Source: Microtetraspora fusca | GTDB lineage: Bacteria; Actinomycetota; Actinomycetes; Streptosporangiales; Streptosporangiaceae | Reading direction: 5' to 3' | Assembly (NCBI RefSeq): GCF_001570365.1 | Contig: NZ_BBYK01000065.1 | Coordinates: 1-64,000, forward strand | Length of the DNA stretch: 64,000 bases | Part shown: one piece after another, positions 1-64,000 of the stretch | Layout of the letters: every line of letters starts with the position of its first letter | Numbering within the stretch: position 1 is the first letter of the stretch | Notes under the pieces: generated by a model | Told to the model about the DNA's origin: nothing | Databases searched by the model: none | Seen by the model: only the letters and a program-made list of their open reading frames with translations | Translations under genes and position numbers: made by a program

Positions 1-172
1 GTTGTCGATCACCACCTTCTCCGGCGACCCCCATAAGGCGGCCATGACACTGATGACCTCTGCGCTGTGCCCTTAGAGGGCGTCAAAAGCCGAGGTTAGG
101 GGCGGTTGGAAATCTAAGCCCGTTTTTTGCGGTGAAGGCGGCCGGCCGTGATGCGCTTGGCCACTGTCGCGT

Positions 173-207
173 AGACCCGGGTCATCCGGCAGACCCGGGT
201 CATCCGG
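173..207. repeat. 17-bp tandem direct repeat
   Basis: Two copies of AGACCCGGGTCATCCGG at 173-189 and 191-207, separated by one base. They sit directly before the fucosidase-like fragment. They may mark an old recombination junction, but this is only inference. Confidence 0.8.
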
Positions 208-208
208 G

Positions 209-433
209 GTGACGGTGGCCAAGAAGTCGTTCACCGCGGCACGCGACGCCGACGGGCTCAAGGCGGGCTTCTACTACTCGCTGTACGAGTGGTACACCCC
301 CTCCTACACCGGAGGGCCGGAGATCAACCCCTACACAGGGGCGGGGGTGCCGTACACCGGGGCGCCGCAGGTCGGCGACTACGTCAAGGACTACATGCTC
401 CCGCAGATGCGGGGCCCCATCGACGGCCACGAC
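209..433 (+). pseudogene. alpha-L-fucosidase (GH29) internal fragment
   Basis: About 75 codons in frame from a GTG at 209 encode an AARDADGLKAGFYYSLYEWY stretch, then NPYTGAGVPYTGAP and a YVKDYMLPQMRGPID stretch. These match the conserved region of GH29 alpha-L-fucosidases that precedes the catalytic-Asp segment. Intact GH29 enzymes are about 400-500 residues. Here both the N-terminal part and everything after the PQMR motif are missing, and the reading frame runs on as an antisense shadow of the neighbouring gene. The homology stops almost exactly at the 3' end of the minus-strand gene that ends at 434. This is therefore a gene remnant, not a functional enzyme. Family assignment is from motif recall. 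Confidence 0.7.
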
Positions 434-1144
434 CTAGGCGAGGCAGCGCAGGGCGGAGACGAGCTCCGGGTCCAGCGGATGCCCGGCGGGCAGCCGGCCG
501 ACCGTCGCGTCGACGAAATCCGCGTACGGCAGGCGCGCGGCGGCGTCGTCCGCGCGGACGTCCACGTGGCCGTCGGAGAGCTCGGCCCGCGCCTCGGACC
601 CCTGCTCGTCGAGCACGAAGAGCCCGAACCGGACCCGCCACAGCATGCGCGCCCCGGCCTCCTCCTCGGAGACCGGGGCGCCCACGTCGTCGCCGTGTGT
701 GGCGTACTCAGAGTCGTAGTGGAAGGTCTGCAGGCCCACGGGGTACGGCCCCGCGGCGGTGGTCAGCGTCGCGTCGCGGCCGAGCGCCCGCATCCGCTCG
801 CGCGTCTCGGCGTTCTTACCGCGCCACTCCGCCAGCACGTCCGCGACCGGCCGGTCGCGGCGTTGCTCCACGCACCACTCGTTGAAGCCGTTGTAGCCTC
901 CGCCGACGCCCTCGCGCTCCATCATCGCGAAGAGCCGGTCGAGGTCCCCGTCCAGGCAGGCGTGGTTGTAGAGCTCCTCCCCGGCGAGGTGCCCGAGGAC
1001 ATCCCGTACGGACCAGCCCGCGCACCGGGACGGTCTGCGCCATCCCTCGTCGTCGAGCGAAGAGAAGAAGCGGTCCAGCCGGGCGGCCTCGGCGTCGAAG
1101 ATGTCGAACGGGTCGAGATCCCGCAGCGGGTCGGTGGTGGTCAT
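434..1144 (-). CDS. DinB-like/maleylpyruvate isomerase-type mycothiol-dependent protein
   Basis: 236 aa. The N-terminal half has the WSVRDVLGHLAGEELYNHACLDGD region typical of the DinB/MDMPI fold (TIGR03083-type actinobacterial proteins), whose three His/Asp ligands bind a metal and which act as thiol transferases or isomerases with mycothiol. The actual reaction is not readable from sequence. The ATG at 1144 is preferred over an upstream in-frame ATG at 1180 because homology begins at MTTTDPLRD and because a GGGTAG box (complement of 1155-1160) lies only 10 nt upstream, as at other genes here. No good Shine-Dalgarno sequence is visible, so it may be leaderless. It is convergent with the fucosidase remnant. 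Confidence 0.75.
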   Translation of the reverse strand: MTTTDPLRDLDPFDIFDAEAARLDRFFSSLDDEGWRRPSRCAGWSVRDVLGHLAGEELYNHACLDGDLDRLFAMMEREGVGGGYNGFNEWCVEQRRDRPVADVLAEWRGKNAETRERMRALGRDATLTTAAGPYPVGLQTFHYDSEYATHGDDVGAPVSEEEAGARMLWRVRFGLFVLDEQGSEARAELSDGHVDVRADDAAARLPYADFVDATVGRLPAGHPLDPELVSALRCLA

Positions 1145-1293
1145 GCGACACGACCTACCCGCCGGCCCGCTGGATCTCACCGCTGTCCCGGCGCCGGGGC
1201 GCTCCCCGTGCCCGCGTTCCCGGCTGGTGGTCGTCGGACGACCGATCGGTTTTCCGGGCGGGGCCGTACGGGTGAGCGCCCTCGGCGGACCCG

Positions 1294-1761
1294 TCAGCGG
1301 GGGTGGGTGTGGGTCTCAGCGCCGAACCGCGGCGTGTACCGCTTGGCGGCGGTCATGCCGGTCGACATGTTCGCGAGCCCCAGCAGCAGGATGATCGCGC
1401 CCACCACCACGTTGCTGATGATGACACCGAGACGGTTGTTCGGGCCGCTGATCACCCACGGAGAGATGATCGTCCACACCCCGACGACGGGGGCGACCCA
1501 GGCCAGGCCGTAGGTCCGGCCGTAGGCCGAGCTGTAGCCCAGCGCCAGGAGCGCGACCAGGATCCCCGTGATCAGGTTGTTGACCGTGATGTTCGGGAGG
1601 GTCCTGAAGCCGACGATCCAGGGTGACACCGCCAGGTATATCCCGGCGAGCAGCGTGAGCCCGTCCGTCAGCTGGGCCGTGGGATTCGCGGCGGCTGCCT
1701 CGTACCGGGCACGCATCTGCATGATGTCAGGATGCTGCCCGATGTCCGTGCTGTGCGACAT
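1294..1761 (-). CDS. SPW repeat membrane protein
   Basis: 155 aa. Two copies of the SPW motif are visible (SPWIVGF and SPWVISG), each beside a hydrophobic helix. This is the signature of the SPW-repeat family of small membrane proteins, whose function is unknown. About four transmembrane segments are expected. The start at 1761 follows a strong GGAGGGG (complement of 1771-1777) at 9 nt. The 12-codon extension to 1794 lacks such a site. It sits at the edge of a block of small stress-type proteins. Confidence 0.85.
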   Translation of the reverse strand: MSHSTDIGQHPDIMQMRARYEAAAANPTAQLTDGLTLLAGIYLAVSPWIVGFRTLPNITVNNLITGILVALLALGYSSAYGRTYGLAWVAPVVGVWTIISPWVISGPNNRLGVIISNVVVGAIILLLGLANMSTGMTAAKRYTPRFGAETHTHPR

Positions 1762-1978
1762 GTTGCGCACCCCCTCCGGGGATGAGACGAACACCTTCCA
1801 TTCTATGTCCGCTACTTCCCCCTAATTCCGATTTATGCATTTACGTCCGAGTGAGGTTGGCCAGGATTTCCGGCGCGGCCGCATCGAGGGCGTACATCGG
1901 GCCCGACGCCACCCGACCGGCGTCCCGAAGAGGGGAGATCTGGGAGAAGCGGGACGCCGCGGCCGGTCGGCCCAATTC

Positions 1979-2008
1979 TTGACGCCGTTAATTAATATCG
2001 CCTAGCGT
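1979..2008 (+). promoter_or_regulatory. sigma70-type promoter and AT-rich operator of the ROK gene
   Basis: TTGACG (1979-1984), 18 nt, TAGCGT (2003-2008), with the ATG of the ROK gene at 2016, where transcription should start. There is no Shine-Dalgarno, so the gene looks leaderless. The spacer holds the AT-rich palindrome TTAATTAA (1988-1995), unusual in this GC-rich window and a natural candidate for autoregulation by the ROK protein (inference). Confidence 0.45.
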
Positions 2009-2015
2009 ACACGAT

Positions 2016-3185
2016 ATGTCACACAGCGCTCCTTTCGCCTGGTCGCCCGTGGGCGGTCCGGCGGCGGCCGCCGTGCTCGGGGTGGTGCTGACCCGGGGGC
2101 CGATATCGCGCGTGGGCATCGCGCGCCTGACGGGGCTGTCGTCGGCGGCGGTCACCAAGGCGGCCCGCCCGCTCATCGAGGCGGGCTACCTGGTGGAGTT
2201 GCCCGGCGTGGAGCACGCGGCGTCCGGGGTGGGGCGTCCGGCCAGCCCGCTCGCGGTCTGCGCGGACCGGGAGTTCTTCGCCGGGGTGCGGATCTCCGGC
2301 GACGAGTTGGTCGGCGTGGTGACCGACCTGTGCGCGCAGATCAGAAACACGGCCCGCCGCCCGCTTGGGGGCCACGGCGTGCCGGTGGTCGAGGAGGTCG
2401 CCGCACTGGTCGGCGAGCTCCTCGGCGCGTCCGAGGAGTACCGCGCCCGCACCCGCCGCCTCGGAGTCTCCGTTTCCGGGGACGCCGGGCCGGTGCCCGA
2501 AGCGCTCCTCGCCGGTGCCACCGGCCTCGACGTCACGCTGGAGAACGGGGTCAGGGCGCTGACCGTGGCCGAGCAGTGGTTCGGGGAGGGCGTGGGCGCC
2601 TCGCCGTTCGCGCTGGTCACGCTAGGCGCCGAGGTGGGTTGCGGCCTCGTCGTGGACGGGCGCCTCGTCACCGGCGCGTACGGCGTGGCGGGGGAGATCG
2701 GACACCTGCCGGTCGCCGACGGCGGCCCGCGCTGCCGCTGCGGCGGTCGGGGGTGCCTGGCGGCGTACGCGTCCAGGGAGGCGATCACCGCGGCCTGCCG
2801 CGCGGTCACGGGACGGGACGTGACGCCGGAGGCGGCGGCCGCGCTGGCACGCGCGGGTGACGAGGAGGTCCGTGCCGTGTTCGCGCGGGCGGGCCGGGCC
2901 GTCGGGCTCGCCCTGGCCGCCGTCGTCAACCTGGTCGGCCCGGAGCGGATCGTGGTGGCGGGGGACGAGGCGGCCGCCTGCGACCTGCTGGAGCACCAGA
3001 TCAGGGAGACGCTGGCCGCCCGGGCGTACGGCGGGGCGTCCCAGTGCCCGCTCGTCCTGCGCCCCCTGCGTCCGGAGGGGTGGGCGCGGGGCGCCGCAGT
3101 CGTGGCCCTGCGCGGGCTGTTCCCGGATGGCCCGATCGACGGCCGCTGGAACGGCCGGCGGTCGTCGTTTCCTTTCTTTCGTTAG
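2016..3185 (+). CDS. ROK-family transcriptional regulator
   Basis: 389 aa. An N-terminal winged helix-turn-helix (about 20-80: ISRVGIARLTGLSSAAVTKAARPLIEAGYL) is fused to a ROK sugar-kinase-like domain. The latter carries the GEIGHLPV stretch and the Cys-rich zinc signature CRCGGRGCLAAYAS around residues 240-255. Family members (XylR/NagC/Mlc type) are repressors that respond to sugars. The glucokinase-type catalytic D of EIGH-containing enzymes is not evident, consistent with a regulator. No catabolic operon adjoins it. The nearest sugar-related sequence is the fucosidase remnant to the left, so its target may have been lost. Confidence 0.88.
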   Translation: MSHSAPFAWSPVGGPAAAAVLGVVLTRGPISRVGIARLTGLSSAAVTKAARPLIEAGYLVELPGVEHAASGVGRPASPLAVCADREFFAGVRISGDELVGVVTDLCAQIRNTARRPLGGHGVPVVEEVAALVGELLGASEEYRARTRRLGVSVSGDAGPVPEALLAGATGLDVTLENGVRALTVAEQWFGEGVGASPFALVTLGAEVGCGLVVDGRLVTGAYGVAGEIGHLPVADGGPRCRCGGRGCLAAYASREAITAACRAVTGRDVTPEAAAALARAGDEEVRAVFARAGRAVGLALAAVVNLVGPERIVVAGDEAAACDLLEHQIRETLAARAYGGASQCPLVLRPLRPEGWARGAAVVALRGLFPDGPIDGRWNGRRSSFPFFR

Positions 3186-3416
3186 TTAATTCGGTCGCGG
3201 CGTTTCAGCTAATTTCAGTCGGCGACGCCGTCACCGAGAGGTGGGGGGTCCGGCGTTCGTCGTGTCGTCGGTCGGCGTTCTCGACACTCCCATCAGTGGA
3301 AATGGCTGCTCTTCCCGGTCCGGTGAGGGATTCCCTGTATTTCCTAGGGTGATTTAACTATGCCGACCTCGCGGTTATCGATTCACGCCGCCGGAAGGCC
3401 GCCGTATCGTGGTTCA

Positions 3417-3430
3417 TGGGAGCGCTCCCA
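3417..3430. promoter_or_regulatory. perfect CebR-type palindromic operator
   Basis: TGGGAGCGCTCCCA, a perfect 14-bp palindrome identical to the cellobiose-responsive CebR (LacI family) box known from Streptomyces. It lies 4 nt before the TAAGGAGG ribosome site of the RsbW-like gene, so a bound repressor would block that gene. No LacI-family gene is in this window. Confidence 0.7.
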
Positions 3431-3447
3431 CGACTAAGGAGGCGCAA

Positions 3448-4041
3448 GTGGTTCTTCCCATCGCCAAGGAGCCGCCGGAGGCGTCGACGCGCACGGCGGA
3501 GTGCCTGCTGCCCGCGACGGGCGCCGGTGTGGCCGCCGCCCGCGCGCTCGTCCGCCGCGAGCTCCCCTCGTGGGGCGCGGAGGCGCTGGTCGACGACTGC
3601 GTGCTCGTCGTCGGCGAGCTGGCCGCCAACGTCGTACGGCACGGCGGGGCCGCGTTCACCCTCCGCCTCGCCGGCGACGGCGCCGGGATCCGCGGCGAGA
3701 TCTTCGATCCGGGGGAGGGCGTGCCCCGGCCACGGCTTTCCGGTCCCGACGCGACCGGCGGGCGGGGGCTGCTCATCGTCGGCGCGCTCACCGACGAGTG
3801 GGGCGTGCGGCCGGGCCGCTACGGCAAGAGCGTGTGGTTCGTCGTCGGCGGTGCCCGGCGGGACCCGGACCACCCGGACCACCCGGACTACTCGGACCAC
3901 CCGGACTACTCGGATTACTCGGACTACTCGGCCCGCCCGGACCGCTTCATCTTCGCGAACCGGGCCAGCGCCCGCGCCGCGATCTCCTCCGGCGCCTGCC
4001 GGGAGCTGTCCGCGGTCAGATCGGCCACCTCGCTGAAGTAG
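3448..4041 (+). CDS. RsbW-like ATP-binding (HATPase_c_2) protein with a repeat tail
   Basis: 197 aa. The GHKL ATPase fold of anti-sigma/SpoIIAB-RsbW kinases is visible: an N-box in DDCVLVVGELAANVVRHG (about 50-67), G1-like IFDPGEGVPRP, and G2-like GGRGLLIVGALTDEWGV. These proteins bind ATP and usually phosphorylate an anti-anti-sigma factor or hold a sigma factor. The GTG at 3448 has an excellent TAAGGAGG at 5 nt and is preferred to the upstream ATG at 3409. After about residue 140 the protein becomes a tandem DHP/DYS repeat and then 30-odd residues that are simply antisense of the convergent kinase gene. The original C-terminus was probably lost, and the last ~35 residues are unlikely to be native. 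It may be regulated by a CebR-like repressor. Confidence 0.82.
   Translation: MVLPIAKEPPEASTRTAECLLPATGAGVAAARALVRRELPSWGAEALVDDCVLVVGELAANVVRHGGAAFTLRLAGDGAGIRGEIFDPGEGVPRPRLSGPDATGGRGLLIVGALTDEWGVRPGRYGKSVWFVVGGARRDPDHPDHPDYSDHPDYSDYSDYSARPDRFIFANRASARAAISSGACRELSAVRSATSLK
3868..3930 (+). repeat. 9-bp tandem repeat, 7 units, in coding sequence
   Basis: Seven in-frame units of GACCACCCG or GACTACTCG (one GATTACTCG), encoding DHP-DHP-DYS-DHP-DYS-DYS-DYS. The array bridges the 3' ends of two convergent genes, and its last unit supplies the stop codon of the kinase on the other strand. Confidence 0.9.
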
Positions 4042-4457
4042 GCCAGCCGCCGTTTCCGCCGCTCGGTCAGCGCCTCCGCCGGCTCGCGGGCGAAGCGCGG
4101 CCGGTGCGTCCCCCGGAGCCTCCGCTCCGCGAGGACCGCGGGCGGAGCGTCCAGGAACACCACGAACGCCTGGCCCAGCGCCCGTCTCGCCGACGCGTCC
4201 TCGACGGCGCTCGCCGCCGCCGCGATCACCACGGACGGGTCCCCGGCGAGCGCCTCCAGCAGCAGGGACGCCTCGCGGGCGTGCAGCTCCGCCGCCCCGA
4301 GATCGGCCGCGATGTCCGCCGCCGTCATGCCGTACCGCTCCAGCAACTCGTCGTCGCTGTCGCGCAGCGGCCGGCCGAGCGCGTCGGCCAGCAGCCGGGC
4401 GACCGTGCTCTTTCCGGCCCCCATGAGGCCGGTCACGACGATCGGGACGTCGGTCAC
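3924..4457 (-). CDS. shikimate kinase-like P-loop kinase
   Basis: 177 aa. Walker A GLMGAGKST is near residue 10, followed by the layout typical of shikimate/gluconate kinases: DSDDELLERYGMTAADIAADLG (compare DTDxxIExxxGxSIxEIF) and an LID-region RLRGTHRPRF. The substrate cannot be fixed. True AroK normally sits with aroB/aroC, which are absent here, so a small-molecule kinase of this superfamily is the safer call. The GTG at 4457 is chosen because GGAGGGAGG lies just upstream, and the longer ORF to 4574 lacks a site. The 3' end overlaps the RsbW-like gene by 118 bp on the opposite strand. Confidence 0.72.
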   Translation of the reverse strand: MTDVPIVVTGLMGAGKSTVARLLADALGRPLRDSDDELLERYGMTAADIAADLGAAELHAREASLLLEALAGDPSVVIAAAASAVEDASARRALGQAFVVFLDAPPAVLAERRLRGTHRPRFAREPAEALTERRKRRLAYFSEVADLTADSSRQAPEEIAARALARFAKMKRSGRAE

Positions 4458-4576
4458 GGGGATCCTCCCTCCGCCTCGCGGCTCCGCGCGGGGCCGATGT
4501 TTGGGAGCCGTCGGGTGGATAGGGCTAATCCGTAGGAAGGCGATCCGCCAGAGTCCGAGAGAGGAGAGCCGCACGA

Positions 4577-4974
4577 ATGCCAGGCCGCGAGGAACTCCCG
4601 TCCACCCTGGAGCGCTCGCCGAAGGAGGCGCAGGAGACGTGGATCAAGGCCCACGACTCCGCCGTCGAGACGTACGGCGAGGGGCAGCGGGCGCACCGGA
4701 CCGCGTACTCCGCGCTGAAGCACTCCTTCGAGAAGGTGGGGGACCACTGGGAGAAGAAGGGAAAGCGGGGACCGTCGGACACGCAGGCGCGCAAGAGCAC
4801 GCCCAAGCCCGGCAAGACCGCCGGGGGAGTGAACGCCTCCGCTTCCAAGCACCACCTCTACGAGACCGCCACCCGCCTGGACGTCAAGGGCCGATCCAAG
4901 ATGTCCAAGGATGAGCTGGTCGACGCGATCGAGAAGGCCAACCGCCGGGCGACCGCGCGGGCGCGACAACGCTG
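4577..4974 (+). CDS. ChaB-family protein with Rho-N-like C-terminus
   Basis: 132 aa. The N-terminal 60 residues (ELPSTLERSPKEAQETWIKAHDSAVETYG ... YSALKHSFEKVGDHWEKKG) match the ChaB fold, named from the E. coli chaAB cation-transport region. A charged linker leads to a C-terminal segment LYETATRLDVKGRSKMSKDELVDAIEKANRR that resembles the Rho N-terminal/SAP-like nucleic-acid-binding motif. This ChaB plus Rho-N architecture is common in actinomycetes, where the role is unknown. A GAGAGGAGAG ribosome site precedes the ATG. A weak GTTT-N14-GGATAG (4499-4522) lies upstream. Confidence 0.85.
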
Positions 4975-5062
4975 AGCGCGCCGGCGGGCGGCACGCGGGA
5001 GCCCGGGCGGAGCGTTCCGCCCGGGCTCCCGCGCGGCCGTGCCCGACCCCGGGCGCGGCCGG

Positions 5063-5353
5063 TCACCCTCTCGACCGCGGGCCCACGCCGAGCCGGCGCT
5101 GGCGGCGCAGGGCGAAGAAGATGTCGACGGCCACGATGGCGGCGAGGACGCCCGCCGCGGCGAGCACCCACCACACCCGGGTCAGCGCGCCGGTGAGGGC
5201 GACGCCGAAGCACAGCACCAGGAGGAAAGCGCCGATCAGGATGTGGATGACGTCACGCGGAGTCGCGGGGACGCGGGGGATCCCCTTCTCGGACTCCTGT
5301 TCGGGCGTGGAGCGGGGTTCCTGCGGATAGCTACGGGGTGGTTCCTCGGACAT
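5063..5353 (-). CDS. small two-helix membrane protein, unknown function
   Basis: 96 aa. A polar, Pro/Glu-rich N-terminus of about 35 residues is followed by two hydrophobic helices (VIHILIGAFLLVLCFGVALTG and WWVLAAAGVLAAIVAVDIFF) and a short basic tail. I do not recognise a named family. It begins about 10 nt after the hldE stop codon on the same strand, so it is probably co-transcribed. The ATG at 5353 has GGTGGG upstream. A GTG at 5362 would add three residues. Confidence 0.65.
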   Translation of the reverse strand: MSEEPPRSYPQEPRSTPEQESEKGIPRVPATPRDVIHILIGAFLLVLCFGVALTGALTRVWWVLAAAGVLAAIVAVDIFFALRRQRRLGVGPRSRG

Positions 5354-5362
5354 GCGGCCCAC

Positions 5363-6781
5363 CTACCCCCGGATCCGGTTGACTATCGCCGTCGTCGACC
5401 GGTCCTGGACGTAGCCGAGCACCCGGACCTCGCCGCCCAGCTCCCTGACCAGCGGCGCCTCGGGCAGCAGGTCCGGGTGGTAGTCGCCGCCCTTCACGTA
5501 CACGTCCGGGCGGACCAGCCGCAGCAGTTCCTCGGGCGTGTCGCCGTCGAAGACGGTGATGTAGTGGACGCAGCCGAGCGCGGCGAGCACCGCCACCCGG
5601 TCCTCGCAGGCGTTGATCGGCCGATCCGGCCCCTTCAGTCGGGCCACGGAGTCGTCGCCGTTGACGGCTACGACCAGCACGTCGCCGAGCCGCGCCGCCT
5701 CCTCCAGACAGGCCACGTGCCCCCGGTGCAGCACGTCGAAGCAGCCGTTGGTGAAGACGATCCGCCGGCCGAGCGCCCGCTCCTCGGCGATCAGCTCGGC
5801 GAGCCGCTGAGCGGGCACCGCGCCTCCGTGCCGCAGGACGCGGAGCAGGTCGTCCCGGTCGCAGACCGCCGTTCCGGGACGGCGCACCACGACGCCGGCC
5901 GCGGCCTGCGCGAGGTCCGCGGCGTTCTCCTCGCCCGCCCCCGCGGCGAGGGCGAGGGCGAACGTCGCGGTGAAGGTGTCGCCTGCGCCGGTGCTCATCT
6001 GGTCCGGCGCCGGAGTGGCATGGGTCCGGTACGGCTCCCGCCCCCTCCGGTGCAGCAGCGCGCCCTCCCCGTCGAGCGTGGTGACGACCCGCTCGGCCCC
6101 GGTCTCGTCCAGCAGGCGTTGGGAGCGGGCGACGAGGAAGGAGACGCGGTCCCCCTCCCGCCCCGGCTCGCCCAGCAGCCGCAGCACCTCGCGGAAGTTG
6201 GGCAGCACGGCGGCGGGGCGGCACTCGCGCCAGGGGCCCACCTCGTGCGCGTCGACCACGAGGTCGAGCCGGGCGTCGCGCAGCGCCCGCCGTACGGTCT
6301 CGGTGCAGACGCCCGCGCCGTAGTCGCAGACGACGACCACATCGGCGGCGGGCGCCAGTTCGCGGATGCGCTCGACGAGCTCGCGCTCCGCGCTCTCGGG
6401 GATGGGGGACCTGTCCTCCTCGTCGTAGCGGGCGACGATCTGGCTTCCGGTCACGAGGCGACGCTTGACCGCGGTCCGCCGGCTCCGGCAGATCGTCAGC
6501 CCGTCCACGTCGTGGCTCATCAGGGACGCGTTGAGGGTGGCGCCGGCCGGGTCGGCGCCGGTGACGCCGAGCACGTGGACACGGGCGCCGAGGGCGGCCA
6601 GGTTCATGGCGGCGTTCGCCGCGCCGCCCGGTTGGTCGTCGATCCCCTCCAGGGTGACGACGGGCACCGGCGCCTCCTGGGCCATCCGGGTGCTGCTTCC
6701 CCGGAGCCAGGAGTCGAGCATGACGTCTCCGACCACCACGGCGGTCAGATCACCGAATCGGGCCACGATGTCTTCCGTCAT
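5363..6781 (-). CDS. hldE: bifunctional heptose-7-phosphate kinase/heptose-1-phosphate adenylyltransferase
   Basis: 472 aa, the full length of HldE (RfaE). The N-terminal PfkB/ribokinase domain (1-~310) has GDVMLDSWLRG, PGGAANAAMNLAALG and the catalytic anion-hole motif STGAGDTFTATFALA. The C-terminal cytidylyltransferase-like domain (~335-472) has TNGCFDVLHRGHVACLEEA with the HxGH motif and KGGDYHPD. It would phosphorylate heptose-7-phosphate at C1 and later transfer AMP to give ADP-heptose. In Gram-negatives this feeds LPS. In this actinomycete it must serve another glycan or metabolite, and the divergent GT9 gene is the likely user. No gmhA, gmhB or hldD is in the window. A SigB-like promoter lies 9 nt upstream, so it may be leaderless. 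Confidence 0.9.
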   Translation of the reverse strand: MTEDIVARFGDLTAVVVGDVMLDSWLRGSSTRMAQEAPVPVVTLEGIDDQPGGAANAAMNLAALGARVHVLGVTGADPAGATLNASLMSHDVDGLTICRSRRTAVKRRLVTGSQIVARYDEEDRSPIPESAERELVERIRELAPAADVVVVCDYGAGVCTETVRRALRDARLDLVVDAHEVGPWRECRPAAVLPNFREVLRLLGEPGREGDRVSFLVARSQRLLDETGAERVVTTLDGEGALLHRRGREPYRTHATPAPDQMSTGAGDTFTATFALALAAGAGEENAADLAQAAAGVVVRRPGTAVCDRDDLLRVLRHGGAVPAQRLAELIAEERALGRRIVFTNGCFDVLHRGHVACLEEAARLGDVLVVAVNGDDSVARLKGPDRPINACEDRVAVLAALGCVHYITVFDGDTPEELLRLVRPDVYVKGGDYHPDLLPEAPLVRELGGEVRVLGYVQDRSTTAIVNRIRG

Positions 6782-6790
6782 GAGAAGCGG

Positions 6791-6815
6791 CTACCCAGCG
6801 GAAAGGAGTGAAAAC
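6791..6815 (-). promoter_or_regulatory. SigB-like promoter of hldE
   Basis: On the minus strand: GTTT (6815-6812), 15 nt, GGGTAG (6796-6791), then 9 nt to the hldE ATG. Confidence 0.6.
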
Positions 6816-6852
6816 AGCGCGAAACCGGGGCGAAACGCGCGGCAGGTGGCGG

Positions 6853-6877
6853 GTTTGCCGGAACGCGCTCCGGGTAG
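6853..6877 (+). promoter_or_regulatory. SigB-like promoter of the GT9 gene
   Basis: GTTT (6853-6856), 15 nt, GGGTAG (6872-6877), about 72 nt before the ATG at 6950. It has the same spacing as the divergent hldE promoter. Confidence 0.6.
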
Positions 6878-6949
6878 CCGCGTCCACGTGTCCCAGCCCC
6901 TACCGGAAACAGGCGTGGCCGACGTCGGGTCCCGCGATCGCGTGACGCC

Positions 6950-7999
6950 ATGACGAACCTCCTCGTCGAAGGCGTCGAACAGATCGCCGTGCTCCGGGCC
7001 AACGCTCTCGGCGACTTCCTGCTCGCGCTGCCCGCCCTGGAGGCGGTGAAGCGGGCCTATCCGGCGGCGCGGCTGACCCTGCTCGCCCGCGAGTGGCACG
7101 ACCGCTTCCTGCGCGGCCGTCCCGGACCGGTGGACGACGTCATCGTGCTGCCGCCGATCCGCGGCGTCTCCGTGCCGTCCGACCAGGGGGCCGGAGCGCC
7201 CGGCCGCCTCTACGACGCGCTGCGCGGACGCTTCGACCTCGCGCTCCAGATGCACGGCGGGGGCCGCAACTCCAACCCGTTCCTGCGGCGGCTCGGCGCC
7301 CGCGTGACCGCGGGGCTGCGCACGCCGGACGCGGCGCCGCTCGACCGCTGGGTGCCGTACGTCCCCTACCAGCACGAGACGCTGCGTTACCTGGAGGTGG
7401 CCCGGCTGGTCGGCGCGCACGGCGGCAGCTCCCTGGAGCCCCGGGTGGCGGTCACCCGGGCCGACTGGGCCGAGCTGAGCAGGGCGGTCGGCTCCCTGCC
7501 ACGCGGCCTGGTCGCCGTCCATCCCGGTGCGAACGACGCGCGCCGCCGGTGGCCTCCCGAGCGCTTCGCCGCCGTGGCCGACCGGCTCGGCCGTCCCGTC
7601 GTCGTGACCGGCACCGAGCCGGAACGCGAGGTCGTGGAGCGGGTCGTGCGCGCGATGCGCGTCCCCGCCGTGCCCGTGATCGGCGAGCTGTCGATCGGCG
7701 GGCTCGCCGCGCTCTACGCCGCCTGCGACCTGCTGATCGCCAACGACACGGGGCCGCGGCACCTGGCCGCCGCAACCGGCACGCCCACCGTCGGCGTCTT
7801 CCTGTGCGTGAACCTGGTCAACGCGGGGCCGCTCTCCCGCAGCCACCACCGGCCGCTGATCTCGTGGACCACCGCCTGCCCCGTCTGCGGCGCCGACGGG
7901 ACCGACCCGTACGGCGAGCCGTGCGGGCACCGCGTGTCGTGGGTGGGCGACGTGACCGTGGACGAGGTGGTGGAACAGGCCCGGGACCTGCTGACATGA
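6950..7999 (+). CDS. glycosyltransferase family 9 (heptosyltransferase-like)
   Basis: 349 aa. The GT9/ADP-heptose:LPS heptosyltransferase layout is clear. The N-terminal Rossmann half opens with IAVLRANALGDFLLALPALEAVKRAYP. The C-terminal half has AVHPGANDARRRWPPERFAAVADRL, VVVTGTEPEREVV and the nucleotide-sugar site LLIANDTGPRHLAAATGTPTVGVF. It would transfer heptose from ADP-heptose to an acceptor at the inner face of the membrane. The acceptor in a Gram-positive is unknown. It is divergent from hldE, which strengthens the heptose assignment. The stop overlaps the next ATG (ATGA), so it is translationally coupled to topoisomerase IB. Confidence 0.87.
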   Translation: MTNLLVEGVEQIAVLRANALGDFLLALPALEAVKRAYPAARLTLLAREWHDRFLRGRPGPVDDVIVLPPIRGVSVPSDQGAGAPGRLYDALRGRFDLALQMHGGGRNSNPFLRRLGARVTAGLRTPDAAPLDRWVPYVPYQHETLRYLEVARLVGAHGGSSLEPRVAVTRADWAELSRAVGSLPRGLVAVHPGANDARRRWPPERFAAVADRLGRPVVVTGTEPEREVVERVVRAMRVPAVPVIGELSIGGLAALYAACDLLIANDTGPRHLAAATGTPTVGVFLCVNLVNAGPLSRSHHRPLISWTTACPVCGADGTDPYGEPCGHRVSWVGDVTVDEVVEQARDLLT

Positions 8000-9039
8000 C
8001 GGAGGAGGCCGATCTCGGCGGACTGCTCGGACTGGAGTTGCGCAACAGCCATCCGGACGAGCCCGGGATCCGGAGGCGGCGGCACGGACGCGGCTTCCGC
8101 TACACCTGGGCCTCCGGCCGTCCGGTGCGGGACCGGGCCGCGCTGCGGCGGATCAGGTCGCTGGCCATCCCGCCCGCGTGGTGCGAGGTGTGGATCTGCG
8201 CCGACCCGCACGGCCACATCCAGGCCGTCGGCACCGACGCCGCCGGGCGGCGGCAGTACCGCTACCACGACGCCTGGCGGGCGCAGCAGGACCGGGCCAA
8301 GTTCGACCACGTCCTGGAGGTCGCCGCGCGGCTCCCCGACTTCCGCCGGCGGGTGGCCGAGGACCTGCGCGGCGACGGGCTGACCCGCGAGCGGGTGCTG
8401 GCCGCGGCGGCGCGGATGCTGGACACCGGGTTCTTCCGGGTCGGCGGCGAGGAATACACCGACTCCTACGGCCTGGCCACGCTGCGCACCTCCCACGTCC
8501 GCTGCGCCGAGGGCCGGGTGGTCTGCGCGTACACGGCCAAGGGCGGCAAGCGGCGCGAGCAGGTGCTGGCCGACGCCGAGGTGTGCGAGGTGGTCCAGGC
8601 CCTGCTCGGCCGCAAGGGGGAGCTGCTGCGCTATCGCTCCGAGGGCGGCTGGGTGGACGTGCGCAGCGACGACATCAACGCCTACCTCAAGGAGGCGTTC
8701 GGCAGGGACGTCTCCGCCAAGGACTTCCGCACCTGGCACGCCACCGTGCTGGCCGCGGTCGGCCTCTCGGTGTCCCGCCGGGTGCGCGGCACCAGGGGCC
8801 GGCGCAGGGCGATCTCCCGCGTCATGGCCGAGGTCGCCGAGTACCTCGGCAACACCCCGTCCGTCGCCCGTTCGTCGTACGTCGATCCCCGGCTCATCGA
8901 GATGTACGAGCGGGGCAGGTTCATCCCGCTCGAATCGCTGGGCGCGGACGTCGAGGAGGGCGGGCTGGCCACGCACGGCGCGGCGGAGCAGGCGGTGATC
9001 ACGTTGCTGCGCCGGGCCGCGAGCGAGCCCGGCCACTGA
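7996..9039 (+). CDS. DNA topoisomerase IB (poxvirus-like)
   Basis: 347 aa, the usual size of bacterial TopIB. Visible motifs are RTSHVR, YTAKGGKR, the DINAYLKEAFG and KDFRTWHATV helices with catalytic Arg/His, and the nucleophile Tyr295 in SVARSSYVDPRLI. It relaxes supercoils of both signs through a 3'-phosphotyrosine intermediate. The ATG at 7996 overlaps the GT9 stop codon. In actinomycetes such genes are often in stress clusters rather than essential loci, as here. Confidence 0.92.
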   Translation: MTEEADLGGLLGLELRNSHPDEPGIRRRRHGRGFRYTWASGRPVRDRAALRRIRSLAIPPAWCEVWICADPHGHIQAVGTDAAGRRQYRYHDAWRAQQDRAKFDHVLEVAARLPDFRRRVAEDLRGDGLTRERVLAAAARMLDTGFFRVGGEEYTDSYGLATLRTSHVRCAEGRVVCAYTAKGGKRREQVLADAEVCEVVQALLGRKGELLRYRSEGGWVDVRSDDINAYLKEAFGRDVSAKDFRTWHATVLAAVGLSVSRRVRGTRGRRRAISRVMAEVAEYLGNTPSVARSSYVDPRLIEMYERGRFIPLESLGADVEEGGLATHGAAEQAVITLLRRAASEPGH

Positions 9040-9052
9040 GGCGCGACGACCC

Positions 9053-9077
9053 GTTTCACCCTGAATTGGGCGGGCAG
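9053..9077 (+). promoter_or_regulatory. SigB-like promoter of the BON/phosphoesterase genes
   Basis: GTTT (9053-9056), 15 nt, GGGCAG (9072-9077), with the ATG 31 nt further on after a GGAGGGGGAG ribosome site. Confidence 0.5.
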
Positions 9078-9108
9078 GCGCTGGAGAGTCTGATCGGAGG
9101 GGGAGCCC

Positions 9109-9354
9109 ATGGACGCGCCGCACTATGTCGCGGCCCGGGTGCAACGGGCGCTGGCGGAGGACGAGCGGACCGTCGAGCTGGGGATCAGGGTCGACGTGCG
9201 GGGAGACAAGATCTTTCTCCGGGGCCGGGTCAGCGCGCCGGAGCGCCGTCTCCTGATCGAGGACGTCGCCCGTGAAGCCGCTCCCGGTCTTTCCGTGCAC
9301 AACGAGATCACGTTGGTGGAGGTCCGCGAGCCGGGAGAGGAGGAGCCTCTGTGA
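9109..9354 (+). CDS. BON-domain protein
   Basis: 81 aa. It is almost entirely one BON domain: alpha helix VAARVQRALAEDERTV, strands GIRVDVRGDKIFLRGRVSAPERRLLIEDVAREAAPGLSVHNEI with the conserved central Gly, then VTLVEV. BON domains bind phospholipid or stress ligands (compare OsmY). No signal peptide is visible, so it is probably cytoplasmic. It has a strong ribosome site. The stop overlaps the next start (GTGA). Confidence 0.85.
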   Translation: MDAPHYVAARVQRALAEDERTVELGIRVDVRGDKIFLRGRVSAPERRLLIEDVAREAAPGLSVHNEITLVEVREPGEEEPL

Positions 9355-10073
9355 CACAGACGCGAGTCGCCGCCGTGGCGGACATCCACATGGGGGAGGA
9401 CCTGCGCGGGCGCTTCCGGCCCAAGCTCCACGGCATCGAGGATCGGGCCGACGTCCTGCTGGTGGGCGGTGACCTGACCAGGCACGGCACCATCGCCGAG
9501 GGGCGGGTGGTCGCCGACGAACTGCGCGACCTGCCGATCCCCGTGGTCGCCGTGCTCGGCAACCACGACTACCACTCGGACTGCGAGCAGGCGATCACCG
9601 CGATCCTGCGGGACGCCGGGGTGGTCGTGCTCGACGACGAGGCGACGATCCTCTCGATGAACGGCACGACGCTGGGCGTGGTCGGAGGCAAGGGGTTCGG
9701 CGGCGGTTTCGCCGGTAAGTGCGCGAGCGAGTTCGGCGAGCCGGAGACCAAGGCGTTCGTCCGGCACACCCGGCACATCGCCGAGCGCTGGCGGCACGCG
9801 CTGAGCGGCCTGGACAGCGACCACCGGGTCGTGCTGAGCCACTATTCGCCCGTCAAGGACACCCTCATGGGCGAGCCCACCGAGATCTATCCGTTCCTCG
9901 GGAGCTACCTGCTCGCCGAGGCGGCCGACGAGGAGGGCGCCGACCTGATCATCCACGGTCACGCGCACCTCGGTACGGAGAAGGGGCTCACCCCCGGCGG
10001 CATCCAGGTGCGCAACGTTGCCGTGCCGGTGATCGGCATGGCGTACACGGTCTACCGTCTCAACGGCGCGTGA
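9351..10073 (+). CDS. metallophosphoesterase
   Basis: 240 aa. The five calcineurin-like metal motifs are present: ADIHMGED (D-x-H), VLLVGGDLTRHG (GD), VLGNHDYHSD (GNHD), VLSHYSP (H), and IIHGHAHLGTEKG (GHxH). It hydrolyses a phospho- or phosphodiester, and the substrate is not predictable. The GTG at 9351 overlaps the BON stop codon, so the two are co-translated. No signal peptide or membrane segment is seen. Confidence 0.9.
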   Translation: MTQTRVAAVADIHMGEDLRGRFRPKLHGIEDRADVLLVGGDLTRHGTIAEGRVVADELRDLPIPVVAVLGNHDYHSDCEQAITAILRDAGVVVLDDEATILSMNGTTLGVVGGKGFGGGFAGKCASEFGEPETKAFVRHTRHIAERWRHALSGLDSDHRVVLSHYSPVKDTLMGEPTEIYPFLGSYLLAEAADEEGADLIIHGHAHLGTEKGLTPGGIQVRNVAVPVIGMAYTVYRLNGA

Positions 10074-10148
10074 CGCCGTACCGCCGTCGGGGCCGGGCAC
10101 GGGACGGCGGCCGGACCCGCCGGCCGCCGTGATCCCACGCCCACCCGA

Positions 10149-10298
10149 TCATGGATGGAAGATGCTGACCCCGCCGGGGCCGATGAGGAAGCCGATGACG
10201 ATGAGGACGATCCCCCAGAGAATGTCCCGTCGGGCCAGGATCACGTAGATTCCGGAGATAACGAGTACAACGGCGATGAGCCAAAGCAAAGTAGCCAT
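10149..10298 (-). CDS. GPGG-motif small membrane protein
   Basis: 49 aa. My translation of the minus strand gives MATLLWLIAVVLVISGIYVI, then LARRDILWGIVLIVIGFLI, then GPGGVSIFHP and a stop. Two hydrophobic helices flank an ARRD turn, and the C-terminus has the GPGG motif that names a family of tiny actinobacterial membrane proteins of unknown function. The upstream sequence has only a weak AGTGAAG ribosome site. It is convergent with the phosphoesterase. Confidence 0.8.
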   Translation of the reverse strand: MATLLWLIAVVLVISGIYVILARRDILWGIVLIVIGFLIGPGGVSIFHP

Positions 10299-10373
10299 TG
10301 CACTTCACTGCCCGGCGAATTCTCTGGTTAACTCCCCGTTTAATTGAATTTCGCCGCCCCGGTCGCGCGCGGC

Positions 10374-10397
10374 GTTTGGTCCGCCCTGTTCGGGCAG
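10374..10397 (+). promoter_or_regulatory. SigB-like promoter of the LLM gene
   Basis: GTTT (10374-10377), 14 nt, GGGCAG (10392-10397), then 9 nt to the ATG at 10407. Confidence 0.5.
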
Positions 10398-10406
10398 GTG
10401 GCGGCT

Positions 10407-11378
10407 ATGACCAAATTCGGATATTTCCTCTCGTGCGAGGAGCATGACCCGAAAGAACTCCTGCGCCAGGCGCGACTCGCCGAGCAGCACGGATTCGAGG
10501 GGCTGTGGATCTCCGACCATTACCACCCCTGGGTGGACGCGCAGGGGCAGAGCGCGTTCGTCTGGGCGGTCATCGGCGCGCTGTCGGAGGCCACGTCGCT
10601 GCCGGTGACCACCGCGGTGACGTGCCCGATCATCCGCATCCATCCGTCGATCATCGCCCAGGCCGCCGCCACCGCCCAGGTGATGCTCGACGGCAGGTTC
10701 CGGCTGGGCCTCGGCACGGGCGAGGCGCTCAACGAGCACATCCACGGCGACCAGTGGCCGCCGGCGTCGGAGCGGCGGCGGATGCTGGAGGAGGCGATCG
10801 AGGTCATCCGCCGGCTGTGGACGGGGAAGCTGGTCAGTTTCCGGGGCGAGTTCTACGACGTGGACACCGCGCGCCTGTACACACTGCCGGAGAAGCCGCC
10901 GCCGATCTACATCTCCGGCTTCGGGCCGAAGTCCACCGAGCTCGCCGGGCGGATCGGTGACGGGTACATCTCCACCGCGCCCTCCTCCGACATGATCCAG
11001 GTGTTCCGCGCGGCCGGGGGCCAGGGCAAGCCCACCGCGGCCGGGTTCAAGGTGTGCTGGTCCGAGGACGCGGCCAGGGCACGGCACAACGTTCACCGGC
11101 TGTGGCCGACCAACGGCATCCCCGGCGAGGCGTCCCAGCTCCTGCCGCTGCCGCGCCACTTCGAGCAGCTCTCGCAGCTCGTCACCGAGGAGGCGGTGGC
11201 CGACAAGATCGCCTGTGGCCCGTCCGCCGACGACCACATCGCGGTGATCCGCCAGTACGTCGAGGCCGGGTACGACGAGATCTACATCCAGCAGGTCGGG
11301 CCTGAGCAGGACGGCTTCTTCTCCTTCTACGCGGAGGAGGTCCTGCCCCGCTGCCGAACCACCCAGGCGGTCCGGTGA
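10407..11378 (+). CDS. F420-dependent LLM-class oxidoreductase (FGD-like, TIGR03557 type)
   Basis: 323 aa. It is a TIM-barrel luciferase-like protein: FGYFLSCEEHDPKELLRQARLAEQHGFEGLWISDHYHPW, VTCPIIRIHPSIIAQAAATAQVML, FRLGLGTGEALNEHI, and IYISGFGPKSTELAGRIGDGYI. These match F420-dependent glucose-6-phosphate dehydrogenase relatives. The substrate is unknown, and true Fgd1 is only one member of this group. The ATG at 10407 is chosen over an upstream ATG at 10344 because homology starts there and the SigB-like -10 lies 9 nt before it. It is convergent with the DUF1360 gene. Confidence 0.87.
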   Translation: MTKFGYFLSCEEHDPKELLRQARLAEQHGFEGLWISDHYHPWVDAQGQSAFVWAVIGALSEATSLPVTTAVTCPIIRIHPSIIAQAAATAQVMLDGRFRLGLGTGEALNEHIHGDQWPPASERRRMLEEAIEVIRRLWTGKLVSFRGEFYDVDTARLYTLPEKPPPIYISGFGPKSTELAGRIGDGYISTAPSSDMIQVFRAAGGQGKPTAAGFKVCWSEDAARARHNVHRLWPTNGIPGEASQLLPLPRHFEQLSQLVTEEAVADKIACGPSADDHIAVIRQYVEAGYDEIYIQQVGPEQDGFFSFYAEEVLPRCRTTQAVR

Positions 11379-11409
11379 CGCGGTTCCTTGAGCCGGCGGG
11401 GGCGGGTGC

Positions 11410-11925
11410 TCACTCCGGCCCGTCCTCGCCCGCCTGCTTCATCATCCGGCTGTACGCGAGCTGGAGCCAGTCGGAGACCGCGACGGCCGTCATCGTCGCG
11501 CCCGCCAGCCGGGTCACCCGCGGCGCGAAGACCATGCCCGCGGCGTACCCGGTGGCGACCCACTGGGAGAGGCAGAACGGGCAGCTCACCAGCTCGCCGA
11601 GCGCGTGGCGCAGCCCGGAGCCGCGCACCTCCTCCCGCAGCTCGGGCGGGCCGGAAACTCCGACATACTTTGTAAAGGGGGCGCGGAGCGGGCTTACCAC
11701 GGGGTCCTTGGCCAGCGTGCGCGACAGCCGATGGGTGAACATCCCCATCAGGCCCAGGTCGAGCAGGCCGATCTTCTCGGGCGCGCGCCGTCCGGTCAGC
11801 CAGGCGACGGCGGCCACCGCGCCCACGACGCCGCTGTAGACCAGGAGGATCCGGCCGTACGACGCGAGCGGGCGGTCGGCCGAGCCTTCGTACGCCCGTG
11901 CGGCTTCCTTGAGGGTTTCGGTCAT
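11410..11925 (-). CDS. DUF1360 membrane protein
   Basis: 171 aa. The LGELVSCPFCLSQWVATGYAAGMVF segment, with its CPFC motif inside a helix, is the hallmark of the DUF1360 family (related to sporulation-controlled YjcL-type proteins of Bacillus). An N-terminal helix (ILLVYSGVVGAVAAVAWL) and a C-terminal helix complete about three membrane segments. Function is unknown. The promoter overlaps that of the divergent nucleotidyltransferase gene. Confidence 0.8.
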   Translation of the reverse strand: MTETLKEAARAYEGSADRPLASYGRILLVYSGVVGAVAAVAWLTGRRAPEKIGLLDLGLMGMFTHRLSRTLAKDPVVSPLRAPFTKYVGVSGPPELREEVRGSGLRHALGELVSCPFCLSQWVATGYAAGMVFAPRVTRLAGATMTAVAVSDWLQLAYSRMMKQAGEDGPE

Positions 11926-11934
11926 CGAAACCGC

Positions 11935-11959
11935 CTACCCCGGATTGTTTGCGGCGAAC
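11935..11959 (-). promoter_or_regulatory. SigB-like promoter of the DUF1360 gene
   Basis: On the minus strand: GTTC (11959-11956), 15 nt, GGGTAG (11940-11935), 9 nt before the ATG at 11925. Confidence 0.5.
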
Positions 11960-11971
11960 TCGGACGGGCAG
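11947..11971 (+). promoter_or_regulatory. SigB-like promoter of the nucleotidyltransferase gene
   Basis: GTTT (11947-11950), 15 nt, GGGCAG (11966-11971), 9 nt before the GTG at 11981. It overlaps the divergent promoter face to face. Confidence 0.5.
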
Positions 11972-11980
11972 ACGAGCCGA

Positions 11981-12577
11981 GTGGGCAGTCACACGCACGC
12001 CGTCACCGACGCCATCCTGGACACCCTCAAGCGCGCGGGAGCGGGCCTGCGCGACGCGGGGGTGCGCTTCGCCCTGGCCGGCGGCTGCGCCGGATACGCG
12101 CGAGGGGCCGCTCCCTCGCTGCACGACGTCGACTTCGCGCTCGTCGAGGAGGACGTCGGGCTCGCGCTCAAGACCCTGGAGGATCTCGGGTTCCGCACGG
12201 TCAAACCGCCGGAGGACTGGCTCGTCAAGGCGTACGACGAGGGCGGCGTTCTGGTGGACCTCATCTTCTCGCTGGCCAACCGTCCGGTCACCGATGAGAT
12301 GATCGCCCGCGCCGATCTGATCAACGTCGCCGCGCTCAACCTGAAGGTCCTGGAGGCGACCGACCTCGTCATCTCGTGGATCATGCCGATGTCGGAGCAC
12401 AGTTGCGACTACGGGGCGATGCTCCCCATGGTCCGGGCGATGCGCGAGCAGGTCGACTGGAGCAGGGTGGCCGCCGTCGCCGCGCCCTCGCCGTACGCGT
12501 CGACCTTCGTGACGCTGCTCGAACGGCTGGGCGTCATCGCCCCGGTCACGCCCTCGGTGGGGGTGACCTGGCCCTGA
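11981..12577 (+). CDS. nucleotidyltransferase-fold protein
   Basis: 198 aa. The MNT/KNTase-type core is visible: FALAGGCAGYARGAAPSLHDVDFALVEEDVGLALKTLEDLGF, with the G-G and HDVDF (DxD) motif expected to hold Mg-NTP, and a third acidic strand GGVLVDLIFS. The substrate is unknown. The GTG at 11981 is preferred over an ATG at 11909, which lies inside the divergent gene, and its 9-nt spacing from the SigB-like -10 matches neighbouring genes. Confidence 0.78.
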   Translation: MGSHTHAVTDAILDTLKRAGAGLRDAGVRFALAGGCAGYARGAAPSLHDVDFALVEEDVGLALKTLEDLGFRTVKPPEDWLVKAYDEGGVLVDLIFSLANRPVTDEMIARADLINVAALNLKVLEATDLVISWIMPMSEHSCDYGAMLPMVRAMREQVDWSRVAAVAAPSPYASTFVTLLERLGVIAPVTPSVGVTWP

Positions 12578-12732
12578 ACCCGCATTCACTGTCCGCCGAT
12601 GTGGGCGTTACTTAAGAACATTTCATGGTTCACATCGACGCAGGAGGCTCACCGAGGGCCGTACGGGCGTCGGTTGCCGCGCTCTGCCCGGCGCTCGTCG
12701 CGGGGTGCGGCACGCCACCTGGCGGGGACGGT

Positions 12733-12774
12733 GATCCGAGGCCGGATCCGAGGCCAGAGGCCAGATCCGAGGCC
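12733..12774. repeat. three copies of an 11-bp repeat
   Basis: GATCCGAGGCC at 12733-12743, 12745-12755 and 12764-12774. Confidence 0.85.
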
Positions 12775-12804
12775 AAGGGGCCGCATGAAGGCGCCGTTCG
12801 ACGA

Positions 12805-12838
12805 CGAGGGCCGCGCCGCTTGCGCGGCACGGCCCTCG
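12805..12838 (-). terminator. hairpin terminator of the PRC-barrel gene
   Basis: A 15-bp stem with one mismatch (CGAGGGCCGCGCCGC against the complement of GCGGCACGGCCCTCG) and a 4-nt loop. It lies 18 bp past the ancestral stop codon at 12856, which supports that stop as the original end of the gene. Confidence 0.75.
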
Positions 12839-12855
12839 TGTCCGTCCTCGGGGGA

Positions 12856-13213
12856 TCAGAGCGCGTAGGGGAAGCGCCCGTAGTAGTCGCCGAGCCGGCT
12901 CGCGGTACGTCGGCTCCTTGTAGGCCGCCTCGTCGAACTCGGGGGCGTTCTTGATCTCCTGCTTGGTCCTGCTGACGAAGACCTTCTTCTCCTGAGGGTC
13001 GATCAGCGTGATCACGCCGGCCGGCAGCATGACCTTCTTGCCGAAGATCCACGGGCCGGTGTCGACCACGAGGTAGCTCTCGCCGACCTCGTAGGTGGCG
13101 TCGTCCACGGATCCGATCTTTCCGTCCGTGGCCTCGACGTCGTAGCCGGAGACGTCGAGGTCCTGCCCAGTACGATCCAGGCTGTCCCGGTACGTCCACA
13201 GATCCAGTGTCAT
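12856..13213 (-). CDS. PRC-barrel domain protein with 3' frameshift
   Basis: From the ATG at 13213 the protein reads MTLDLWTYRDSLDRTGQDLD, GKIGSVDDATYEVGESYLVVDTGPWIFGKKVMLPAGVI and VSRTKQEIKNAPEFDE, a clear PRC-barrel of the actinobacterial stress type. After TYREPA the frame slips. The neighbouring frame encodes SRLGDYYGRFPYAL and a stop at 12856, the tail expected for this family. Restoring one extra GAGCC next to the existing GAGCC (12897-12901) repairs the gene to about 120 aa. As it stands, translation would run on to 12623 (196 aa). A GTTT-N14-GGGTAG promoter is upstream. It is either a real indel in a functional gene or a sequencing error. Confidence 0.75.
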
Positions 13214-13242
13214 CTTTTCGTCTCCGTTCGTTGCGCATCCGA

Positions 13243-13266
13243 CTACCCGCGATGACAGATCGAAAC
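13243..13266 (-). promoter_or_regulatory. SigB-like promoter of the PRC-barrel gene
   Basis: On the minus strand: GTTT (13266-13263), 14 nt, GGGTAG (13248-13243), with the ATG 30 nt downstream and a GGAGA ribosome site between. Confidence 0.6.
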
Positions 13267-13359
13267 GTCCCATCCCCGGCCCCGTAGGGCTTTCGGAGTG
13301 TGGGTGCCTGACACGCGTGGACGAAGTACCTCAAATCTTCGCTACTCTTATGGGGTCAG

Positions 13360-13436
13360 GCGCCGCTAGCTCAGTTGGTTAGAGCAGCTGACTCTTAATC
13401 AGCGGGTCCGGGGTTCGAGTCCCTGGCGGCGCACCA
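13360..13436 (+). tRNA. tRNA-Lys (anticodon CTT)
   Basis: A full cloverleaf. The acceptor stem GCGCCGC (13360-13366) pairs with GCGGCGC (13426-13432), followed by discriminator A and an encoded CCA (13434-13436). The anticodon stem GCTGA/TCAGC encloses the loop CTCTTAA, anticodon CTT at 13394-13396. The T-arm has GGTTCGAGTCC. Its 3' half is repeated at 27511-27558, so it probably served as an integration site. Confidence 0.95.
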
Positions 13437-13442
13437 GCAAGA

Positions 13443-13471
13443 AACCCAGGTCGGTACGTCTGACCTGGGTT
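13443..13471 (+). terminator. rho-independent terminator after tRNA-Lys
   Basis: A perfect 10-bp stem AACCCAGGTC/GACCTGGGTT with a 9-nt loop, then TTTTC. Relatives with the same CCCAGGTC core occur at 24927 and 27563. Confidence 0.9.
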
Positions 13472-13554
13472 TTCTTCATTTGGCGATCGCCTCAGCTGTG
13501 CCCCGCGCCCGTCGTTGATCACGATGGTCGCTCGTCGTTTGCTCGCCAGCCGAG

Positions 13555-13578
13555 ATCCTGGTCATGTCATGATCATTT
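13555..13578. repeat. 24-bp direct repeat, copy 1
   Basis: Begins ATCCTGGTCAT and contains the palindrome ATGATCAT. Copy 2 at 20444-20467 has 23 of 24 bases identical in the same orientation, 6.9 kb away. Confidence 0.8.
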
Positions 13579-13745
13579 TGTTATGCCGGAGGCTGGGCGA
13601 ACAGTTGAGGCGGGGTGTGGCCGGGCAGTCGGGCGTTCGCTGGTCCATCAATCGAGGGTGAGGTTAGGATCACGCCCGTGCGATCGGCGCGGAGTGGCTT
13701 TGTCTAGGGCCGCCGAGAGGTGCTCGGCGGTGCTGGAGGTCGCTC

Positions 13746-14132
13746 ATGTCTCGCACCGTTCACCACGTTCGTTCGCGACGCTCGGATGAAGTCAGGCGTC
13801 GGGAAACCTGTCGGCCCGTCCCATGGCGGTCCTTCACAGTCATCGACCTGCGGTATCCGGCCGGTGAGCTCCAGGTTGCCGAGACTGAGGGACGTCGCCC
13901 CCACCCACGGAAGATGCGTTTCCATCGTGACTATTACTCCCACCTCGCCGCCTACGGCCGCGGGCAGTTCGTAGGAGAGGAGGCGAATCTCGATGAGCGG
14001 CGGGAGCGCCGCAGGCTCCGTGATCGGCTCGCCGAGATCCGTAAGCACGTCAACGCTGTCCGTTGTGCCGAGGCTGACATCGTCGACGTTCCGCCGTTCC
14101 GGCCGCGCCGCAACGCGATCTGGCTGGCATGA
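13746..14132 (+). CDS. mobile-element-associated hypothetical protein
   Basis: 128 aa, strongly basic and Arg-rich (MSRTVHHVRSRRSDEVRRRE, WRSFTVIDLRYPAGEL, DERRERRRLRDRLAEIRKHVNAV, then PPFRPRRNAIWLA at the C-terminus). I recall proteins with this start and end in Streptomyces integrative elements and plasmids. Their function is unknown. GGAGGT lies 5 nt before the ATG. A decayed copy of its last 50 codons lies at 27692-27856, next to the tRNA fragment, which ties this gene to the integration history of the region. Confidence 0.7.
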   Translation: MSRTVHHVRSRRSDEVRRRETCRPVPWRSFTVIDLRYPAGELQVAETEGRRPHPRKMRFHRDYYSHLAAYGRGQFVGEEANLDERRERRRLRDRLAEIRKHVNAVRCAEADIVDVPPFRPRRNAIWLA

Positions 14133-14167
14133 CAAGGCAGATCACAGGGGGCTCAGCGGGTGGTGAG

Positions 14168-14196
14168 GGTGCGTGCCCTCCGGGTGGGCACGCACC
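14168..14196. terminator. bidirectional hairpin terminator
   Basis: A perfect 11-bp stem GGTGCGTGCCC/GGGCACGCACC with a 7-nt loop, between the convergent basic-protein and SWIM genes. Confidence 0.8.
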
Positions 14197-14218
14197 GCTC
14201 CTTCTCAGGCCGGCCGGG

Positions 14219-14779
14219 TCACTCGGCCACCGTGAAGTAGGCAGCCGGATCAAGGGAGTTGAGCGCGATCCAGCGCTGCGCCGTCGCCTCGGCGGGCGCC
14301 TGGCCGCCGCCCGCCGAAGTGCGGAAGAAGCCCTGCACGTCGAGAGCGATGCGGGGATCGTCGTCGATGCGCCGCGCCATGTCGTAGTAGACGGCCAGCT
14401 CATGGACGCACCGCGGGGTGGCGGCCGGGCAGGAGCAGTCGACGCTGTCGAGGACCGGCGCGGGCGGATGGCCCGCGTCGGCGATCGCGCGGTACAGATC
14501 GTCGGTGAGCAGGGGCTGGATGCCGCTCAGCTGACGGGAGATCTCGGCCGTCGCCCCCGCGGACATCGGCGCGACCTCGATCGTGACCACTGTGGTGCCG
14601 CGACCTCGGTGCACGGCGGCGCGCACGGTCCGGCCGTCGAACGTGATCTGCACCTTCCCGTCGCGCACCATGCGCCGCGCACTCGGCAGCTGGGGATCGG
14701 GACGGGTCTGGCGCAACGACTCGGCGAACCGGACCCAGTCCTTGCCCCACTTCGTGTAACCGTAGTCGTGGTCGGCCAT
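14219..14779 (-). CDS. SWIM zinc finger protein
   Basis: 186 aa. The SWIM signature CxC-x6-CxH is visible in VDCSCPAATPRCVHELAVYYDMA (about residues 110-130). The N-terminal half (YTKWGKDWVRFAESLRQTR ... ITFDGRTVRAAVHRGRGTTVVTIEV) is the usual pre-SWIM beta region. It binds zinc and probably DNA or protein. Its ATG is 2 nt after the stop of the SNF2 gene, so the two are one translational unit, a pairing seen in many bacteria where SWIM and SNF2 act together. Confidence 0.88.
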   Translation of the reverse strand: MADHDYGYTKWGKDWVRFAESLRQTRPDPQLPSARRMVRDGKVQITFDGRTVRAAVHRGRGTTVVTIEVAPMSAGATAEISRQLSGIQPLLTDDLYRAIADAGHPPAPVLDSVDCSCPAATPRCVHELAVYYDMARRIDDDPRIALDVQGFFRTSAGGGQAPAEATAQRWIALNSLDPAAYFTVAE

Positions 14780-14781
14780 GG

Positions 14782-16581
14782 TCAGTTGACTCGCTTCCGG
14801 CGCAGGACCTCGATGAGACGGTCGTCGTCCAGGCGTGTCAGCTCGGCGACGCTGGACATGTCGGCGATGTCCGACAGCGCGGACTTGCGATTGTGCATGG
14901 CCGTGATGTGCTCCTCGACGGTGGTCCCGGTGGTCAGGGTGGTGACGGTGACCGTGCGAGTCTGACCGATCCGGTGGACCCGGTCGGACGCCTGGGCCTC
15001 CACGGCCGGGTTCCACCATCGGTCGAAGTGGATGACGTCGGCGGCGCGCGTGAGCGTAAGCCCGGTGCCTCCGGCCTTCAGGCTGAGGACGAGCACCTTC
15101 GGACCGTCGTGGGACTGGAACCGGCGGACGATGTCGGCCCGTTGCTCCTGGTTCAGGCCGCCGTGGAAGAAAGGCGTACTCACCCCGAACTGTTCGGCGA
15201 AGTGCCGGACCAGCAGCTCACCGGTCTGCCGGTACTGGGTGAAGACGAGGGTCGGAGAGTCGTTCTCCAGGTTGTTGGCCACGATGTCGGTGCACAGGTC
15301 GAGCTTTCCCGACCTGCCCGACAGCTCACCGAGGTCGCCCGTGATCAGGCCCGGATGGTTGCAGACCTGCTTGAGCGAGGTCAGGACCGCGAGCACCTTG
15401 GTCTGCCGTTGGGCGCCACTGCCGAAGCCGTCGTCGATGACCTGCTCCAGCAGCCGGTCGTACAGCCTCTCCTGCTCCTCGGTGAGGTCGCAGATGAGAT
15501 CGGCGTGGATCTTCGGCGGGAGCGACCCCGCGACCTGGGACTTCTTCCGCATCAGCACGACCGGCTCGATGGCCCCGCGCAGCCGGGCGGAAGCGGCCGG
15601 GGAGCCGTCCGCGATCGGCCGCACGAAACGACGGCGGAACTGCGCCCGGTTCCCGAACAGGTGCGGTGCGACCAGATTGAGCAGGGCCCACAGCTCGTCG
15701 AGGTGATTTTCGACGGGCGTCCCGGTCAGGGCGATCCGCGCGTCGGCCGCGATGGTGCGCGCGGCCTTCGACACCTGCGTACGGGGGTTCTTCAGGACCT
15801 GCGCCTCGTCGAAGACCGCGGTGCTCCACTGGATCCCCGCCAGGGCCGGGCTGTGCGTCCGCAGCGTGGGGTAGCCGGTGAGCACCACCGTGCCGCTGTC
15901 CACCGCGGGCAGCGGCACGCCGCGCCAGATCGTGGCCCGCAGGTCAGGTGCGAACCGCGCGATCTCATGCGCCCAGTTCCCCACCAACGACGTGGGACAG
16001 ACCACCAGTTGCGGCCCCTTCTCGGCCCGTCCGGCGACACAGCCGATGGTCTGCAGGGTCTTGCCGAGTCCCATCTCGTCGGCCAGCACCGCGCCGCTGT
16101 GCGTCTCGATGGTCTCGCGCAGCCAGCTCACCCCGCGTACCTGATACGGGCGCAGGTTGGCGGTGAGCGCCGTGCGCATCTCGGCCCCCACCGCGGTGGT
16201 GCGGCGGAAGACGCCGCTCGCGTGCTCCGGCGTCGTGACGGCGACACCTGTGGCGTCGGGGACCGCGTGCGCGGCGATCGGCAGAGCCGACTCGCCGCCC
16301 GCGATCCACGACCGCCAGACGTCCACCGACCGGCCGGGCGAGTCGAGGGGCACGGCCACGAGCCGGTCCGGCTCGATCAGCACGCAGTCGACGTCGGACA
16401 CCTTGAGCCTGCCGAGGTCCGGCGTCGGGACGACCAGGGGGACGGTCTCGACGTCACCGACTGGCGGGGCCGCCCCCACGGCGCCGTCGGCCCAGGTCCA
16501 CAGGGCGAACATGTGCCGGTCGGGCAGGTACGTGGCCTGACTGTCCGACCGCGCCTCGGGGAGTTTCTGTCTGGTTCCCAT
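14782..16581 (-). CDS. SNF2-family DEAD/DEAH helicase (HepA-like)
   Basis: 599 aa. Motifs in order: LRPYQVRGVSWLRE, Walker A EMGLGKTLQT, VCPTSLVGNW, DEAQVLKNP (DEAQ box), LTGTPVENHLDELWALLNL, then helicase-C motifs FTQYRQTGELL, LSLKAGGTGLTLTRA and QASDRVHRIGQTR. This is a dsDNA-translocating ATPase. It is shorter than common actinobacterial homologues (about 900-1000 aa) because the N-terminal region before the ATPase core is only about 150 residues. It starts 4 nt after the stop of the MFS gene and lacks an obvious ribosome site, so it probably depends on coupling. Confidence 0.9.
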   Translation of the reverse strand: MGTRQKLPEARSDSQATYLPDRHMFALWTWADGAVGAAPPVGDVETVPLVVPTPDLGRLKVSDVDCVLIEPDRLVAVPLDSPGRSVDVWRSWIAGGESALPIAAHAVPDATGVAVTTPEHASGVFRRTTAVGAEMRTALTANLRPYQVRGVSWLRETIETHSGAVLADEMGLGKTLQTIGCVAGRAEKGPQLVVCPTSLVGNWAHEIARFAPDLRATIWRGVPLPAVDSGTVVLTGYPTLRTHSPALAGIQWSTAVFDEAQVLKNPRTQVSKAARTIAADARIALTGTPVENHLDELWALLNLVAPHLFGNRAQFRRRFVRPIADGSPAASARLRGAIEPVVLMRKKSQVAGSLPPKIHADLICDLTEEQERLYDRLLEQVIDDGFGSGAQRQTKVLAVLTSLKQVCNHPGLITGDLGELSGRSGKLDLCTDIVANNLENDSPTLVFTQYRQTGELLVRHFAEQFGVSTPFFHGGLNQEQRADIVRRFQSHDGPKVLVLSLKAGGTGLTLTRAADVIHFDRWWNPAVEAQASDRVHRIGQTRTVTVTTLTTGTTVEEHITAMHNRKSALSDIADMSSVAELTRLDDDRLIEVLRRKRVN

Positions 16582-16585
16582 GGCG

Positions 16586-18217
16586 TCAGCGGGTGCCCAC
16601 GTCGTCGCCCTCGCGGGCGGTCAGGTCCTCGGCCCCAGCCCGGGGGGCCGTCTCGTCCGCGGTCGGGCCGCCGTCCCGCGCGGGAACCGGCGCGCCCCCG
16701 GCAGCCGCGGGCTTGCGGATCGCGCGCAGGGCGAGCAGCAGCACGGCCGCGCCGAAGAGCGCGATGAACATGATCCAGACGGCGCCGACATGCATGGCGT
16801 GGACGAACGCGTCGTCGGCGGCGTGCCCGAGCGCGGGCAGGTGGGACGTGGTGGCGACGCGCCGTGCCTGCTCGGCGGAGACCCGCGCCTGCTCCCGTAC
16901 CGGTCCGGGGACACCGTCCAGCGACGGCTCGATCGCGCGTCGGTACACGATCGACATGATCGTGCCGCCGACGGCGATACCGATCACACTGCCGGTCTGG
17001 CGCACGGTGTTGGTGACGGCCGACCCGGCACCGGCCCGCTCCAGCGGCAGCGTGCTGATCAGCGCCGCGGTCACCGGGCCGAGCACCATGCCGATGGACA
17101 GGCCCTGGACCAGCAGCACGACCTCGATCCATACGAGGGGCGTGCCCAGTCCGAAGAGCCCGTACGCGCCCATGGTCAGCGCCGCGACGATCAGCGCCGG
17201 CACGGCGACGAGCCGCAGCGACCAGCGGTGCACCAGGCGGGCGCCGACGGGCGCGCCGAAGATCGCGCCGAGCGCGGTCGGGAGGCTGGCCAGGCCCGCC
17301 TCGATCGGCGAGTAGCCGCGCGCGCCCTGCAGGAAGAACGCGTTGTAGAAGGTGACCGCGGATATGGCGAACAGGAGCAGGCCGAGCGCCACGTTGCCGC
17401 CGCCGAACGCGCGCTGGGCGAGCAGCTGGGGATCAAAGCTCGGCATCTTGCTGCGCAGTTCGACGCGGACGAACACGGCCAGCAGGATCAGTCCGACGAC
17501 GATCGGCGCCCAGACGTCCGTACGGCCCCAGGCCGCCACCTGACCCGCGCGGGTTAGTCCGTAGGCGAGCGCCGCGAGACCGGTGATGGACAGCAGCATC
17601 CCGGCCGGGTCCAGCGGTCGCACGACGGGGCTGCGGAAGTTCGGGACCAGCAGGGCGATGCCGATCAGCGCGAGGACCACGACCGGGACGTTGACCAGGA
17701 AGACCGAGCCCCACCAGAAGTGGTCGAGCAGCACACCGGCGAGCACCGGGCCCACGGCCATGCCGACACCGGCGGAGGTCGAGGAGATGGCGATCGCGGT
17801 CGACCGCGCCGGGCCGGTGAACGTCCATATGAGGATGGCCAGGTTGGCCGGCATGATCAGCGCGCTGCCGACGCCCATCGCCGCCCGCGCGGCAATGAAC
17901 TGCCCCGCGTCCCCCGCGTACGCTGCCCACACCGAGGACGCGGCGAAGACCACCAGGCCCGTCGCGAGCACGGCCCGGTGGCCGAAGCGGTCGCCCAGCG
18001 CACCCGCGGTGAACATCAAGGTGGCGAAGACCAGCGTGTACGAGCCGGTGGCCCACTGCAGCTCGGCCGGGCTGGCGTTCAGCCCACGGACCGGGTCCGC
18101 GAGGGTCTCCAGGGTGGTACTCAGGACGGTGTTGTCCAGCCAGATCAGCAGTGAACACACCATGAGAACAGCAAGAATCAACTGCTGCCTGGATTTCGGC
18201 AACGTAAACGTAGTCAT
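16586..18217 (-). CDS. MFS transporter, DHA2 (14-TMS) drug efflux type
   Basis: 543 aa. The 14-helix QacA/EmrB layout is visible: LIWLDNTVLSTTLETL (motif D1-like), GDRFGHRAVLATGL (motif A), and the antiporter motif C region SAGVGMAVGPVLAGVLLDHF. A charged C-terminal tail of about 60 residues follows. It exports hydrophobic compounds using proton motive force, and the substrate is unknown. The ATG at 18217 has GAAGG upstream and fits the family start better than 18271. It is the first gene of an odd operon with SNF2 and SWIM. Confidence 0.88.
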   Translation of the reverse strand: MTTFTLPKSRQQLILAVLMVCSLLIWLDNTVLSTTLETLADPVRGLNASPAELQWATGSYTLVFATLMFTAGALGDRFGHRAVLATGLVVFAASSVWAAYAGDAGQFIAARAAMGVGSALIMPANLAILIWTFTGPARSTAIAISSTSAGVGMAVGPVLAGVLLDHFWWGSVFLVNVPVVVLALIGIALLVPNFRSPVVRPLDPAGMLLSITGLAALAYGLTRAGQVAAWGRTDVWAPIVVGLILLAVFVRVELRSKMPSFDPQLLAQRAFGGGNVALGLLLFAISAVTFYNAFFLQGARGYSPIEAGLASLPTALGAIFGAPVGARLVHRWSLRLVAVPALIVAALTMGAYGLFGLGTPLVWIEVVLLVQGLSIGMVLGPVTAALISTLPLERAGAGSAVTNTVRQTGSVIGIAVGGTIMSIVYRRAIEPSLDGVPGPVREQARVSAEQARRVATTSHLPALGHAADDAFVHAMHVGAVWIMFIALFGAAVLLLALRAIRKPAAAGGAPVPARDGGPTADETAPRAGAEDLTAREGDDVGTR

Positions 18218-18828
18218 GAATACCTTCGGATGCGGTCTGGAAAAGCTGACGAGCGGACCGTAGGCAACCATCGGGCGTGTGTCAATTCCCGGGCGGCCGG
18301 TAACGGTCGGCGATTTTCCGGCGCCCCCGAGGGCATGCCGCCAAGTGTTCTGTCAATTCTTGAAGATGTGAGCGGGCCGGCGGCTTAGTGCGCACCCGTG
18401 GGCATGCCGCCAAGCGCTCTGTCAATTTCTGATCCTGTTGTTTGACTTCGCGTGAATTCCGTGCCCCACCCCGTGTTCTGCCTCTGCTCCGCGCCCTGTC
18501 CCGCCCCGTGTACCGCGTCGTGCGCTGCACCGGAAGTAGGAAGGGGGGTGGGCGCCAGCGCCGGTGCGGCCGCTCCCGGGGTTCGTCCTGGGGCCGCCGG
18601 GAGCGGCCGAGTACCCAGACGGCTACCCCGTACGGGCGGTCCTTTCGGCCTGCCGGTTCAGCAGGCCGAACGTTCTTCCCCGCGTATTTTTGGAATAGGA
18701 GGATTGGAATTCACCCGGGTCGGTGGAACGGAAGTCGCCGGGTATACATGGAGAGGCAGGGGACAGAGCTGACCGCATTCTCGCTAGGGTGTTGCTCGTC
18801 CGCAGGGAGAGGAGAGGCGCGCCCCGGA
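18218..18828. other. 610-bp non-coding region
   Basis: It contains the promoter region of the MFS operon and a pair of 28-bp direct repeats (18331 and 18400). Open frames here look like shadows or repeat translations. I see no convincing gene, tRNA or strong terminator. Confidence 0.5.
18331..18427. repeat. pair of 28-bp direct repeats
   Basis: GGGCATGCCGCCAAG-NNNN-CTGTCAATT-type sequence at 18331-18358 and 18400-18427, 69 bp apart with about two mismatches. Each holds the palindrome GGCATGCC. They lie just upstream of the MFS operon and could be regulator sites. Confidence 0.75.
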
Positions 18829-19068
18829 TCAGGTTTGCTCTGGCGGTTCTTCTATTCGCGCCCACCAATTGATGTTCTGACCGGTGGTCCCGAAGGCTTC
18901 GTTCAGTCGGTTGCTGAGATCGCGAAAGGTGCCGCGCTCGGGTTGCTGTTCAGGCGTCCAGGTGGCGTCGCATTCCTCGCAGAGGAGGAAGCTGATCTCG
19001 ACGCCCCGTACTCGGTAGGGCTTGACCCATCCCTGACCGCATCGAGGACACCACTGTCGCCTGTGCAT
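18829..19068 (-). CDS. small zinc-ribbon protein
   Basis: 79 aa. Two CxxC knuckles (WCPRCGQGW near residue 8 and LCEECDATW near residue 30) form a zinc ribbon. The remainder (FRDLSNRLNEAFGTTGQNINWWARIEE) is a short amphipathic region. Function is unknown. It stands alone in a poorly coding part of the putative island. Confidence 0.68.
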   Translation of the reverse strand: MHRRQWCPRCGQGWVKPYRVRGVEISFLLCEECDATWTPEQQPERGTFRDLSNRLNEAFGTTGQNINWWARIEEPPEQT

Positions 19069-19368
19069 GCGGCCATGCTTTCCAACTGGAAAGGGTTCGT
19101 CACAACGGCACGCTCAGTGAGGGGTCTGTCCAATCAACGGCTCTGTCTCTCTTCTTTCTGTTGTTCTTACAGTCCCATCCGGATACCCGGTGCGCTTCGG
19201 TCCCTTCCATGCGCACAGAACATGCCGCCTTTGAGAGCGTACGAGAACCGGCCTTCCAGGGCGGTGGCTTCGGTGATGACGAGCACGTGCGCGACGCCTT
19301 CCCAGAGGTATCCGTTCGGCTCGTAACCCGATACTTCGGATCGCGTTGGTGTGCCATGATCGGATGCA
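19069..19368. other. 300-bp intergenic region between divergent genes
   Basis: It separates the zinc-ribbon gene from the orphan gene at 19369. It is less GC-rich than the flanks. No hairpin or recognised operator was found. Confidence 0.4.
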
Positions 19369-20322
19369 ATGAGCAGTGGAGGGGACTCCGATCCCGTTCT
19401 GGGTGAGGCTCGCCAGCACCACCTGAATCAGGTGAACGGTGTGCTTCGTCGCCCTGGCGTGTACGGCAGAGATGAGATGGCGGAACGGCTTCTGCTGGAG
19501 GCGATGGCCGCCGTGGACGGGAACTTGACGCGGTGGTGGACGGAGTGCGATCGACTACGCGAGCGCGACGCATTCGCCGCGACGGGCGTCGTGGGTGCCT
19601 ACAGCGACATCCTTCCCGCCGACGCATTACGTGATGCAACGGCCTCCGTCTACGCCGAGATCGCTCATCGTCTCGGCTGGCTGGAGCTGGAGAGGTCGTT
19701 GTCGGCGGCGGAGCTTCAGCAGTTGAGCGCCGACATCGGCGAGTGGGTGACGCAGGACCGCACGCTGTCCGAGGTCATTGAGACGTTCGGGCCGCCGTCG
19801 CTGTGGATCGGTGGAACCAACCAGTTCTACTCCAAGACCCTTGCCTACGTCACCGCCAATCGCGACGACGATTTGATTTGCCTTCATCTGTGGAATGCCT
19901 TCGCGAGCACCCCACCCGAGGCCGGTTTGCGGGGCGTCCACCCCGAACCGGTGGTGCTCGCCGTACGTCATCGGCCAGGCCCTTTTCCTGGTGCCTTCTC
20001 GTTCACGCCCGAGGGCCTGCGCCGCAGGCCCAGCGTCGACCAGCGCAGTCCGCTCAGGCCAACTGTCTGGATCTTTCACGGTGATCAATCCCGACACGCC
20101 TCCGGCGTGTTCGACACGCTGGACGCCGGACTCGCCTGGGCAGCGGAGCACCAGGTGACCGGGATCCTGGCCGAGTATCCTCACGGCGGCGCCTACGACG
20201 TCGCAGTCAGCGAAGGTCGCTTCACCCCCTCGAAAGCGCACCACGGCACCGCAGATCACGTCGCCACCTTCAGCCCGGGGTTACGTTATGTCCACCTGAC
20301 CGGCGGCTGTGCGGACCAATAG
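19369..20322 (+). CDS. hypothetical protein with a C-terminal DUF7710-like domain
   Basis: 317 aa. The last ~90 residues carry the pattern WIFHGD..RHASGVFDTLDAGLAWAAEHQVTGILAEYPHGGAYDVAV..GRFTPSKAHHGT, which I associate with small actinobacterial proteins labelled DUF7710. The N-terminal ~200 residues (MAERLLLEAMAAVDGNLTRWWTECDRLRERDAF ... GPPSLWIGGTNQFYSKTLAYVT) are unfamiliar. It has no signal peptide or membrane segment. It may be a fusion of two families that usually occur as separate small genes. The start is not certain, since no strong ribosome site is visible. Confidence 0.6.
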   Translation: MSSGGDSDPVLGEARQHHLNQVNGVLRRPGVYGRDEMAERLLLEAMAAVDGNLTRWWTECDRLRERDAFAATGVVGAYSDILPADALRDATASVYAEIAHRLGWLELERSLSAAELQQLSADIGEWVTQDRTLSEVIETFGPPSLWIGGTNQFYSKTLAYVTANRDDDLICLHLWNAFASTPPEAGLRGVHPEPVVLAVRHRPGPFPGAFSFTPEGLRRRPSVDQRSPLRPTVWIFHGDQSRHASGVFDTLDAGLAWAAEHQVTGILAEYPHGGAYDVAVSEGRFTPSKAHHGTADHVATFSPGLRYVHLTGGCADQ

Positions 20323-20443
20323 ACGTCCGCTCATGCCGCTGACCGCGCGCCTGCCGGTTGCGAACCGGCACATTGCTTTAATTGATGATCTATGGGCGGA
20401 AACCCCGTCCGATTAGGCCACCGTGCTGACCGGGAGCCAGGAC

Positions 20444-20467
20444 ATCCTGGTCATATCATGATCATTT
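20444..20467. repeat. 24-bp direct repeat, copy 2
   Basis: Differs from 13555-13578 at one base. It lies in the gap after the DUF7710-like gene. Confidence 0.8.
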
Positions 20468-20536
20468 GAGTCTGCGCCCGGTAGTGGATGGCGAGCAGGA
20501 ATGCCCGGGGTCTCGCCACCCTCCGCCCGGCTCCGA

Positions 20537-21256
20537 TCAGTCGGCGTGCTGGACGAGCAGTTCGTAGAACGGATAGTGGTGGTCGTAGTAGGACTTCAGC
20601 AGGGCGTTGTTGTCGACTGTGACGGCGTAGTCGTTGCGGTGGCCGCTGAAACCCGTGCTGTGGATGGCGTCGATGTGCCAGGCGCGATACCGCTGCCACT
20701 CGGGCCGTTCGCCGGGGCTCCACCTGAGCGAGTGCGGCAGGAAGGGCAGCCCGGCGTAGGCGCAGAAGCTCTCGACCACCGAGACCGGATCGCTGACCAG
20801 CCGCTCGGAGCGGATCACGAGGGGCTTGCGCCCGGTGGCCGCCCATGCCGCCTCGAACAGTTCGTACTGCCGCTCGTAGCCGATCTCCTGGCTGGTCACC
20901 GTCGGCTTCATCGCGTAGTGGGAGCTGATCGTCTGGCGCGGATGCCGCACCAGGAACGTGTGTGTGATTGCGGCGATCTCGTCTGGATGGTCGTAGAAGT
21001 ACTCGTACCGGTAGTCGAACACGTCCTTGACGAACACCGGGCGGACCCGGCTCAGGCTGGTCACGAGCTCCAGGAACTCCTTCTCCGTACGGGCCGGAAC
21101 CGAGCCCCCTTCGGGGGTGGGAACCGGCACCTCGCCCAGTTCTGTGAGGGCGATCAAGGGCTCGTGCAGGACCAGCACGTCGCCGCGCTCGATCATCATG
21201 CGGAGGAACGCCGTTGAGATGGAGCGCGTGTGCGCCCACAGCATGATCACGGTCAT
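20537..21256 (-). CDS. sulfotransferase-like protein
   Basis: 239 aa. The N-terminal phosphosulfate-loop position holds LWAHTRSISTAFLRMM (about 5-20), like the PAPS-binding loop of sulfotransferases. TFLVRHPRQTISSHYAM and PLVIRSERLVSDPVSVVESFCAYAGLPF match the 3'-phosphate-binding and downstream regions. It would transfer a sulfo group from PAPS to a small molecule, or be an inactive relative. The ATG at 21256 has AAGGGAGAG upstream. It is a lone gene with a palindrome (21353-21369) in its promoter region. Confidence 0.72.
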   Translation of the reverse strand: MTVIMLWAHTRSISTAFLRMMIERGDVLVLHEPLIALTELGEVPVPTPEGGSVPARTEKEFLELVTSLSRVRPVFVKDVFDYRYEYFYDHPDEIAAITHTFLVRHPRQTISSHYAMKPTVTSQEIGYERQYELFEAAWAATGRKPLVIRSERLVSDPVSVVESFCAYAGLPFLPHSLRWSPGERPEWQRYRAWHIDAIHSTGFSGHRNDYAVTVDNNALLKSYYDHHYPFYELLVQHAD

Positions 21257-21352
21257 CGTGGGCTCTCCCTTGGCTTCGGCATCCGAGGTCACATCCCCGA
21301 AACGGGGCACAAAGCTCAACGAGGTAAATAGCGCTGGTTGATCGTAAGTGTC

Positions 21353-21369
21353 TTGGCAGCCGTTGCCAA
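21353..21369. promoter_or_regulatory. TTGGCA-N5-TGCCAA palindrome
   Basis: A perfect 6-bp inverted repeat about 100 bp upstream of the sulfotransferase-like gene. It is a possible operator with an unknown regulator. Confidence 0.4.
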
Positions 21370-21459
21370 TAGGCAGATGAGCGGTAGCTCAATGTGGTCC
21401 GCATGCCGATAATGCAGCAGAGGACTACCGCGTATGAGGTTCAGAGATTGTTCCCTGGA

Positions 21460-22965
21460 TCACTCAGGGATGTCCACCGGCGAAGACGACCGCGCGGGCG
21501 CGCCCGCCCACAGTGCCAGGGCGTCGGCGAGGCCGGAGACGTCGGCGGCGGAACCCGCCCAGGCGACATAGCCGTCGGGCCGTACCAGCACCGCGTCCGC
21601 ACCGAGCTCGCCCTTCACATGCGCCCGGCCGATCCGGGCCGACCACGGCTCGGCGGCCTCGGCGAACAGCGCCTCGGCGGCCGTCGTCAGCAGCAGGTTG
21701 CGGCCGTCGCGCAGCAGCCGCGCCACACGGTCGGACCCGGACGGCGTCACCAGGTCGAGGTCGGGAAAGTGACGCCCCAGCAGGTGGTGGGGGCGGCCGG
21801 GCAGGTCGTAGCGGATATCCAGCCCCGAGATCATCCCGGCGACGATCCGGTTGGCGTCCGGCACCCGCAGCAGTTCCTCGACGATGTCGCGCAGGGCCAG
21901 GTTCTCCGCGTCGTGGACGAGCAGGACGGCCTGGGCGCGGGTGTTGGCGAGGACACGCGCGGCGACCGGATGCCGTTCGGCGTGGTAGGTGTCGAGCAGC
22001 CCCTCGTGCGCCCACGCACCGATCTCCGCCGCGAGCTTCCACCCCAGGTTGAACGCGTCCTGCAGGCCGAGGTTGAGCCCCTGCCCGCCCATGGGCGAGT
22101 GGATGTGCGCGGCGTCTCCGGCGAGCAGGATCCGCCCGTGGCGGTACCGCTCGATCTGCCGCGAGGCGTCGGTGAACCGGGAGGCCCACCGGATGCCCGT
22201 GACCCGAACCCTGGGTCCGAACGCGTTGCGCAGGGCCCGGTCCACCTCCTCCTCGGTGATCGGGGTGTCGCGGGAGAGCCCCTGCTGCTCGGCCCCGTAG
22301 AACAGGAAGCGGTGGACGCCGCCGCCGATGGGAGCGATGTAGCCCTTGCCGTTCCTGTCGGGCGTCATGACGGGCAGGCTCCAGGTCTCCGACACGGCCC
22401 CGTCCGGGTCGGAGATCGTGATGTCGCAGACCACCGAGGACAGCTTCCCGTCCAGGCCGGGAAAGCCGATGCCCAGCAGCTCGCGGACGGTGCTGCGCCC
22501 GCCGTCGCAGCCCACCAGGAAACGGGCCGTGAGCCGTGACTCGCCGCCGGGCCCGAGCAGAGTCGCCTGGGCCCCGTCGGGATCCTGCGAGAGCGCGGTC
22601 ACCTCATGCCCACGCAGGACCTGGACGCCCAGCTCGCCGAGTCGTTCTTCGAGCAGTGCCTCGACGCGCCCCTGGGGGATGCCGATCATGTACGGATACC
22701 GGGTGTCCCAGGCGGTGAAGTCCAGCCGGAGCCCGGCGAAGTGCCCGCCGGGCACCCGCTGGATCGCCCGGTCCATGAGCGGTTCCAGGAGGCCGCGCAG
22801 TTCGAGCGCCTCCGCGGAGCGGGGCTGAATGCCGAGCGCCTTGGACTGTCCGCTGCGCTGCGTCAGCCGTTCGACGACCACGGCCCGCACTCCGGCGAGG
22901 CCCAGCTCTGCGGCGAGCATGAGCCCGGTCGGCCCGGCTCCGACAACGATCACATCGACGTTCAT
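21460..22965 (-). CDS. FAD-dependent aromatic monooxygenase (PheA/TfdB/RdmE class)
   Basis: 501 aa. Rossmann motif VIVVGAGPTGLMLAAELGLAG at the N-terminus, the DG motif LVGCDGGRSTVRELLGI, and the GD motif LLAGDAAHIHSPMGGQGLNLGLQDAFNLGWKLA. The C-terminal thioredoxin-like remnant (LVRPDGYVAWAG) is typical of polyketide and antibiotic hydroxylases such as PgaE or rifampicin monooxygenase. It uses NAD(P)H and O2. The ATG at 22965 is where homology starts. The divergent HxlR gene is the likely regulator. It could be a detoxification gene. Confidence 0.88.
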   Translation of the reverse strand: MNVDVIVVGAGPTGLMLAAELGLAGVRAVVVERLTQRSGQSKALGIQPRSAEALELRGLLEPLMDRAIQRVPGGHFAGLRLDFTAWDTRYPYMIGIPQGRVEALLEERLGELGVQVLRGHEVTALSQDPDGAQATLLGPGGESRLTARFLVGCDGGRSTVRELLGIGFPGLDGKLSSVVCDITISDPDGAVSETWSLPVMTPDRNGKGYIAPIGGGVHRFLFYGAEQQGLSRDTPITEEEVDRALRNAFGPRVRVTGIRWASRFTDASRQIERYRHGRILLAGDAAHIHSPMGGQGLNLGLQDAFNLGWKLAAEIGAWAHEGLLDTYHAERHPVAARVLANTRAQAVLLVHDAENLALRDIVEELLRVPDANRIVAGMISGLDIRYDLPGRPHHLLGRHFPDLDLVTPSGSDRVARLLRDGRNLLLTTAAEALFAEAAEPWSARIGRAHVKGELGADAVLVRPDGYVAWAGSAADVSGLADALALWAGAPARSSSPVDIPE

Positions 22966-23045
22966 CACGGATGCTCCGTTCGACAGGGCCGGCGGTGAGG
23001 TCGCCGGCCGCTGCGCAGACGGTAGATCGGGGGGTGCCGGTTTCC

Positions 23046-23072
23046 GCAACGATAGTTGCCTACGATGGACCG
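23046..23072 (+). promoter_or_regulatory. HxlR promoter with operator-like palindrome
   Basis: GCAAC-GATA-GTTGC (23046-23059) followed by the -10 TACGAT (23061-23066), 6 nt before the GTG. The palindrome overlaps the promoter shared with the divergent monooxygenase gene. Confidence 0.5.
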
Positions 23073-23450
23073 GTGACCCGGCCGCTGGAACCCGACATGT
23101 TCGCGGGATGTGCACCTGTCAGGCCGCTGATCCAGATCGGCGGCAAGTGGACCGTGAAGATCATCGCCTGTCTCGCCGAAGGTCCCCGGCGCTTCTCTGA
23201 GCTCCAGGTGCCGTTGCGGGGCATCACACCGAAGACGCTGGCTGCCTCGCTGCGCTCGATGGAGCGCGACGGCTTGGTCTCCCGCACCGCCTACGCCGAG
23301 AACCCGCCCCGCGTGGAGTACGAGCTCACCTCACTCGGCCGCACGCTGTTCCGCCCGTTGGCCGCAGCCTGCGAGTGGACCAGCGCGCACCTGCCCGACC
23401 TGATCGCCGCGCGCGCGACCCACGACGCCGGCGCCGCGCTTTCAACGTAG
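23073..23450 (+). CDS. HxlR-family winged-helix regulator
   Basis: 125 aa. LIQIGGKWTVKIIACLAEGPRRFSELQVPLRGITPKTLAASLRSMERDGLVSRTAYAENPPRVEYELTSLGRTL is a textbook HxlR domain, with a Cys at CAPV (redox or aldehyde sensing in some members). The GTG at 23073 falls where transcription should begin from TACGAT, so the mRNA is probably leaderless. An ATG at 23097 is the alternative. It is divergent from the monooxygenase gene and likely controls it. Confidence 0.87.
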   Translation: MTRPLEPDMFAGCAPVRPLIQIGGKWTVKIIACLAEGPRRFSELQVPLRGITPKTLAASLRSMERDGLVSRTAYAENPPRVEYELTSLGRTLFRPLAAACEWTSAHLPDLIAARATHDAGAALST

Positions 23451-23533
23451 TGTCAGGGCATGGCATTGAGCGGTAGGTAAACGGGGCAGCGGCGGGGCCC
23501 GAGGGCCTCGGCTGGGTACCCGCCAGGATGGTG

Positions 23534-24112
23534 TCAGACCATGGCGAGCCGGGCCACCAGCAGTTCCACCCTCGGTTCGGTGTGCTCCGGCGGCAGCCGT
23601 CCCGCCCGGGTCAGGGTGGCCAGCCCGTGCAGGGCCGCCCAGAACACCTCGGTGAACAGTGCCGGGTGGACGCCGTCCCCGGCGACCTCGCCGAGGCTTT
23701 CCAGCAGGGCGGCGAAGGCGTCCTTCAGAGGTGGTGGGGTGTCCTCGTTCGCGAAGGCCAGGCCGCCGTCGAGCTCGAACATGGCGTCGTAGACCGCCGG
23801 GTTGCGTGCGGCGAATTCGAGGTAGGCGCGGGCGAGGGCGGTGACCCGGGTGCGAGGTCCGTCCGCGGCGGAGGTCGCGGCCCGCAGCGCCGCGGCCATC
23901 TCGGTGGCACCCTCGAGGGCGACGGCGCCGATGATCTCGCGCTTGCCGCGGAAATGGCTGTAGAGGACGGGCTGGCTGTATTCGATGCGCTCGGCGAGCC
24001 GGCGGGTGGTGACCGCGTCCCAGCCCTGCTGCTCGGCGAGTTCGCGGGCTGTCGCCACGATGAGGCGCTCGCGCTCCGCCCGTTCGCGCTGCTTGCGTTC
24101 CTGTACCGACAT
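23534..24112 (-). CDS. TetR-family regulator
   Basis: 192 aa. N-terminal HTH: IVATARELAEQQGWDAVTTRRLAERIEYSQPVLYSHFRGKREIIGAVA. The C-terminal TetR_C-type ligand domain has FTEVFWAALHGLATLTRAGRLP. It is divergent from a DUF1772 gene across an 90-bp region with two matching CTAG-N5-CTAG sites, so it is very probably the repressor of both. Confidence 0.9.
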   Translation of the reverse strand: MSVQERKQRERAERERLIVATARELAEQQGWDAVTTRRLAERIEYSQPVLYSHFRGKREIIGAVALEGATEMAAALRAATSAADGPRTRVTALARAYLEFAARNPAVYDAMFELDGGLAFANEDTPPPLKDAFAALLESLGEVAGDGVHPALFTEVFWAALHGLATLTRAGRLPPEHTEPRVELLVARLAMV

Positions 24113-24121
24113 GGTTCGATC

Positions 24122-24185
24122 CTAGCATCGCTAGACAAGCAAGCGGCAGCAGTACTAGCGTTGCCTCATCAGCTAGCAACACTAG
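24122..24185. promoter_or_regulatory. two TetR-type operators, CTAG-N5-CTAG
   Basis: CTAGCATCGCTAG (24122-24134) beside the TetR gene and CTAGCAACACTAG (24173-24185) beside the DUF1772 gene, sharing CTAGCA....CTAG. A further CTAG half-site is at 24155-24158. CTAG is rare in GC-rich actinomycete DNA, which makes the pair more telling. Confidence 0.65.
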
Positions 24186-24202
24186 ATGCTTGGAGCGTCA
24201 TC

Positions 24203-24649
24203 ATGCTCAACGCACTCGAGGTCTTCACCACCGTGGTCGTCGGCCTGATGGTGGGGGTGGAGTTCTCCGTCGCCTTCGTCATCAACCGGATCTTCAACGC
24301 CCTCCCCGAGGACAGTGGCCAGCTCGGCCGCTCCCACGGGGGCCGGATGCTCGGCGCCGTGATGCCGGTCTGGTACATCACCTCGCTCGTCCTTGTCGCG
24401 GTCTGGGCCATCGCCGGATGGCACCATCACGGCACCGGCCTCGTCGTCACCGCCGGCGCGCTGCTGATCCTCAGCGTGATCATGTCGATTCTGCTGCTCG
24501 TCCCGATCAACAACCGGGGCAAGACGTGGACCCTCGAGAACCGACCCGAGGACTGGAAGGAGCAGATGAACCGCTGGGACCGCTTCCACTACGTCCGCGT
24601 CGCCGTCATCATCGCCGCCTTCGCCCTGCTGGTCGCCGCCCTCATCTGA
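24203..24649 (+). CDS. DUF1772 (anthrone oxygenase-like) membrane protein
   Basis: 148 aa. Four hydrophobic helices, with the family signature RGKTWTLENRPEDWKEQMNRWDRFHYVRVAVIIAAF at the C-terminus and VEFSVAFVINRIFNALP in helix 1. DUF1772 proteins are small integral membrane proteins, some related to anthrone oxygenases. The role here is unknown. TTGGAG lies 7 nt before the ATG. Control by the divergent TetR is likely. Confidence 0.82.
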   Translation: MLNALEVFTTVVVGLMVGVEFSVAFVINRIFNALPEDSGQLGRSHGGRMLGAVMPVWYITSLVLVAVWAIAGWHHHGTGLVVTAGALLILSVIMSILLLVPINNRGKTWTLENRPEDWKEQMNRWDRFHYVRVAVIIAAFALLVAALI

Positions 24650-24817
24650 CCCCGCGGGCCGACACCGCACTGGTGGCGCACAAGAACGAAGGGCCGCAAA
24701 GGGGGGCGCCCCGTCGACCACGACGCCGAGCTCTGCAAGCGGATCGAAGATCAGCACGAGGGGAGAACCCGCTCATTGATCACGACCCGATACGTGCCCT
24801 GATGTCCCATCGCGGCG

Positions 24818-24922
24818 TTGGGCTACGAGGCGTGGCCGGCGAGCCTGCCGTACAACTCGCGCGTCTTGGCCGACGGCGACAGCTCGTCCGGCTCCCCGAA
24901 TGCCTGGCAGAGATCCCGGTAG
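24818..24922 (-). pseudogene. C-terminal remnant of an unknown protein
   Basis: On the minus strand an open frame reads TYRDLCQAFGEPDELSPSAK, then TRELYGRLAGHAS and a stop. It has a natural protein-like composition and a plausible C-terminus. Upstream it runs directly into the terminator-like repeat at 24927, so the 5' part of the gene is gone. I do not recognise the family. Confidence 0.35.
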
Positions 24923-24926
24923 GTGA

Positions 24927-24959
24927 AAAGCCCAGGTCGCGATCATCGACCTGGGCTTT
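24927..24959. terminator. hairpin, second copy of the CCCAGGTC-type terminator
   Basis: A perfect 13-bp stem AAAGCCCAGGTCG/CGACCTGGGCTTT with a 7-nt loop, then TTTCTTC. It shares its core with the terminators at 13443 and 27563 but has no tRNA beside it. Confidence 0.85.
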
Positions 24960-25180
24960 CTTCGTTCGGTGAGCCCTGCCTGCGGCGCATCGCGCACGCT
25001 TTTCCGGCGTTCGAGCAGGGGCGAGGTGACCGCCGGCTGTCAGCCGTGTCAGGAGCTATAGCCCTCTTGACCCCTTCTTTGCCCGACTGATACTAATCGC
25101 GAACCTTGTCCCGCCCTCGTGATCCGAACGGCGGCGGAACCATGCGGACACCGTTGTCCGCCAGTACCAGGAGGTTCTCC

Positions 25181-27442
25181 GTGAGGAGTTCGCTCAACCA
25201 CCCCCCACTCCTCAGACGACTTACCATCGCCGGTGGCCTGGCGGCCGCGCTGGCCTTCGGGACCGTGTCCGCCGCAGTCGGCGGCGCCCAGGCCCAGGGC
25301 GCGTCCGGCGCGGACGTGTCGGCCGACGTGTCCGCTGCGACGAGCGCACCGCTGAAGGACTATGACCGCGAGATCGTCGACCAGTTCGACTCGGCCAACT
25401 CCGTCAGTCACATCCGGCACCTCGCCGTGGACATCGGCCCCCGACTCAACGGCACCCCGCAGGAGAGGGAGGGCGCCGAGTACATCGGCGGCATCCTGAA
25501 GTCCTACGGCTTCGATGTGACCCTCCAGTCATGGGGCCCGGTCTCGACCAAGAGCGTCGCGAAGGTCACGTCCCCCAACGCCGACCTGCCGGGGGGACCG
25601 AACTGGCAGATGGCCGCCTCCACCAGCGCGAAGTTCACCGGCAACGACGCTGTCGTCGAGGGCCAGGTCGTCTACGCCAAGACCGGCCAGTCCGCCGCGG
25701 ACTTCCCCGACGACGTCGCGGGCAAGATCGTGCTGATGGACTACAACGCCACCGCCTCGGTCCGCAACACCGCCGTGGTCAACGCGGTGAGCCGGGGTGC
25801 GGTCGCGGTCATCCTGGCCTACCCGACCGGGAACTCCGCGCCGCCGTCGTTCACCCTTACTACGGCCCAGCCGAATATCCCGGTGATGGGCGGCGGCAGC
25901 GCGCACTACACCTGGATCACGGATCTTCTGGCCAAGGGCCCGCTGACGCTGCGGATCACGACCAACCAGTACGTGAACCCGATGGGCACCAACGTCATCG
26001 GCATCCGGCACGCGGTCGGCGACCCGGACGGCACCAAGGCTCCGATCGTCATGGTCGGCGCGCACATCGACTCCGTGCTGGGCGCGCCCGGCGCCCACGA
26101 CGACGCCTCGGGCAACGGCGTCTCGCTGGAGATCGCCCGGGTCCTCAGCCAGTACCCGCTGGACAAGGAACTGCGGATCGGCGGCTTCGGCGGTGAGGAG
26201 GGCGGTCTCCTCGGCGCGAAGGCGTACGTCAACACGCTGACCGCGGCGGAGAAGGCCCGGTTCGTCGGCGAGTGGCAGATGGACATGGTCGGCACGCCGT
26301 ACGAGCCGGCCCGGCTGTGGGCACTGACCCCGAACGGCCAGTCGAACTTCGTGGTCCAGGAGGCGTACGACGCGGCCGCGCGTGTCGGCTTCGACGGGCT
26401 GCGCAACTGCAGGCTCGGACAGAGCGACCACCAGGCGTTCTACGACGTGGGCATCCCGTCCTCGCTGTTCATCTGGCTCGACTACCGGCCGCCGGCCCCG
26501 CCGGCTGTCTGCGGTCCGACCGGCGGCACGTACGTCACGGAGCCGCAGTACCACAAGCCGACGGACACGATGGACAACATCAGCCCCGAGCGGCTGCAGA
26601 TCACCCTTGACGTCGTGGGCGGTGCGGTGGCGCACAACGCGCTGAACGCGGTGACGGTGTCCGCCACCTCGGACGCCGGCCAGCCGCTGGCGGGCGCTCC
26701 GGTGCGGGCCGACTGCGGCAACGGCCTGCGCGACCTCGGCACGACCGGGGCCGACGGCCGACTGCGTACGGTTCTCCCGCACTCCACCTGCGACTTCACC
26801 ACCACGGCCGAGGGCCGGACGGCGACCGAGCGCGGCGTGTCGATCGCCGGTGACCGAGCGGTGAAGATGACCGTCGATCTCACCAAGCCGACGATCTCCC
26901 TCACCACGCCCGCCGATGGCGCTGTCTTCACGCTGGGGACGGCCGCGACCGCGTCGTACCGGTGCGATGACAACCTGTCCGGGGTGGCCACCTGCACCGG
27001 CACCGTGCCCGACGGCAGCCCGCTCGACACCTCCACCGTCGGCTTCCACGCGTTCACCGTGAAGGCCGCCGACAACGCCGGAAACGTCGCCGACCAGAAG
27101 GCGACCTACCAGGTCGTCTACCCCTGGCACGCCTCCTTCCCCGAGACGATGGAGGGCAAGGCCGGCAGCGCCGTACCGATCAAGTTCAGCCTCGGCGGTG
27201 ACCACGGCACCGGTGTGATCGCCTCCGGATACCCGGTCTCCCGGCCGGTGACCTGCGCCACCGGAAAGGCGACCGGCCCGGCCGAGTCGACCAGCAGCCC
27301 CGGGAACTCGAAGCTCGGCTACGGTGACGGCCAGTACAACTACGTGTGGAAGACCGACCGCGGTTGGTCCGACACCTGCCGCCAGTTCGAGCTGAAGCTC
27401 GATGACGGCAGCAGCCACTTCACGACCATCAGGTTGAAGTAG
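25181..27442 (+). CDS. secreted M28-family aminopeptidase with PA and PxKF-like domains
   Basis: 753 aa. The GTG at 25181 has AGGAGGT at 5 nt and yields a clean signal peptide (basic start, LTIAGGLAAALAFGTVSAAVG core). Upstream ATGs at 25106 and 25142 would spoil it. A protease-associated domain (about 110-230) precedes the M28 catalytic domain, with zinc ligands His295, Asp307 (GAHDDASG) and Glu340 and catalytic Glu339 (GGEEGG). SDHQAFYDVGIPSSLF and KPTDTMDNI follow. The C-terminal ~250 residues are Ig-like, ending in a PxKF-type domain (VPIKFSLGG ... YNYVWKT). It degrades peptides outside the cell. Confidence 0.92.
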   Translation: MRSSLNHPPLLRRLTIAGGLAAALAFGTVSAAVGGAQAQGASGADVSADVSAATSAPLKDYDREIVDQFDSANSVSHIRHLAVDIGPRLNGTPQEREGAEYIGGILKSYGFDVTLQSWGPVSTKSVAKVTSPNADLPGGPNWQMAASTSAKFTGNDAVVEGQVVYAKTGQSAADFPDDVAGKIVLMDYNATASVRNTAVVNAVSRGAVAVILAYPTGNSAPPSFTLTTAQPNIPVMGGGSAHYTWITDLLAKGPLTLRITTNQYVNPMGTNVIGIRHAVGDPDGTKAPIVMVGAHIDSVLGAPGAHDDASGNGVSLEIARVLSQYPLDKELRIGGFGGEEGGLLGAKAYVNTLTAAEKARFVGEWQMDMVGTPYEPARLWALTPNGQSNFVVQEAYDAAARVGFDGLRNCRLGQSDHQAFYDVGIPSSLFIWLDYRPPAPPAVCGPTGGTYVTEPQYHKPTDTMDNISPERLQITLDVVGGAVAHNALNAVTVSATSDAGQPLAGAPVRADCGNGLRDLGTTGADGRLRTVLPHSTCDFTTTAEGRTATERGVSIAGDRAVKMTVDLTKPTISLTTPADGAVFTLGTAATASYRCDDNLSGVATCTGTVPDGSPLDTSTVGFHAFTVKAADNAGNVADQKATYQVVYPWHASFPETMEGKAGSAVPIKFSLGGDHGTGVIASGYPVSRPVTCATGKATGPAESTSSPGNSKLGYGDGQYNYVWKTDRGWSDTCRQFELKLDDGSSHFTTIRLK

Positions 27443-27449
27443 CCGAAAC

Positions 27450-27485
27450 GTGCGGGAGCGGAGTGAACGACCTCCGTTCCCGCAC
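27450..27485 (+). terminator. hairpin terminator of the M28 gene
   Basis: A 14-bp stem GTGCGGGAGCGGAG/CTCCGTTCCCGCAC with one G-T pair and an 8-nt loop, just after the stop codon. Confidence 0.8.
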
Positions 27486-27510
27486 CGCTCCGCCGGCAGC
27501 CGGATGAACC

Positions 27511-27558
27511 GCTGACTCCCTAATCGGAGGCCGGGTTCGAGCCCCTGGCGGCGCACCA
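27511..27558 (+). pseudogene. 3' fragment of a tRNA (att-like remnant)
   Basis: Matches the anticodon arm to CCA end of tRNA-Lys at 13387-13436 (GCTGACTC...TAATC, GGTTCGAG, CTGGCGGCGCACCA) with several changes. The acceptor, D-arm and normal anticodon loop are missing. It lies in the same orientation as the intact tRNA and is followed by the same type of terminator. This is what one end of an element integrated in a tRNA gene looks like. Confidence 0.75.
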
Positions 27559-27562
27559 GCGA

Positions 27563-27597
27563 GAAAGCCCAGGTCGGCATCACCGACCTGGGCTTTC
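27563..27597 (+). terminator. third copy of the CCCAGGTC-type terminator
   Basis: A perfect 15-bp stem GAAAGCCCAGGTCGG/CCGACCTGGGCTTTC with a 5-nt loop, placed after the tRNA fragment exactly as at tRNA-Lys. Confidence 0.88.
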
Positions 27598-27691
27598 CTG
27601 GTTTCGTTCTCCATCCTGATCACGGCGGTCGCTCGTCGTCCGCTCGCGAGGCCTGGTCGCCGCCTGAGACGGGTGTGGCGGTGGCAGCGAG

Positions 27692-27856
27692 GTGAGCGAG
27701 TGGGCGAATCTCGATGAGCGCAGGGAACGCCGCAGACTCCGCGACCGGCTTGCCGAAATTGGCAAGCACGTCAACGCCGTACGGGGTGACGAGGCCGCGG
27801 ACGTCCCTGACGTTCCTCCGTTCCGGCCGCGCCACAACGCGGTTTGGCTGGCATGA
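27692..27856 (+). pseudogene. truncated copy of the basic mobile-element protein gene
   Basis: From 27702 the frame ANLDERRERRRLRDRLAEIG, KHVNAV ... PPFRPRHNAVWLA and a stop repeats the last ~50 codons of the 13746-14132 gene at high identity. The first ~75 codons are missing. Upstream, the GATCACGGCGGTCGCTCGTCG sequence near 27617 also matches 13519, so the whole tRNA-to-gene block was duplicated and then internally deleted. Confidence 0.75.
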
Positions 27857-28123
27857 CCCGGCTTTGCCCACATTTCGAATGGCGCATTTGGCGTGAGATT
27901 TCGTGAAATGCGGCTTCGTCCGAAACTCTGCGTTCTGGGGGCCCGTTATGAGGTGACCGTGTGCTGTTTCGGTGTTCGCGGCAGCCTGTCCCGCGAGGGT
28001 GCTCGCGTCCGCTGAGGTAATGATTCCGATTCCTTTCTCGGCGCTGAATGCGTACGCCGATTCGCCGCGGCGGCGGGATAACTGATCTCGATATTTCATG
28101 ATTTTTCCGGCAAAATCCGTCTC
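27857..28123. other. 267-bp intergenic region
   Basis: Clearly less GC-rich than the rest of the window. It is the promoter region of the FAD oxidoreductase gene. No specific site was recognised. Confidence 0.4.
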
Positions 28124-29422
28124 ATGACGCCACGGGCCGGTGACCATGCCATCGTCTTGGGAGCGGGAATCAGCGGGCTGCTCGCCGCCCGGGTGCTGAC
28201 CGACTTCTATGACCGGGTGACGCTGGTCGAGCGGGACTCGCTGGCCGTCGACGGGCCGCGCAGGGGCGTGCCGCAGAGCTTTCACGCCCACGCCCTGCTC
28301 GCCAGGGGCCTCCAGATCATGGAGGAGCTGTTTCCCGGCGTGACCGAGGAGATGATCACGGCGGGGGCCGTGCCGTACGCGGCGGCGCAGGTCCGCATGA
28401 TCATGGGAGGCAGCGAGTTCGCCCGGGCGCCGACCGGGGAGATCGGGGTGTCGGCGACCCGGCCCTTCCTGGAGGGGCACATCCTGCGACGGGTACGGGC
28501 GCTGGACCGCGTGGCGATCGAGGACGGCGTCCAGGTCACCGGCGTCCTGACCAGGGGAGGCGAGGTCGTCGGGGCGAGTGTCGCCGGGCCGGACGGGGAG
28601 CGCGAGCTGCCCGCCGACCTCGTGATCGACGCGATGGGCCGGGGCGGGCGCACCCCCGCCTGGTTGGACGCGCTGGGGTTCGACCGTCCGGAGGAGGACA
28701 CGATCAGGGTCGAGGTCGCCTACGCCACCCGGTACGTGCGATTTCCCGATGGGGCGGTGGAGGGCGACCGCATGGTCCTCGTCGGCGCGTCCCCCGGAAC
28801 GCTCAAGGGCGCGGCCCTCTGCGAGGTGGAGGGCGGCCGCTGGCTGGTGACGCTGGGCGGCAGCGCCGGTGTCCGCCCGCCGGCCGACCCCGAGGGCTTC
28901 CTCGCCTGGGTCGACGAGGTGCTCCCGCCCGACGTGGCCGCGGCCGCCCGCGATGGCGAGCCGCTGGGTGAGATCGGCGTGGCCAGGATGCCGACGAGCG
29001 TCCGGCGCAGGTACGAGCGGCTGGGCCGGTTCCCGAAGGGGCTCCTGGTCACCGGGGACGCGATCTGCCACTTCAACCCGATCTACGGCCAGGGCATGTC
29101 GGTGGGGGCACTGGACGCGCTCGCGCTGCGCGACTGCCTGCGTGAGGGGACCGGGGACCTGGCCGGCCGGTACTTCGCCGCCGTCGCGAAGGCGCTCGAC
29201 CCGCCGTGGCGGCTCTCGACCGGCGCGGATCTGGCCCTGCGCGAGGCCGGGGACCAGAAGACCGTGGCGAGCCGCGTCCTCAACGCCTATCTCGGCAGGA
29301 TGCGGCGGGCGGCCGCGCGGGACTGGCGGGTCGCGGAGGCCTTCACCCGGGTGACCGGGCTGCTCGACCCGCCCTCGGCGCTGGCTCGCCCGGCCGTGGT
29401 CTGGCGGACGCTGCGCGGGTGA
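28124..29422 (+). CDS. FAD-dependent oxidoreductase (geranylgeranyl reductase/monooxygenase-like)
   Basis: 432 aa. GxGxxG dinucleotide motif AIVLGAGISGLLAARVLTDFYDRVTLVERD, middle motif DLVIDAMGRGGRTPAWL, and GD motif LLVTGDAICHFNPIYGQGMSVGALDALALRDCL. This group C/FixC-like flavoprotein family acts on lipids or isoprenoids or as epoxidases. The precise substrate is open. It is a single gene, convergent with the bioN end of the biotin operon. Confidence 0.8.
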   Translation: MTPRAGDHAIVLGAGISGLLAARVLTDFYDRVTLVERDSLAVDGPRRGVPQSFHAHALLARGLQIMEELFPGVTEEMITAGAVPYAAAQVRMIMGGSEFARAPTGEIGVSATRPFLEGHILRRVRALDRVAIEDGVQVTGVLTRGGEVVGASVAGPDGERELPADLVIDAMGRGGRTPAWLDALGFDRPEEDTIRVEVAYATRYVRFPDGAVEGDRMVLVGASPGTLKGAALCEVEGGRWLVTLGGSAGVRPPADPEGFLAWVDEVLPPDVAAAARDGEPLGEIGVARMPTSVRRRYERLGRFPKGLLVTGDAICHFNPIYGQGMSVGALDALALRDCLREGTGDLAGRYFAAVAKALDPPWRLSTGADLALREAGDQKTVASRVLNAYLGRMRRAAARDWRVAEAFTRVTGLLDPPSALARPAVVWRTLRG

Positions 29423-29434
29423 GACACACACCCG

Positions 29435-30040
29435 TCAGCGGTCGCCCTCCCCGCGGGCGGCAAGGGCCTCGCCCAGCTCGTCCGCGTGCCGCAGCGTCCT
29501 GACCAGGAACGGCACGGCGAACGCGGTGACCGACCGCTGCGCGCCCCGCGCCCTGGCGGCCTCCCGCACTTCGGCGGCGATCGCGGACAGCGCGGCCACC
29601 GCCTGCAGGGTGAGCCCGACGAGCAGGCCGATCCGGTCCGGCCGGACCCCGAACCGCCGCAGCGGCCCGAGCCCGTGCTCGACCGCGGCCACCACGTCGT
29701 CGATCCTGGTGGTGATCGTGAACAGGTTCGCCGCGGCCAGGGCGGTCACGACGCGCAGGCACACCACCAGCGCCTGATCCGCGCCGAGCAGCCACCATTG
29801 CACCGCGAACACGAACGCCGCCAGCACCCCGAGCGAGCGGGCCACCCCCGCGCAGCGCCGGAGCGAGACCCGCGCCACTCCGTACGCGAGGACGACGGCG
29901 GCGCAGATCCCGCCGAGCCAGACGGGGGAGCGCAGCGCGAACACCGCCGCCGCCAGCGCGAGCAGGGCGGCGAACTTCCAGCCGGCCGGCACACGGTGCA
30001 CCGGACTCGACCCGGGCTCGTACCATCCGTCCGCCGTCAT
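29435..30040 (-). CDS. bioN: ECF transporter T component of the biotin transporter
   Basis: 201 aa. It has about five membrane helices and the coupling-helix motif AARARGAQRSV with the Ala-Arg-Gly signature by which T components contact the ATPase (AARARGxxR near residue 160). Its ATG overlaps the bioM stop (ATGA). Together with the ATPase and BioY it forms the energised biotin importer. Confidence 0.88.
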   Translation of the reverse strand: MTADGWYEPGSSPVHRVPAGWKFAALLALAAAVFALRSPVWLGGICAAVVLAYGVARVSLRRCAGVARSLGVLAAFVFAVQWWLLGADQALVVCLRVVTALAAANLFTITTRIDDVVAAVEHGLGPLRRFGVRPDRIGLLVGLTLQAVAALSAIAAEVREAARARGAQRSVTAFAVPFLVRTLRHADELGEALAARGEGDR

Positions 30041-30711
30041 GTCACGAGCGCGCGGTAGTGGCGCAGCGCCGGCCCCGGCTCGTCGTCCGCGACGACCCGG
30101 CCGCCGTCGAGCACGACGACGCGGTCGAAGCCGTCGAGCAGGTCGAGATCGTGGGTCACCATCACGACCTGCTGTTTCAGACCGGTCAGCAGTTCGGCGA
30201 ACCGCCGCTTGTTGCGCAGATCGAGCAGCGTGGTCGGTTCGTCGCAGACGAGCACGGCGGGGTCGAGCGCGAGCATGGCGCACAGCGCGAGCAACTGCTT
30301 CTGGCCGCCGGAGAGCTGGTGGGCGGGGTGGTCGGCGTAGCCGGCGAGGCCGTACTCGGCCAGTATCTCGGCCGCCCGCTCGGCGCGCTCCCGGCGGGAG
30401 AGCCCGGAGCGGCGCAGTGAGAACGCCACATCCTCGCCCGCCGTGGGCATGACGATCTGGCTGTCGGGGTTGGTGAAGACGAACCCGACCCGCCGCCGCA
30501 CCTCGCGGCCCTGGCGGGCCGGGTCGAGCCCGTCCACCAGGACGCGTCCGGAGGTCGGCAGGACCAGGCCGTTGATCATGCGGGCCAGCGTGGACTTCCC
30601 GGAGCCGTTCGCGCCGACGAACGCGACCCGCCGCTCGGCCAGGCGCAGCTCCACGTCGGACAGCACGACCCGCTCGCCGTAGCGGTGCCCGACACCCTCG
30701 AACTCGATCAC
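30037..30711 (-). CDS. bioM: ECF transporter ATPase of the biotin transporter
   Basis: 224 aa. Walker A VGANGSGKSTLARM, Q-loop NPDSQIVMPTAGEDVAF, signature HQLSGGQKQLLALCAML, Walker B VLVCDEPTTLLDL, and H-loop VTHDLDLL. It starts with a GTG that overlaps the thiolase stop codon (GTGA). A single ATPase gene suggests a homodimer, as in BioMNY. Confidence 0.9.
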   Translation of the reverse strand: MIEFEGVGHRYGERVVLSDVELRLAERRVAFVGANGSGKSTLARMINGLVLPTSGRVLVDGLDPARQGREVRRRVGFVFTNPDSQIVMPTAGEDVAFSLRRSGLSRRERAERAAEILAEYGLAGYADHPAHQLSGGQKQLLALCAMLALDPAVLVCDEPTTLLDLRNKRRFAELLTGLKQQVVMVTHDLDLLDGFDRVVVLDGGRVVADDEPGPALRHYRALVT

Positions 30712-31832
30712 CGCACCGCCTCCCACATCGCGGCCACGCCGACGCCCCCGCCCGCCGACAGCGCGGACAGGCCGCGGCCCGCGCCGCGTAGCCGGACGAG
30801 GGTGGCGAACAGCCGCACCACGAGCACCGCGCCGGACGCGCCCCACGGGTGGCCGAGCGCGATCGCGCCGCCGTCGGGGCTGACCGTGTGCTCGTCGACG
30901 CCGGCGGCGTCCAGGCAGGCGAGCGTCTGGCCGGCGAAGGCCTCGTTGAACTCGACGACGTCCGGTGTGCGGTCGAGCACCGCCTTCATGGCCGGGACCG
31001 CGCCCAGGCCGAGCCGGTTCGGATCGACGGCCGAGGTCGCCGAGGCGGTCAGCCGCAGGCCCGGTAGTCCGAGCCGGCGGCGGAGCGTCTCGCTCACCAC
31101 GAGCACGGCGGCGGCTCCGTCGTTGATGCCGCACGAGTTGGCCGCCGTGGCGGTGCCGTCCGGGGTGAACGCGGGCCGGAACCGGGCGAGGCGCTCCACG
31201 GTGAACCCGGCGCGGGGCCGCTCGTCCCGCTCGACGCCGTCGATCGAAACCAGCTCGGCCGCGAACCGGCCGTCCCGTACGGCCGCGACCGCCCTGGCGT
31301 GGCTGCGCGCGGCGAAGGCGTCCTGCCGCGCGCGCGAGACGCCCGCCTCGGCGGCCACCAGGTCGGCGGCCGGGCCCATGTCCGGGTCGCCGATCTCGGC
31401 CGGGGCGAACGGCGCCCGCGCGTAGGGGAGCGGCGGCTCGCCGGGGGAGTCGGGACGCCACGCGCGGATCGGCGCGGTGGAGGCGCTCTCCACGCCCCCG
31501 GCGAGGTACGCCCGCCCCTCCCCGGCGCGGATCATCGCGGCGGCGAGGACGATCGCGGCGAGCCCGCTGGCGCACTGCCGGTCCACGGTCAGCCCGGGGA
31601 CGCTCTCGCCCAGCCCGGCGCGCAGGGCCGCCATCCTGGCCGGGTTGCCGCCGGGGCCGAAGACGTTGCCGAGGACGACGTCGTCCACGGTGTCCAGCCC
31701 GGCGTCGTCGAGCACGGCGCGCAGCACCGGGGCGGCCAGCTCGTCGGCGGCGTACCGGCGCAGCGCGCCGTTCGCGTTGCCGATCGGGGTGCGCCGCGCC
31801 GCGACGACAACCGGGGTGAGGTCGTCGTTCAT
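30708..31832 (-). CDS. thiolase-family acetyl-CoA acyltransferase lacking the second catalytic Cys
   Basis: 374 aa. The nucleophile Cys87 is in DRQCASGL, the NEAFAGQ motif is present, and His328 is in GGAIALGHPWGASG. The C-terminal catalytic position, usually Cys in LCxGGG, is Ser359 (ALSAGGGVG, codon TCG). That Cys is the general base/acid in canonical thiolases. The enzyme may therefore use Ser, have weak Claisen activity, or do a different acyl transfer. It sits between a ligase and bioM with four-base overlaps, pointing to acyl-CoA chemistry tied to biotin or pimelate-like precursors. Confidence 0.88.
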   Translation of the reverse strand: MNDDLTPVVVAARRTPIGNANGALRRYAADELAAPVLRAVLDDAGLDTVDDVVLGNVFGPGGNPARMAALRAGLGESVPGLTVDRQCASGLAAIVLAAAMIRAGEGRAYLAGGVESASTAPIRAWRPDSPGEPPLPYARAPFAPAEIGDPDMGPAADLVAAEAGVSRARQDAFAARSHARAVAAVRDGRFAAELVSIDGVERDERPRAGFTVERLARFRPAFTPDGTATAANSCGINDGAAAVLVVSETLRRRLGLPGLRLTASATSAVDPNRLGLGAVPAMKAVLDRTPDVVEFNEAFAGQTLACLDAAGVDEHTVSPDGGAIALGHPWGASGAVLVVRLFATLVRLRGAGRGLSALSAGGGVGVAAMWEAVR

Positions 31833-33142
31833 CGCAGCGGCTCGGCCGGGAGGGTGCCGTCCCGCAACTGGCGGGCGATCGCGGCGCGGGCCGGCTTGCC
31901 GGACGGCGTGCGGGGGAGCGCGCGCGTCGCCAGCCAGCGGCGCGGCCGTTTGCCCGGTTCGAGCGCGGTCCGGACGGCCGCGCGCAGGTCGCGCAGCGCC
32001 GGACGCGTGCCCGCGCCGACCTCGACGACGGCGGTGACGATCGCGCCGAGCGCCGGGTGCGGGGTGCCGGTGACGAGCACGTCCGCCACCCCGGGGACGC
32101 CGCGCAGCACCGCCTCGACCTCCTCGGCGGACACGAGCCTGCCGCCGCTGGACACGACCGCCCCGGCCCGGCCGCGCACCAGGAGGCAGCCGGACGGGTC
32201 CAGTTCGACCCGGTCGCCGACGGTGGACCATCCGGCGCCGTCCGGTTCGAGCACGCCGTCGCGGAGGCGGCCGCCGTACGCGAGGGGAGAGTTCACCCAC
32301 AGCAGTCCGTCGCGGAGGTCGAGCCCCACGCCGGGGACCGGGCGCAGGCCGTCGTCGCCGCGGCGGATCGCGATCAGCGAGTGCTCGGCGGAGCCGTAGT
32401 ACTCGACCAGCTCGGCGTCCGGCAGCAGCCGGGCGAACCGCTCCCGCGTCTCGGCGCCGAGGTGCGCTCCGCCGCAGACCACCGTGCGCAGCGCGCAGGC
32501 CGCCCGCAGGTCGGGCCGCCGGTCGAGGACGTCGAGCAGTGCGGCGAGCATGGCGGGGACCAGATGGACGGTGGCGGCGTCACGGGCGGCCCCGGCGGCG
32601 GCCTCCGGATCCCAGCGCGGCAGAAGTCGCAGGTCGTGGCCGCACCACAGCGCGTGCAGCGCGCCGAACAGGAACAGCGACGAGCTGAGCGGCCCGGGGA
32701 TCAGCACGGGCCCGGGAAGGCGGCCGAGCGCGGCGAAGCTGCGCAGCCACGACCCGCGGGTGCGGATGAGCACCTTGGGCCGGGCGCCGCTGCCGGAGGT
32801 CGTCGGCAGGTAGAAGAAGGTGTCGTCGTCTCCGGCAGGCGAGATCCTGTGGGCGGCCGGGTCCGGCGTGCCGGTGACCACGAGGTGCGGGAGGGCGTCG
32901 GCGAGCACCGCCGCGCGCTCGCGCGGCGTCCACGCCGGCTCGACCACCAGCGTGGCCGCGCCGAGCAGGTCCGCGCCCAGGAACCACGCCAGCGCGTCCC
33001 ACGGGTCCGGGACGTCGACGGCGATCCGCGCGCCCTCGCCGGCCCCGCGTTCGGCCAGCCGCCGCGCGGCCCCGTGCGCCCGGGCGAGCAGCGCGTACGG
33101 GACCCGGGCCGGGCCGAGGAGCGGCGGCGTGGCGAGGGTCAT
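31829..33142 (-). CDS. class I adenylate-forming enzyme (acyl-CoA ligase-like)
   Basis: 437 aa, somewhat short for the family. Core motifs are A3 YLPTTSGSGARPKV, A5 EYYGSAE, A7 STVGDRVELDPSGCLLVRGR and A10 RTPSGKPAR with the catalytic Lys. It activates a carboxylic acid with ATP, probably to a CoA thioester. ATGA overlaps with bioY upstream and the thiolase downstream couple it to biotin uptake. The acid could be a biotin precursor or biotin itself, but that is inference. Confidence 0.87.
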   Translation of the reverse strand: MTLATPPLLGPARVPYALLARAHGAARRLAERGAGEGARIAVDVPDPWDALAWFLGADLLGAATLVVEPAWTPRERAAVLADALPHLVVTGTPDPAAHRISPAGDDDTFFYLPTTSGSGARPKVLIRTRGSWLRSFAALGRLPGPVLIPGPLSSSLFLFGALHALWCGHDLRLLPRWDPEAAAGAARDAATVHLVPAMLAALLDVLDRRPDLRAACALRTVVCGGAHLGAETRERFARLLPDAELVEYYGSAEHSLIAIRRGDDGLRPVPGVGLDLRDGLLWVNSPLAYGGRLRDGVLEPDGAGWSTVGDRVELDPSGCLLVRGRAGAVVSSGGRLVSAEEVEAVLRGVPGVADVLVTGTPHPALGAIVTAVVEVGAGTRPALRDLRAAVRTALEPGKRPRRWLATRALPRTPSGKPARAAIARQLRDGTLPAEPLR

Positions 33143-33723
33143 GCGGCCCGCTTCGCCGATCCGGCCAGGCGTCCGGGCAGGGCGCGGTGCAGGACGGCGG
33201 CGACCAGCGAAACCGCCACGACCTTGGCCGCGTCACCCGGCAGGAAGACCAGCGACTGCGTCGCGGCGGCGGGCAGGTCGCCGGTGTAGAGGCCGAGGAA
33301 CGGGACGCCGATCAGATAGTCGGCGACGAGCCCGGCGGCGCCCGCCACGAGCAGCACCGGCAGCTCGGGGCGTGCCGCGCGCTCCACGATCAGGCCGACG
33401 ACCAGCGCCGACAGGATCCAGCCCAGCAGGAAACCGCCGCTCGGGCCGAGGAAGGGGCCGATCCCCGCGCGGCCGCCGGACAGCAGCGGCAGGCCGATCG
33501 CGGTCAGCGCGAGCAACAGCACGACCGACGCCGCGCCGCGCCGCGCGCCCAGGACGGCGCCCGCCAGCAGCGGGCCGGCGTTCTGCAGCACGATGGGCAC
33601 GCCGGAGCTTCCCACGTAGACCCCCGGAAAGATGCCGAGCACCGCGATGAAGGCGGCGAACACGACCATCCGGGCCAGGTCGGCGGCGGGGAGAGGGGTA
33701 CGGGGTCCTGACACATCGGACAC
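33139..33723 (-). CDS. bioY: biotin transporter S component
   Basis: 194 aa. It has six helices and the BioY signature GGRAGIGPFLGPSGGFLLGW. The next conserved region, LVADYLIGVPFLGLYTGD, also fits. It binds biotin in the membrane. It is first in a five-gene operon in which every junction is a 4-nt overlap. The GTG at 33723 is the likely start, with GGGGAGG 12 nt upstream. An in-frame start at 33768 is possible. No biotin-regulator site was recognised upstream. Confidence 0.88.
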   Translation of the reverse strand: MSDVSGPRTPLPAADLARMVVFAAFIAVLGIFPGVYVGSSGVPIVLQNAGPLLAGAVLGARRGAASVVLLLALTAIGLPLLSGGRAGIGPFLGPSGGFLLGWILSALVVGLIVERAARPELPVLLVAGAAGLVADYLIGVPFLGLYTGDLPAAATQSLVFLPGDAAKVVAVSLVAAVLHRALPGRLAGSAKRAA

Positions 33724-33846
33724 GATATCCAGCCGCCTCCCCAAGACAGAAGGCCGGGAACGGCCCACGCCCGCGTGAAGTACTCAGGCGGAGTCGGGTA
33801 GTCGTACTCAGGCGTGGAGGCCGGGGCGGGGCGGACCATCGTAGGC

Positions 33847-34140
33847 ATGAAGACCAAGCCCATCCAGCCCACGATGACGGCCGCCTACTACGCCCAATGC
33901 GTCATCTCGTTCGGGCTCGCGCTCACCAGCGTCGCGGTCGGCATCGCGTACCTGCCGGTCAGCCCGTGGGTGCGGGCGTTCCTGGCGGTCGGGGTGATGT
34001 ACACGGTGACAACCGCGTTCGCGCTCGCCAAGTGCGTGCGCGACCGGCAGGAGCTCGACAGCATGTCCAACCGGGTGGACCAGGCGCGCCTGGAGAAGCT
34101 CCTGTCCGAGCACGACCCGTACAAGGTGGACGGCGTGTGA
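33847..34140 (+). CDS. YiaA/YiaB-type two-helix membrane protein
   Basis: 97 aa. YYAQCVISFGLALTSVAVGIAYLPVSPWVRAFLAVGVMYTVTTAFALAKCVRDRQE is the YiaAB two-helix domain, with a charged C-terminal helix (VDQARLEKLLSEHDPYKVDGV) as in actinobacterial versions. It is an inner-membrane protein of unknown role. The ATG at 33847 lacks a clear ribosome site. An ATG at 33814 would add 11 residues. Confidence 0.82.
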   Translation: MKTKPIQPTMTAAYYAQCVISFGLALTSVAVGIAYLPVSPWVRAFLAVGVMYTVTTAFALAKCVRDRQELDSMSNRVDQARLEKLLSEHDPYKVDGV

Positions 34141-34150
34141 CCTCGGGCTC

Positions 34151-34798
34151 CTATTCCTCGTCCAGCCCGCGCTCGATCGCGTAACGGACCAGTTCGACCC
34201 GGTTGTGCAGCCGCAGCTTGCTCAGCGTGTTCTGCACGTGGTTCTGCACGGTGCGGTGGGAGAGCACCAGCCGTTCGGCGATCTGCTTGTACGAGAGCCC
34301 CTTGGCGACCAGGCGCAGCACCTCCGTCTCGCGCTCGGTGAGGCTGGGGCCGTCGTCGGGCGGCGGCTGCGCGGCGAGCCTGCGGTACTCGCCCAGGACG
34401 AGCCCGGCGAGGCCCGGGGTGAACACGGCGTCGCCCTCGGCGGTGCGCCGTACGGCCTGGAGGAACTCCTCGCGGCTCGCGGACTTGACCAGATAGCCGG
34501 AGGCGCCCGCCTTCACCGCCTCGAGGACGTCGTCCTGCTCGCCGCTCGCGGACAGCACGAGCACGTGCGGCGGGTACGCGGAGGCGGCCAGCCCGCGAGC
34601 CACCTCGACCCCGGACAGGTCGGGCAGCCGCAGGTCGAGGACGACCACGTCGGGACGTACGGCCGCCGCGACCCGGAGCGCCTGGCGCCCCTCACCCGTG
34701 GTCGCCACCACGTCGCAGCCGGCCTCGCCGAGATCGCGGGCGATGGCGTCGCGCCACATCGGATGGTCGTCCACCACCATCACCCGCAGACCGTTCAC
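34151..34798 (-). CDS. NarL/LuxR-family response regulator
   Basis: 215 aa. The receiver domain has Asp10/11, phospho-acceptor Asp55 (VVVLDLRLPD) and the conserved Lys in YLVKS. The C-terminal LuxR HTH is SLTERETEVLRLVAKGLSYKQIAERLVLSHRTVQNHVQNTLSKL. It is the partner of the adjacent kinase, whose 3' end overlaps this start by 107 nt in another frame. The GTG at 34798 gives MNGLRVMVVDDHP. Confidence 0.92.
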   Translation of the reverse strand: MNGLRVMVVDDHPMWRDAIARDLGEAGCDVVATTGEGRQALRVAAAVRPDVVVLDLRLPDLSGVEVARGLAASAYPPHVLVLSASGEQDDVLEAVKAGASGYLVKSASREEFLQAVRRTAEGDAVFTPGLAGLVLGEYRRLAAQPPPDDGPSLTERETEVLRLVAKGLSYKQIAERLVLSHRTVQNHVQNTLSKLRLHNRVELVRYAIERGLDEE

Positions 34799-35939
34799 GA
34801 CCGTAACTGTAGGACGGCCGGGCGGGGCCCGTGGAGGCCGTGGGCACGGTCAGCTCGACCTCGGTGCCCTGTCCGGGGACGGAGCAGACGTCCACCGCGC
34901 CGCCGAGGGCGGCGATCCGGCCGCGGATGGACTGGGCGACGCCGAGCCGGCCGGCGGCCTCCGCCTCGGCCAGGCGCCCGGCGGGGATGCCCGGGCCGTC
35001 GTCGCGTACGGTCACGGTGACGGAGCCGCCGTCCCCTTCCGCGAGGACCCAGGCCAGGGCGCCCTCGCCGCAGTGCCGGCGCACGTTGTCCAGGGCGGCG
35101 GCGACCGCGGCCACGACCTCCTCGGCCGATCTCGCGGGCAGGAGCAGCGGCGTCGCGGGCGTGGCCACGGTCACCGAGGCGGAGCCGAGCCGGCGCAGTC
35201 GGGCGCCGACGTCGGAGAGTCCCGCGCCGCCGGCCGCGGACGGGTCGGCACGGATCAGCTCGCGCAGCGCCGCCTCCTGCTCTCCGGCGAGCCGTCCCAG
35301 CTCGGCCGCCTCGCCGCCGATCTCCAGCCCGCGGCGCTGTACGAGGGCCAGCACCTGGAGGACGGAGTCGTGGATGCCGCGGGCGAGTCGTTCCCGCTCC
35401 CGGCCGGCCGCCTCCATCTCCACCGCCCGTTGGAGCCGCCGCTCGGCCTGCTCGGTGAGCCGGGCGACGTGGCCGACGACGGCCCCGGCCAGGATCAGCA
35501 GGGCCGACCCGTTGAAGGGGACGAGAAGGTCGAGTCCGCGCAGCCCGCGCACCCACAGGTCGGCGGCCGACAGCAGGACACCGGCCACGACGCCGGCGCG
35601 GCGTCCTCCGTGCACCGCCCAGGCCAGCACGGGGCCGCCGATCCAGGTCGCCGTGATCGGCACGACGCCGCCGGGCTCTGTCTCGGGCCCCTGCGCGTAC
35701 GGCGAGGCGAGCAGGCAGCCCACGGTGACGAGCAGGTCGATCAGCAGCAGCGCCCGGCCGCGCGCGACGCGGTAGGCGGCCGTCGCCCCCGCCGTCCAGA
35801 GCGCCATAACGCCGAGGATGAGCCACCCGAGGGCGGGTCGCCGATAGTCTCCCGAGGCCGCGAGCAGCAGCGCGGCGTACGCGAGCGAGGCGACGCGGTA
35901 CACCGCGATGGCCCGCCAGAAGGGTCCGTCCGTGCCCAT
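34692..35939 (-). CDS. NarX/DesK-type sensor histidine kinase (MacS family)
   Basis: 415 aa. It has about six N-terminal membrane helices (1-165), then a HisKA_3 dimerisation helix with the phospho-His in RLARGIHDSVLQVLALVQRRG and an HATPase_c domain (ALDNVRRHCGEGALAWV N-box; VRDDGPGIPAGRL G-box; LGVAQSIRGRIAALGGAVDVCSVPGQGT). It phosphorylates the downstream regulator. The last ~35 residues are Arg/Gly-rich and lie over the start of the regulator gene, an unusually long overlap. The ATG at 35939 fits the family. The signal sensed is unknown. Confidence 0.9.
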   Translation of the reverse strand: MGTDGPFWRAIAVYRVASLAYAALLLAASGDYRRPALGWLILGVMALWTAGATAAYRVARGRALLLIDLLVTVGCLLASPYAQGPETEPGGVVPITATWIGGPVLAWAVHGGRRAGVVAGVLLSAADLWVRGLRGLDLLVPFNGSALLILAGAVVGHVARLTEQAERRLQRAVEMEAAGRERERLARGIHDSVLQVLALVQRRGLEIGGEAAELGRLAGEQEAALRELIRADPSAAGGAGLSDVGARLRRLGSASVTVATPATPLLLPARSAEEVVAAVAAALDNVRRHCGEGALAWVLAEGDGGSVTVTVRDDGPGIPAGRLAEAEAAGRLGVAQSIRGRIAALGGAVDVCSVPGQGTEVELTVPTASTGPARPSYSYGRERSAGDGGGRPSDVARRHRPRSRRGRLRRGGDHG

Positions 35940-36076
35940 GGGCTCCCGAGTCTCTCGTCTCTCACTTTTATGCCATATGGACGGATTCTTGGGGTGGGGG
36001 GCGGTGTCCGCCGGGCCGTACGAGGAGATCAGTAGAGGGAAAGGGCGCCGGGGCCGCCGCAATCGGAGGGGAACAC

Positions 36077-36895
36077 GTGGCCGCACACGCGAAGGCCCCG
36101 AGGATGCTCGCCGAGTTGGCCGCCGAGTTCACGGGCACGCTGATCCTGATCCTGTTCGGCACGGGCGTGGTCGCGCAGGTCGTCGCGGCCGGTCTCGGGA
36201 ACCACGACAGCATCTCGTGGGCGTGGGGACTCGGCGTCGCGTTCGGCGTCTACACGGCGGCGCGGATCAGCGGCGCGCACATCAACCCGGCCGTCACGCT
36301 CGCGCTCGCGGTGTTCAAGGGCTTCGCCTGGCGCAAGGTGCTGCCGTACACGGTGGCGCAGACTCTGGGGGCGTTCGTCGCCGCGCTGCTCGTGCGGTGG
36401 AACTACGACGAACTGCTGACCAAGGTCGATCCGGGTCTCACGTTGAAGACGCAGTTCGTGTTCTCGACCCTGCCGGGCAACGGGTCGCTGCCGGTGCCTC
36501 TGTGGGGCGCGTTCCGCGACCAGGTGATCGGCACGGCGATCCTGCTGTTCCTGATCTTCGCGGTGATCGACAAGCTGAACGTCGCGCCGGAGGCGAACCT
36601 GTTCCCGCTCATCATCGGGCTGATCGTGGTGGCGATCGGCATGGCGTGGGGCGCCGCCGCGGGGTTCGCCATCAACCCGGCACGCGATTTCGGCCCGCGC
36701 CTCGCGTCGTACATCACCGGGTACGCGACGGCATGGCGAGACCAGTACGGGGAGCTCTATTTCTGGGTGCCGATCGTGGCCCCGCTCATCGGCGGCGTGG
36801 TGGGCGCGGGTCTCTACCAGCTCCTGATCGCCCGGTTCCTGCCGATCCCGGAGCTGGAGGTGGGCCGTGTCCCCACCGAGAACGAGGGCATCTGA
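36077..36895 (+). CDS. glpF: aquaglyceroporin (MIP family)
   Basis: 272 aa. Six helices and two NPA boxes: GAHINPAVT (NPA 70-72) and AINPARDFGPR. The Asp after the second NPAR is the mark of glycerol facilitators rather than water-only aquaporins. The GTG start follows GGAGGGG. It is followed 35 nt later by glycerol kinase, so this is a glpFK operon for glycerol uptake and trapping. Confidence 0.93.
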   Translation: MAAHAKAPRMLAELAAEFTGTLILILFGTGVVAQVVAAGLGNHDSISWAWGLGVAFGVYTAARISGAHINPAVTLALAVFKGFAWRKVLPYTVAQTLGAFVAALLVRWNYDELLTKVDPGLTLKTQFVFSTLPGNGSLPVPLWGAFRDQVIGTAILLFLIFAVIDKLNVAPEANLFPLIIGLIVVAIGMAWGAAAGFAINPARDFGPRLASYITGYATAWRDQYGELYFWVPIVAPLIGGVVGAGLYQLLIARFLPIPELEVGRVPTENEGI

Positions 36896-36930
36896 CCCGG
36901 TGAGGCGTGCGGCAGAGGGGACGACATGCC

Positions 36931-38448
36931 ATGGCGGACTTCGTCGGAGCGGTCGATCAGGGCACCACGAGCACCCGGTTCATGATCTTCGACAAGGGTG
37001 GGAACGAGATCGCCCGGCACCAGCTCGAACACCAGCAGATCCTTCCGCACGCCGGGTGGGTGGAGCACAACCCGACCGAGATCTGGGAGCGTACCCGGGC
37101 GGTCATCGAGACGGCGCTGCGCGGCGCGCGGCTGACCGCGTCCGACCTCGCGGCGCTCGGGGTCACCAACCAGCGGGAGACGACGCTGGTCTGGAACCGG
37201 CGGACGGGGCGGCCGTACTACAACGCGATCGTGTGGCAGGACACCCGGACCGACCGCATCGCCGCCGCGCTGGACCGCGACGGCAGGGGCGACGTGATCC
37301 GGCGCCGGGCCGGGCTGCCGCCGGCGACGTACTTCTCGGGCGCGAAGATCCAGTGGATCCTGGAGAACGTCGAGGGCGTGCGCGAGGACGCCCGGTCGGG
37401 TGAGGCGCTCTTCGGCACCACCGACACCTGGCTGCTGTGGAACCTCACCGGCGGGACCGACGGCGGCGCGCACGTGACCGACCCCACGAACGCCGGCCGC
37501 ACGATGCTGATGGACCTGGAGACGCTGGACTGGGACGAGGAACTGCTGTCGTTCTTCGGCGTGCCGCGCGAGATGCTGCCGCGCATCCTCCCGTCGTCCA
37601 ACCCCGACGCGTACGGCATGACCCGGCGCTGGGGGCCGCTCGCCGGGGAGGTGCCGCTGTCCGGCGACCTCGGCGACCAGCAGGCGGCGACCGTGGGCCA
37701 GGTCTGCTTCGAACCCGGCGAGGCGAAGAACACCTACGGCACGGGCAACTTCCTGCTGCTCAACACCGGCCGCGAGCCGGTGCGGTCGCGGCACGGCCTG
37801 CTCACCACGGTCGGCTACCGTTTCGGCGCCGAGCCGCCGGTGTACGCGCTGGAAGGGTCGATCGCGGTGACCGGCTCGGCGGTGCAGTGGCTGCGCGACC
37901 AGCTCGGCATCATCTCGGGGGCGGGGCAGAGCGAGGCGCTGGCCCGCCAGGTGACCGACAACGGGGGCGTCTACTTCGTGCCCGCCTTCTCCGGGCTCTT
38001 CGCGCCGTACTGGCGTTCGGACGCGCGCGGCGTGATCGTCGGCCTGTCCCGCTTCAACACGAACGCGCACATCGCGCGCGCCGCCCTGGAGGCGATCTGC
38101 TACCAGACGCGCGACATCGTCGAGGCGATGGAGCGCGACTCGGGGGTGGCCCTCGACGTGTTGCGCGTGGACGGGGGCGTGACCGCCAACAACCTGTGCA
38201 TGCAGCTCCAGGCGGACATCCTCGGCGTGCCGGTGTCCAAGCCGGTCGTGGCCGAGACCACCGCCCTCGGGGCCGCGTACGCCGCGGGGCTGGCCGTGGG
38301 CTTCTGGCGCTCGACCGAGGACCTGAGGAAGAACTGGCACGAGGCCCGCCGCTGGCTGCCGACCTGGACGGACGAGCAGCGCGCGGAGGGCTACGCCGGG
38401 TGGAAGAAGGCCGTTGAGCGGGCGCTCGGCTGGGTGGAGGTGGAGTGA
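36931..38448 (+). CDS. glpK: glycerol kinase
   Basis: 505 aa, full length. FGGY motifs: [73 protein letters not shown], and [22 protein letters not shown]. It makes sn-glycerol-3-phosphate from glycerol and ATP. The ATG at 36931 has an AGAGGGG ribosome site. It is downstream of glpF and convergent with the GntR gene, with a hairpin spanning its stop codon. Confidence 0.95.
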
Positions 38449-38462
38449 CCCGGCCGAGCGCC
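38421..38462. terminator. bidirectional terminator overlapping the glpK stop
   Basis: A 15-bp stem GGCGCTCGGCTGGGT/ACCCGGCCGAGCGCC with one mismatch and a 12-nt loop. The left arm is inside glpK, the stop codon is at the base of the right arm, and the GntR gene ends just beyond. Confidence 0.7.
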
Positions 38463-38464
38463 CG

Positions 38465-39208
38465 TCATCGGATGCCGACGTAGAACCGGGTCTGGTCGCT
38501 GCGGTGGAGCGCGTAGTACGCCTCGAACCGCGTGTTGTCGTCCAGCCAGGCGACCGACTCGATGCCGAGCAGCGGCGTCGAGGTGGAGACCTCCAGCAGC
38601 GCCGCGTCCTCGGGCTCGGGGAAGACCGCCTCGATCCAGCGGTCCGCGGCCGCCGGCTCGATGCCGTACCGCCGCCGCAGCACGTCGTACAGGGACTGGT
38701 TCTCCAGGACGGCGCGCTCCAGGCCGGGGACCAGGCGGGCGGGCAGCGCGGTGTCGACGAGCAGCCACGGCTGGCCGTCCACGCAGCGGAGCCGGCGCAG
38801 CCGGACGACCTCCTCGCCGCGCGGGATCCGGAGGAGGGCGGCCTCCCGCTCGTCCGCCTGGCCCAGCGACTGGTGGATGGTCTGCGTGGTCACCCGGCGT
38901 CCGGACTCCCGCAGGTCGTCGGCGGAGCCGGACGTCGATCCGACGAACCGCAGCTCCGTCTTGCGCGCCGCGACGAAGGCGCCGCGTCCTTTGATCTTGT
39001 AGATGAGGCGCTGCTGCACGAGCTCGCGCAGGGCCTCGCGCACGACGGTGCGGGACACGCTGAACATGTCGCTCAGCTCGGCCTCGGACGGCAGCGGCTG
39101 GTCCGGGCCCAGCTCGCCGCTCTCGATCTCCGCTCGTAAGGCCCGCATGAGCTGCATCCACAGCGGTTCCGCCCCGTCGCGGTTGAGGCGCGGATAGGTG
39201 ATCGTCAC
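38465..39208 (-). CDS. GntR/HutC-family regulator (UTRA domain)
   Basis: 247 aa. The winged HTH is LWMQLMRALRAEIESGELGPDQPLPSEAELSDMFSVSRTVVREALRELVQQRLIYKIKGRGAFV. The UTRA ligand domain follows, with EEVVRLRRLRCVDGQPWLLVDTALP and AWLDDNTRFEAYYALHRSDQTRFYV. The GTG at 39208 has AAGGAGGGG at ideal distance. It is divergent from the polyol operon, and TGTC/GACA palindromes lie in the shared region, so it should repress the operon and itself until a sugar phosphate binds. Confidence 0.9.
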   Translation of the reverse strand: MTITYPRLNRDGAEPLWMQLMRALRAEIESGELGPDQPLPSEAELSDMFSVSRTVVREALRELVQQRLIYKIKGRGAFVAARKTELRFVGSTSGSADDLRESGRRVTTQTIHQSLGQADEREAALLRIPRGEEVVRLRRLRCVDGQPWLLVDTALPARLVPGLERAVLENQSLYDVLRRRYGIEPAAADRWIEAVFPEPEDAALLEVSTSTPLLGIESVAWLDDNTRFEAYYALHRSDQTRFYVGIR

Positions 39209-39257
39209 GGGTCCCCTCCTTGGCGGCAGCTTCTGGAAGCATGCCATGCCCGGCCAG

Positions 39258-39289
39258 CCTGTCGTGACAGGTTGTCTATCCTGTCGTGA
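39258..39289. promoter_or_regulatory. autoregulatory operator candidate for the GntR gene
   Basis: The palindrome CCTGTC-GT-GACAGG (39258-39271) and a further half-site CCTGTCGTGA (39280-39289), sharing the TGTC/ACAGG core with the operon operator at 39368. Confidence 0.55.
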
Positions 39290-39335
39290 AGATTATCCTC
39301 CATCGTCCAGCTCGTGTGGCTCAGGAAACTCTCTC

Positions 39336-39364
39336 TTGACAGCACCGTAACGTCGGCTTAGTTT
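39336..39364 (+). promoter_or_regulatory. promoter of the polyol/AI-2-like operon
   Basis: TTGACA (39336-39341), 17 nt, TAGTTT (39359-39364), the best sigma70-type -35 in the window. The operator begins 4 nt after the -10. Confidence 0.6.
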
Positions 39365-39367
39365 GCT

Positions 39368-39391
39368 TGTCACTACAGGCCTGTAATGACA
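39368..39391. promoter_or_regulatory. 24-bp operator palindrome at the operon start site
   Basis: TGTCACTACAGG followed by CCTGTAATGACA, 11 of 12 positions symmetric. It covers the expected transcription start, the ideal place for GntR repression. Confidence 0.7.
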
Positions 39392-39472
39392 TCCCGCTCC
39401 CTTGCGAGTGATGCGTTCCCGCGGCTTTCGACTTCCTCCCGCTACGGCGGACCTGCTCTCTCTGGAGACACG

Positions 39473-40588
39473 ATGCGTATCCGTACCTCTCGCCGGCCCT
39501 GGCGCGCGGCCTCCGCGGCGACCATCGCCGCCCTCGCGGTTCTGGCCACGGGCTGTGGCTCCGGCGACAACGCCGCCGGCGACAAGGCGAGCTCCGGCGG
39601 CGGCAGCGGCGACAAGCCGTTCATCGCGCTGAGCAACGGCTTCATCGGCAACGGCTGGCGGCAGACGATGATCGCCAAGTTCGAGGCGGCGGCCACGCAG
39701 GCGCAGAAGGACGGCCTGATCAGCAAGTACAAGGTCGTCAACGCCCCGGGTGAGAACTCGGCCACCGAGCAGGTCGCGCAGATCAAGAGCCTTCTCCTGC
39801 AGAAGCCGGACGCGCTGCTGATCGACCCGTCCTCGCCGACCGCGCTCAAGCCGGTCATCCAGCAGGCCTGCGACGCCGGCGTCAAGGTCGTGGTGTTCGA
39901 CTCCGCGATCGACGCCCCGTGCGCGCACGTGCTGCAGAACAGCTTCGTCGACTGGGCCACCTACGCCGCCAAGCCGCTGCTCGAGGGCATCGGCGGCAAG
40001 GGCAACGTCATCGTGAGCCGCGGCGTCGTCGGCTCCCAGCCCGAGGCCGAGATGTTCGACACCACCAAGAAGATCCTCGGCGGCTACCCCGACGTGAAGA
40101 CCGCCGCGACGGTGACCGGCATGTGCGACGGCGCCACCGCGCAGAAGGCCGTGCTCGGCGTGCTGTCCAGCGTGCCCAAGGTGGACGGCGTCATCGGCTG
40201 CGGCGACGGCTACGGCGTCGCCCAGGCGTTCGCCACCGCCGGCAAGCCGGTTCCCGCCGTGACGTTCGAGACCAACGGCCGCGCCCTGAACTACTGGAAG
40301 GACAACAAGATCGACAACGGTTCGGTCGCGGTCATGTCCGACCCGGGCCAGTCCGTCGCCGCCCTGTGGGAGGCACTCGACCTGCTCGACGGCAAGGACG
40401 TGCCGAAGCAGCTGACCTTCCCGATCGTCCTCGTGGAGCAGAAGGACCGCGACGCCTGGGCCGCCGCGCTCAAGCCCGACGAGTACGCCGCGTGGCCGTG
40501 GACCCGCGACCTCTTCCGCCAGCAGGTCGAGGCCGTGAAGACCGGCGGCGAGCCGGTGCAGCCGCCGATCCCGACGGCCGCGGGCTGA
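39473..40588 (+). CDS. sugar ABC transporter substrate-binding lipoprotein
   Basis: 371 aa. It has a signal peptide with lipobox VLATGC (Cys near residue 26), a Gly/Ser linker, then a periplasmic-binding-protein type 1 (RbsB/LsrB-like) fold: FIALSNGFIGNGWRQTMIAKFEAAA, ALLIDPSSPTALKPVIQQACDAGVKVVVFDS, and GVIGCGDGYGVAQAF. It captures a sugar or polyol outside the membrane. It is first in a seven-gene operon, and its start is about 100 nt after the promoter. Confidence 0.9.
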   Translation: MRIRTSRRPWRAASAATIAALAVLATGCGSGDNAAGDKASSGGGSGDKPFIALSNGFIGNGWRQTMIAKFEAAATQAQKDGLISKYKVVNAPGENSATEQVAQIKSLLLQKPDALLIDPSSPTALKPVIQQACDAGVKVVVFDSAIDAPCAHVLQNSFVDWATYAAKPLLEGIGGKGNVIVSRGVVGSQPEAEMFDTTKKILGGYPDVKTAATVTGMCDGATAQKAVLGVLSSVPKVDGVIGCGDGYGVAQAFATAGKPVPAVTFETNGRALNYWKDNKIDNGSVAVMSDPGQSVAALWEALDLLDGKDVPKQLTFPIVLVEQKDRDAWAAALKPDEYAAWPWTRDLFRQQVEAVKTGGEPVQPPIPTAAG

Positions 40589-40610
40589 CCTGGAGCAAGC
40601 ACAGGAGGGC

Positions 40611-42119
40611 ATGCACGTGGACAACCGGGGACCGCGGGCCGGCGAGCCCGTCGTCGTCGCCAAGGGCGTGACCAAGACGTACGGGCGCACCCGGGCGCTC
40701 GCCGGCGTGGACCTTGAGGTCCGCGCGGGCGAGGTGCTCGGGCTCGTCGGCCACAACGGCGCCGGCAAGAGCACGCTGATGCGCGTGCTCGCCGGGCTGG
40801 AGGCCTGCGACGAGGGCGCGGTCCTGGTGCACGGGAAGGAGGTCTCCGGCGCGGCCGGACCACGCGCGGAGGACTTCCGCGCGGTGCGGATGGCCTACCA
40901 GGAGACCTCGCTCTGCCCCGATCTCACGGTGGCGGAGAACATCTGGGTGTCGTCGCGGCACTGCCTCCCGCGCCTGGGCTGGCGGCGCGCCGCGAGCGAC
41001 GCCGTACGCCGCCGCCTCGACGAGATGTTCCCGGGCCACGGCGTGACGCCGCGCGACCGGGTCGAGGACCTGTCGCTGGCCCAGCGCCAGATGGTCGAGA
41101 TCACCCGGGCCAGCCTCGTGGACCGGCTCGACCTGCTCATCCTGGACGAGCCGACCGAGTCGCTCGGCCCCGACGCGGCGCGCTCGCTGTACGACTACGT
41201 CCGCACGCTGACCGCGGCGGGCACCGCGGTGCTGCTCATCTCGCACCGCATCCGGGAGGTCCTCTCGGTGGCCGACCGCGTCGCCGTGCTGCGCGACGGC
41301 GCGGTCACCGCCGAGCGGTTCGCCGAGGGGCTGGGCGAGCAGGACGTGCTGACCCTGATGGGCGCGCATGTCGCGGTCCCCTCGGAGCAGGACCGCGCCG
41401 CCGCCCGTGCCGCGGGGGACGCCGCCGACCGGCCGGTCGTGGCCGAGCTGCGCGGCGCCACCGGACCCGGCCTGCGCGAGGTCTCCCTGCGGGTCGGCGC
41501 CGGCGAGGTCGTGGGCCTCGCCGGGCTGGCCGGGCAGGGCCAGCAGGAGGTGCTCGAACGCCTGTGGCACCCCGTCCGGCGCGACACCACGGTGGTCGGC
41601 ACCCGCGCGTACGTGCCCGGCGACCGGCAGCGCTCCGGCGTGCTGCCCCTGTGGAGCGTCGCCGAGAACCTCATCGTCACCGCCATGCGCGGCCTCGCAC
41701 GCCAGGGCCTGCGCCGCCCGGCCGAGGAGCGCGCGGCGGTCGGCGACTGGGTCGAGCGGCTGGCGATCCGCGGCGGCGCGGACGCCGGTATCACCGAGCT
41801 GAGCGGCGGCAACCAGCAGAAGGTCATCGTCGCCCGGGCGTTCGCCTCCACGGCGGAGCTGGTGCTGCTCGACGACCCCTTCCGCGGCGTGGACGTGCAC
41901 ACCAAGACCGACCTGTACGCCCTGATCCGGCAGGAGGCGGCGCAGGGCCGGAGCGTCGTCTGGTACTCCAGCGAGAACGCGGAGATGGCCCACTGCGACC
42001 GGGTCTACGTGTTCCGCGCCGGCCGCGTGGTCGCCGAGCTGGTCGGCGAAGAGATCTCCGAGGAACGGATCATCGCCGTCTCCTTCGCGGAGTCGGATGG
42101 AGAGCAGAGCAATGAGTGA
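40611..42119 (+). CDS. sugar ABC transporter ATPase (two-domain, RbsA/LsrA-like)
   Basis: 502 aa. The first nucleotide-binding domain is complete: Walker A GHNGAGKST, signature-like LSLAQRQMVEITRA, Walker B LLILDEPTESLG. The second has a degenerate P-loop (GLAGLAGQGQQEV) but a good signature LSGGNQQKVIVARAF and VLLDDPFRGVD, as normal for this family. An AGGAGG site lies just before the ATG. A GTG two codons later is an equal alternative. It overlaps the next gene by 8 nt. Confidence 0.92.
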   Translation: MHVDNRGPRAGEPVVVAKGVTKTYGRTRALAGVDLEVRAGEVLGLVGHNGAGKSTLMRVLAGLEACDEGAVLVHGKEVSGAAGPRAEDFRAVRMAYQETSLCPDLTVAENIWVSSRHCLPRLGWRRAASDAVRRRLDEMFPGHGVTPRDRVEDLSLAQRQMVEITRASLVDRLDLLILDEPTESLGPDAARSLYDYVRTLTAAGTAVLLISHRIREVLSVADRVAVLRDGAVTAERFAEGLGEQDVLTLMGAHVAVPSEQDRAAARAAGDAADRPVVAELRGATGPGLREVSLRVGAGEVVGLAGLAGQGQQEVLERLWHPVRRDTTVVGTRAYVPGDRQRSGVLPLWSVAENLIVTAMRGLARQGLRRPAEERAAVGDWVERLAIRGGADAGITELSGGNQQKVIVARAFASTAELVLLDDPFRGVDVHTKTDLYALIRQEAAQGRSVVWYSSENAEMAHCDRVYVFRAGRVVAELVGEEISEERIIAVSFAESDGEQSNE

Positions 42120-43071
42120 GCTCCTCGCGTCGGCCCTGCCGTCCCGGGCCAGGATGCGCCGCACGGCGCCGGCCGTGGTCAGCGCCGTCGCCCTCGCCGT
42201 GATGATCACGGTCTGCGCCTCGCTGCAGTCGGACGTGCTGAGCGTGGGCGGCCTGACGCTCGTGCTGTCGGCGACCGTGCCGCTCGTCATCGCCGCCCAG
42301 GCCCAGATGGCCCTCATGTCGGTCGGCGACATCGACCTCGGGATCGGCAACTTCGTCGGCCTGGTCACGGTCGTCTCGGCCACCACGCTGGTGACGTCGC
42401 CGCTGCTCGGGGCCCTGACCCTGATCGGTCTCGTCGCCGCGTACGCGGTGCTGGGCGCGCTCATCCACCTGCGCCGTGTGCCGTCGCTGATCGCGACCCT
42501 CGGCGCCTCGTTCGTCTGGCTGGGGCTCGGCCTGTTCATCCTGCCGACGCCCGGTGGCTCGACCCCCGAGTGGCTGGCGTCGCTCGGCTCGTGGCAGCCC
42601 GCCGGGTTCCCCGCGCCGCTGCTGCCGATCCTGGTCGTCGCCCTGGTGGTGTACCTGCTCACCTCGCGCAGCGCCCTCGGGGTGCGGATGCGCGGCCTCG
42701 GCAGCAACCCCGTGGCGTTGCAGCGGGCCGGGCTGCGGCCGCTCACCTCCCGCGTCATCGCGTACACGGTGGCGGGCGCGCTCGGCGTGCTCTCCGGCCT
42801 CATGCTGGCCTCGCAGACCGGAGGCGGCGACGTGTCGTCGGCCTCCAGCTACACGCTCATGACCGTGGCCGCGGTGATCCTCGGCGGCGGCTCCTTCTTC
42901 GGCGGGAGCGCCGTGCCGTGGGGCGTGGCCATCGGCGGTGTGACGCTCGGGCTGGTCAGCGTCGTCCTCAGCCTGCTCGACGTGCAGTCGAACATGCAGT
43001 CCGCCGTGCAAGGCGTGATCGTCCTGGCCGTGCTCGCCGGCCGCGTCGTGGTCGGGAAGGTGCTGCGATGA
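42112..43071 (+). CDS. sugar ABC transporter permease 1
   Basis: 319 aa. About nine to ten helices with the family signature MALMSVGDIDLGIGNFVGLVTV (compare GGIDLSVG) and AAVILGGGSFFGGSAVPWGVAIGG, as in RbsC and LsrC/D. Start ATG 42112 overlaps the ATPase stop. The stop overlaps the next start (ATGA). Confidence 0.88.
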   Translation: MSELLASALPSRARMRRTAPAVVSAVALAVMITVCASLQSDVLSVGGLTLVLSATVPLVIAAQAQMALMSVGDIDLGIGNFVGLVTVVSATTLVTSPLLGALTLIGLVAAYAVLGALIHLRRVPSLIATLGASFVWLGLGLFILPTPGGSTPEWLASLGSWQPAGFPAPLLPILVVALVVYLLTSRSALGVRMRGLGSNPVALQRAGLRPLTSRVIAYTVAGALGVLSGLMLASQTGGGDVSSASSYTLMTVAAVILGGGSFFGGSAVPWGVAIGGVTLGLVSVVLSLLDVQSNMQSAVQGVIVLAVLAGRVVVGKVLR

Positions 43072-44081
43072 ACATCCGCACGATCGTCTCGCGCCCGTGG
43101 ATCTGGGGCTTCGCCGCGGCGGTGCTCGTCTGGGCGATCATCATGGCCATCTCGGGCCAGGGCGGCGGCCAGACGGTGTCGCTCGCGCTGTCCCTGGCGC
43201 CCTACCTCGTCGTCGTGGGACTCGGCCAGATGCTCGTCATCACGGCCGGCCCCGGCAACATCGACGTGTCGGTGGCGCCGATCATCTCGCTCGCCGGGTT
43301 CGTCTCGGTCGGGGTGGCCGGCTCGACCGGGTCGGCGACCGTCGGCATCCTCGCGGGCATCGGCGTCGGCGTCCTCGTCGCGGTCATCAGCACCGTGGCC
43401 ATCCTCGGACTGTCCGTGCCGCCGATCATCGCCACGCTGGCCGCCGGGCTCGTCGCCTCGTCGGTCACGCTGTCCCTGGCGAACGGCTTCACCGCGGTGC
43501 CCGACCCCGGCCTGCGGCAGCTCCTCAACGTGCGCCCGGCGGGCATCCCCATCCTCGCCGTGGCCGTCGCGGCCCTGACCGGGCTGGTCATCCTGCTGCT
43601 GCGCCGTACGGTCTACGGCCGCTCCCTGATCGCGGTCGGGCAGAACCGCAGGGCCGCGGAGCGGGCCGGCATCCCGGTCGCCCGCGTCATCGCGACCACG
43701 TACCTGGTGAGCGGCGCGCTCGCCGGGCTGACGGGCGCCCTGCTCGCGGCCTACATCGCGCCCTCCGCCGACCTCGGCACGCGCTACCTGCTCGACTCCG
43801 TCGCCGTCGTCGTCATCGGCGGCACGCTCATCTCCGGCGGCCGGGCCGTGCCGGTGGGCGTGTGGGGAGCGGGTCTCTTCTTCATCCTGCTCGACGGCCT
43901 GGTCAACCTCGTGGGCTGGAGCACGGCCGCGCAGAACCTGCTGAAGGGCGGCCTGGTGCTCTTCGTCCTCTTCCTTGCCGGCGGGGGTGACCGTGCCGGG
44001 GGCACGGCCTCCCGATTCAGAAGACGGCCGCGAACGGCGGCCGCGACCACCACAACAACAGGAGACAACACTCATGGCTGA
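43068..44081 (+). CDS. sugar ABC transporter permease 2
   Basis: 337 aa. A second RbsC/LsrD-type permease: [56 protein letters not shown], and [25 protein letters not shown]. The polar C-terminal tail ([22 protein letters not shown]) is encoded by the DNA that carries the ribosome site of the next gene, which it overlaps by 8 nt. Two different permeases instead of a homodimer is an Lsr-like feature. Confidence 0.88.
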
Positions 44082-44964
44082 CACCGACGGCCTGATCGAC
44101 GCCCGCGACTTCGGGACGTCCGCGGCCCCGGCGGGCGGCTTCCACGTGAAGGGCGCGCACGCGCAGGACTGGGGGCTGCAGAACCGGCTGTCCCGCATCT
44201 TCCGGCCGGACACCGGGCGGACGGTCATGCTCGCGTTCGACCACGGCTACTTCGTCGGGCCGATGGCGGGCCTGGAGCGTCTCGACACCAACATCGCGCC
44301 GCTCGTGCCCGACGCCGACGCGATCATGATGACGCGGGGCGCGCTGCGCACCAGCATCCCCTCCACCACCAGCGCCGGCATCGTGCTGCGCGCCAGCGGC
44401 GGCCCGAGCATCCTGCGCGAGCTGTCCGACGAGCACATCGCGCTCGACATCGAGGACGCGGTCCGCCTCAACGCGGACGCCCTGGCCATCCAGGTGTTCG
44501 TCGGCGGCGAGCACGAGTCGCGCTCGGTCGCCAACCTGGCCAAGCTCGTGGACGCCGGCCAGCGGCACGGCGTCGCCGTCCTCGGCGTCACCGCCGTCGG
44601 CAAGGACATGGTCCGTGACGCCCGCTACTTCCGGCTGGCGACCCGGATCAGCGCCGAGATGGGCGCGCACATCGTCAAGACGTACTACGTCTCGGAGGGC
44701 TTCGAGACCGTCACCGCGAGCTGCCCGGTGCCGATCATCGTGGCCGGGGGCAAGAAGCTGCCCGAGCTGGACGCGCTGACCATGGCGTACCGCTCCATCC
44801 AGGAGGGCGCCGCCGGCGTGGACATGGGCCGCAACATCTTCCAGAGCGAGCACCCCGCGGCGATGCTCGCCGCCGTGCGCGCGGTCGTTCACGACGGTCT
44901 GAAGCCGGAGGAGGCCCTCGAGCTCTTCAAGGAGCGCTCGGCCGCCGGCACCGCAGCGTCCTGA
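44074..44964 (+). CDS. LsrF-like thiolase/class I aldolase
   Basis: 296 aa, nearly the length of E. coli LsrF, with strong resemblance throughout: [44 protein letters not shown]-type [25 protein letters not shown], Schiff-base Lys202 in [20 protein letters not shown], and [17 protein letters not shown]. LsrF transfers acetyl from 3-hydroxy-5-phosphonooxypentane-2,4-dione to CoA in AI-2 breakdown. Homologues in the DhnA/FbaB family are sugar-phosphate aldolases. No LsrG, LsrR or luxS is here, and the neighbours point to a polyol-derived ketose phosphate, so the true substrate is open. GGAGA ribosome site. Confidence 0.87.
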
Positions 44965-44972
44965 CCCTTCCA

Positions 44973-45024
44973 GGGCGCGGGTCCCCGGGCGGCATCGGCA
45001 GTGCCGCGGCGGGGACCCGCGCCC
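44973..45024 (+). terminator. intercistronic hairpin between the LsrF-like and GlpD-like genes
   Basis: A perfect 14-bp stem GGGCGCGGGTCCCC/GGGGACCCGCGCCC with a 24-nt loop, ending 21 nt before the next start. There is no U-run. It is likely an attenuator or RNA-processing signal that sets the ratio of upstream to downstream genes. Confidence 0.7.
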
Positions 45025-45045
45025 GCCATTCCCGGGAGCAACCCC

Positions 45046-46701
45046 ATGCCGCACCACCACGCCGGACGTGACGACGTCGTCGACCTCGCCGTCATCGGAG
45101 CCGGTATCAACGGGCTCGCCGTAGCCCGAGACGCCGCCGCCCGCGGGTTGCGCGTCGTCGTCGTCGACCGCGCCGACGTGGGCGCGGGAACGTCGAGCAC
45201 GTCGAGCAGGCTGATCCACGGCGGCCTGAAGTACCTCGAACGCTACGACTTCACGCTCGTGCACGAGTCCATCCGCGAGCGGCACCTGCTGTTCCGCACC
45301 GCGCCGCACCTCGTCCGGGACTACCCGATGCTCATCCCCTTCTACGAGGGGGACAGCAGGCCCGGCCCCCTGATCAGGCTCGGCCTGGCGGCGTTCGACG
45401 TCATGGCCATGAACCGCGGGCGCGGCGTCAGCCGCGGCGTCTCCGTGCGCAAGGTCGCCCGCCGCTGGCCCACGCTGTCCCGCAAGGGGCTGCGCGGCGC
45501 GGCCCTGTTCCACGACGCGCAGGTGCCGTGGGCCGAGCGGCTCTGCGTCGAGCTGCTTCTCGACGCCCAGCGGCTCGGGGCGCGTGTGCTCACCTACACC
45601 ACCGTCACCGGGCTGATCGTCGAGGGCGACCAGGTTCGCGGCCTGCGGATCGAGGACAACGCCACCGGCGAGCGGAGCGAGATCCGGGCCGCCCTCACCG
45701 TCAACGCGGCCGGGCCGTGGATCGACCGCATCCTCGACGGCCAGGTGAAGAGCCGCCGCCTCAACGGCGGCACCAAGGGCAGCCACGTCATCGTGGACCC
45801 GTTCCCCGGTGCCCCCGACACCTGCATCTTCTTCGAGGCCGCCGCCGACCAGCGGCCGATCTTCGTCTTCCCCTGGCAGGGCCGGTACGTCCTGGGCAGC
45901 ACCGACCTCACCTACGAGGGCGACCTGGACGAGGTCGTCGCCAGCGACGCCGAGATCGATTACCTGCTCGCCGAGACGAACCGGATCTTCCCCGACGCCC
46001 GGCTCACGCCGTCCGACGTGCTGTACAGCATCGCCGGGGTGCGGCCGCTGCCGTACACCGAGGGTGTGTCGGACAACGCCAAGATCAGCCGGGGGCACAC
46101 GGTGCTCAACCACGCCCCCGCGTACGAGGGGCTGCTCACCGTCATCGGCGGCAAGCTGACCACCCACCGCGCGCTCGCCGAGGACGTCACCGACGAGGTG
46201 CTGCGCGTGCTCGGCCGCCGCCCGCGGCGGTGCATCACCCGGGAGCGGCCGTTCCCCGGCGCGGAGACCTCCGACTGGAAGGCGTTCGCCCAGGACTTCA
46301 TCCGCTCCTCGCCGCTCTCCGGCCGGCAGTCGCGCCGCCTGCTCACCCTCTACGGCGTGCGCGCCCGCCGGGTGCTCGAACTCGCCGCCGAGGACCCGTC
46401 GCTGGCGGAGGTCGTGGACGCCGAGACCGGCGCGCTGGCCGCCGAGGTCGTCATGGCCGTCCGCGAGGAGGGGGCCGTGACGCTGAGTGACATCCTGCTG
46501 CGGCGTATCCTTGTCGGGCTCGGCGCGGACATGGGCCTGTCGGCCGCCCCCGCCTGCGCCGACGTCGCCGTACGGCATCTCGGGTGGGACGAGGCGCGGG
46601 CGCGCGCCGAGGTCGCCGACTACGAGGCGGAGCTGCGCCGCTTCCGCCCCCGAGTCCTGGCCACCTCGACATCCAGCGGCAGCGACAGGAGGACCCCGTG
46701 A
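45046..46701 (+). CDS. FAD-dependent polyol-phosphate dehydrogenase (GlpD/EryB-like)
   Basis: 551 aa. GlpD family motifs: DLAVIGAGINGLAVARDAAARGLRVVVVDRADVGAGTSSTSSRLIHGGLKYLERYDF, GTKGSHVIVDPF, IFVFPWQGRYVLGSTDLTYEGD and the C-terminal DAO_C domain. GlpD oxidises glycerol-3-phosphate. EryB, a close relative, oxidises erythritol-4-phosphate. Being coupled (GTGA) to an FGGY kinase and placed in a regulated sugar operon suggests a polyol phosphate other than glycerol-3-phosphate, or a dedicated second GlpD. It is membrane-associated and donates electrons to quinones. GGGAGC site before the ATG at 45046. Confidence 0.88.
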   Translation: MPHHHAGRDDVVDLAVIGAGINGLAVARDAAARGLRVVVVDRADVGAGTSSTSSRLIHGGLKYLERYDFTLVHESIRERHLLFRTAPHLVRDYPMLIPFYEGDSRPGPLIRLGLAAFDVMAMNRGRGVSRGVSVRKVARRWPTLSRKGLRGAALFHDAQVPWAERLCVELLLDAQRLGARVLTYTTVTGLIVEGDQVRGLRIEDNATGERSEIRAALTVNAAGPWIDRILDGQVKSRRLNGGTKGSHVIVDPFPGAPDTCIFFEAAADQRPIFVFPWQGRYVLGSTDLTYEGDLDEVVASDAEIDYLLAETNRIFPDARLTPSDVLYSIAGVRPLPYTEGVSDNAKISRGHTVLNHAPAYEGLLTVIGGKLTTHRALAEDVTDEVLRVLGRRPRRCITRERPFPGAETSDWKAFAQDFIRSSPLSGRQSRRLLTLYGVRARRVLELAAEDPSLAEVVDAETGALAAEVVMAVREEGAVTLSDILLRRILVGLGADMGLSAAPACADVAVRHLGWDEARARAEVADYEAELRRFRPRVLATSTSSGSDRRTP

Positions 46702-48218
46702 CCGACCCGACCCCCTGCTACATCGGCGTGGACGTCGGCCTCACCGCGTCGAAGGCCGCCGCCTTCGACGCCGAGGGCAACGAGATCGGCGTGGTCCACG
46801 CCCGCACGCCGCGCACCGCGGTGACCGCGCACCGGCACGACGTGGACATGGTCGCGCTCGCCGACACCGTCATGTCGCTGCTCGCCGAGCTGGCCGGCAA
46901 GCTGGCCGCCGACGGGTACGTCGCGGCCGGCATCGGCGTGGCCGCGCACGGCAACGGGCTGTACCCGGTGGACGCGTCCCTGCGTCCGGTCGCCCCGGCC
47001 ATCGCCTCCTCGGACAGCCGGGCCCAGCACGTCGTGGACGAGATCGCCGAGGATGACGCGCTCCGCCTGGCGCGCGAGACCGGATCCATCCCGTGGGCGG
47101 CCCAGCCCAGCGTGCTGCTGCGCTGGCTGCGCGACGCCGACCCCGAGGCGTACGCCGCCACCCGCTGGGCGCTGTCCTGCAAGGACTGGGTGACCTGCCA
47201 GCTCACCGGCGTGCCGAGCGCCGACTACAGCGACGCGAGCGCGTTCGGCATGGTGGCCCTGGACACCCGCGAGTACAGCGCGACCGCGCTCGAACTGGTC
47301 GGGCTGCCCGCGAGCGACCTGGAGCGGTTCCCGCCGCTGCGCGAGTCCGGCGAGATCGTCGCCGGGCTGAGCGCGCGGGCGGCCGAACTCACCGGCCTGC
47401 CTGAGGGACTGCCGGTCATCGCGGGCTGCATGGACTGCGTGGCGGCGACCCTGGGCGCCGGAGGCCGCGCCCTCGGCGACGTGACGATCATCGTCGGCAC
47501 GTGGGCCATCAACGGCGTGGTCGTCCCCGCGGGCACCCCGGCGCCCGAGGTCACGCTCAGCGCGCTGATGCCCGACTCCGCCACCATGCTCGCCATGGAG
47601 GTCGCGCCGACCTCGGCCGCCAACCTGGAGTGGCTCGCGTCCGCGTCGGTTCCGCACGGCCGGGTCGGCGGCGTGCCGGCGGCCGAGCTGCTGGGCGAGG
47701 CGGCCACGGTGGAGCCGGGCGCGGAGGGCCTGCTGTTCCTTCCCTTCGTGAACGGCGCACCCGAGCACCCCGCCGCGTCCGGGACGTTCCTCGGCATCTC
47801 GGGCGTCCACCGGCGCGGGCATCTCACCCGCGCGGTGATCGAAGGGGTCGCGCAGTACCACCGGGTGCAGCTCGACCGGGTCCTGGCCAGCGGCGCCGAC
47901 GTCGGCGACCGCCCGTGGCGGCTCGCCGGAGGCGGCGCCAGGTCCGAGGTGTGGGCGCAGATCTTCGCCGACGTCCTCGGCCGTCCGGTGCGTCGCCAGC
48001 TCACCAGCGAGCTGGGCGCGCGCGGCGTCGCGTCGCTGCTGCCCGCCGCGCTCGGCCACGACGTCGCGCCGTGGTCGGTCAGCGACGAGGACGACCTGTG
48101 CGTGCGTCCCGGCCCGGCCCGGCCGGCGTACGTCCGGCACGGCGAGGTGTTCGACCGGGTCCTCGCCGGCATGTGGGGGCCGTGGTCGGAGGTCGAGCGG
48201 TACCGCACCGACTCCTGA
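46698..48218 (+). CDS. FGGY-family carbohydrate kinase (EryA/LyxK/LsrK-like)
   Basis: 506 aa. IGVDVGLTASKAAAFDAEGNEI at the N-terminus, GIGVAAHGNGLYPVDASLRPVAPAIASSDSRA, LSCKDWVTCQLTG, VIAGCMDCVAATLGAGG and the adenosine motif RLAGGGARSEVWAQIFADVLGRPV. It lacks the NQRE and DQGTT features of glycerol kinase, so it acts on another polyol or sugar, erythritol-type being my best guess. The GTG at 46698 has an AGGAGGA site and overlaps the dehydrogenase stop. It is last in the operon, followed by a strong terminator. Confidence 0.87.
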   Translation: MTDPTPCYIGVDVGLTASKAAAFDAEGNEIGVVHARTPRTAVTAHRHDVDMVALADTVMSLLAELAGKLAADGYVAAGIGVAAHGNGLYPVDASLRPVAPAIASSDSRAQHVVDEIAEDDALRLARETGSIPWAAQPSVLLRWLRDADPEAYAATRWALSCKDWVTCQLTGVPSADYSDASAFGMVALDTREYSATALELVGLPASDLERFPPLRESGEIVAGLSARAAELTGLPEGLPVIAGCMDCVAATLGAGGRALGDVTIIVGTWAINGVVVPAGTPAPEVTLSALMPDSATMLAMEVAPTSAANLEWLASASVPHGRVGGVPAAELLGEAATVEPGAEGLLFLPFVNGAPEHPAASGTFLGISGVHRRGHLTRAVIEGVAQYHRVQLDRVLASGADVGDRPWRLAGGGARSEVWAQIFADVLGRPVRRQLTSELGARGVASLLPAALGHDVAPWSVSDEDDLCVRPGPARPAYVRHGEVFDRVLAGMWGPWSEVERYRTDS

Positions 48219-48232
48219 CCCGCCCGCCGTTC

Positions 48233-48271
48233 GAACCGGTCCGCCGTACTGGGTCACAGGCGGACCGGTTC
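48233..48271 (+). terminator. terminator of the polyol operon
   Basis: A perfect 13-bp stem GAACCGGTCCGCC/GGCGGACCGGTTC with a 13-nt loop, 15 nt after the kinase stop. Confidence 0.88.
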
Positions 48272-48350
48272 AGGCGTCGTGCCGGAACCCACGCGGGCCG
48301 CGCCCGCCGAACCGGCGGCCGCGGCCTGTTCCGTGTACGGCGGCGATGGT

Positions 48351-48830
48351 TCAGCGGGCGGTGTGGTACCGGCGGTGCAGCTCGCGCACCCGTTCGGTCA
48401 GCTCGAGGACCGGACCCTCCACCGCGACGCCGGGGGCGACCTCCTGGATCGGGAGCGCCCGCACCGGAGCCGCCGGGACGCCCAGCTCGGTCAGCCAGGA
48501 GACGAGCTGCTCGGACGAGGCCGCGTACACGATGCGGCCCAGGCCGACCCACGCGTGCGCGGCCGCGCACATCGGGCAGTGCTCCCCGGAGGTATAGACG
48601 GTCGCCGCCGCCCGTTCCTCGGGCGCCATGTTCCCCGCGGCCCAGCGCGCCAGCTCGAACTCGGGGTGGCGGGTCCGGTCGCCGCCCGCGATCCGGTTGC
48701 GGTCCTCGGCGAGAACGGCGCCGTCCGCCGAGACAAGCACGGAGCCGAACGGCTCGTCGCCGTCCTCCAGTGCCTCGACCGCCAGCTCCACACAGCGTTC
48801 CAGATGCCGCAGATCCGTTTCGGTCACCAT
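48351..48830 (-). CDS. cytidine/guanine deaminase-family nucleoside deaminase
   Basis: 159 aa. Zinc-dependent deaminase motifs: HPEFELARWA (His ligand and catalytic Glu) and the second site HCPMCAAAHAW (PMCAAA, compare PCxxC). LEDGDEPFGSVLVSADGAVLAEDRNRI is the substrate-side strand. Members deaminate guanine, cytosine or tRNA adenosine, and the size and divergence fit a small-molecule deaminase. The ATG at 48830 has GGGGAGG upstream. It is divergent from the ABC importer. Confidence 0.85.
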   Translation of the reverse strand: MVTETDLRHLERCVELAVEALEDGDEPFGSVLVSADGAVLAEDRNRIAGGDRTRHPEFELARWAAGNMAPEERAAATVYTSGEHCPMCAAAHAWVGLGRIVYAASSEQLVSWLTELGVPAAPVRALPIQEVAPGVAVEGPVLELTERVRELHRRYHTAR

Positions 48831-49068
48831 GGACGCCTCCCCGCAGTGCGATATCTCCGGCAATGCTAGATCATGTCCTGTTACGTGCGTGAAGATGCTC
48901 TTTCTGGGCACTTCGGCCGCACGTCCGCGCACGCGTCTTCGCGAACCGCGAGGTCCTCGTGCGCAAAGTGCAAGGATCGGCCGCTGTTTGTCCATGGAGC
49001 GGACCCTGCCCCCGGAGTGAAGGTTGCGGCGGACCGGATCACCTTGGGCTAGGGAGGACGAAGGCGTC

Positions 49069-50412
49069 ATGGGCGTCACACAGCAGGCGAGGCCGGCCGT
49101 AGGGCTGGCCGGTGCGATGACCGCGATCCTCATGGCCGCCGCGTGCGGGAGCGGCGGGGCGGGCGAGCCCGCGGCCCCGGCCGCGTCCGCGGCGTCGGCC
49201 GCCGCCGGCGGGCCGGTGACCGTCGAGTGGTGGGGCTGGGCGCCCGGCTACGACAAGGCCGCCGAGGCGTGGAACGCCTCTCACCCGGACATCCAGGTGA
49301 AGTACGCCCAGATCGAGCCGGGCGCCAAGGGCGGCTACCAGAAGATGCTCGGCGCGGTGAAGGCGGGCAACGCTCCGTGCCTCGCCCAGGTCGGAGGCGA
49401 GACCCTGGCCAGTTTCCTCGTCGAGGGTGCGCTGGAGGACATCACCGCGTACGCAAAGGAGTCGAACGCCAAGTTCCAGCAGTGGGCGGTCAACTCGGTC
49501 ACCTTCGGCGGACGGCAGGTCGCCGTCCCGGTTGACTCCGGGCCGATGGGAATGTTCTACCGCAAGGACATCCTCGCCAAGCACAAGATCGACGTGCCGA
49601 AGACCTGGGACGAGTTCGCCGCCGCCGCCGCGAAGCTGCACGCCGCCGACCCCAAGGCCTTCCTCACGTCGTTCAACCCGGACGACATGTACGGCTTCAG
49701 CGGCTACGCCTGGCAGGCCGGGGCGAGCTGGTTCTCCACCGCCGGCGACGCGTGGAAGGTGAGCATCACCGACGAGCCCACGCTCAAGGTCGCGAACTAC
49801 TGGCAGGGGCTGCTCGACAAGAAGCTCGTCGACGTCAAGCCCGCCTGGTCGGACGCCTGGTTCAAGGATTTCACCGACGGCAGGATCGCCTCGCTGGTCG
49901 GCGCGGTGTGGATGACCAAGGTGCTCGAGGACTCGATCCCGAAGACCTCGGGCAAGTGGGCGGTCGCCCCGATGCCCTCCTGGGAGCCCGGCACGACGGC
50001 TACCGGCAACGTCGGCGGCTCACCCAACGCCGTGCTGAAGGGATGTGCGCACCCCAAGGAGGCCGTGGAGTTCGCCACCTGGCTGTCCACCGACCAGACC
50101 GCGTTCGACGACCTGATGGTCAACGGCGGCCTGTTCCCGACCTCCGCCGACGGCACCTCGCTGCCCGCGATGAAGTCGCCGCGGCCGTTCTACGGCGACC
50201 AGCCGGTCTTCGAGGTGTTCTCCGAGGCGGCCAAGACGGTCGCGCCGACCTTCGCCTGGGGCCCGACGACCCCCGCCGTGAACGACGCCTTCAACTCCGC
50301 CGTGGGCGAGGCGGTGAGCAAGGGCGGCACGCTGGCCGACGCGCTCAAGACCGTTCAGGAGAAGGCCGTGGCCTCCATCAGGGACAAGGGCCTGAGCGTC
50401 ACCGAAGGCTAG
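49069..50412 (+). CDS. ABC transporter extracellular sugar-binding lipoprotein (MalE-type)
   Basis: 447 aa. Lipobox MAAACG (Cys about residue 26) after a short signal peptide, then family-1 solute-binding features: VTVEWWGWAPGYDKAAEAWNASHPDIQVKY, VPVDSGPMGMFYRKDILAKH, and KEAVEFATWLSTDQTAF. CUT1 systems bind oligosaccharides. Neighbouring permeases and GH35 beta-galactosidase suggest a galactoside ligand. GGGAGG ribosome site. A hairpin separates it from the permeases. Confidence 0.9.
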   Translation: MGVTQQARPAVGLAGAMTAILMAAACGSGGAGEPAAPAASAASAAAGGPVTVEWWGWAPGYDKAAEAWNASHPDIQVKYAQIEPGAKGGYQKMLGAVKAGNAPCLAQVGGETLASFLVEGALEDITAYAKESNAKFQQWAVNSVTFGGRQVAVPVDSGPMGMFYRKDILAKHKIDVPKTWDEFAAAAAKLHAADPKAFLTSFNPDDMYGFSGYAWQAGASWFSTAGDAWKVSITDEPTLKVANYWQGLLDKKLVDVKPAWSDAWFKDFTDGRIASLVGAVWMTKVLEDSIPKTSGKWAVAPMPSWEPGTTATGNVGGSPNAVLKGCAHPKEAVEFATWLSTDQTAFDDLMVNGGLFPTSADGTSLPAMKSPRPFYGDQPVFEVFSEAAKTVAPTFAWGPTTPAVNDAFNSAVGEAVSKGGTLADALKTVQEKAVASIRDKGLSVTEG

Positions 50413-50431
50413 CCTCCGGTCCTCCGGTGAG

Positions 50432-50462
50432 ACGTCCCGTACGGCGCCGCCGTGCGGGACGT
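50432..50462 (+). terminator. intra-operon hairpin after the binding-protein gene
   Basis: A 13-bp stem ACGTCCCGTACGG/CCGTGCGGGACGT with one G-T pair and a 5-nt loop, followed by TTTCC. It probably causes partial termination, so the binding protein is made in excess over the permeases. Confidence 0.75.
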
Positions 50463-50484
50463 TTCCTCTCCAGAAAGCGAAAAC

Positions 50485-51399
50485 ATGGCAGTCCAGCAAC
50501 ATGAGACGGCCCGCCGGGGTGGCAGGGCGGTGATCGGCAGGGCGACCAATCGGGCGGCGCTGATCTTCCTCCTGCCGTTCGGGGCGCTGTTCGTCGTCTT
50601 CTTCGTGCTCCCCATCGGCTATGCGGTCAACGAGAGCCTGTACAAGCTGAAGCGATCCGGCCTCGGGTTCGGGACGCCGGAGCGGGTCTTCTCCGGCCTG
50701 GCGAACTACGCGGCGGTCTTCCGGGACGACACCTTCCTGACGGGGGTGCGGCGGCTGCTGCTGTTCGGGATCGTGCAGGTTCCGATCATGCTCGGCCTGG
50801 CGCTGGTGCTGGCCCTGCTCCTCGACGGCCACGCGGCCCGGTTCAAACGGTTCTTCCGGCTCGTCTACTTCCTGCCGTACGCGGTGCCGGGCGTCATCGC
50901 GGCGATCGTCTGGTCGTTCCTCTACACACCGGAGATCTCGCCGTTCGGGCTGGACCTGCTCGACGGCGACGTGGTGCTGTGGTCGATCGGCAACATCGTC
51001 ACGTGGACGTGGACCGGCTTCAACATGCTGGTCATCTACTCGGCATTGCGGGCGATCCCCAGGGAGCTGTGCGAGGCGGCGGCGATGGACGGGGCGAGTG
51101 CCTGGCGGATCGCCTGGTCGATCAAGGTGCCGATGGTCCGCCCGTCGCTCATCCTGACCGGCGTCTTCTCCATCATCGGCACGCTGCAGCTCTTCAACGA
51201 GCCGACCGTGCTGAGCGGCGTCACCACCACCGTCTCCAAGAGCTACACGCCGCTGATGTGGTCGCTCCAGGTCGCGCTGGACAACAACGACTACGCGTTG
51301 GGGTCGGCGATCGCCATCGTGCTCGCCCTGCTTGCCGGCGCGCTGTCCTTCCTCTTCCTGCGGCTGTCCGCCTGGCTCACCCGACGCGGAGTGATGTGA
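50485..51399 (+). CDS. ABC sugar permease, MalF-type
   Basis: 304 aa. Six membrane helices, with the EAA loop LCEAAAMDGASAWRIAWSIKVPMVRPSLI that contacts the ATPase. The N-terminal cytoplasmic tail is Arg-rich. The ATG at 50485 has only a weak AGAAAG site. The stop is 3 nt before the next start. Confidence 0.9.
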   Translation: MAVQQHETARRGGRAVIGRATNRAALIFLLPFGALFVVFFVLPIGYAVNESLYKLKRSGLGFGTPERVFSGLANYAAVFRDDTFLTGVRRLLLFGIVQVPIMLGLALVLALLLDGHAARFKRFFRLVYFLPYAVPGVIAAIVWSFLYTPEISPFGLDLLDGDVVLWSIGNIVTWTWTGFNMLVIYSALRAIPRELCEAAAMDGASAWRIAWSIKVPMVRPSLILTGVFSIIGTLQLFNEPTVLSGVTTTVSKSYTPLMWSLQVALDNNDYALGSAIAIVLALLAGALSFLFLRLSAWLTRRGVM

Positions 51400-51402
51400 C
51401 CG

Positions 51403-52242
51403 ATGAGACCGTCCATGCGAGCCCAGGTGCTCACCACCGCGTTCCTGTTCGTCGTCGCCGTCTACATCCTGCTGCCGGTGTGGTGGATGGTCGTGTCCGC
51501 CACCAAGTCGGCCGCCGACCTGTTCGACACGCCCGGCCTCTGGTTCGGCGGCGACCTCCACCTGGCGGGCAACATCGACCGGGTGATGTCGCAGGACGGT
51601 GGTCTGTACTCCCGCTGGCTGCTGAACACCCTGATCTACTCCGGGGGAGGCGCGCTCGGGGCGACGCTGCTCGCGGCCATGGCGGGGTACGCGCTGGCGA
51701 AGTACCCCTTCCGCGGCCGCGGCGTCGTGTTCGCGATCGTCATGGGGGCGGTCCTCATCCCCGCCCCGCTGATCACGCTTCCGCTGTACCTCCTGGAGAG
51801 CCGGCTCGGCCTGTTGAACACCATGTGGGGCGTGCTGCTGCCGTGCATGGTCAGCCCGTTCGGCGTCTACCTCGCCCGCGCGTACGCGGAGGCGGCGGTG
51901 CCCGGCACGCTGCTGGAGGCGGGCCGCATCGACGGGGCGGGGGAGCTGCGGATCTTCTTCACCGTGGGGATCCGGCTGATGGCGCCCGCGCTGGTGACGC
52001 TGTTCTTGTTCCAGTTCGTGGCGATCTGGAACAACTTCTTCCTGCCGATGATGGTGCTCAACGACCAGGCCCTGTGGCCCGTCACCCTGGGCCTGGTCAA
52101 GTGGCACGGCATCCGCACCGGCTTCCTGCGCGACGCCGTCGTCACGGGCGCCCTCATCTCGATCGTCCCCGTCATCCTGGCCTTCGTGTCGCTGCAACGC
52201 TTCTGGAAGGCCGATCTCGCCGCCGGGAGCGTCAAGCTGTGA
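51403..52242 (+). CDS. ABC sugar permease, MalG-type
   Basis: 279 aa. Six helices and the EAA motif TLLEAGRIDGAGELRIFFTVGIRLMAPALVT. It is the partner of the preceding permease. No ATPase gene follows, so the system probably uses a shared MsiK-type ATPase encoded elsewhere, as is common in actinomycetes (established for CUT1 importers, inferred here). Confidence 0.9.
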   Translation: MRPSMRAQVLTTAFLFVVAVYILLPVWWMVVSATKSAADLFDTPGLWFGGDLHLAGNIDRVMSQDGGLYSRWLLNTLIYSGGGALGATLLAAMAGYALAKYPFRGRGVVFAIVMGAVLIPAPLITLPLYLLESRLGLLNTMWGVLLPCMVSPFGVYLARAYAEAAVPGTLLEAGRIDGAGELRIFFTVGIRLMAPALVTLFLFQFVAIWNNFFLPMMVLNDQALWPVTLGLVKWHGIRTGFLRDAVVTGALISIVPVILAFVSLQRFWKADLAAGSVKL

Positions 52243-52263
52243 CCGTGCCCGCGGCGCGCGGAC

Positions 52264-54006
52264 TCACCCGAGGTCGGGCTCCGGCCGCAGCTCCACGACG
52301 GGTTCCCCGGCCGCGTCCAGCTCCAGGACGACGATCTCGTTGTCCCCGGCCCGCAGCAGGGGGCCGGGGACGTAGAGCGTGCGCTGCGGCCCGATCGACC
52401 AGTAGCGGCCCAGACAGAAGCCGTTGACCCAGACGTAGCCGTGCCCCCACCCCGGCAGCGCGAGGAACGTGTCGGCGGGTTCCTCCACCGTGACCGCGCC
52501 TCGGAAGAAGGCCGGTACGGCGGCCGCCGTACCGGACCGGAACGGGACCTCGCCCGCGCTGCCGAACCGCAGGTCGCCGAGCGCGACGGCCTCCGCGGTC
52601 ACGCCGTGGAGGTACTGCCGCTCGTGCCTGATCCCGCCGGTGACGCCCTTGTGCTCGCCCATCAGCGGGCCGTAGTTCAACCGCCCGAGCGACTCGACCA
52701 GCAGCTCCACCGTGGCCGGGCCGGACACTTCCACCGCCCGGTGCTCCTTCTGGTCCACGCGGTCCAGCACGGCCACGCGGACGCCGTCCACGTAGACATG
52801 GGCCCGGTCGTGCAGGCCGTCCACAACCAGCGGGTACGGCCCGCGTGGCCCGGGGACCTCCACCCGGTAACGGACCAGGCCGTGGTCGAGCCCGAGTTCC
52901 TCGAACGACGGGGGCGTCGGGCCGCCGATGGGCGGTCCCGCCAGCGCGGGCAGCGCGGGCAGCAGCGCCGCCGACTCGGTCAGCCGCACGGTGGTCGGGG
53001 GCAGCACGGGCGGCGTGGGCGGGGGTTCCGGCGCGGGGTTGTAGCGCGTCAGCACGTCGCGGAAGAGCCGGAACTTCTCCGTCGCCGCCCCGTTCTCGCT
53101 GATGGGCGCGTCGTAGTCGTACGACGTGATCGTGGGCAGGTAGGCGCCGGTCTCCAGGTCGCGGTTCGCCCCGGCCCAGGTCCCGAAGTTCGTGCCCCCG
53201 TGCGCCATGTAGATGTTGACGGACGCGCCCGCCTCCAGCACCTCCTCCAGCACGGCGGCGGCCTCGGCTGTGTCCCGGGTGACCCGCTGGTTCCCCCAGT
53301 GGTCGAACCAGCCGATCCACAGCTCCATGCAGACCAGCGGGTCGTCCGGCCGGTGGCGCCGCAGGGTGTCGAGGGCCCGCGCGGGATCGGAGCCGAACGT
53401 GGCGGTGGCGAGCACCCCCGGAAGGGAGCCGCCGGTCAGCATGTGGTCCTCCGCTCCGTCCGCGGTGAACAGCGGGACGTCGATCCCCGACGCGCGCATG
53501 GTGTCCGCGAGGTGGCGCAGGTAGGCGGTATCCGTGCCGTACGAGCCGTACTCGTTCTCCACCTGCACCATCAGCACGTTGCCGCCCCGGGTGATCTGGC
53601 GCGCCGCGACACGGGGGAGGAGCCGGGCGAACCACCGGTCCACGTGGGCGATGAACTCCGGGTCGCTCGTCCGCAGCCGGCCGGTCACCCACCACGGCAG
53701 GCCGCCGTTGTCCCACTCCGCGCAGATGTACGGCCCCGGCCGCACGATCGCGTGCAGGTCCGCGTCCGCCGCCGCGTCGAGGAAGCGGTCGAGATCGTCC
53801 AGGCGCCGGCACACGCCCGGACGCGGCTCGTGCAGGTTCCACGGCACATAGGTCTCAACGGTGTTGAGCCCCATGGCCCGCATCATCGCCAGCCGGTGCG
53901 ACCACTGGTCCGGATGCACCCGGAAGTAGTGCATGGCGCCGGAGAGCAGGCGGAACTCCTCGCCGTTCAGCCGGAACACGCCGCCCTCGATCGTGAAAGT
54001 CCCCAC
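52264..54006 (-). CDS. beta-galactosidase, GH35
   Basis: 580 aa. The catalytic (beta/alpha)8 domain opens with LNGEEFRLLSGAMHYFRVHPDQW. The acid/base is Glu152 (VQVENEYGSYG) and the nucleophile is Glu228 (CMELWIGWFDHWG). YMAHGGTNFG and the C-terminal beta-jelly-roll (GYVWVNGFCLGRYW) follow. There is no signal peptide, so it hydrolyses imported beta-galactosides in the cytoplasm. The GTG at 54006 has GAGGGGGAT upstream. It is convergent with the importer and divergent from an AraC regulator. Confidence 0.93.
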   Translation of the reverse strand: MGTFTIEGGVFRLNGEEFRLLSGAMHYFRVHPDQWSHRLAMMRAMGLNTVETYVPWNLHEPRPGVCRRLDDLDRFLDAAADADLHAIVRPGPYICAEWDNGGLPWWVTGRLRTSDPEFIAHVDRWFARLLPRVAARQITRGGNVLMVQVENEYGSYGTDTAYLRHLADTMRASGIDVPLFTADGAEDHMLTGGSLPGVLATATFGSDPARALDTLRRHRPDDPLVCMELWIGWFDHWGNQRVTRDTAEAAAVLEEVLEAGASVNIYMAHGGTNFGTWAGANRDLETGAYLPTITSYDYDAPISENGAATEKFRLFRDVLTRYNPAPEPPPTPPVLPPTTVRLTESAALLPALPALAGPPIGGPTPPSFEELGLDHGLVRYRVEVPGPRGPYPLVVDGLHDRAHVYVDGVRVAVLDRVDQKEHRAVEVSGPATVELLVESLGRLNYGPLMGEHKGVTGGIRHERQYLHGVTAEAVALGDLRFGSAGEVPFRSGTAAAVPAFFRGAVTVEEPADTFLALPGWGHGYVWVNGFCLGRYWSIGPQRTLYVPGPLLRAGDNEIVVLELDAAGEPVVELRPEPDLG

Positions 54007-54097
54007 GGACGATCCCCCTCGGTTCGTGACGGGATCGTCATTCAGTCTCATTACGATCCCCGGGGCACGAGCTTGCCGAGGGCGGGGTGGGGCGACC

Positions 54098-54979
54098 ATG
54101 GACAATTCGCGGCGTCCTGTTGGACCCATCGACTGGGTGCAGGGGCAGGAGCCCTGGGAGCACTGGTGGCACTACCTCACTCCGAGTCCGGTCCACCGGC
54201 GGCTGGGGCTCGCCTGCCTGGCGGTCGGCACCCAGCGGGGGCGGCTGCCCGCCGTCGGCCCCCGCGTCCTCGACCACCACGTCGCCGTGATCGTCCTGTC
54301 CGGCCAGGGCTGGTTCTCCTGGGACGGCCGTCCGCCGGTGGACGTGGCCGCCCCCGTGCTCCTGTGGCTGTTCCCCGGCGTGGAGCACCACTACGGCCCG
54401 TACGAGCCGGGCTGGTCGGAGTGCTTCGCCGACTTCACCGGCCCGTCCGTCGCCGCGTACGGTGAGCTGGGGTTCCTCGACCCGGAGGAGGCGGTCGTCC
54501 CACTGTCGTCGGCCGAGCCCGCCCACCTGGTGGTCAAGAAGATGGCCGCGGCCTGCCGCCGCGGCGGCCCCCACATGGAGGTCGAGACCTCCGCCGCCGT
54601 CCACGAGCTGCTGGTGACCCTGCGCCGCAGCCGGGCCGACCACGATCCCAACGGCAACCCGGTGCTGGAGAGCCTGGCCAGGGACGCCTGTCTGCCGCTG
54701 TCGGTGCCCGAACACGCCCGCCGCCTCTCCATGCGGGTCGCCGACCTCCGCGACGCCGTACGGCGCAGCGCCGGGTGCAGCCCCAAGGAGTACGTGCTGA
54801 CGATCCGCCTCAACCAGGCCAAGGAACTGCTGGCCGGCACCGACCTCGGGGTGGCCGCGGTCGCCCGCAGGGTCGGGTACGACGATCCCGGATACTTCAC
54901 CCGGCTCTTCACACGGCGCGTGGGGGTCGCCCCGAGCGTGTTCAGGGAGCAGCAGTCGCGGGGGCCGTTCGGTTCCTGA
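54098..54979 (+). CDS. AraC-family regulator
   Basis: 293 aa. An N-terminal cupin-like sensing domain (VIVLSGQGWFSWDGRPPVDVAAPVLLWLFPGVEHHYGPY) is followed by a C-terminal double HTH: LPLSVPEHARRLSMRVADLRDAVRRSAGCSPKEYVLTIRLNQAKELLAGTDLGVAAVARRVGYDDPGYFTRLFTRRVGVAPSVFR. It is divergent from the GH35 gene with a 91-bp gap, so it most likely activates GH35 and perhaps the importer in response to galactosides. Confidence 0.9.
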   Translation: MDNSRRPVGPIDWVQGQEPWEHWWHYLTPSPVHRRLGLACLAVGTQRGRLPAVGPRVLDHHVAVIVLSGQGWFSWDGRPPVDVAAPVLLWLFPGVEHHYGPYEPGWSECFADFTGPSVAAYGELGFLDPEEAVVPLSSAEPAHLVVKKMAAACRRGGPHMEVETSAAVHELLVTLRRSRADHDPNGNPVLESLARDACLPLSVPEHARRLSMRVADLRDAVRRSAGCSPKEYVLTIRLNQAKELLAGTDLGVAAVARRVGYDDPGYFTRLFTRRVGVAPSVFREQQSRGPFGS

Positions 54980-55052
54980 TGTCGGGGCATGGCCGCATTC
55001 GTGGAAAAGTAATGCTCCGCAAGTGTGGACATCGTTGAGAGGACGAACGGGA

Positions 55053-56213
55053 ATGGCCGGAGACCGACGAAGCCTGCGGCTGCTCGTGACGGGGGGTGGG
55101 ACCGGCGGGCACACCTACCCGGCGCTGACCACCATCGGGGCGGTCCGGGAACGTGCCATGGCGGCGGGATACGACCTCGACGTGCTGTGGGTGGGCACGG
55201 CCGACGGCTTGGAGGCCCGAGTCAGCGCCGAGAACGGCATCCCGTTCCGGGCGATCAAGGCCGGGAAGCTGCGCCGCCGGCCCAATTTCCGCGAGCTGGC
55301 GTCGAACTTCGCCGACATGTTCCGGATCCCGGTGGGCCTGACCCAGGCCGCCGTCATCGCGGCTCGCTACCGGCCGGACGTCGTGCTGTCCACCGGCGGG
55401 TACGTGTGCGTGCCGATCGGCCTGGCCTCCCGGGTCCTCGGCCGGCCGCTGGTGATGCACGAGCAGATCACCGCGCTCGGCCTGGCCAACCGGATCCTGG
55501 CCCGGTTCGCCTCGCGGATCGCGCTCACCCACCCGTCCTCGCTCGACCACCTGCCGGGACGGGCCCGCGAGCGCGCCGTGGTCACCGGCAACCCGATCCG
55601 GCCGCACCTCGTGCACGGCGACGCCGCCTCGGTGTGGGAGCACTTCGGCCTCACGCCGGGCCTGCCGCTCATCTACGTCACCGGCGGCGCCCAGGGCAGC
55701 CGCCAGATCAACACGATGATCGAGGAGATCCTGCCCTCGCTGCTCACCCGGTCCCAAGTGCTGCACCAGTGCGGCGCGGGCTGGATCGACCAGCTCTCGC
55801 TGGCCGCCGCCCGCCTCCCCGCGGAGCTGCGGCGGCGCTACCACCCGGTGCCGTACATCGGGAGCGAGCTGGCGGACGTGTTCGCCGCCGCCGACATCGT
55901 GGTCTCGCGCAGCGGGGCGGGCACGATTGCCGAGCTGACCGCCGTGGGCAAGCCGTCCGTGCTCATCCCGCTGGTGCCGTCCGCCGGGGACGAGCAGCGG
56001 CAGAACGCCCGCTATCTGGCCGAGTCAGGCGCCGCCCGGGCCATCCTGGAGGACCGGCCGGGGTCGGACCTGCTCCTCGCCGAGCTGAACGCCCTGCTGG
56101 GCAACCCGGGCGACCGCGCCGCGATGGCGTGGGCGGCCAAGTCACTCGGCCGCCTCGACGCCGCGGACGCGCTCGCCCAGGTCATCCTCGACGAGGCCGG
56201 CGTCCTGCCGTAG
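55053..56213 (+). CDS. MurG-like UDP-GlcNAc transferase
   Basis: 386 aa. GT28 signature LLVTGGGTGGHTYPALTTIGAV near the N-terminus, HEQITALGLANRIL, VTGNPIRPHLV, YVTGGAQGSRQINTMI, and the donor-binding SRSGAGTIAELTAVGKPSVLIPLVPSAGDEQRQNARYL. MurG makes lipid II from lipid I. This copy stands alone, away from any division-cell-wall cluster, so it is probably a paralogue working on a variant precursor or a secondary metabolite rather than the housekeeping enzyme. The ATG at 55053 has an AGAGGA-type site. Confidence 0.85.
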   Translation: MAGDRRSLRLLVTGGGTGGHTYPALTTIGAVRERAMAAGYDLDVLWVGTADGLEARVSAENGIPFRAIKAGKLRRRPNFRELASNFADMFRIPVGLTQAAVIAARYRPDVVLSTGGYVCVPIGLASRVLGRPLVMHEQITALGLANRILARFASRIALTHPSSLDHLPGRARERAVVTGNPIRPHLVHGDAASVWEHFGLTPGLPLIYVTGGAQGSRQINTMIEEILPSLLTRSQVLHQCGAGWIDQLSLAAARLPAELRRRYHPVPYIGSELADVFAAADIVVSRSGAGTIAELTAVGKPSVLIPLVPSAGDEQRQNARYLAESGAARAILEDRPGSDLLLAELNALLGNPGDRAAMAWAAKSLGRLDAADALAQVILDEAGVLP

Positions 56214-56225
56214 GCCCGGGACCGG

Positions 56226-58031
<1,806 letters not shown>

Positions 58032-58064
58032 GGCTTCCTTAACGGGACATACCTCCGCCGTGAC

Positions 58065-59081
58065 CTACCAGCGCATGCGGACCTGTTCCGCCCAGCCGAG
58101 CAGGCCGTCCACCCGGATCGGCGCACCTCCCTCGGGCCGGACCACCCCGCTGTAGTGGCCGAAGCACTGGTGCCCCTCGGTCGCGATCAGTCCGGCGCTG
58201 GTCCGGTCGGCCCGCTCATGGAACGGCGTGAACGTCAGGTCCACCCGGTCGGAGTCCGGCGTCCGCAGCGTCCACGGCGCGAGGTAGTCGGCGGTGGAGT
58301 ACGTCCACTCCAACTCCTCGCCGATCTTGGTGAGCCGGCCGTCCACGCACAGCGCGTTCTCGGTCATGCCGGTGCCCGTGGTCCACTTGCCGCCGAACTG
58401 CAGGCCCACCACATGCCCGTCGGTCTCCCCGGAGGCCGCGCCCCAGTTCCACAGGGTGTCGTACGGCCAGCGGCCCCGGCCGTGGTCGAGCACGCCCCAG
58501 CCGGTGAAGTCGATCGTCGTCGCGCCGATCCGGACCGTCCCCTCGGCGCGGCGCGCCGTGTGCTTGGACGTGTACTGGAAGCGGCGCTCGCTCCACGGGA
58601 TCACCACGCTGAGCGTCTCGTGGCCCGGCGGCAGCGCGACCAGCAGGTCGGCCTCCAGCGGCCCGTCCGGTGTGGCGCAGCGGGCCCGCAGCCGGGTGCC
58701 GCCCTCCTCGTGGCGGATCTCGGCGGTGACCGCGCCGCGCACCGCCACGTCGCCGTCGAGCAGGCTCTCCGGCAGCCGCACCCCCCGGGCGAACGGGACC
58801 ATGCCGGTCCTGGCGTACTCGCGCCCGCCGTACTCCAGGAAGTAGACGCTGTTCAGCGCCAGGTAGTCGATGTCGCTGACGGTGACGGCGATCAGGTGCG
58901 TCGGCGTCGTCACGCACCAGTACTCCCACCGCTTGGTCCGGCCCCAGCCGCGCAGGTTGCAGCGGTGCAGCGGGGTGCGCGACCAGCCGACGGCGGCCGG
59001 GTTCAGCCGCCCGTCCGCGGTGCAGAGATCGATCGGCGCGGTGATCTCGGGCTCATGGGTGGACGTCTCGCTGGGGGGCAT
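58065..59081 (-). CDS. DUF2804 family protein
   Basis: 338 aa. RWEYWCVTTPTHLIAVTVSDIDYLALNSVYFLEY, PFARGVRLPES, WGVLDHGRGRWPYDTLWNWGAASG and the end-region GYSGVVRPEGG-like GHYSGVVRPEGGAPIRVDGLLGWAE are DUF2804 hallmarks. It is rich in Trp and beta strands, related to lipocalin-like lipid enzymes. Function is unknown. The ATG at 59081 is where homology begins. Confidence 0.82.
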   Translation of the reverse strand: MPPSETSTHEPEITAPIDLCTADGRLNPAAVGWSRTPLHRCNLRGWGRTKRWEYWCVTTPTHLIAVTVSDIDYLALNSVYFLEYGGREYARTGMVPFARGVRLPESLLDGDVAVRGAVTAEIRHEEGGTRLRARCATPDGPLEADLLVALPPGHETLSVVIPWSERRFQYTSKHTARRAEGTVRIGATTIDFTGWGVLDHGRGRWPYDTLWNWGAASGETDGHVVGLQFGGKWTTGTGMTENALCVDGRLTKIGEELEWTYSTADYLAPWTLRTPDSDRVDLTFTPFHERADRTSAGLIATEGHQCFGHYSGVVRPEGGAPIRVDGLLGWAEQVRMRW

Positions 59082-59205
59082 GCGCCGCAGCCTAGTCAGA
59101 CCGCCGCTCCAGAGGAAGGTTCGGTTTCCGGCGAACGCGGCACCTCGGGCAGCTGTCCGGATTGGTACGGTAAAGGCCCCGGACAGACATGAAGTGAGGA
59201 GACCG

Positions 59206-59688
59206 GTGGAGGTCGAACAGACAGCGCTGCCCGGCATCGGGCTGCGTCACGAGTTCGTCACGCAGGCGGGCAGGCGCATCGGTGTCGTGTCGCACCGAAC
59301 AGGGCGCCGCGACCTGATCGTGTACGACCGCCTTGATCCCGACCGCGCGTGCGAGGCGATCAAGCTGAACGACGAGGAGTCGGACGCCCTGGCCGAACTG
59401 CTGGGCGCGCCGCGGATCGTGCAACGGCTCAACGCCCTGCACCGCGAGGTCGAGGGGCTCGTCAGCGAGCAGCTCCCGATCGCGCCCGGCACGCCGTACG
59501 CGGGGCGGCCGATGGGAGACGCGCGGGTGCGCACCCGGACGGGGACGTCCATCGTCGCCGTGGTGCGGGCCGGACAGGTGATCGCGAGCCCGGGACCGGA
59601 GTTCGTGCTTGAGGCAGGAGACGTGGTGGTCGTGGTAGGAAGCTCAGAAGGCACCGAGGCCGTCGCCGAGATCATGGCGAACGGGTAG
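59206..59688 (+). CDS. khtT: TrkA-C (RCK_C) regulatory subunit of a K+/H+ antiporter
   Basis: 160 aa. The N-terminal half (LPGIGLRHEFVTQAGRRIGVVSHRTGRRDLIVYDRLDPD) and the C-terminal RCK_C domain (ARVRTRTGTSIVAVVRAGQVIASPGPEFVLEAGDVVVVVGSSEGTEAV) match KhtT. It gates the membrane subunit in response to a nucleotide or pH. The GTG at 59206 has GAGGAGA upstream. It is 8 nt before the antiporter gene. Confidence 0.85.
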   Translation: MEVEQTALPGIGLRHEFVTQAGRRIGVVSHRTGRRDLIVYDRLDPDRACEAIKLNDEESDALAELLGAPRIVQRLNALHREVEGLVSEQLPIAPGTPYAGRPMGDARVRTRTGTSIVAVVRAGQVIASPGPEFVLEAGDVVVVVGSSEGTEAVAEIMANG

Positions 59689-59696
59689 GGCAGCGG

Positions 59697-60854
59697 GTGC
59701 ACACAGCGATCCTCTTCGTCGAACTCGGTGGTGTCGTTCTCGCGCTGGGCGTGCTCGGAGCATTCGCCCTCCGCGTCGGTATCTCTCCCATCCCCCTTTA
59801 TCTGATCGCCGGTCTCGCCTTCGGCACCGGCGGCATCCTGCCCCTCGCGACCAGCGAGGATTTCATCTCGGTCGGCGCCGAACTGGGCGTCATCCTGCTG
59901 TTGCTCACCCTCGGCCTCGAGTACAACGCGGACGAACTGGTCACCAGCCTGCGCGGCAACGCCAAGGGCGGGCTGGTCGACCTGGTCCTCAACGCCGCCC
60001 CCGGCGCGGTGGCGGCCCTCCTGCTCGGCTGGGGCCCGGTCGCGGCGATCGCCATGGCCGGCGTCACGTACGCGACGTCGTCCGGCATCACGGCCAAGGT
60101 CCTGTCCGACCTCGGCTGGATCGGTAACCGGGAGACCCCGGTCGTCTTGTCGCTGCTGGTCTTCGAAGACCTCACGATGGCGCTGTACCTGCCGATCCTC
60201 ACCGCCGTGCTCGCCGGGGTCGGCTTCATCGGCGGCGCCGTCACCGTCGCCATCGCGCTCGCCACCGTCAGTGTGGTCCTGCTGGTCGCCCTGCGGTACG
60301 GCCGCGTCATCGAGGCGTTCGTGCGCAGCCCCAACTCCGAGGTCCTGCTGCTCAAGGTGGTCGGCCTGGCACTGCTGGTCGCGGGCCTCGCCCAGAAGCT
60401 GCAGGTCTCGGCCGCCGTCGGCGCCTTCCTCGTGGGCATCGCCCTGTCCGGCGAGCTGGCCGAGGACGCCCGCGCGCTGCTCTCCCCGCTCCGCGACCTG
60501 TTCGCCGCGGTGTTCTTCGTCTTCTTCGGCCTGCAGACCGACCCGGCCGCGATCTGGCCGGTCGCCGGGCTGGCCGCGCTCCTCGCCGTCGTCAGCATGA
60601 TCACCAAGCTGGCCACCGGCGCGTACGCGGCCCGGAAGGCGGGCATCGCACGGGAAGGCCGGGTCCGGGCCGGCATCGCGCTCATCCCGCGCGGCGAGTT
60701 CAACATCGTGATCGCCGGTCTCGCGGTCGCGGCCGGGGCCCATCCCGATCTCGGGCCGCTCGCGGCGGCGTACGTTCTGATCCTGGCGGCGTTCGGCCCG
60801 CTGGCGGCCCGCCTCGTCCAGCCCCTCATCGCCGCCGTGGCCCGCCGGGCCTGA
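59697..60854 (+). CDS. khtU: CPA2-family K+/H+ antiporter membrane subunit
   Basis: 385 aa. About 12 helices with GAELGVILLLLTLGLEYNADELV, VTYATSSGITAKVLSDLGW, LVFEDLTMALYLPIL (the ED of CPA2 exchangers) and LIPRGEFNIVIAGLAV. It exchanges K+ (or Na+) for H+. With KhtT upstream this is a KhtTU pair, probably for pH or cation homeostasis. GTG start. Confidence 0.88.
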   Translation: MHTAILFVELGGVVLALGVLGAFALRVGISPIPLYLIAGLAFGTGGILPLATSEDFISVGAELGVILLLLTLGLEYNADELVTSLRGNAKGGLVDLVLNAAPGAVAALLLGWGPVAAIAMAGVTYATSSGITAKVLSDLGWIGNRETPVVLSLLVFEDLTMALYLPILTAVLAGVGFIGGAVTVAIALATVSVVLLVALRYGRVIEAFVRSPNSEVLLLKVVGLALLVAGLAQKLQVSAAVGAFLVGIALSGELAEDARALLSPLRDLFAAVFFVFFGLQTDPAAIWPVAGLAALLAVVSMITKLATGAYAARKAGIAREGRVRAGIALIPRGEFNIVIAGLAVAAGAHPDLGPLAAAYVLILAAFGPLAARLVQPLIAAVARRA

Positions 60855-61931
60855 CAGCCCCGTCCCCTTGGCGACCGAGCCGGCCGATCCTGCCCTGGCG
60901 TGACCGGCGGTACGGCGTGTCCGGGGACAGATTTCCAGAACCGGCGCCTTGGCGATCGAGCCTGCCACTCGATCGCCAAGGACCGAACGGCGTCCGGCCC
61001 TTCGTGCGGCGGGCGGTTGCTCCGGCGCAACCGGTGATGGCGGCGGAACGGAGCCGTATCCGGTTCGCGCTGCCTGAATCGTGACCGCTGCGCTGCGGTT
61101 GGGTGGTTCGCGCTGCTGAGCTGTGACCGCTGCGCTGCGGCGGGCAGTTGCTCCGGCGCGCCGTGATAGTTGCACTCTGGTGATTCCCCGCTTCGCGGTC
61201 TCGGGCGCGGTGGTACATGGCACGGTCCTACGCGCGCCGGAGCAACCGCCCGCACTCCGCTCCGCTCGCCACCGCCCCGGTTTCTCGCCGTCACCGCTCC
61301 GTCTCGTCCTCGGCCTCGTTCTCGCCGCAGGTCGGAAACCAGCTCGTGGTCGTGCACGGCGGGGATCGCCGCTGCGCTGCGGCGTGCGGGTCCTCCGGCG
61401 CGCCGTGACAGCTGGTCTCTGGCTTTCCCGCTTCGCGGTCCGGGCGCGGTGGTACAGGGCGCGGTCCTACGCGCGCCGGAGGCCCCACCCGCCTCCACTC
61501 CGCTTCCCCGCCGTCTCGGCCTTCCCGCTCCGCCGTTCCAACTTCCAGGTTCACCGCCGTACGGGTCGGTCTCGTTCCTGTGCCATCGAAGGCTTCGGTG
61601 AACTCGCGGCCCGCCTGCGCCGTGCCCGGCTGGTCACCCCCGAGCCGCCTCAGGCACTGCACGCCGTCTGCCATTCGACGAGTTCGTGAGCTGCTTCCGC
61701 TCGGACAACCTGCGACGCGAACTGTTCGCCGAAGTCACCTGAAGCGCGTTGCACGGCATAGGCGCCCTGTCGGACAGCGGCCGCATCCCCCGGACGTTAC
61801 AGACGCCGTCGGCGGGACCTTGCGGTCTTCGGCTCTGCCGCGGATTCGAAGCGGAGGGCCGGTAACCCAATCCCTCTCACTGTCCAAAGGGAGTAGCACG
61901 TAGATCTTTTCTTCGGACTGGAGAGGTACGC
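60855..61931. other. 1-kb non-coding region with palindromic repeats
   Basis: No convincing gene. It has two ~140-bp related palindromic repeats (61124-61264, 61365-61506), shorter copies of the GCTGCGCTGCGG element, and a possible decayed coding fragment at about 61590-61741 (GFGELAARLRRARLVTPEP, then after a frame slip FDEFVSCFRSDNLRRELFAE and a stop). The last ~100 bp are the subtilase promoter region. Confidence 0.6.
61124..61506. repeat. two long imperfect palindromic repeats
   Basis: Copy A 61124-61264 and copy B 61365-61506 share CGCTGCGCTGCGG, CTCCGGCGCGCC, CCCGCTTCGCGGTC, GGGCGCGGTGGTACA and CGGTCCTACGCGCGCCGGAG in the same order. In copy A, GCGGGCAGTTGCTCCGGCGCGC (61140-61161) pairs with 61232-61253 at 21 of 22 positions, giving a long stem-loop. 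They could be miniature mobile elements or a structured RNA. Confidence 0.75.
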
Positions 61932-64000
61932 ATGAGCTTAGGCAGTGGGCTGCCGGCCGCGATCCTGGCCGGAACGGTCGGCATCGCAGCCGTTCAGGGG
62001 CCGGTTTCCCCGCCCGGGGCGGGCACCGCACCGACAGGACACGTCACTCAGGGAGCGCGAGAAGCGACACCGCAGACGGGCAGCGTGACCCTGATAACCG
62101 GCGACCGCGTCATCGTCACCGGCAAGAGCTACCAAGTGGAACCGGGGCCGGGCAGGCAGATGCGCTACACCGCGCAGCACCGTGACGGCCATCTCCTCGT
62201 CGTCCCCTCCGACGCGATGCCACTGGTGGCCGAGGGGGTGCTTGACGAGCGGCTGTTCGACGTCACCCAACTCCTGAAGTGGCGGTACGGCGACGCCGAC
62301 CGGCCCGACATCCCGGTGATCACCCAGTCGGCCGAGGGGCTCGCGCCCGCGCCGCGAGCCGCGCGGCAGACCCGGCGACTGTCCCATCTCGGCATGACGG
62401 CCCTGCGTGTTCCCAAGGCCGATGCCGGCGAGACCTGGCAGGACCTGGTCACCGGCCCCCGGACGCTGAAGGCGGGCCGGACCAAGCTCTGGCTCGACGG
62501 GCGCCGCTCGTTCGCCCTCGACGAGAGTGTCAAGCAGATCGGCGCCGCGGAGGCGTGGAAGCAGGGCATGACCGGCAAGGGTGTCACAGTGGCGGTGCTC
62601 GACGACGGCTACGACGCCGACCATCCGGACCTGAAGGACGTGGTCGTCCAAGCGCGGAACTTCAGCGACACCCCCGATATGGGGGACAAGGTCGGCCACG
62701 GCACGCACGTCGCCTCGATCATCGCGGGCGCCGGGGAGAAGTACCGGGGTGTGGCGCCGGACGCCAAGATCGTCATTGGGAAGGTGGGCGACGACTGGGT
62801 CACCGACTCCGCCGCGCTGGCGGGCATGGAGTGGGCCGCCGTCGAGGCCAAAGCCAAGATCATCAACATGAGCTTCGGCGGGCAGGACACCCTGGACCTG
62901 GATCCGCTGGAGCAGGCGGTGAACACGCTGTCCGCGCAGACCGGCGCGCTGTTCGTCGCGGCGGCGGGCAACACCGGAGAACTGAACGGGGTGGACAGCC
63001 CGGCCAGCGCCGACGCGGCCCTGGCCGTCGGCGCCGTCGACCGGTCGGACCGGGTCGCCGTGTTCTCCGCGCGCGGCCCCCGGCTGGGCGACCACGCGAT
63101 CAAGCCGGAGATCACCGCTCCCGGCGTCGCCATCATGGCCGCGGCGGCCAAGGGCACCGCCGACGGCCCCTACGTCGCGCACAGCGGCACGTCGATGGCC
63201 ACTCCGCATGTGACGGGGGCCGCCGCGATCCTCGCCCAGCGCCACCCCGACTGGACCGGCGAACGGCTGAAGGCGGCCCTGATCGGCACCGCCAAGCCCA
63301 CCGCGGACACCACGTCGTACCAGCAGGGAGCCGGACGGGTGGACCTGGTGCGCGCGCTGGCGCAGCAGGTCGCGGCCGTTCCGGGCAACATCTGGGCCCA
63401 TTTCCCGTGGGGGGAATCCGGCCCGCACGAGACGACCAGGACCATCACCTACGCCAACTCCGGTGACGCTCCCGTGACCCTGGACCTGTCCGCCGAGGGC
63501 GATGTGCTGAAGCTGTCGGCCGAGCGGCTGGAGGTGCCCGCCGGAGGGGACGCCTCGGTCACCCTCACGATCGACGTCGACGGGAAGGCGCCGGGGGACT
63601 ATCCGGGGATCGTCTCGGCCAGGTCGGGCGACACCCTCATCCGGACGCTGGTCGGCACGTACGTGGAACCGAAGTCCTCCGACGTGACCATCAGCCTGAT
63701 CGCGCGGAACGGCGAGCCCGCCACCGGCTACGGCCAGATCTACAACCTTGAGACGGGCGACCACATCAACGTGCCCTTCTGGGGCGGAACGGGCAAGGTC
63801 CGGCTGCCCACGGGCCAGTGGAACCTGTACGCGGAACTGATCGAGCAGTCAACGTTCGGGCTCACGGCCGCGCACGTCCCGGTGAAGGTCGACGATGCCG
63901 CCCAGGAGGTGGTACTGGACGCGCGTCAGGGAAAGCAGGTCCGGTTCTCGCTGGACGAGCCGACCGCCATACCCGAACGCAAAATGGGGTTCACCCTGGC
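61932..64000 (+). CDS. secreted subtilisin-like S8 peptidase (partial, runs off the right edge)
   Basis: At least 689 aa. A short hydrophobic N-terminus (LPAAILAGTVGIAAVQG) is probably a signal peptide, followed by a propeptide (VTLITGDRVIV ... VPSDAMPLV). The catalytic triad is Asp224 (VAVLDDGYDADHPDL), His256 (GHGTHVASII) and Ser421 (HSGTSMATPHVTGAAAIL). The region after ~470 is beta-rich (ANSGDAPVTLDL) and continues beyond the window. GGAGAGG lies 6 nt before the ATG. This matches large actinomycete S8 peptidases of 1000+ residues. Confidence 0.9.
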   Translation, partial: MSLGSGLPAAILAGTVGIAAVQGPVSPPGAGTAPTGHVTQGAREATPQTGSVTLITGDRVIVTGKSYQVEPGPGRQMRYTAQHRDGHLLVVPSDAMPLVAEGVLDERLFDVTQLLKWRYGDADRPDIPVITQSAEGLAPAPRAARQTRRLSHLGMTALRVPKADAGETWQDLVTGPRTLKAGRTKLWLDGRRSFALDESVKQIGAAEAWKQGMTGKGVTVAVLDDGYDADHPDLKDVVVQARNFSDTPDMGDKVGHGTHVASIIAGAGEKYRGVAPDAKIVIGKVGDDWVTDSAALAGMEWAAVEAKAKIINMSFGGQDTLDLDPLEQAVNTLSAQTGALFVAAAGNTGELNGVDSPASADAALAVGAVDRSDRVAVFSARGPRLGDHAIKPEITAPGVAIMAAAAKGTADGPYVAHSGTSMATPHVTGAAAILAQRHPDWTGERLKAALIGTAKPTADTTSYQQGAGRVDLVRALAQQVAAVPGNIWAHFPWGESGPHETTRTITYANSGDAPVTLDLSAEGDVLKLSAERLEVPAGGDASVTLTIDVDGKAPGDYPGIVSARSGDTLIRTLVGTYVEPKSSDVTISLIARNGEPATGYGQIYNLETGDHINVPFWGGTGKVRLPTGQWNLYAELIEQSTFGLTAAHVPVKVDDAAQEVVLDARQGKQVRFSLDEPTAIPERKMGFTL

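Follow-up and report, generated by a model that had tools for sequence, protein, structure and literature searches.

A conserved actinobacterial operon combining an LsrF homologue, a GlpD-like dehydrogenase and an FGGY kinase: a possible route for 1-deoxy-2-pentulose catabolism

Operons of the erythritol/threitol type encode the EryA kinase, the GlpD-like dehydrogenase EryB and isomerases of the EryC/EryH/EryI type. The Lsr operon of AI-2 uptake and processing consists of LsrACDB, LsrK, LsrG and LsrF, and its regulator LsrR is of the SorC type. According to passages of PMC8016206, LsrF carries out the CoA-dependent thiolysis of 3-hydroxy-5-phosphonooxypentane-2,4-dione, and a section of PMC2728841 (section 9) places FBP aldolases among its structural neighbours. 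A third related system, 5-deoxyribose salvage through DrdK, DrdI and DrdA (the DHAP shunt), is described in parts of PMC6079011 and PMC10986504; it converts a deoxypentose phosphate to DHAP and a C2 unit.

In the window, by which we mean the whole 64,000-nt stretch of DNA analysed from the soil bacterium Microtetraspora fusca, seven genes on the plus strand (39473–48218) lie divergent from a GntR/UTRA regulator gene (Table 1; gene starts were picked by eye), which confirms the gene set observed in an earlier sequence-only reading. Profile searches of the encoded proteins also support its view of a hybrid operon of Lsr-type and polyol-type families with an RbsABC/Lsr-like importer of two permeases (Peripla_BP_4, ABC_tran and two BPD_transp_2 proteins). 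Like the Lsr operon, this one has an FGGY kinase, an RbsABC-type importer with two permeases, an LsrF with the same site positions, and acetyl-CoA and DHAP as predicted end products. Unlike it, it has an FAD dehydrogenase, a kinase outside the LsrK clade, a GntR/UTRA regulator in place of the SorC type, and a solute-binding protein that is not LsrB; no LsrG was found among the window operon proteins. With erythritol/threitol operons it shares the FGGY kinase, the GlpD-like dehydrogenase and a sugar-type ABC importer, and its closest relatives in this genome sit in a polyol-like cassette (L172), but LsrF stands in place of the isomerases, and profile searches found none of the EryC/EryH/EryI type among the operon proteins. 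As in 5-deoxyribose salvage, a deoxypentose phosphate would be converted to DHAP and a C2 unit; that pathway yields acetaldehyde via a class II aldolase, whereas here acetyl-CoA would be the direct product of a dehydrogenase and a CoA-dependent thiolase. From the observed gene content, conservation, family membership and catalytic residues we infer the substrates and reactions proposed below for Microtetraspora fusca, where the operon probably imports, phosphorylates, oxidises and then cleaves a small sugar.

Table 1. Features of the operon region, with positions in the window
Feature	Position	Strand	Basis
gntR: GntR/HutC-type (UTRA) regulator, divergent	38465..39247	-	PF07702 129 bits, PF00392 66 bits; 31/31 cassettes
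Promoter-like TTGACA-17 nt-TAGTTT	39336..39364	+	read by eye
Operator-like palindrome TGTCACTACAGGCCTGTAATGACA	39368..39391	.	11/12 pairs
sbp: lipoprotein-like solute-binding protein, Peripla_BP_4	39473..40588	+	PF13407 179 bits
abcA: AraG/LsrA/RbsA-type ATPase, double-domain, ABC_tran	40611..42119	+	profile searches
perm1: permease 1, BPD_transp_2	42112..43071	+	profile searches
perm2: permease 2, BPD_transp_2	43068..44081	+	profile searches
lsrF: LsrF-family class I aldolase/thiolase, DeoC, Lys202 Schiff base, Asp250	44074..44964	+	NF006081 471.9 bits
Intercistronic hairpin, lsrF/glpD-like gap	44973..45024	+	-55.6 kcal/mol, z -4.0
glpD-like: FAD dehydrogenase, DAO+DAO_C	45046..46701	+	PF01266, PF16901; NF008899 332.9 vs 360
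FGGY kinase (FGGY_N+C), XylB-like, neither GlpK nor LsrK	46698..48218	+	profile searches, tree

The eight genes occur together in all 20 Streptosporangiaceae genomes that have an orthologue of the binding protein (297 genomes searched), and, in a second actinobacterial family (299 genomes searched), in 11 of the 15 genomes that carry LsrF. Such co-occurrence in 31 genomes of two families argues that the association is not due to chance. The joint conservation of kinase, dehydrogenase and LsrF, for which the sequence-only reading had proposed a neighbourhood survey as its own check, holds in 31/31 cassettes. Trees of the GlpD-like enzyme and of the kinase, built from 26 of the 31 cassettes with five near-duplicate loci left out, split between the two families in like manner.

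Beyond these genes, clustering of flanking ORFs (at least 110 codons, GC3 above 0.78; clusters not annotated singly) revealed no gene common to most Streptosporangiaceae cassettes and showed synteny among close relatives. The same procedure in the second family found an extra gene, a class-II-aldolase/SDR fusion. Twelve Streptosporangiaceae cassette genomes were tested with the aldolase/SDR model NF006196 at E 1e-40: two (G161, G423) gave no match, and the matches in the other 10 score 317–387 bits against a cut-off of 831, all outside the cassette. The eight-gene set may thus suffice alone, without an additional aldolase/SDR enzyme. A separate glpK (36931–38448; TIGR01311 730 bits, cut-off 590) is found in the window, and the adjacency of glpFK had been taken to fit triose-phosphate entry. 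For glpK this finds no support in the cassettes at large: just five of the 31 fetched stretches contain it (the window and L148–L151).

The predicted LsrF passes the equivalog model NF006081 (471.9 bits, cut-off 297) and shares 59.6% identity with the E. coli enzyme across 285 aa, with Lys202 aligned to E. coli Lys203, so the identification of an LsrF homologue with a Schiff-base lysine stands. Ten site positions discussed in portions of PMC2728841 (Asp57, His58, Lys203, Tyr205, Gly226-227, Asp251, Met252, Gly253 and Arg254 in E. coli numbering) are invariant in the window and throughout the cassettes (10/10 positions in 31/31, by alignment to E. coli LsrF). In a tree of 22 cassette sequences, with L169 as the sole representative of the second family, a supported branch separates the cassette LsrFs from E. 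coli LsrF.

The LsrF homologue, the FGGY kinase and the RbsABC/Lsr-type importer could also belong to a modified Lsr operon for importing and processing AI-2, one redox step being carried out by the flavoprotein, and an ABM-domain (LsrG-superfamily) gene does lie beside three of the 11 second-family cassettes. We consider this very improbable: the kinase reaches 107 bits with the LsrK model (cut-off 528) and falls outside the LsrK clade, the binding protein scores 28.6 against the LsrB cut-off of 384, the regulator is unlike the SorC-type LsrR, and separate LsrF loci with LsrK exist in the same order (L224–L226). P-AI-2 is moreover already oxidised, which would make a GlpD-type step superfluous. 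That the dehydrogenase replaces LsrG, as the sequence-only reading put it, is accordingly a formal statement about gene content only, given the kinase outside the LsrK clade, the branch between the cassette LsrFs and E. coli LsrF, and the ABM gene by 3/11 second-family cassettes.

The kinase is also not GlpK, as had been proposed (TIGR01311 82.7 bits, cut-off 590); its gene has a GTG start overlapping the stop of the glpD-like gene. Its best model is XylB (193.9 bits, cut-off 380), and E. coli XylB phosphorylates 1-deoxy-D-xylulose. DAO and DAO_C domains (PF01266, PF16901) place the dehydrogenase in the GlpD/EryB-like FAD family to which it had been assigned, below both GlpD cut-offs (332.9 against 360 and 310.9 against 352 for NF008899 and NF009906). 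Lys62 stands where E. coli GlpD has Arg54 (HGG[LI]RY), which we take to lie near the substrate phosphate. The motif HGGLKY is present in the window and in 30/30 other cassettes; lysine occupies the Arg54 position in 31/31 cassettes and in L172, and arginine in L171, L173, L174 and four aligned PDB chains.

Among the loci compared, the paralogous cassette L172 in the same genome holds the nearest relatives of both the GlpD-like enzyme and the FGGY kinase, next to a fusion of TIM with a LacD-type class I aldolase (PF01791), a combination expected if a ketose phosphate undergoes simple aldol cleavage. The operon under study could follow the same logic: the kinase would give a polyol 1-phosphate, the GlpD-like enzyme a ketose 1-phosphate, and LsrF, acting as a CoA-free DHAP aldolase, DHAP and an aldehyde. 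A polyol needs exactly one kinase and one oxidation, and the FBP aldolases among the structural neighbours of LsrF are in keeping with such a role. We nevertheless regard it as rather unlikely, since the signature Asp of LsrF is retained in 31/31 cassettes together with the remaining site positions checked, and no aldehyde-handling gene is fixed beside the Streptosporangiaceae cassettes in the clustering described above. LsrF-like proteins outside the cassette may be ordinary FBP aldolases; of four such genomes, three (two of them Chlorobi) carry a class II FBP-aldolase-family gene as well, and one lacks it.

If LsrF performs its known reaction, the enzymes point to a five-carbon deoxysugar and not to an ordinary polyol. 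Both C2 and C4 are ketones in the known LsrF substrate; one carbonyl should therefore be present already on import, or a second dehydrogenase would be needed. One kinase and one dehydrogenase acting on a plain polyol, one of the imports originally predicted, cannot feed LsrF thiolysis, and the erythritol, threitol, methylerythritol and pentitols listed for growth tests would yield no acetyl-CoA by kinase, dehydrogenase and LsrF. Working backwards from the LsrF reaction through one GlpD-type and one FGGY-type step leads to the 1-deoxy-2-pentulose class with no further enzyme. We tentatively propose, with a confidence somewhat below even, that the operon serves to break down a 1-deoxy-2-pentulose. 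The sugar would enter through the binding protein and the RbsABC-type importer, and the XylB-like kinase would place a phosphate on C5. The GlpD-like flavoprotein would then act as GlpD and EryB do on their own substrates and form a ketone from the C4 carbinol beside CH2-O-phosphate, giving 3-hydroxy-5-phosphonooxypentane-2,4-dione, from which LsrF would transfer the acetyl group to CoA, leaving acetyl-CoA and DHAP. By analogy with the stereochemistry of GlpD and EryB, the sole basis of this assignment, the substrate would most likely be L at C4 (1-deoxy-L-xylulose or 1-deoxy-L-ribulose). The proposed substrate is the AI-2 carbon skeleton reduced by one step. In the second family, the extra class-II-aldolase/SDR fusion could yield the C2 ketone from a 1-deoxypentitol.

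In favour of the 1-deoxy-2-pentulose proposal we count the conserved LsrF site positions including Asp251, the co-occurrence of the enzymes throughout, the XylB match together with the XylB activity on 1-deoxy-D-xylulose, and the dehydrogenases beside other LsrF genes (below); L172 with its aldolase fusion counts against it, as do the LsrF loci that show no dehydrogenase within 3 kb (below). A branched or C6 deoxy-ketose might instead undergo these three types of reaction, the LsrF step being the cleavage of a homologous beta-diketone, and rhamnulose-1-phosphate-related class II aldolase/SDR fusions do occur alongside LsrF, both in the second family and at other loci. This appears unlikely, as the checked LsrF positions are those of the C5 enzyme, and profile searches of the operon proteins in the window turned up neither an isomerase nor a mutarotase family. 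The open-licence literature, as far as its accessible text goes, yielded no LsrF, GlpD and FGGY operon and no 1-deoxypentulose catabolism through LsrF. With our proposal, a strictly conserved orphan actinobacterial operon gains a specific, assayable substrate class. Judged by sequence match, a structure already exists for one of the cassette binding proteins, since the crystallised PDB entry 4PE6, from T. bispora, matches the protein of cassette L166 over 339 residues (653 bits with that of the window). One paper lists 4PE6 without ligand among the cathepsin S entries of a table of docking sets.

The seven genes may be expressed from one promoter, as originally suggested. A sigma-70 scan gave no promoter above threshold, with TTGACA-17-TAGTTT legible by eye only, and the very stable hairpin between lsrF and glpD makes uniform one-promoter expression uncertain. 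Analogous hairpins were seen by eye in 29/31 cassettes, L261 and L264 having none; the z-score refers to the window copy. The promoter-like sequence sits just upstream of a conserved palindrome, whose best match is 21–24/24 in 17 of 19 other Streptosporangiaceae cassettes (the 17 being gaps read by script) and 13–20/24 in the 11 second-family cassettes, where the lower scores could be chance matches.

LsrF relatives outside the cassette also keep company with dehydrogenases, found beside 58 of 74 loci; the idea that these LsrFs stand alone was therefore rejected. With queries picked from LsrF neighbours, an SDR-family match was obtained on 56/125 flanking sides at 0–3 kb, compared with 1/100 and 2/86 further out. 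The remaining 16 loci have no dehydrogenase within 3 kb (four have RPE only), and some of them end at contig edges. The neighbour-protein scan, for which unrelated proteins were put into one alignment, covered 75 of 94 ORFs, at most one per side, with 12 Chlorobi loci left out. A mutual exclusion of LsrG and dehydrogenase was considered and not adopted: in the actinobacterial LsrK-type loci no LsrG was recognised by eye, and in one (L224) an SDR lies about 1 kb downstream of lsrF.

The role of LsrF may be wider, as a general terminal thiolase of oxidised deoxypentose phosphates with AI-2 as one branch. A fuller version, which we hold to be conceivable but on balance doubtful, is that AI-2 processing is not the primary function of LsrF, and that dehydrogenase and LsrF modules across many phyla form a widespread oxidative pathway, dependent on CoA, in which deoxypentose phosphates are turned into acetyl-CoA and DHAP. 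3-Hydroxy-5-phosphonooxypentane-2,4-dione would be the shared oxidation product of 1-deoxypentulose 5-phosphates and 5-deoxypentulose 1-phosphates, formed in the cassette by the GlpD-like enzyme and at other loci by SDRs, class-II-aldolase/SDR fusions or zinc ADHs, in many cases with RPE. Many genes matching the LsrF model (at least 585 relatives among the matches listed in one scan) would then belong to a general deoxypentose-phosphate pathway and not to AI-2 signalling, with a bearing on the fate of 5'-deoxyadenosine, 1-deoxyxylulose and AI-2. The dehydrogenase–LsrF module of Chlorobi includes a RuBisCO-like protein.

The gene block at 38465-48218 consists of a divergent gene for a GntR/UTRA regulator followed by sbp (solute-binding protein, SBP), abcA, perm1, perm2, lsrF, a glpD-like gene and an FGGY kinase gene, with the operon genes overlapping or separated by short gaps. 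This block stands as observed, and the gene families named in the sequence-only reading, which had proposed a polyol or deoxypolyol operon for import, phosphorylation, oxidation and LsrF-like cleavage, are those assigned by Pfam and NCBIfam. At 471.9 bits, LsrF exceeds the equivalog cut-off (297 bits), and its 285-residue match to E. coli LsrF has 59.6% identity. The dehydrogenase falls under both GlpD cut-offs in profile searches, and the top model for the kinase is XylB, with a score far under the XylB cut-off.

Orthologues of the SBP (at least 83% identity) occur in 20 of 297 Streptosporangiaceae genomes, the window's own included; any SBP match is found in 269, most of which have only distant ones, the best of these at no more than 36% identity. 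All eight genes were found at the 19 other orthologue loci, the window being the twentieth; at L167, a locus with a distant SBP (34%) that served as a comparison, there are importer genes but no match to lsrF, glpD or the kinase. At the order level, LsrF exceeds the cut-off in 23 of 345 genomes, of which 20 carry the cassette and three (G405, G448 and G529) have LsrF adjoining an LsrK-type kinase. The class sample gave seven such genomes out of 394, six with cassettes and one (G011) with a kinase over the LsrK cut-off. In a second actinobacterial family, that of G213, 15 of 299 genomes have LsrF over the cut-off and 11 have the full eight-gene cassette; three loci (L262, L263 and L265) have a different FGGY kinase, only that of L263 falling in the LsrK clade, and at L252 an aldolase/SDR gene adjoins lsrF, with no glpD or kinase match on the 7.6-kb contig. 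The three enzymes, on whose joint conservation the sequence-only reading had based its neighbourhood test, are thus found together in 31 cassettes in two families; five of the six named records that carry it (L038, L039, L040, L042 and L043) belong to genomes already counted and were not added. A cassette copy in Micromonospora sp. ATA32 (L041), on a 9.6 kb contig, encodes an LsrF with 89% identity to that of the window and has glpD split among three ORFs; it was left out of the 31 for its frames and short contig, and is possibly a recent transfer, a contaminant contig or a sequencing error. The glpK and deaminase-like genes beside the cassette also flank those of the window's nearest relatives (L148-L151); the sequence retrieved around the other cassettes showed neither gene.

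In FastTree phylogenies with midpoint rooting that included 26 of the 31 cassettes, the cassette GlpD-like and FGGY proteins are each monophyletic (support 1.0 and 0.99), with the second family as a subclade in both and LsrK and GlpK placed elsewhere, the pattern expected of one co-inherited pathway. Nearest to both clades are the paralogues of L172. This locus of the same genome (G000:C56) is a polyol-type cassette: beside its GlpD-like and FGGY kinase genes it encodes an RbsABC-type importer, a GntR regulator, a TIM barrel resembling sugar isomerases, and a fusion of triosephosphate isomerase with a LacD-type aldolase. In the LsrF tree, 22 cassette rows, one of them from the second family, are separated by a supported branch (99/98) from the LsrFs of E. 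coli and G011. Because five very distant rows join the cassette side on long branches and the bootstrap has not settled, a cassette LsrF clade is compatible with this tree but not proven.

Ten LsrF positions discussed by Diaz et al. (PMC2728841) are invariant in all 31 cassette proteins and in all 74 non-cassette relatives, and also in the eight LsrFs, that of E. coli among them, whose loci carry LsrK or a different FGGY kinase, except for one sequence gapped at six. Being shared by the 74 relatives, they are marks of the LsrF family and alone do not separate AI-2 enzymes from others. The dehydrogenase motif reads HGGLKY, with Lys62, in L172 and in every one of the 31 cassettes; it is HGGLRY in the other three GlpD homologues of the window's genome and HGG[LI]RY in four solved GlpD/GPO chains. 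The arginine of this motif, Arg54 in E. coli GlpD, contacts the substrate phosphate.

The SBP of the G423 cassette matches PDB 4pe6 over 339 residues with no visible mismatch except the first residue; Foldseek lists this entry as a Thermobispora bispora DSM 43833 SBP, with no ligand in the title. For the window SBP model (pLDDT 82.9), 4pe6 is also the best structural match, the next being sugar-type binding proteins, ribose-binding ones among them, with identities of about 16-25%; these matches do not fix the ligand.

According to PMC8016206, LsrF transfers the acetyl group of isomerised P-AI-2 to CoA, giving DHAP and acetyl-CoA. Undoing first an oxidation of the GlpD type (R-CHOH-CH2OP to R-CO-CH2OP) and then a phosphorylation by an FGGY kinase leads from this LsrF substrate back to a 1-deoxy-2-pentulose, CH3-CO-CHOH-CHOH-CH2OH, which would be imported, phosphorylated, oxidized and finally cleaved by LsrF with CoA to acetyl-CoA and DHAP. 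This route would require no further enzyme and fits the eight-gene set, and we tentatively favor this substrate, at somewhat short of an even chance. A polyol, as in the sequence-only reading, would be one oxidation short if LsrF performs its known reaction. The main rival, which we consider rather unlikely, has the LsrF homologue act as a DHAP aldolase that splits a polyol-derived ketose phosphate by plain aldol cleavage, without CoA. In line with an eight-gene set that needs no further enzyme for the 1-deoxy-2-pentulose, a search of 15 genomes, 12 of them Streptosporangiaceae cassette genomes, for the aldolase/SDR family (NF006196; E up to 1e-40) gave no match in G161 and G423, and the matches of the ten other cassette genomes (317-387 bits, cut-off 831) all lie outside the cassette. 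For this substrate we predict the L configuration at C4, which AI-2 shares, because GlpD and EryB act on an L-configured carbinol; this would keep the intermediate apart from the 1-deoxy-D-xylulose 5-phosphate of isoprenoid synthesis.

All 11 second-family cassettes have an aldolase/SDR match directly 3' of the kinase in a scan in which L260 ends at the contig end and L259 was read in two frames. In the three genes profiled, a class II aldolase domain is joined to a short-chain dehydrogenase (NF006196 scores of 792-836 bits, cut-off 831, which one passes), and this SDR would give the second oxidation needed by a 1-deoxypentitol. An ABM-domain (LsrG-superfamily) gene follows in three of the 11 cassettes, that of L254 matching the LsrG model weakly (27.4 bits, cut-off 135).

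Upstream of the operon lies a palindrome, probably the GntR operator: 21-24 of 24 positions are kept in 17 of the 19 other Streptosporangiaceae cassettes where the gap was readable (L149 and L156 yielded no region), and best matches in the second family reach 13-20, the lower values of which may be chance. A strong hairpin of varying sequence follows lsrF, as judged by eye, in 29 of 31 cassettes (window, L148-L166, L169 and L253-L260). The exceptions, L261 and L264, have no such hairpin and fewer than about 10 bases between the lsrF stop and the glpD start. Through this hairpin, the importer/lsrF part of the transcript may reach a different level from the glpD/kinase part.

Coordinates of individual features in the window and of features and clusters at other loci
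Feature	Location	Strand	Context or basis
glpK	36931-38448	+	flanks cassette in window
Near-perfect 24-base palindrome	39368-39391		sequence
Strong GC-rich hairpin	44973-45024		shortly 3' of lsrF stop codon in window
Deaminase-like gene	48351-49133	-	flanks cassette in window
ABM-domain gene	L254:3903-4265		profile run on L254 only
ABM-domain gene	L256:998-1453		scan
ABM-domain gene	L259:15389-15844		scan
Paralogous polyol-type cassette	L172:1705-11715		same genome as window
Chlorobi lsrF cluster	L088:7803-13161		
lsrF neighbourhood	L114:10869-14236		

Among the best 80 LsrF relatives listed, 58 of the 74 non-cassette loci pair lsrF with a same-strand dehydrogenase gene no more than 3 kb away, which is an SDR or aldolase/SDR fusion in 48 and a zinc-type ADH in 10, and 22 of the 74 have RPE; the labels of the loci with a dehydrogenase partner span at least 13 phyla among the relatives listed. 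As a distance control, flanking sides with enough sequence were scored for a match on either strand; at 0-3, 3-6 and 6-9.5 kb the sides with a match were 56/125, 1/100 and 2/86 for the SDR family, 19/125, 0/100 and 0/86 for RPE, and 10/125, 1/100 and 1/86 for zinc ADH, with queries drawn from LsrF neighbours, which favours near matches, and related loci (14 Chlorobi) each counted. Since three of the four non-cassette genomes tested have a class II FBP aldolase family member, an FBP-aldolase role is not forced on these LsrFs. A RuBisCO-like protein, its family profile-checked on L088 only, is encoded at 13 of 14 Chlorobi loci, the fourteenth ending just past lsrF. At L088 a class II aldolase/SDR fusion, the LsrF homologue, this protein and a second SDR are clustered, as also at L051-L053, L060, L064, L081, L084, L086, L095, L101, L104 and L110, an arrangement that may give a clue to what this type of RuBisCO-like protein does. 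The Photo RLP of R. palustris, a homologue of the Chlorobaculum protein, has no part in MTA metabolism according to PMC5893883. At L114, lsrF lies with RPE, an aldolase/SDR fusion and a D-lyxose isomerase family gene, a neighbourhood that points to a sugar-catabolic role.
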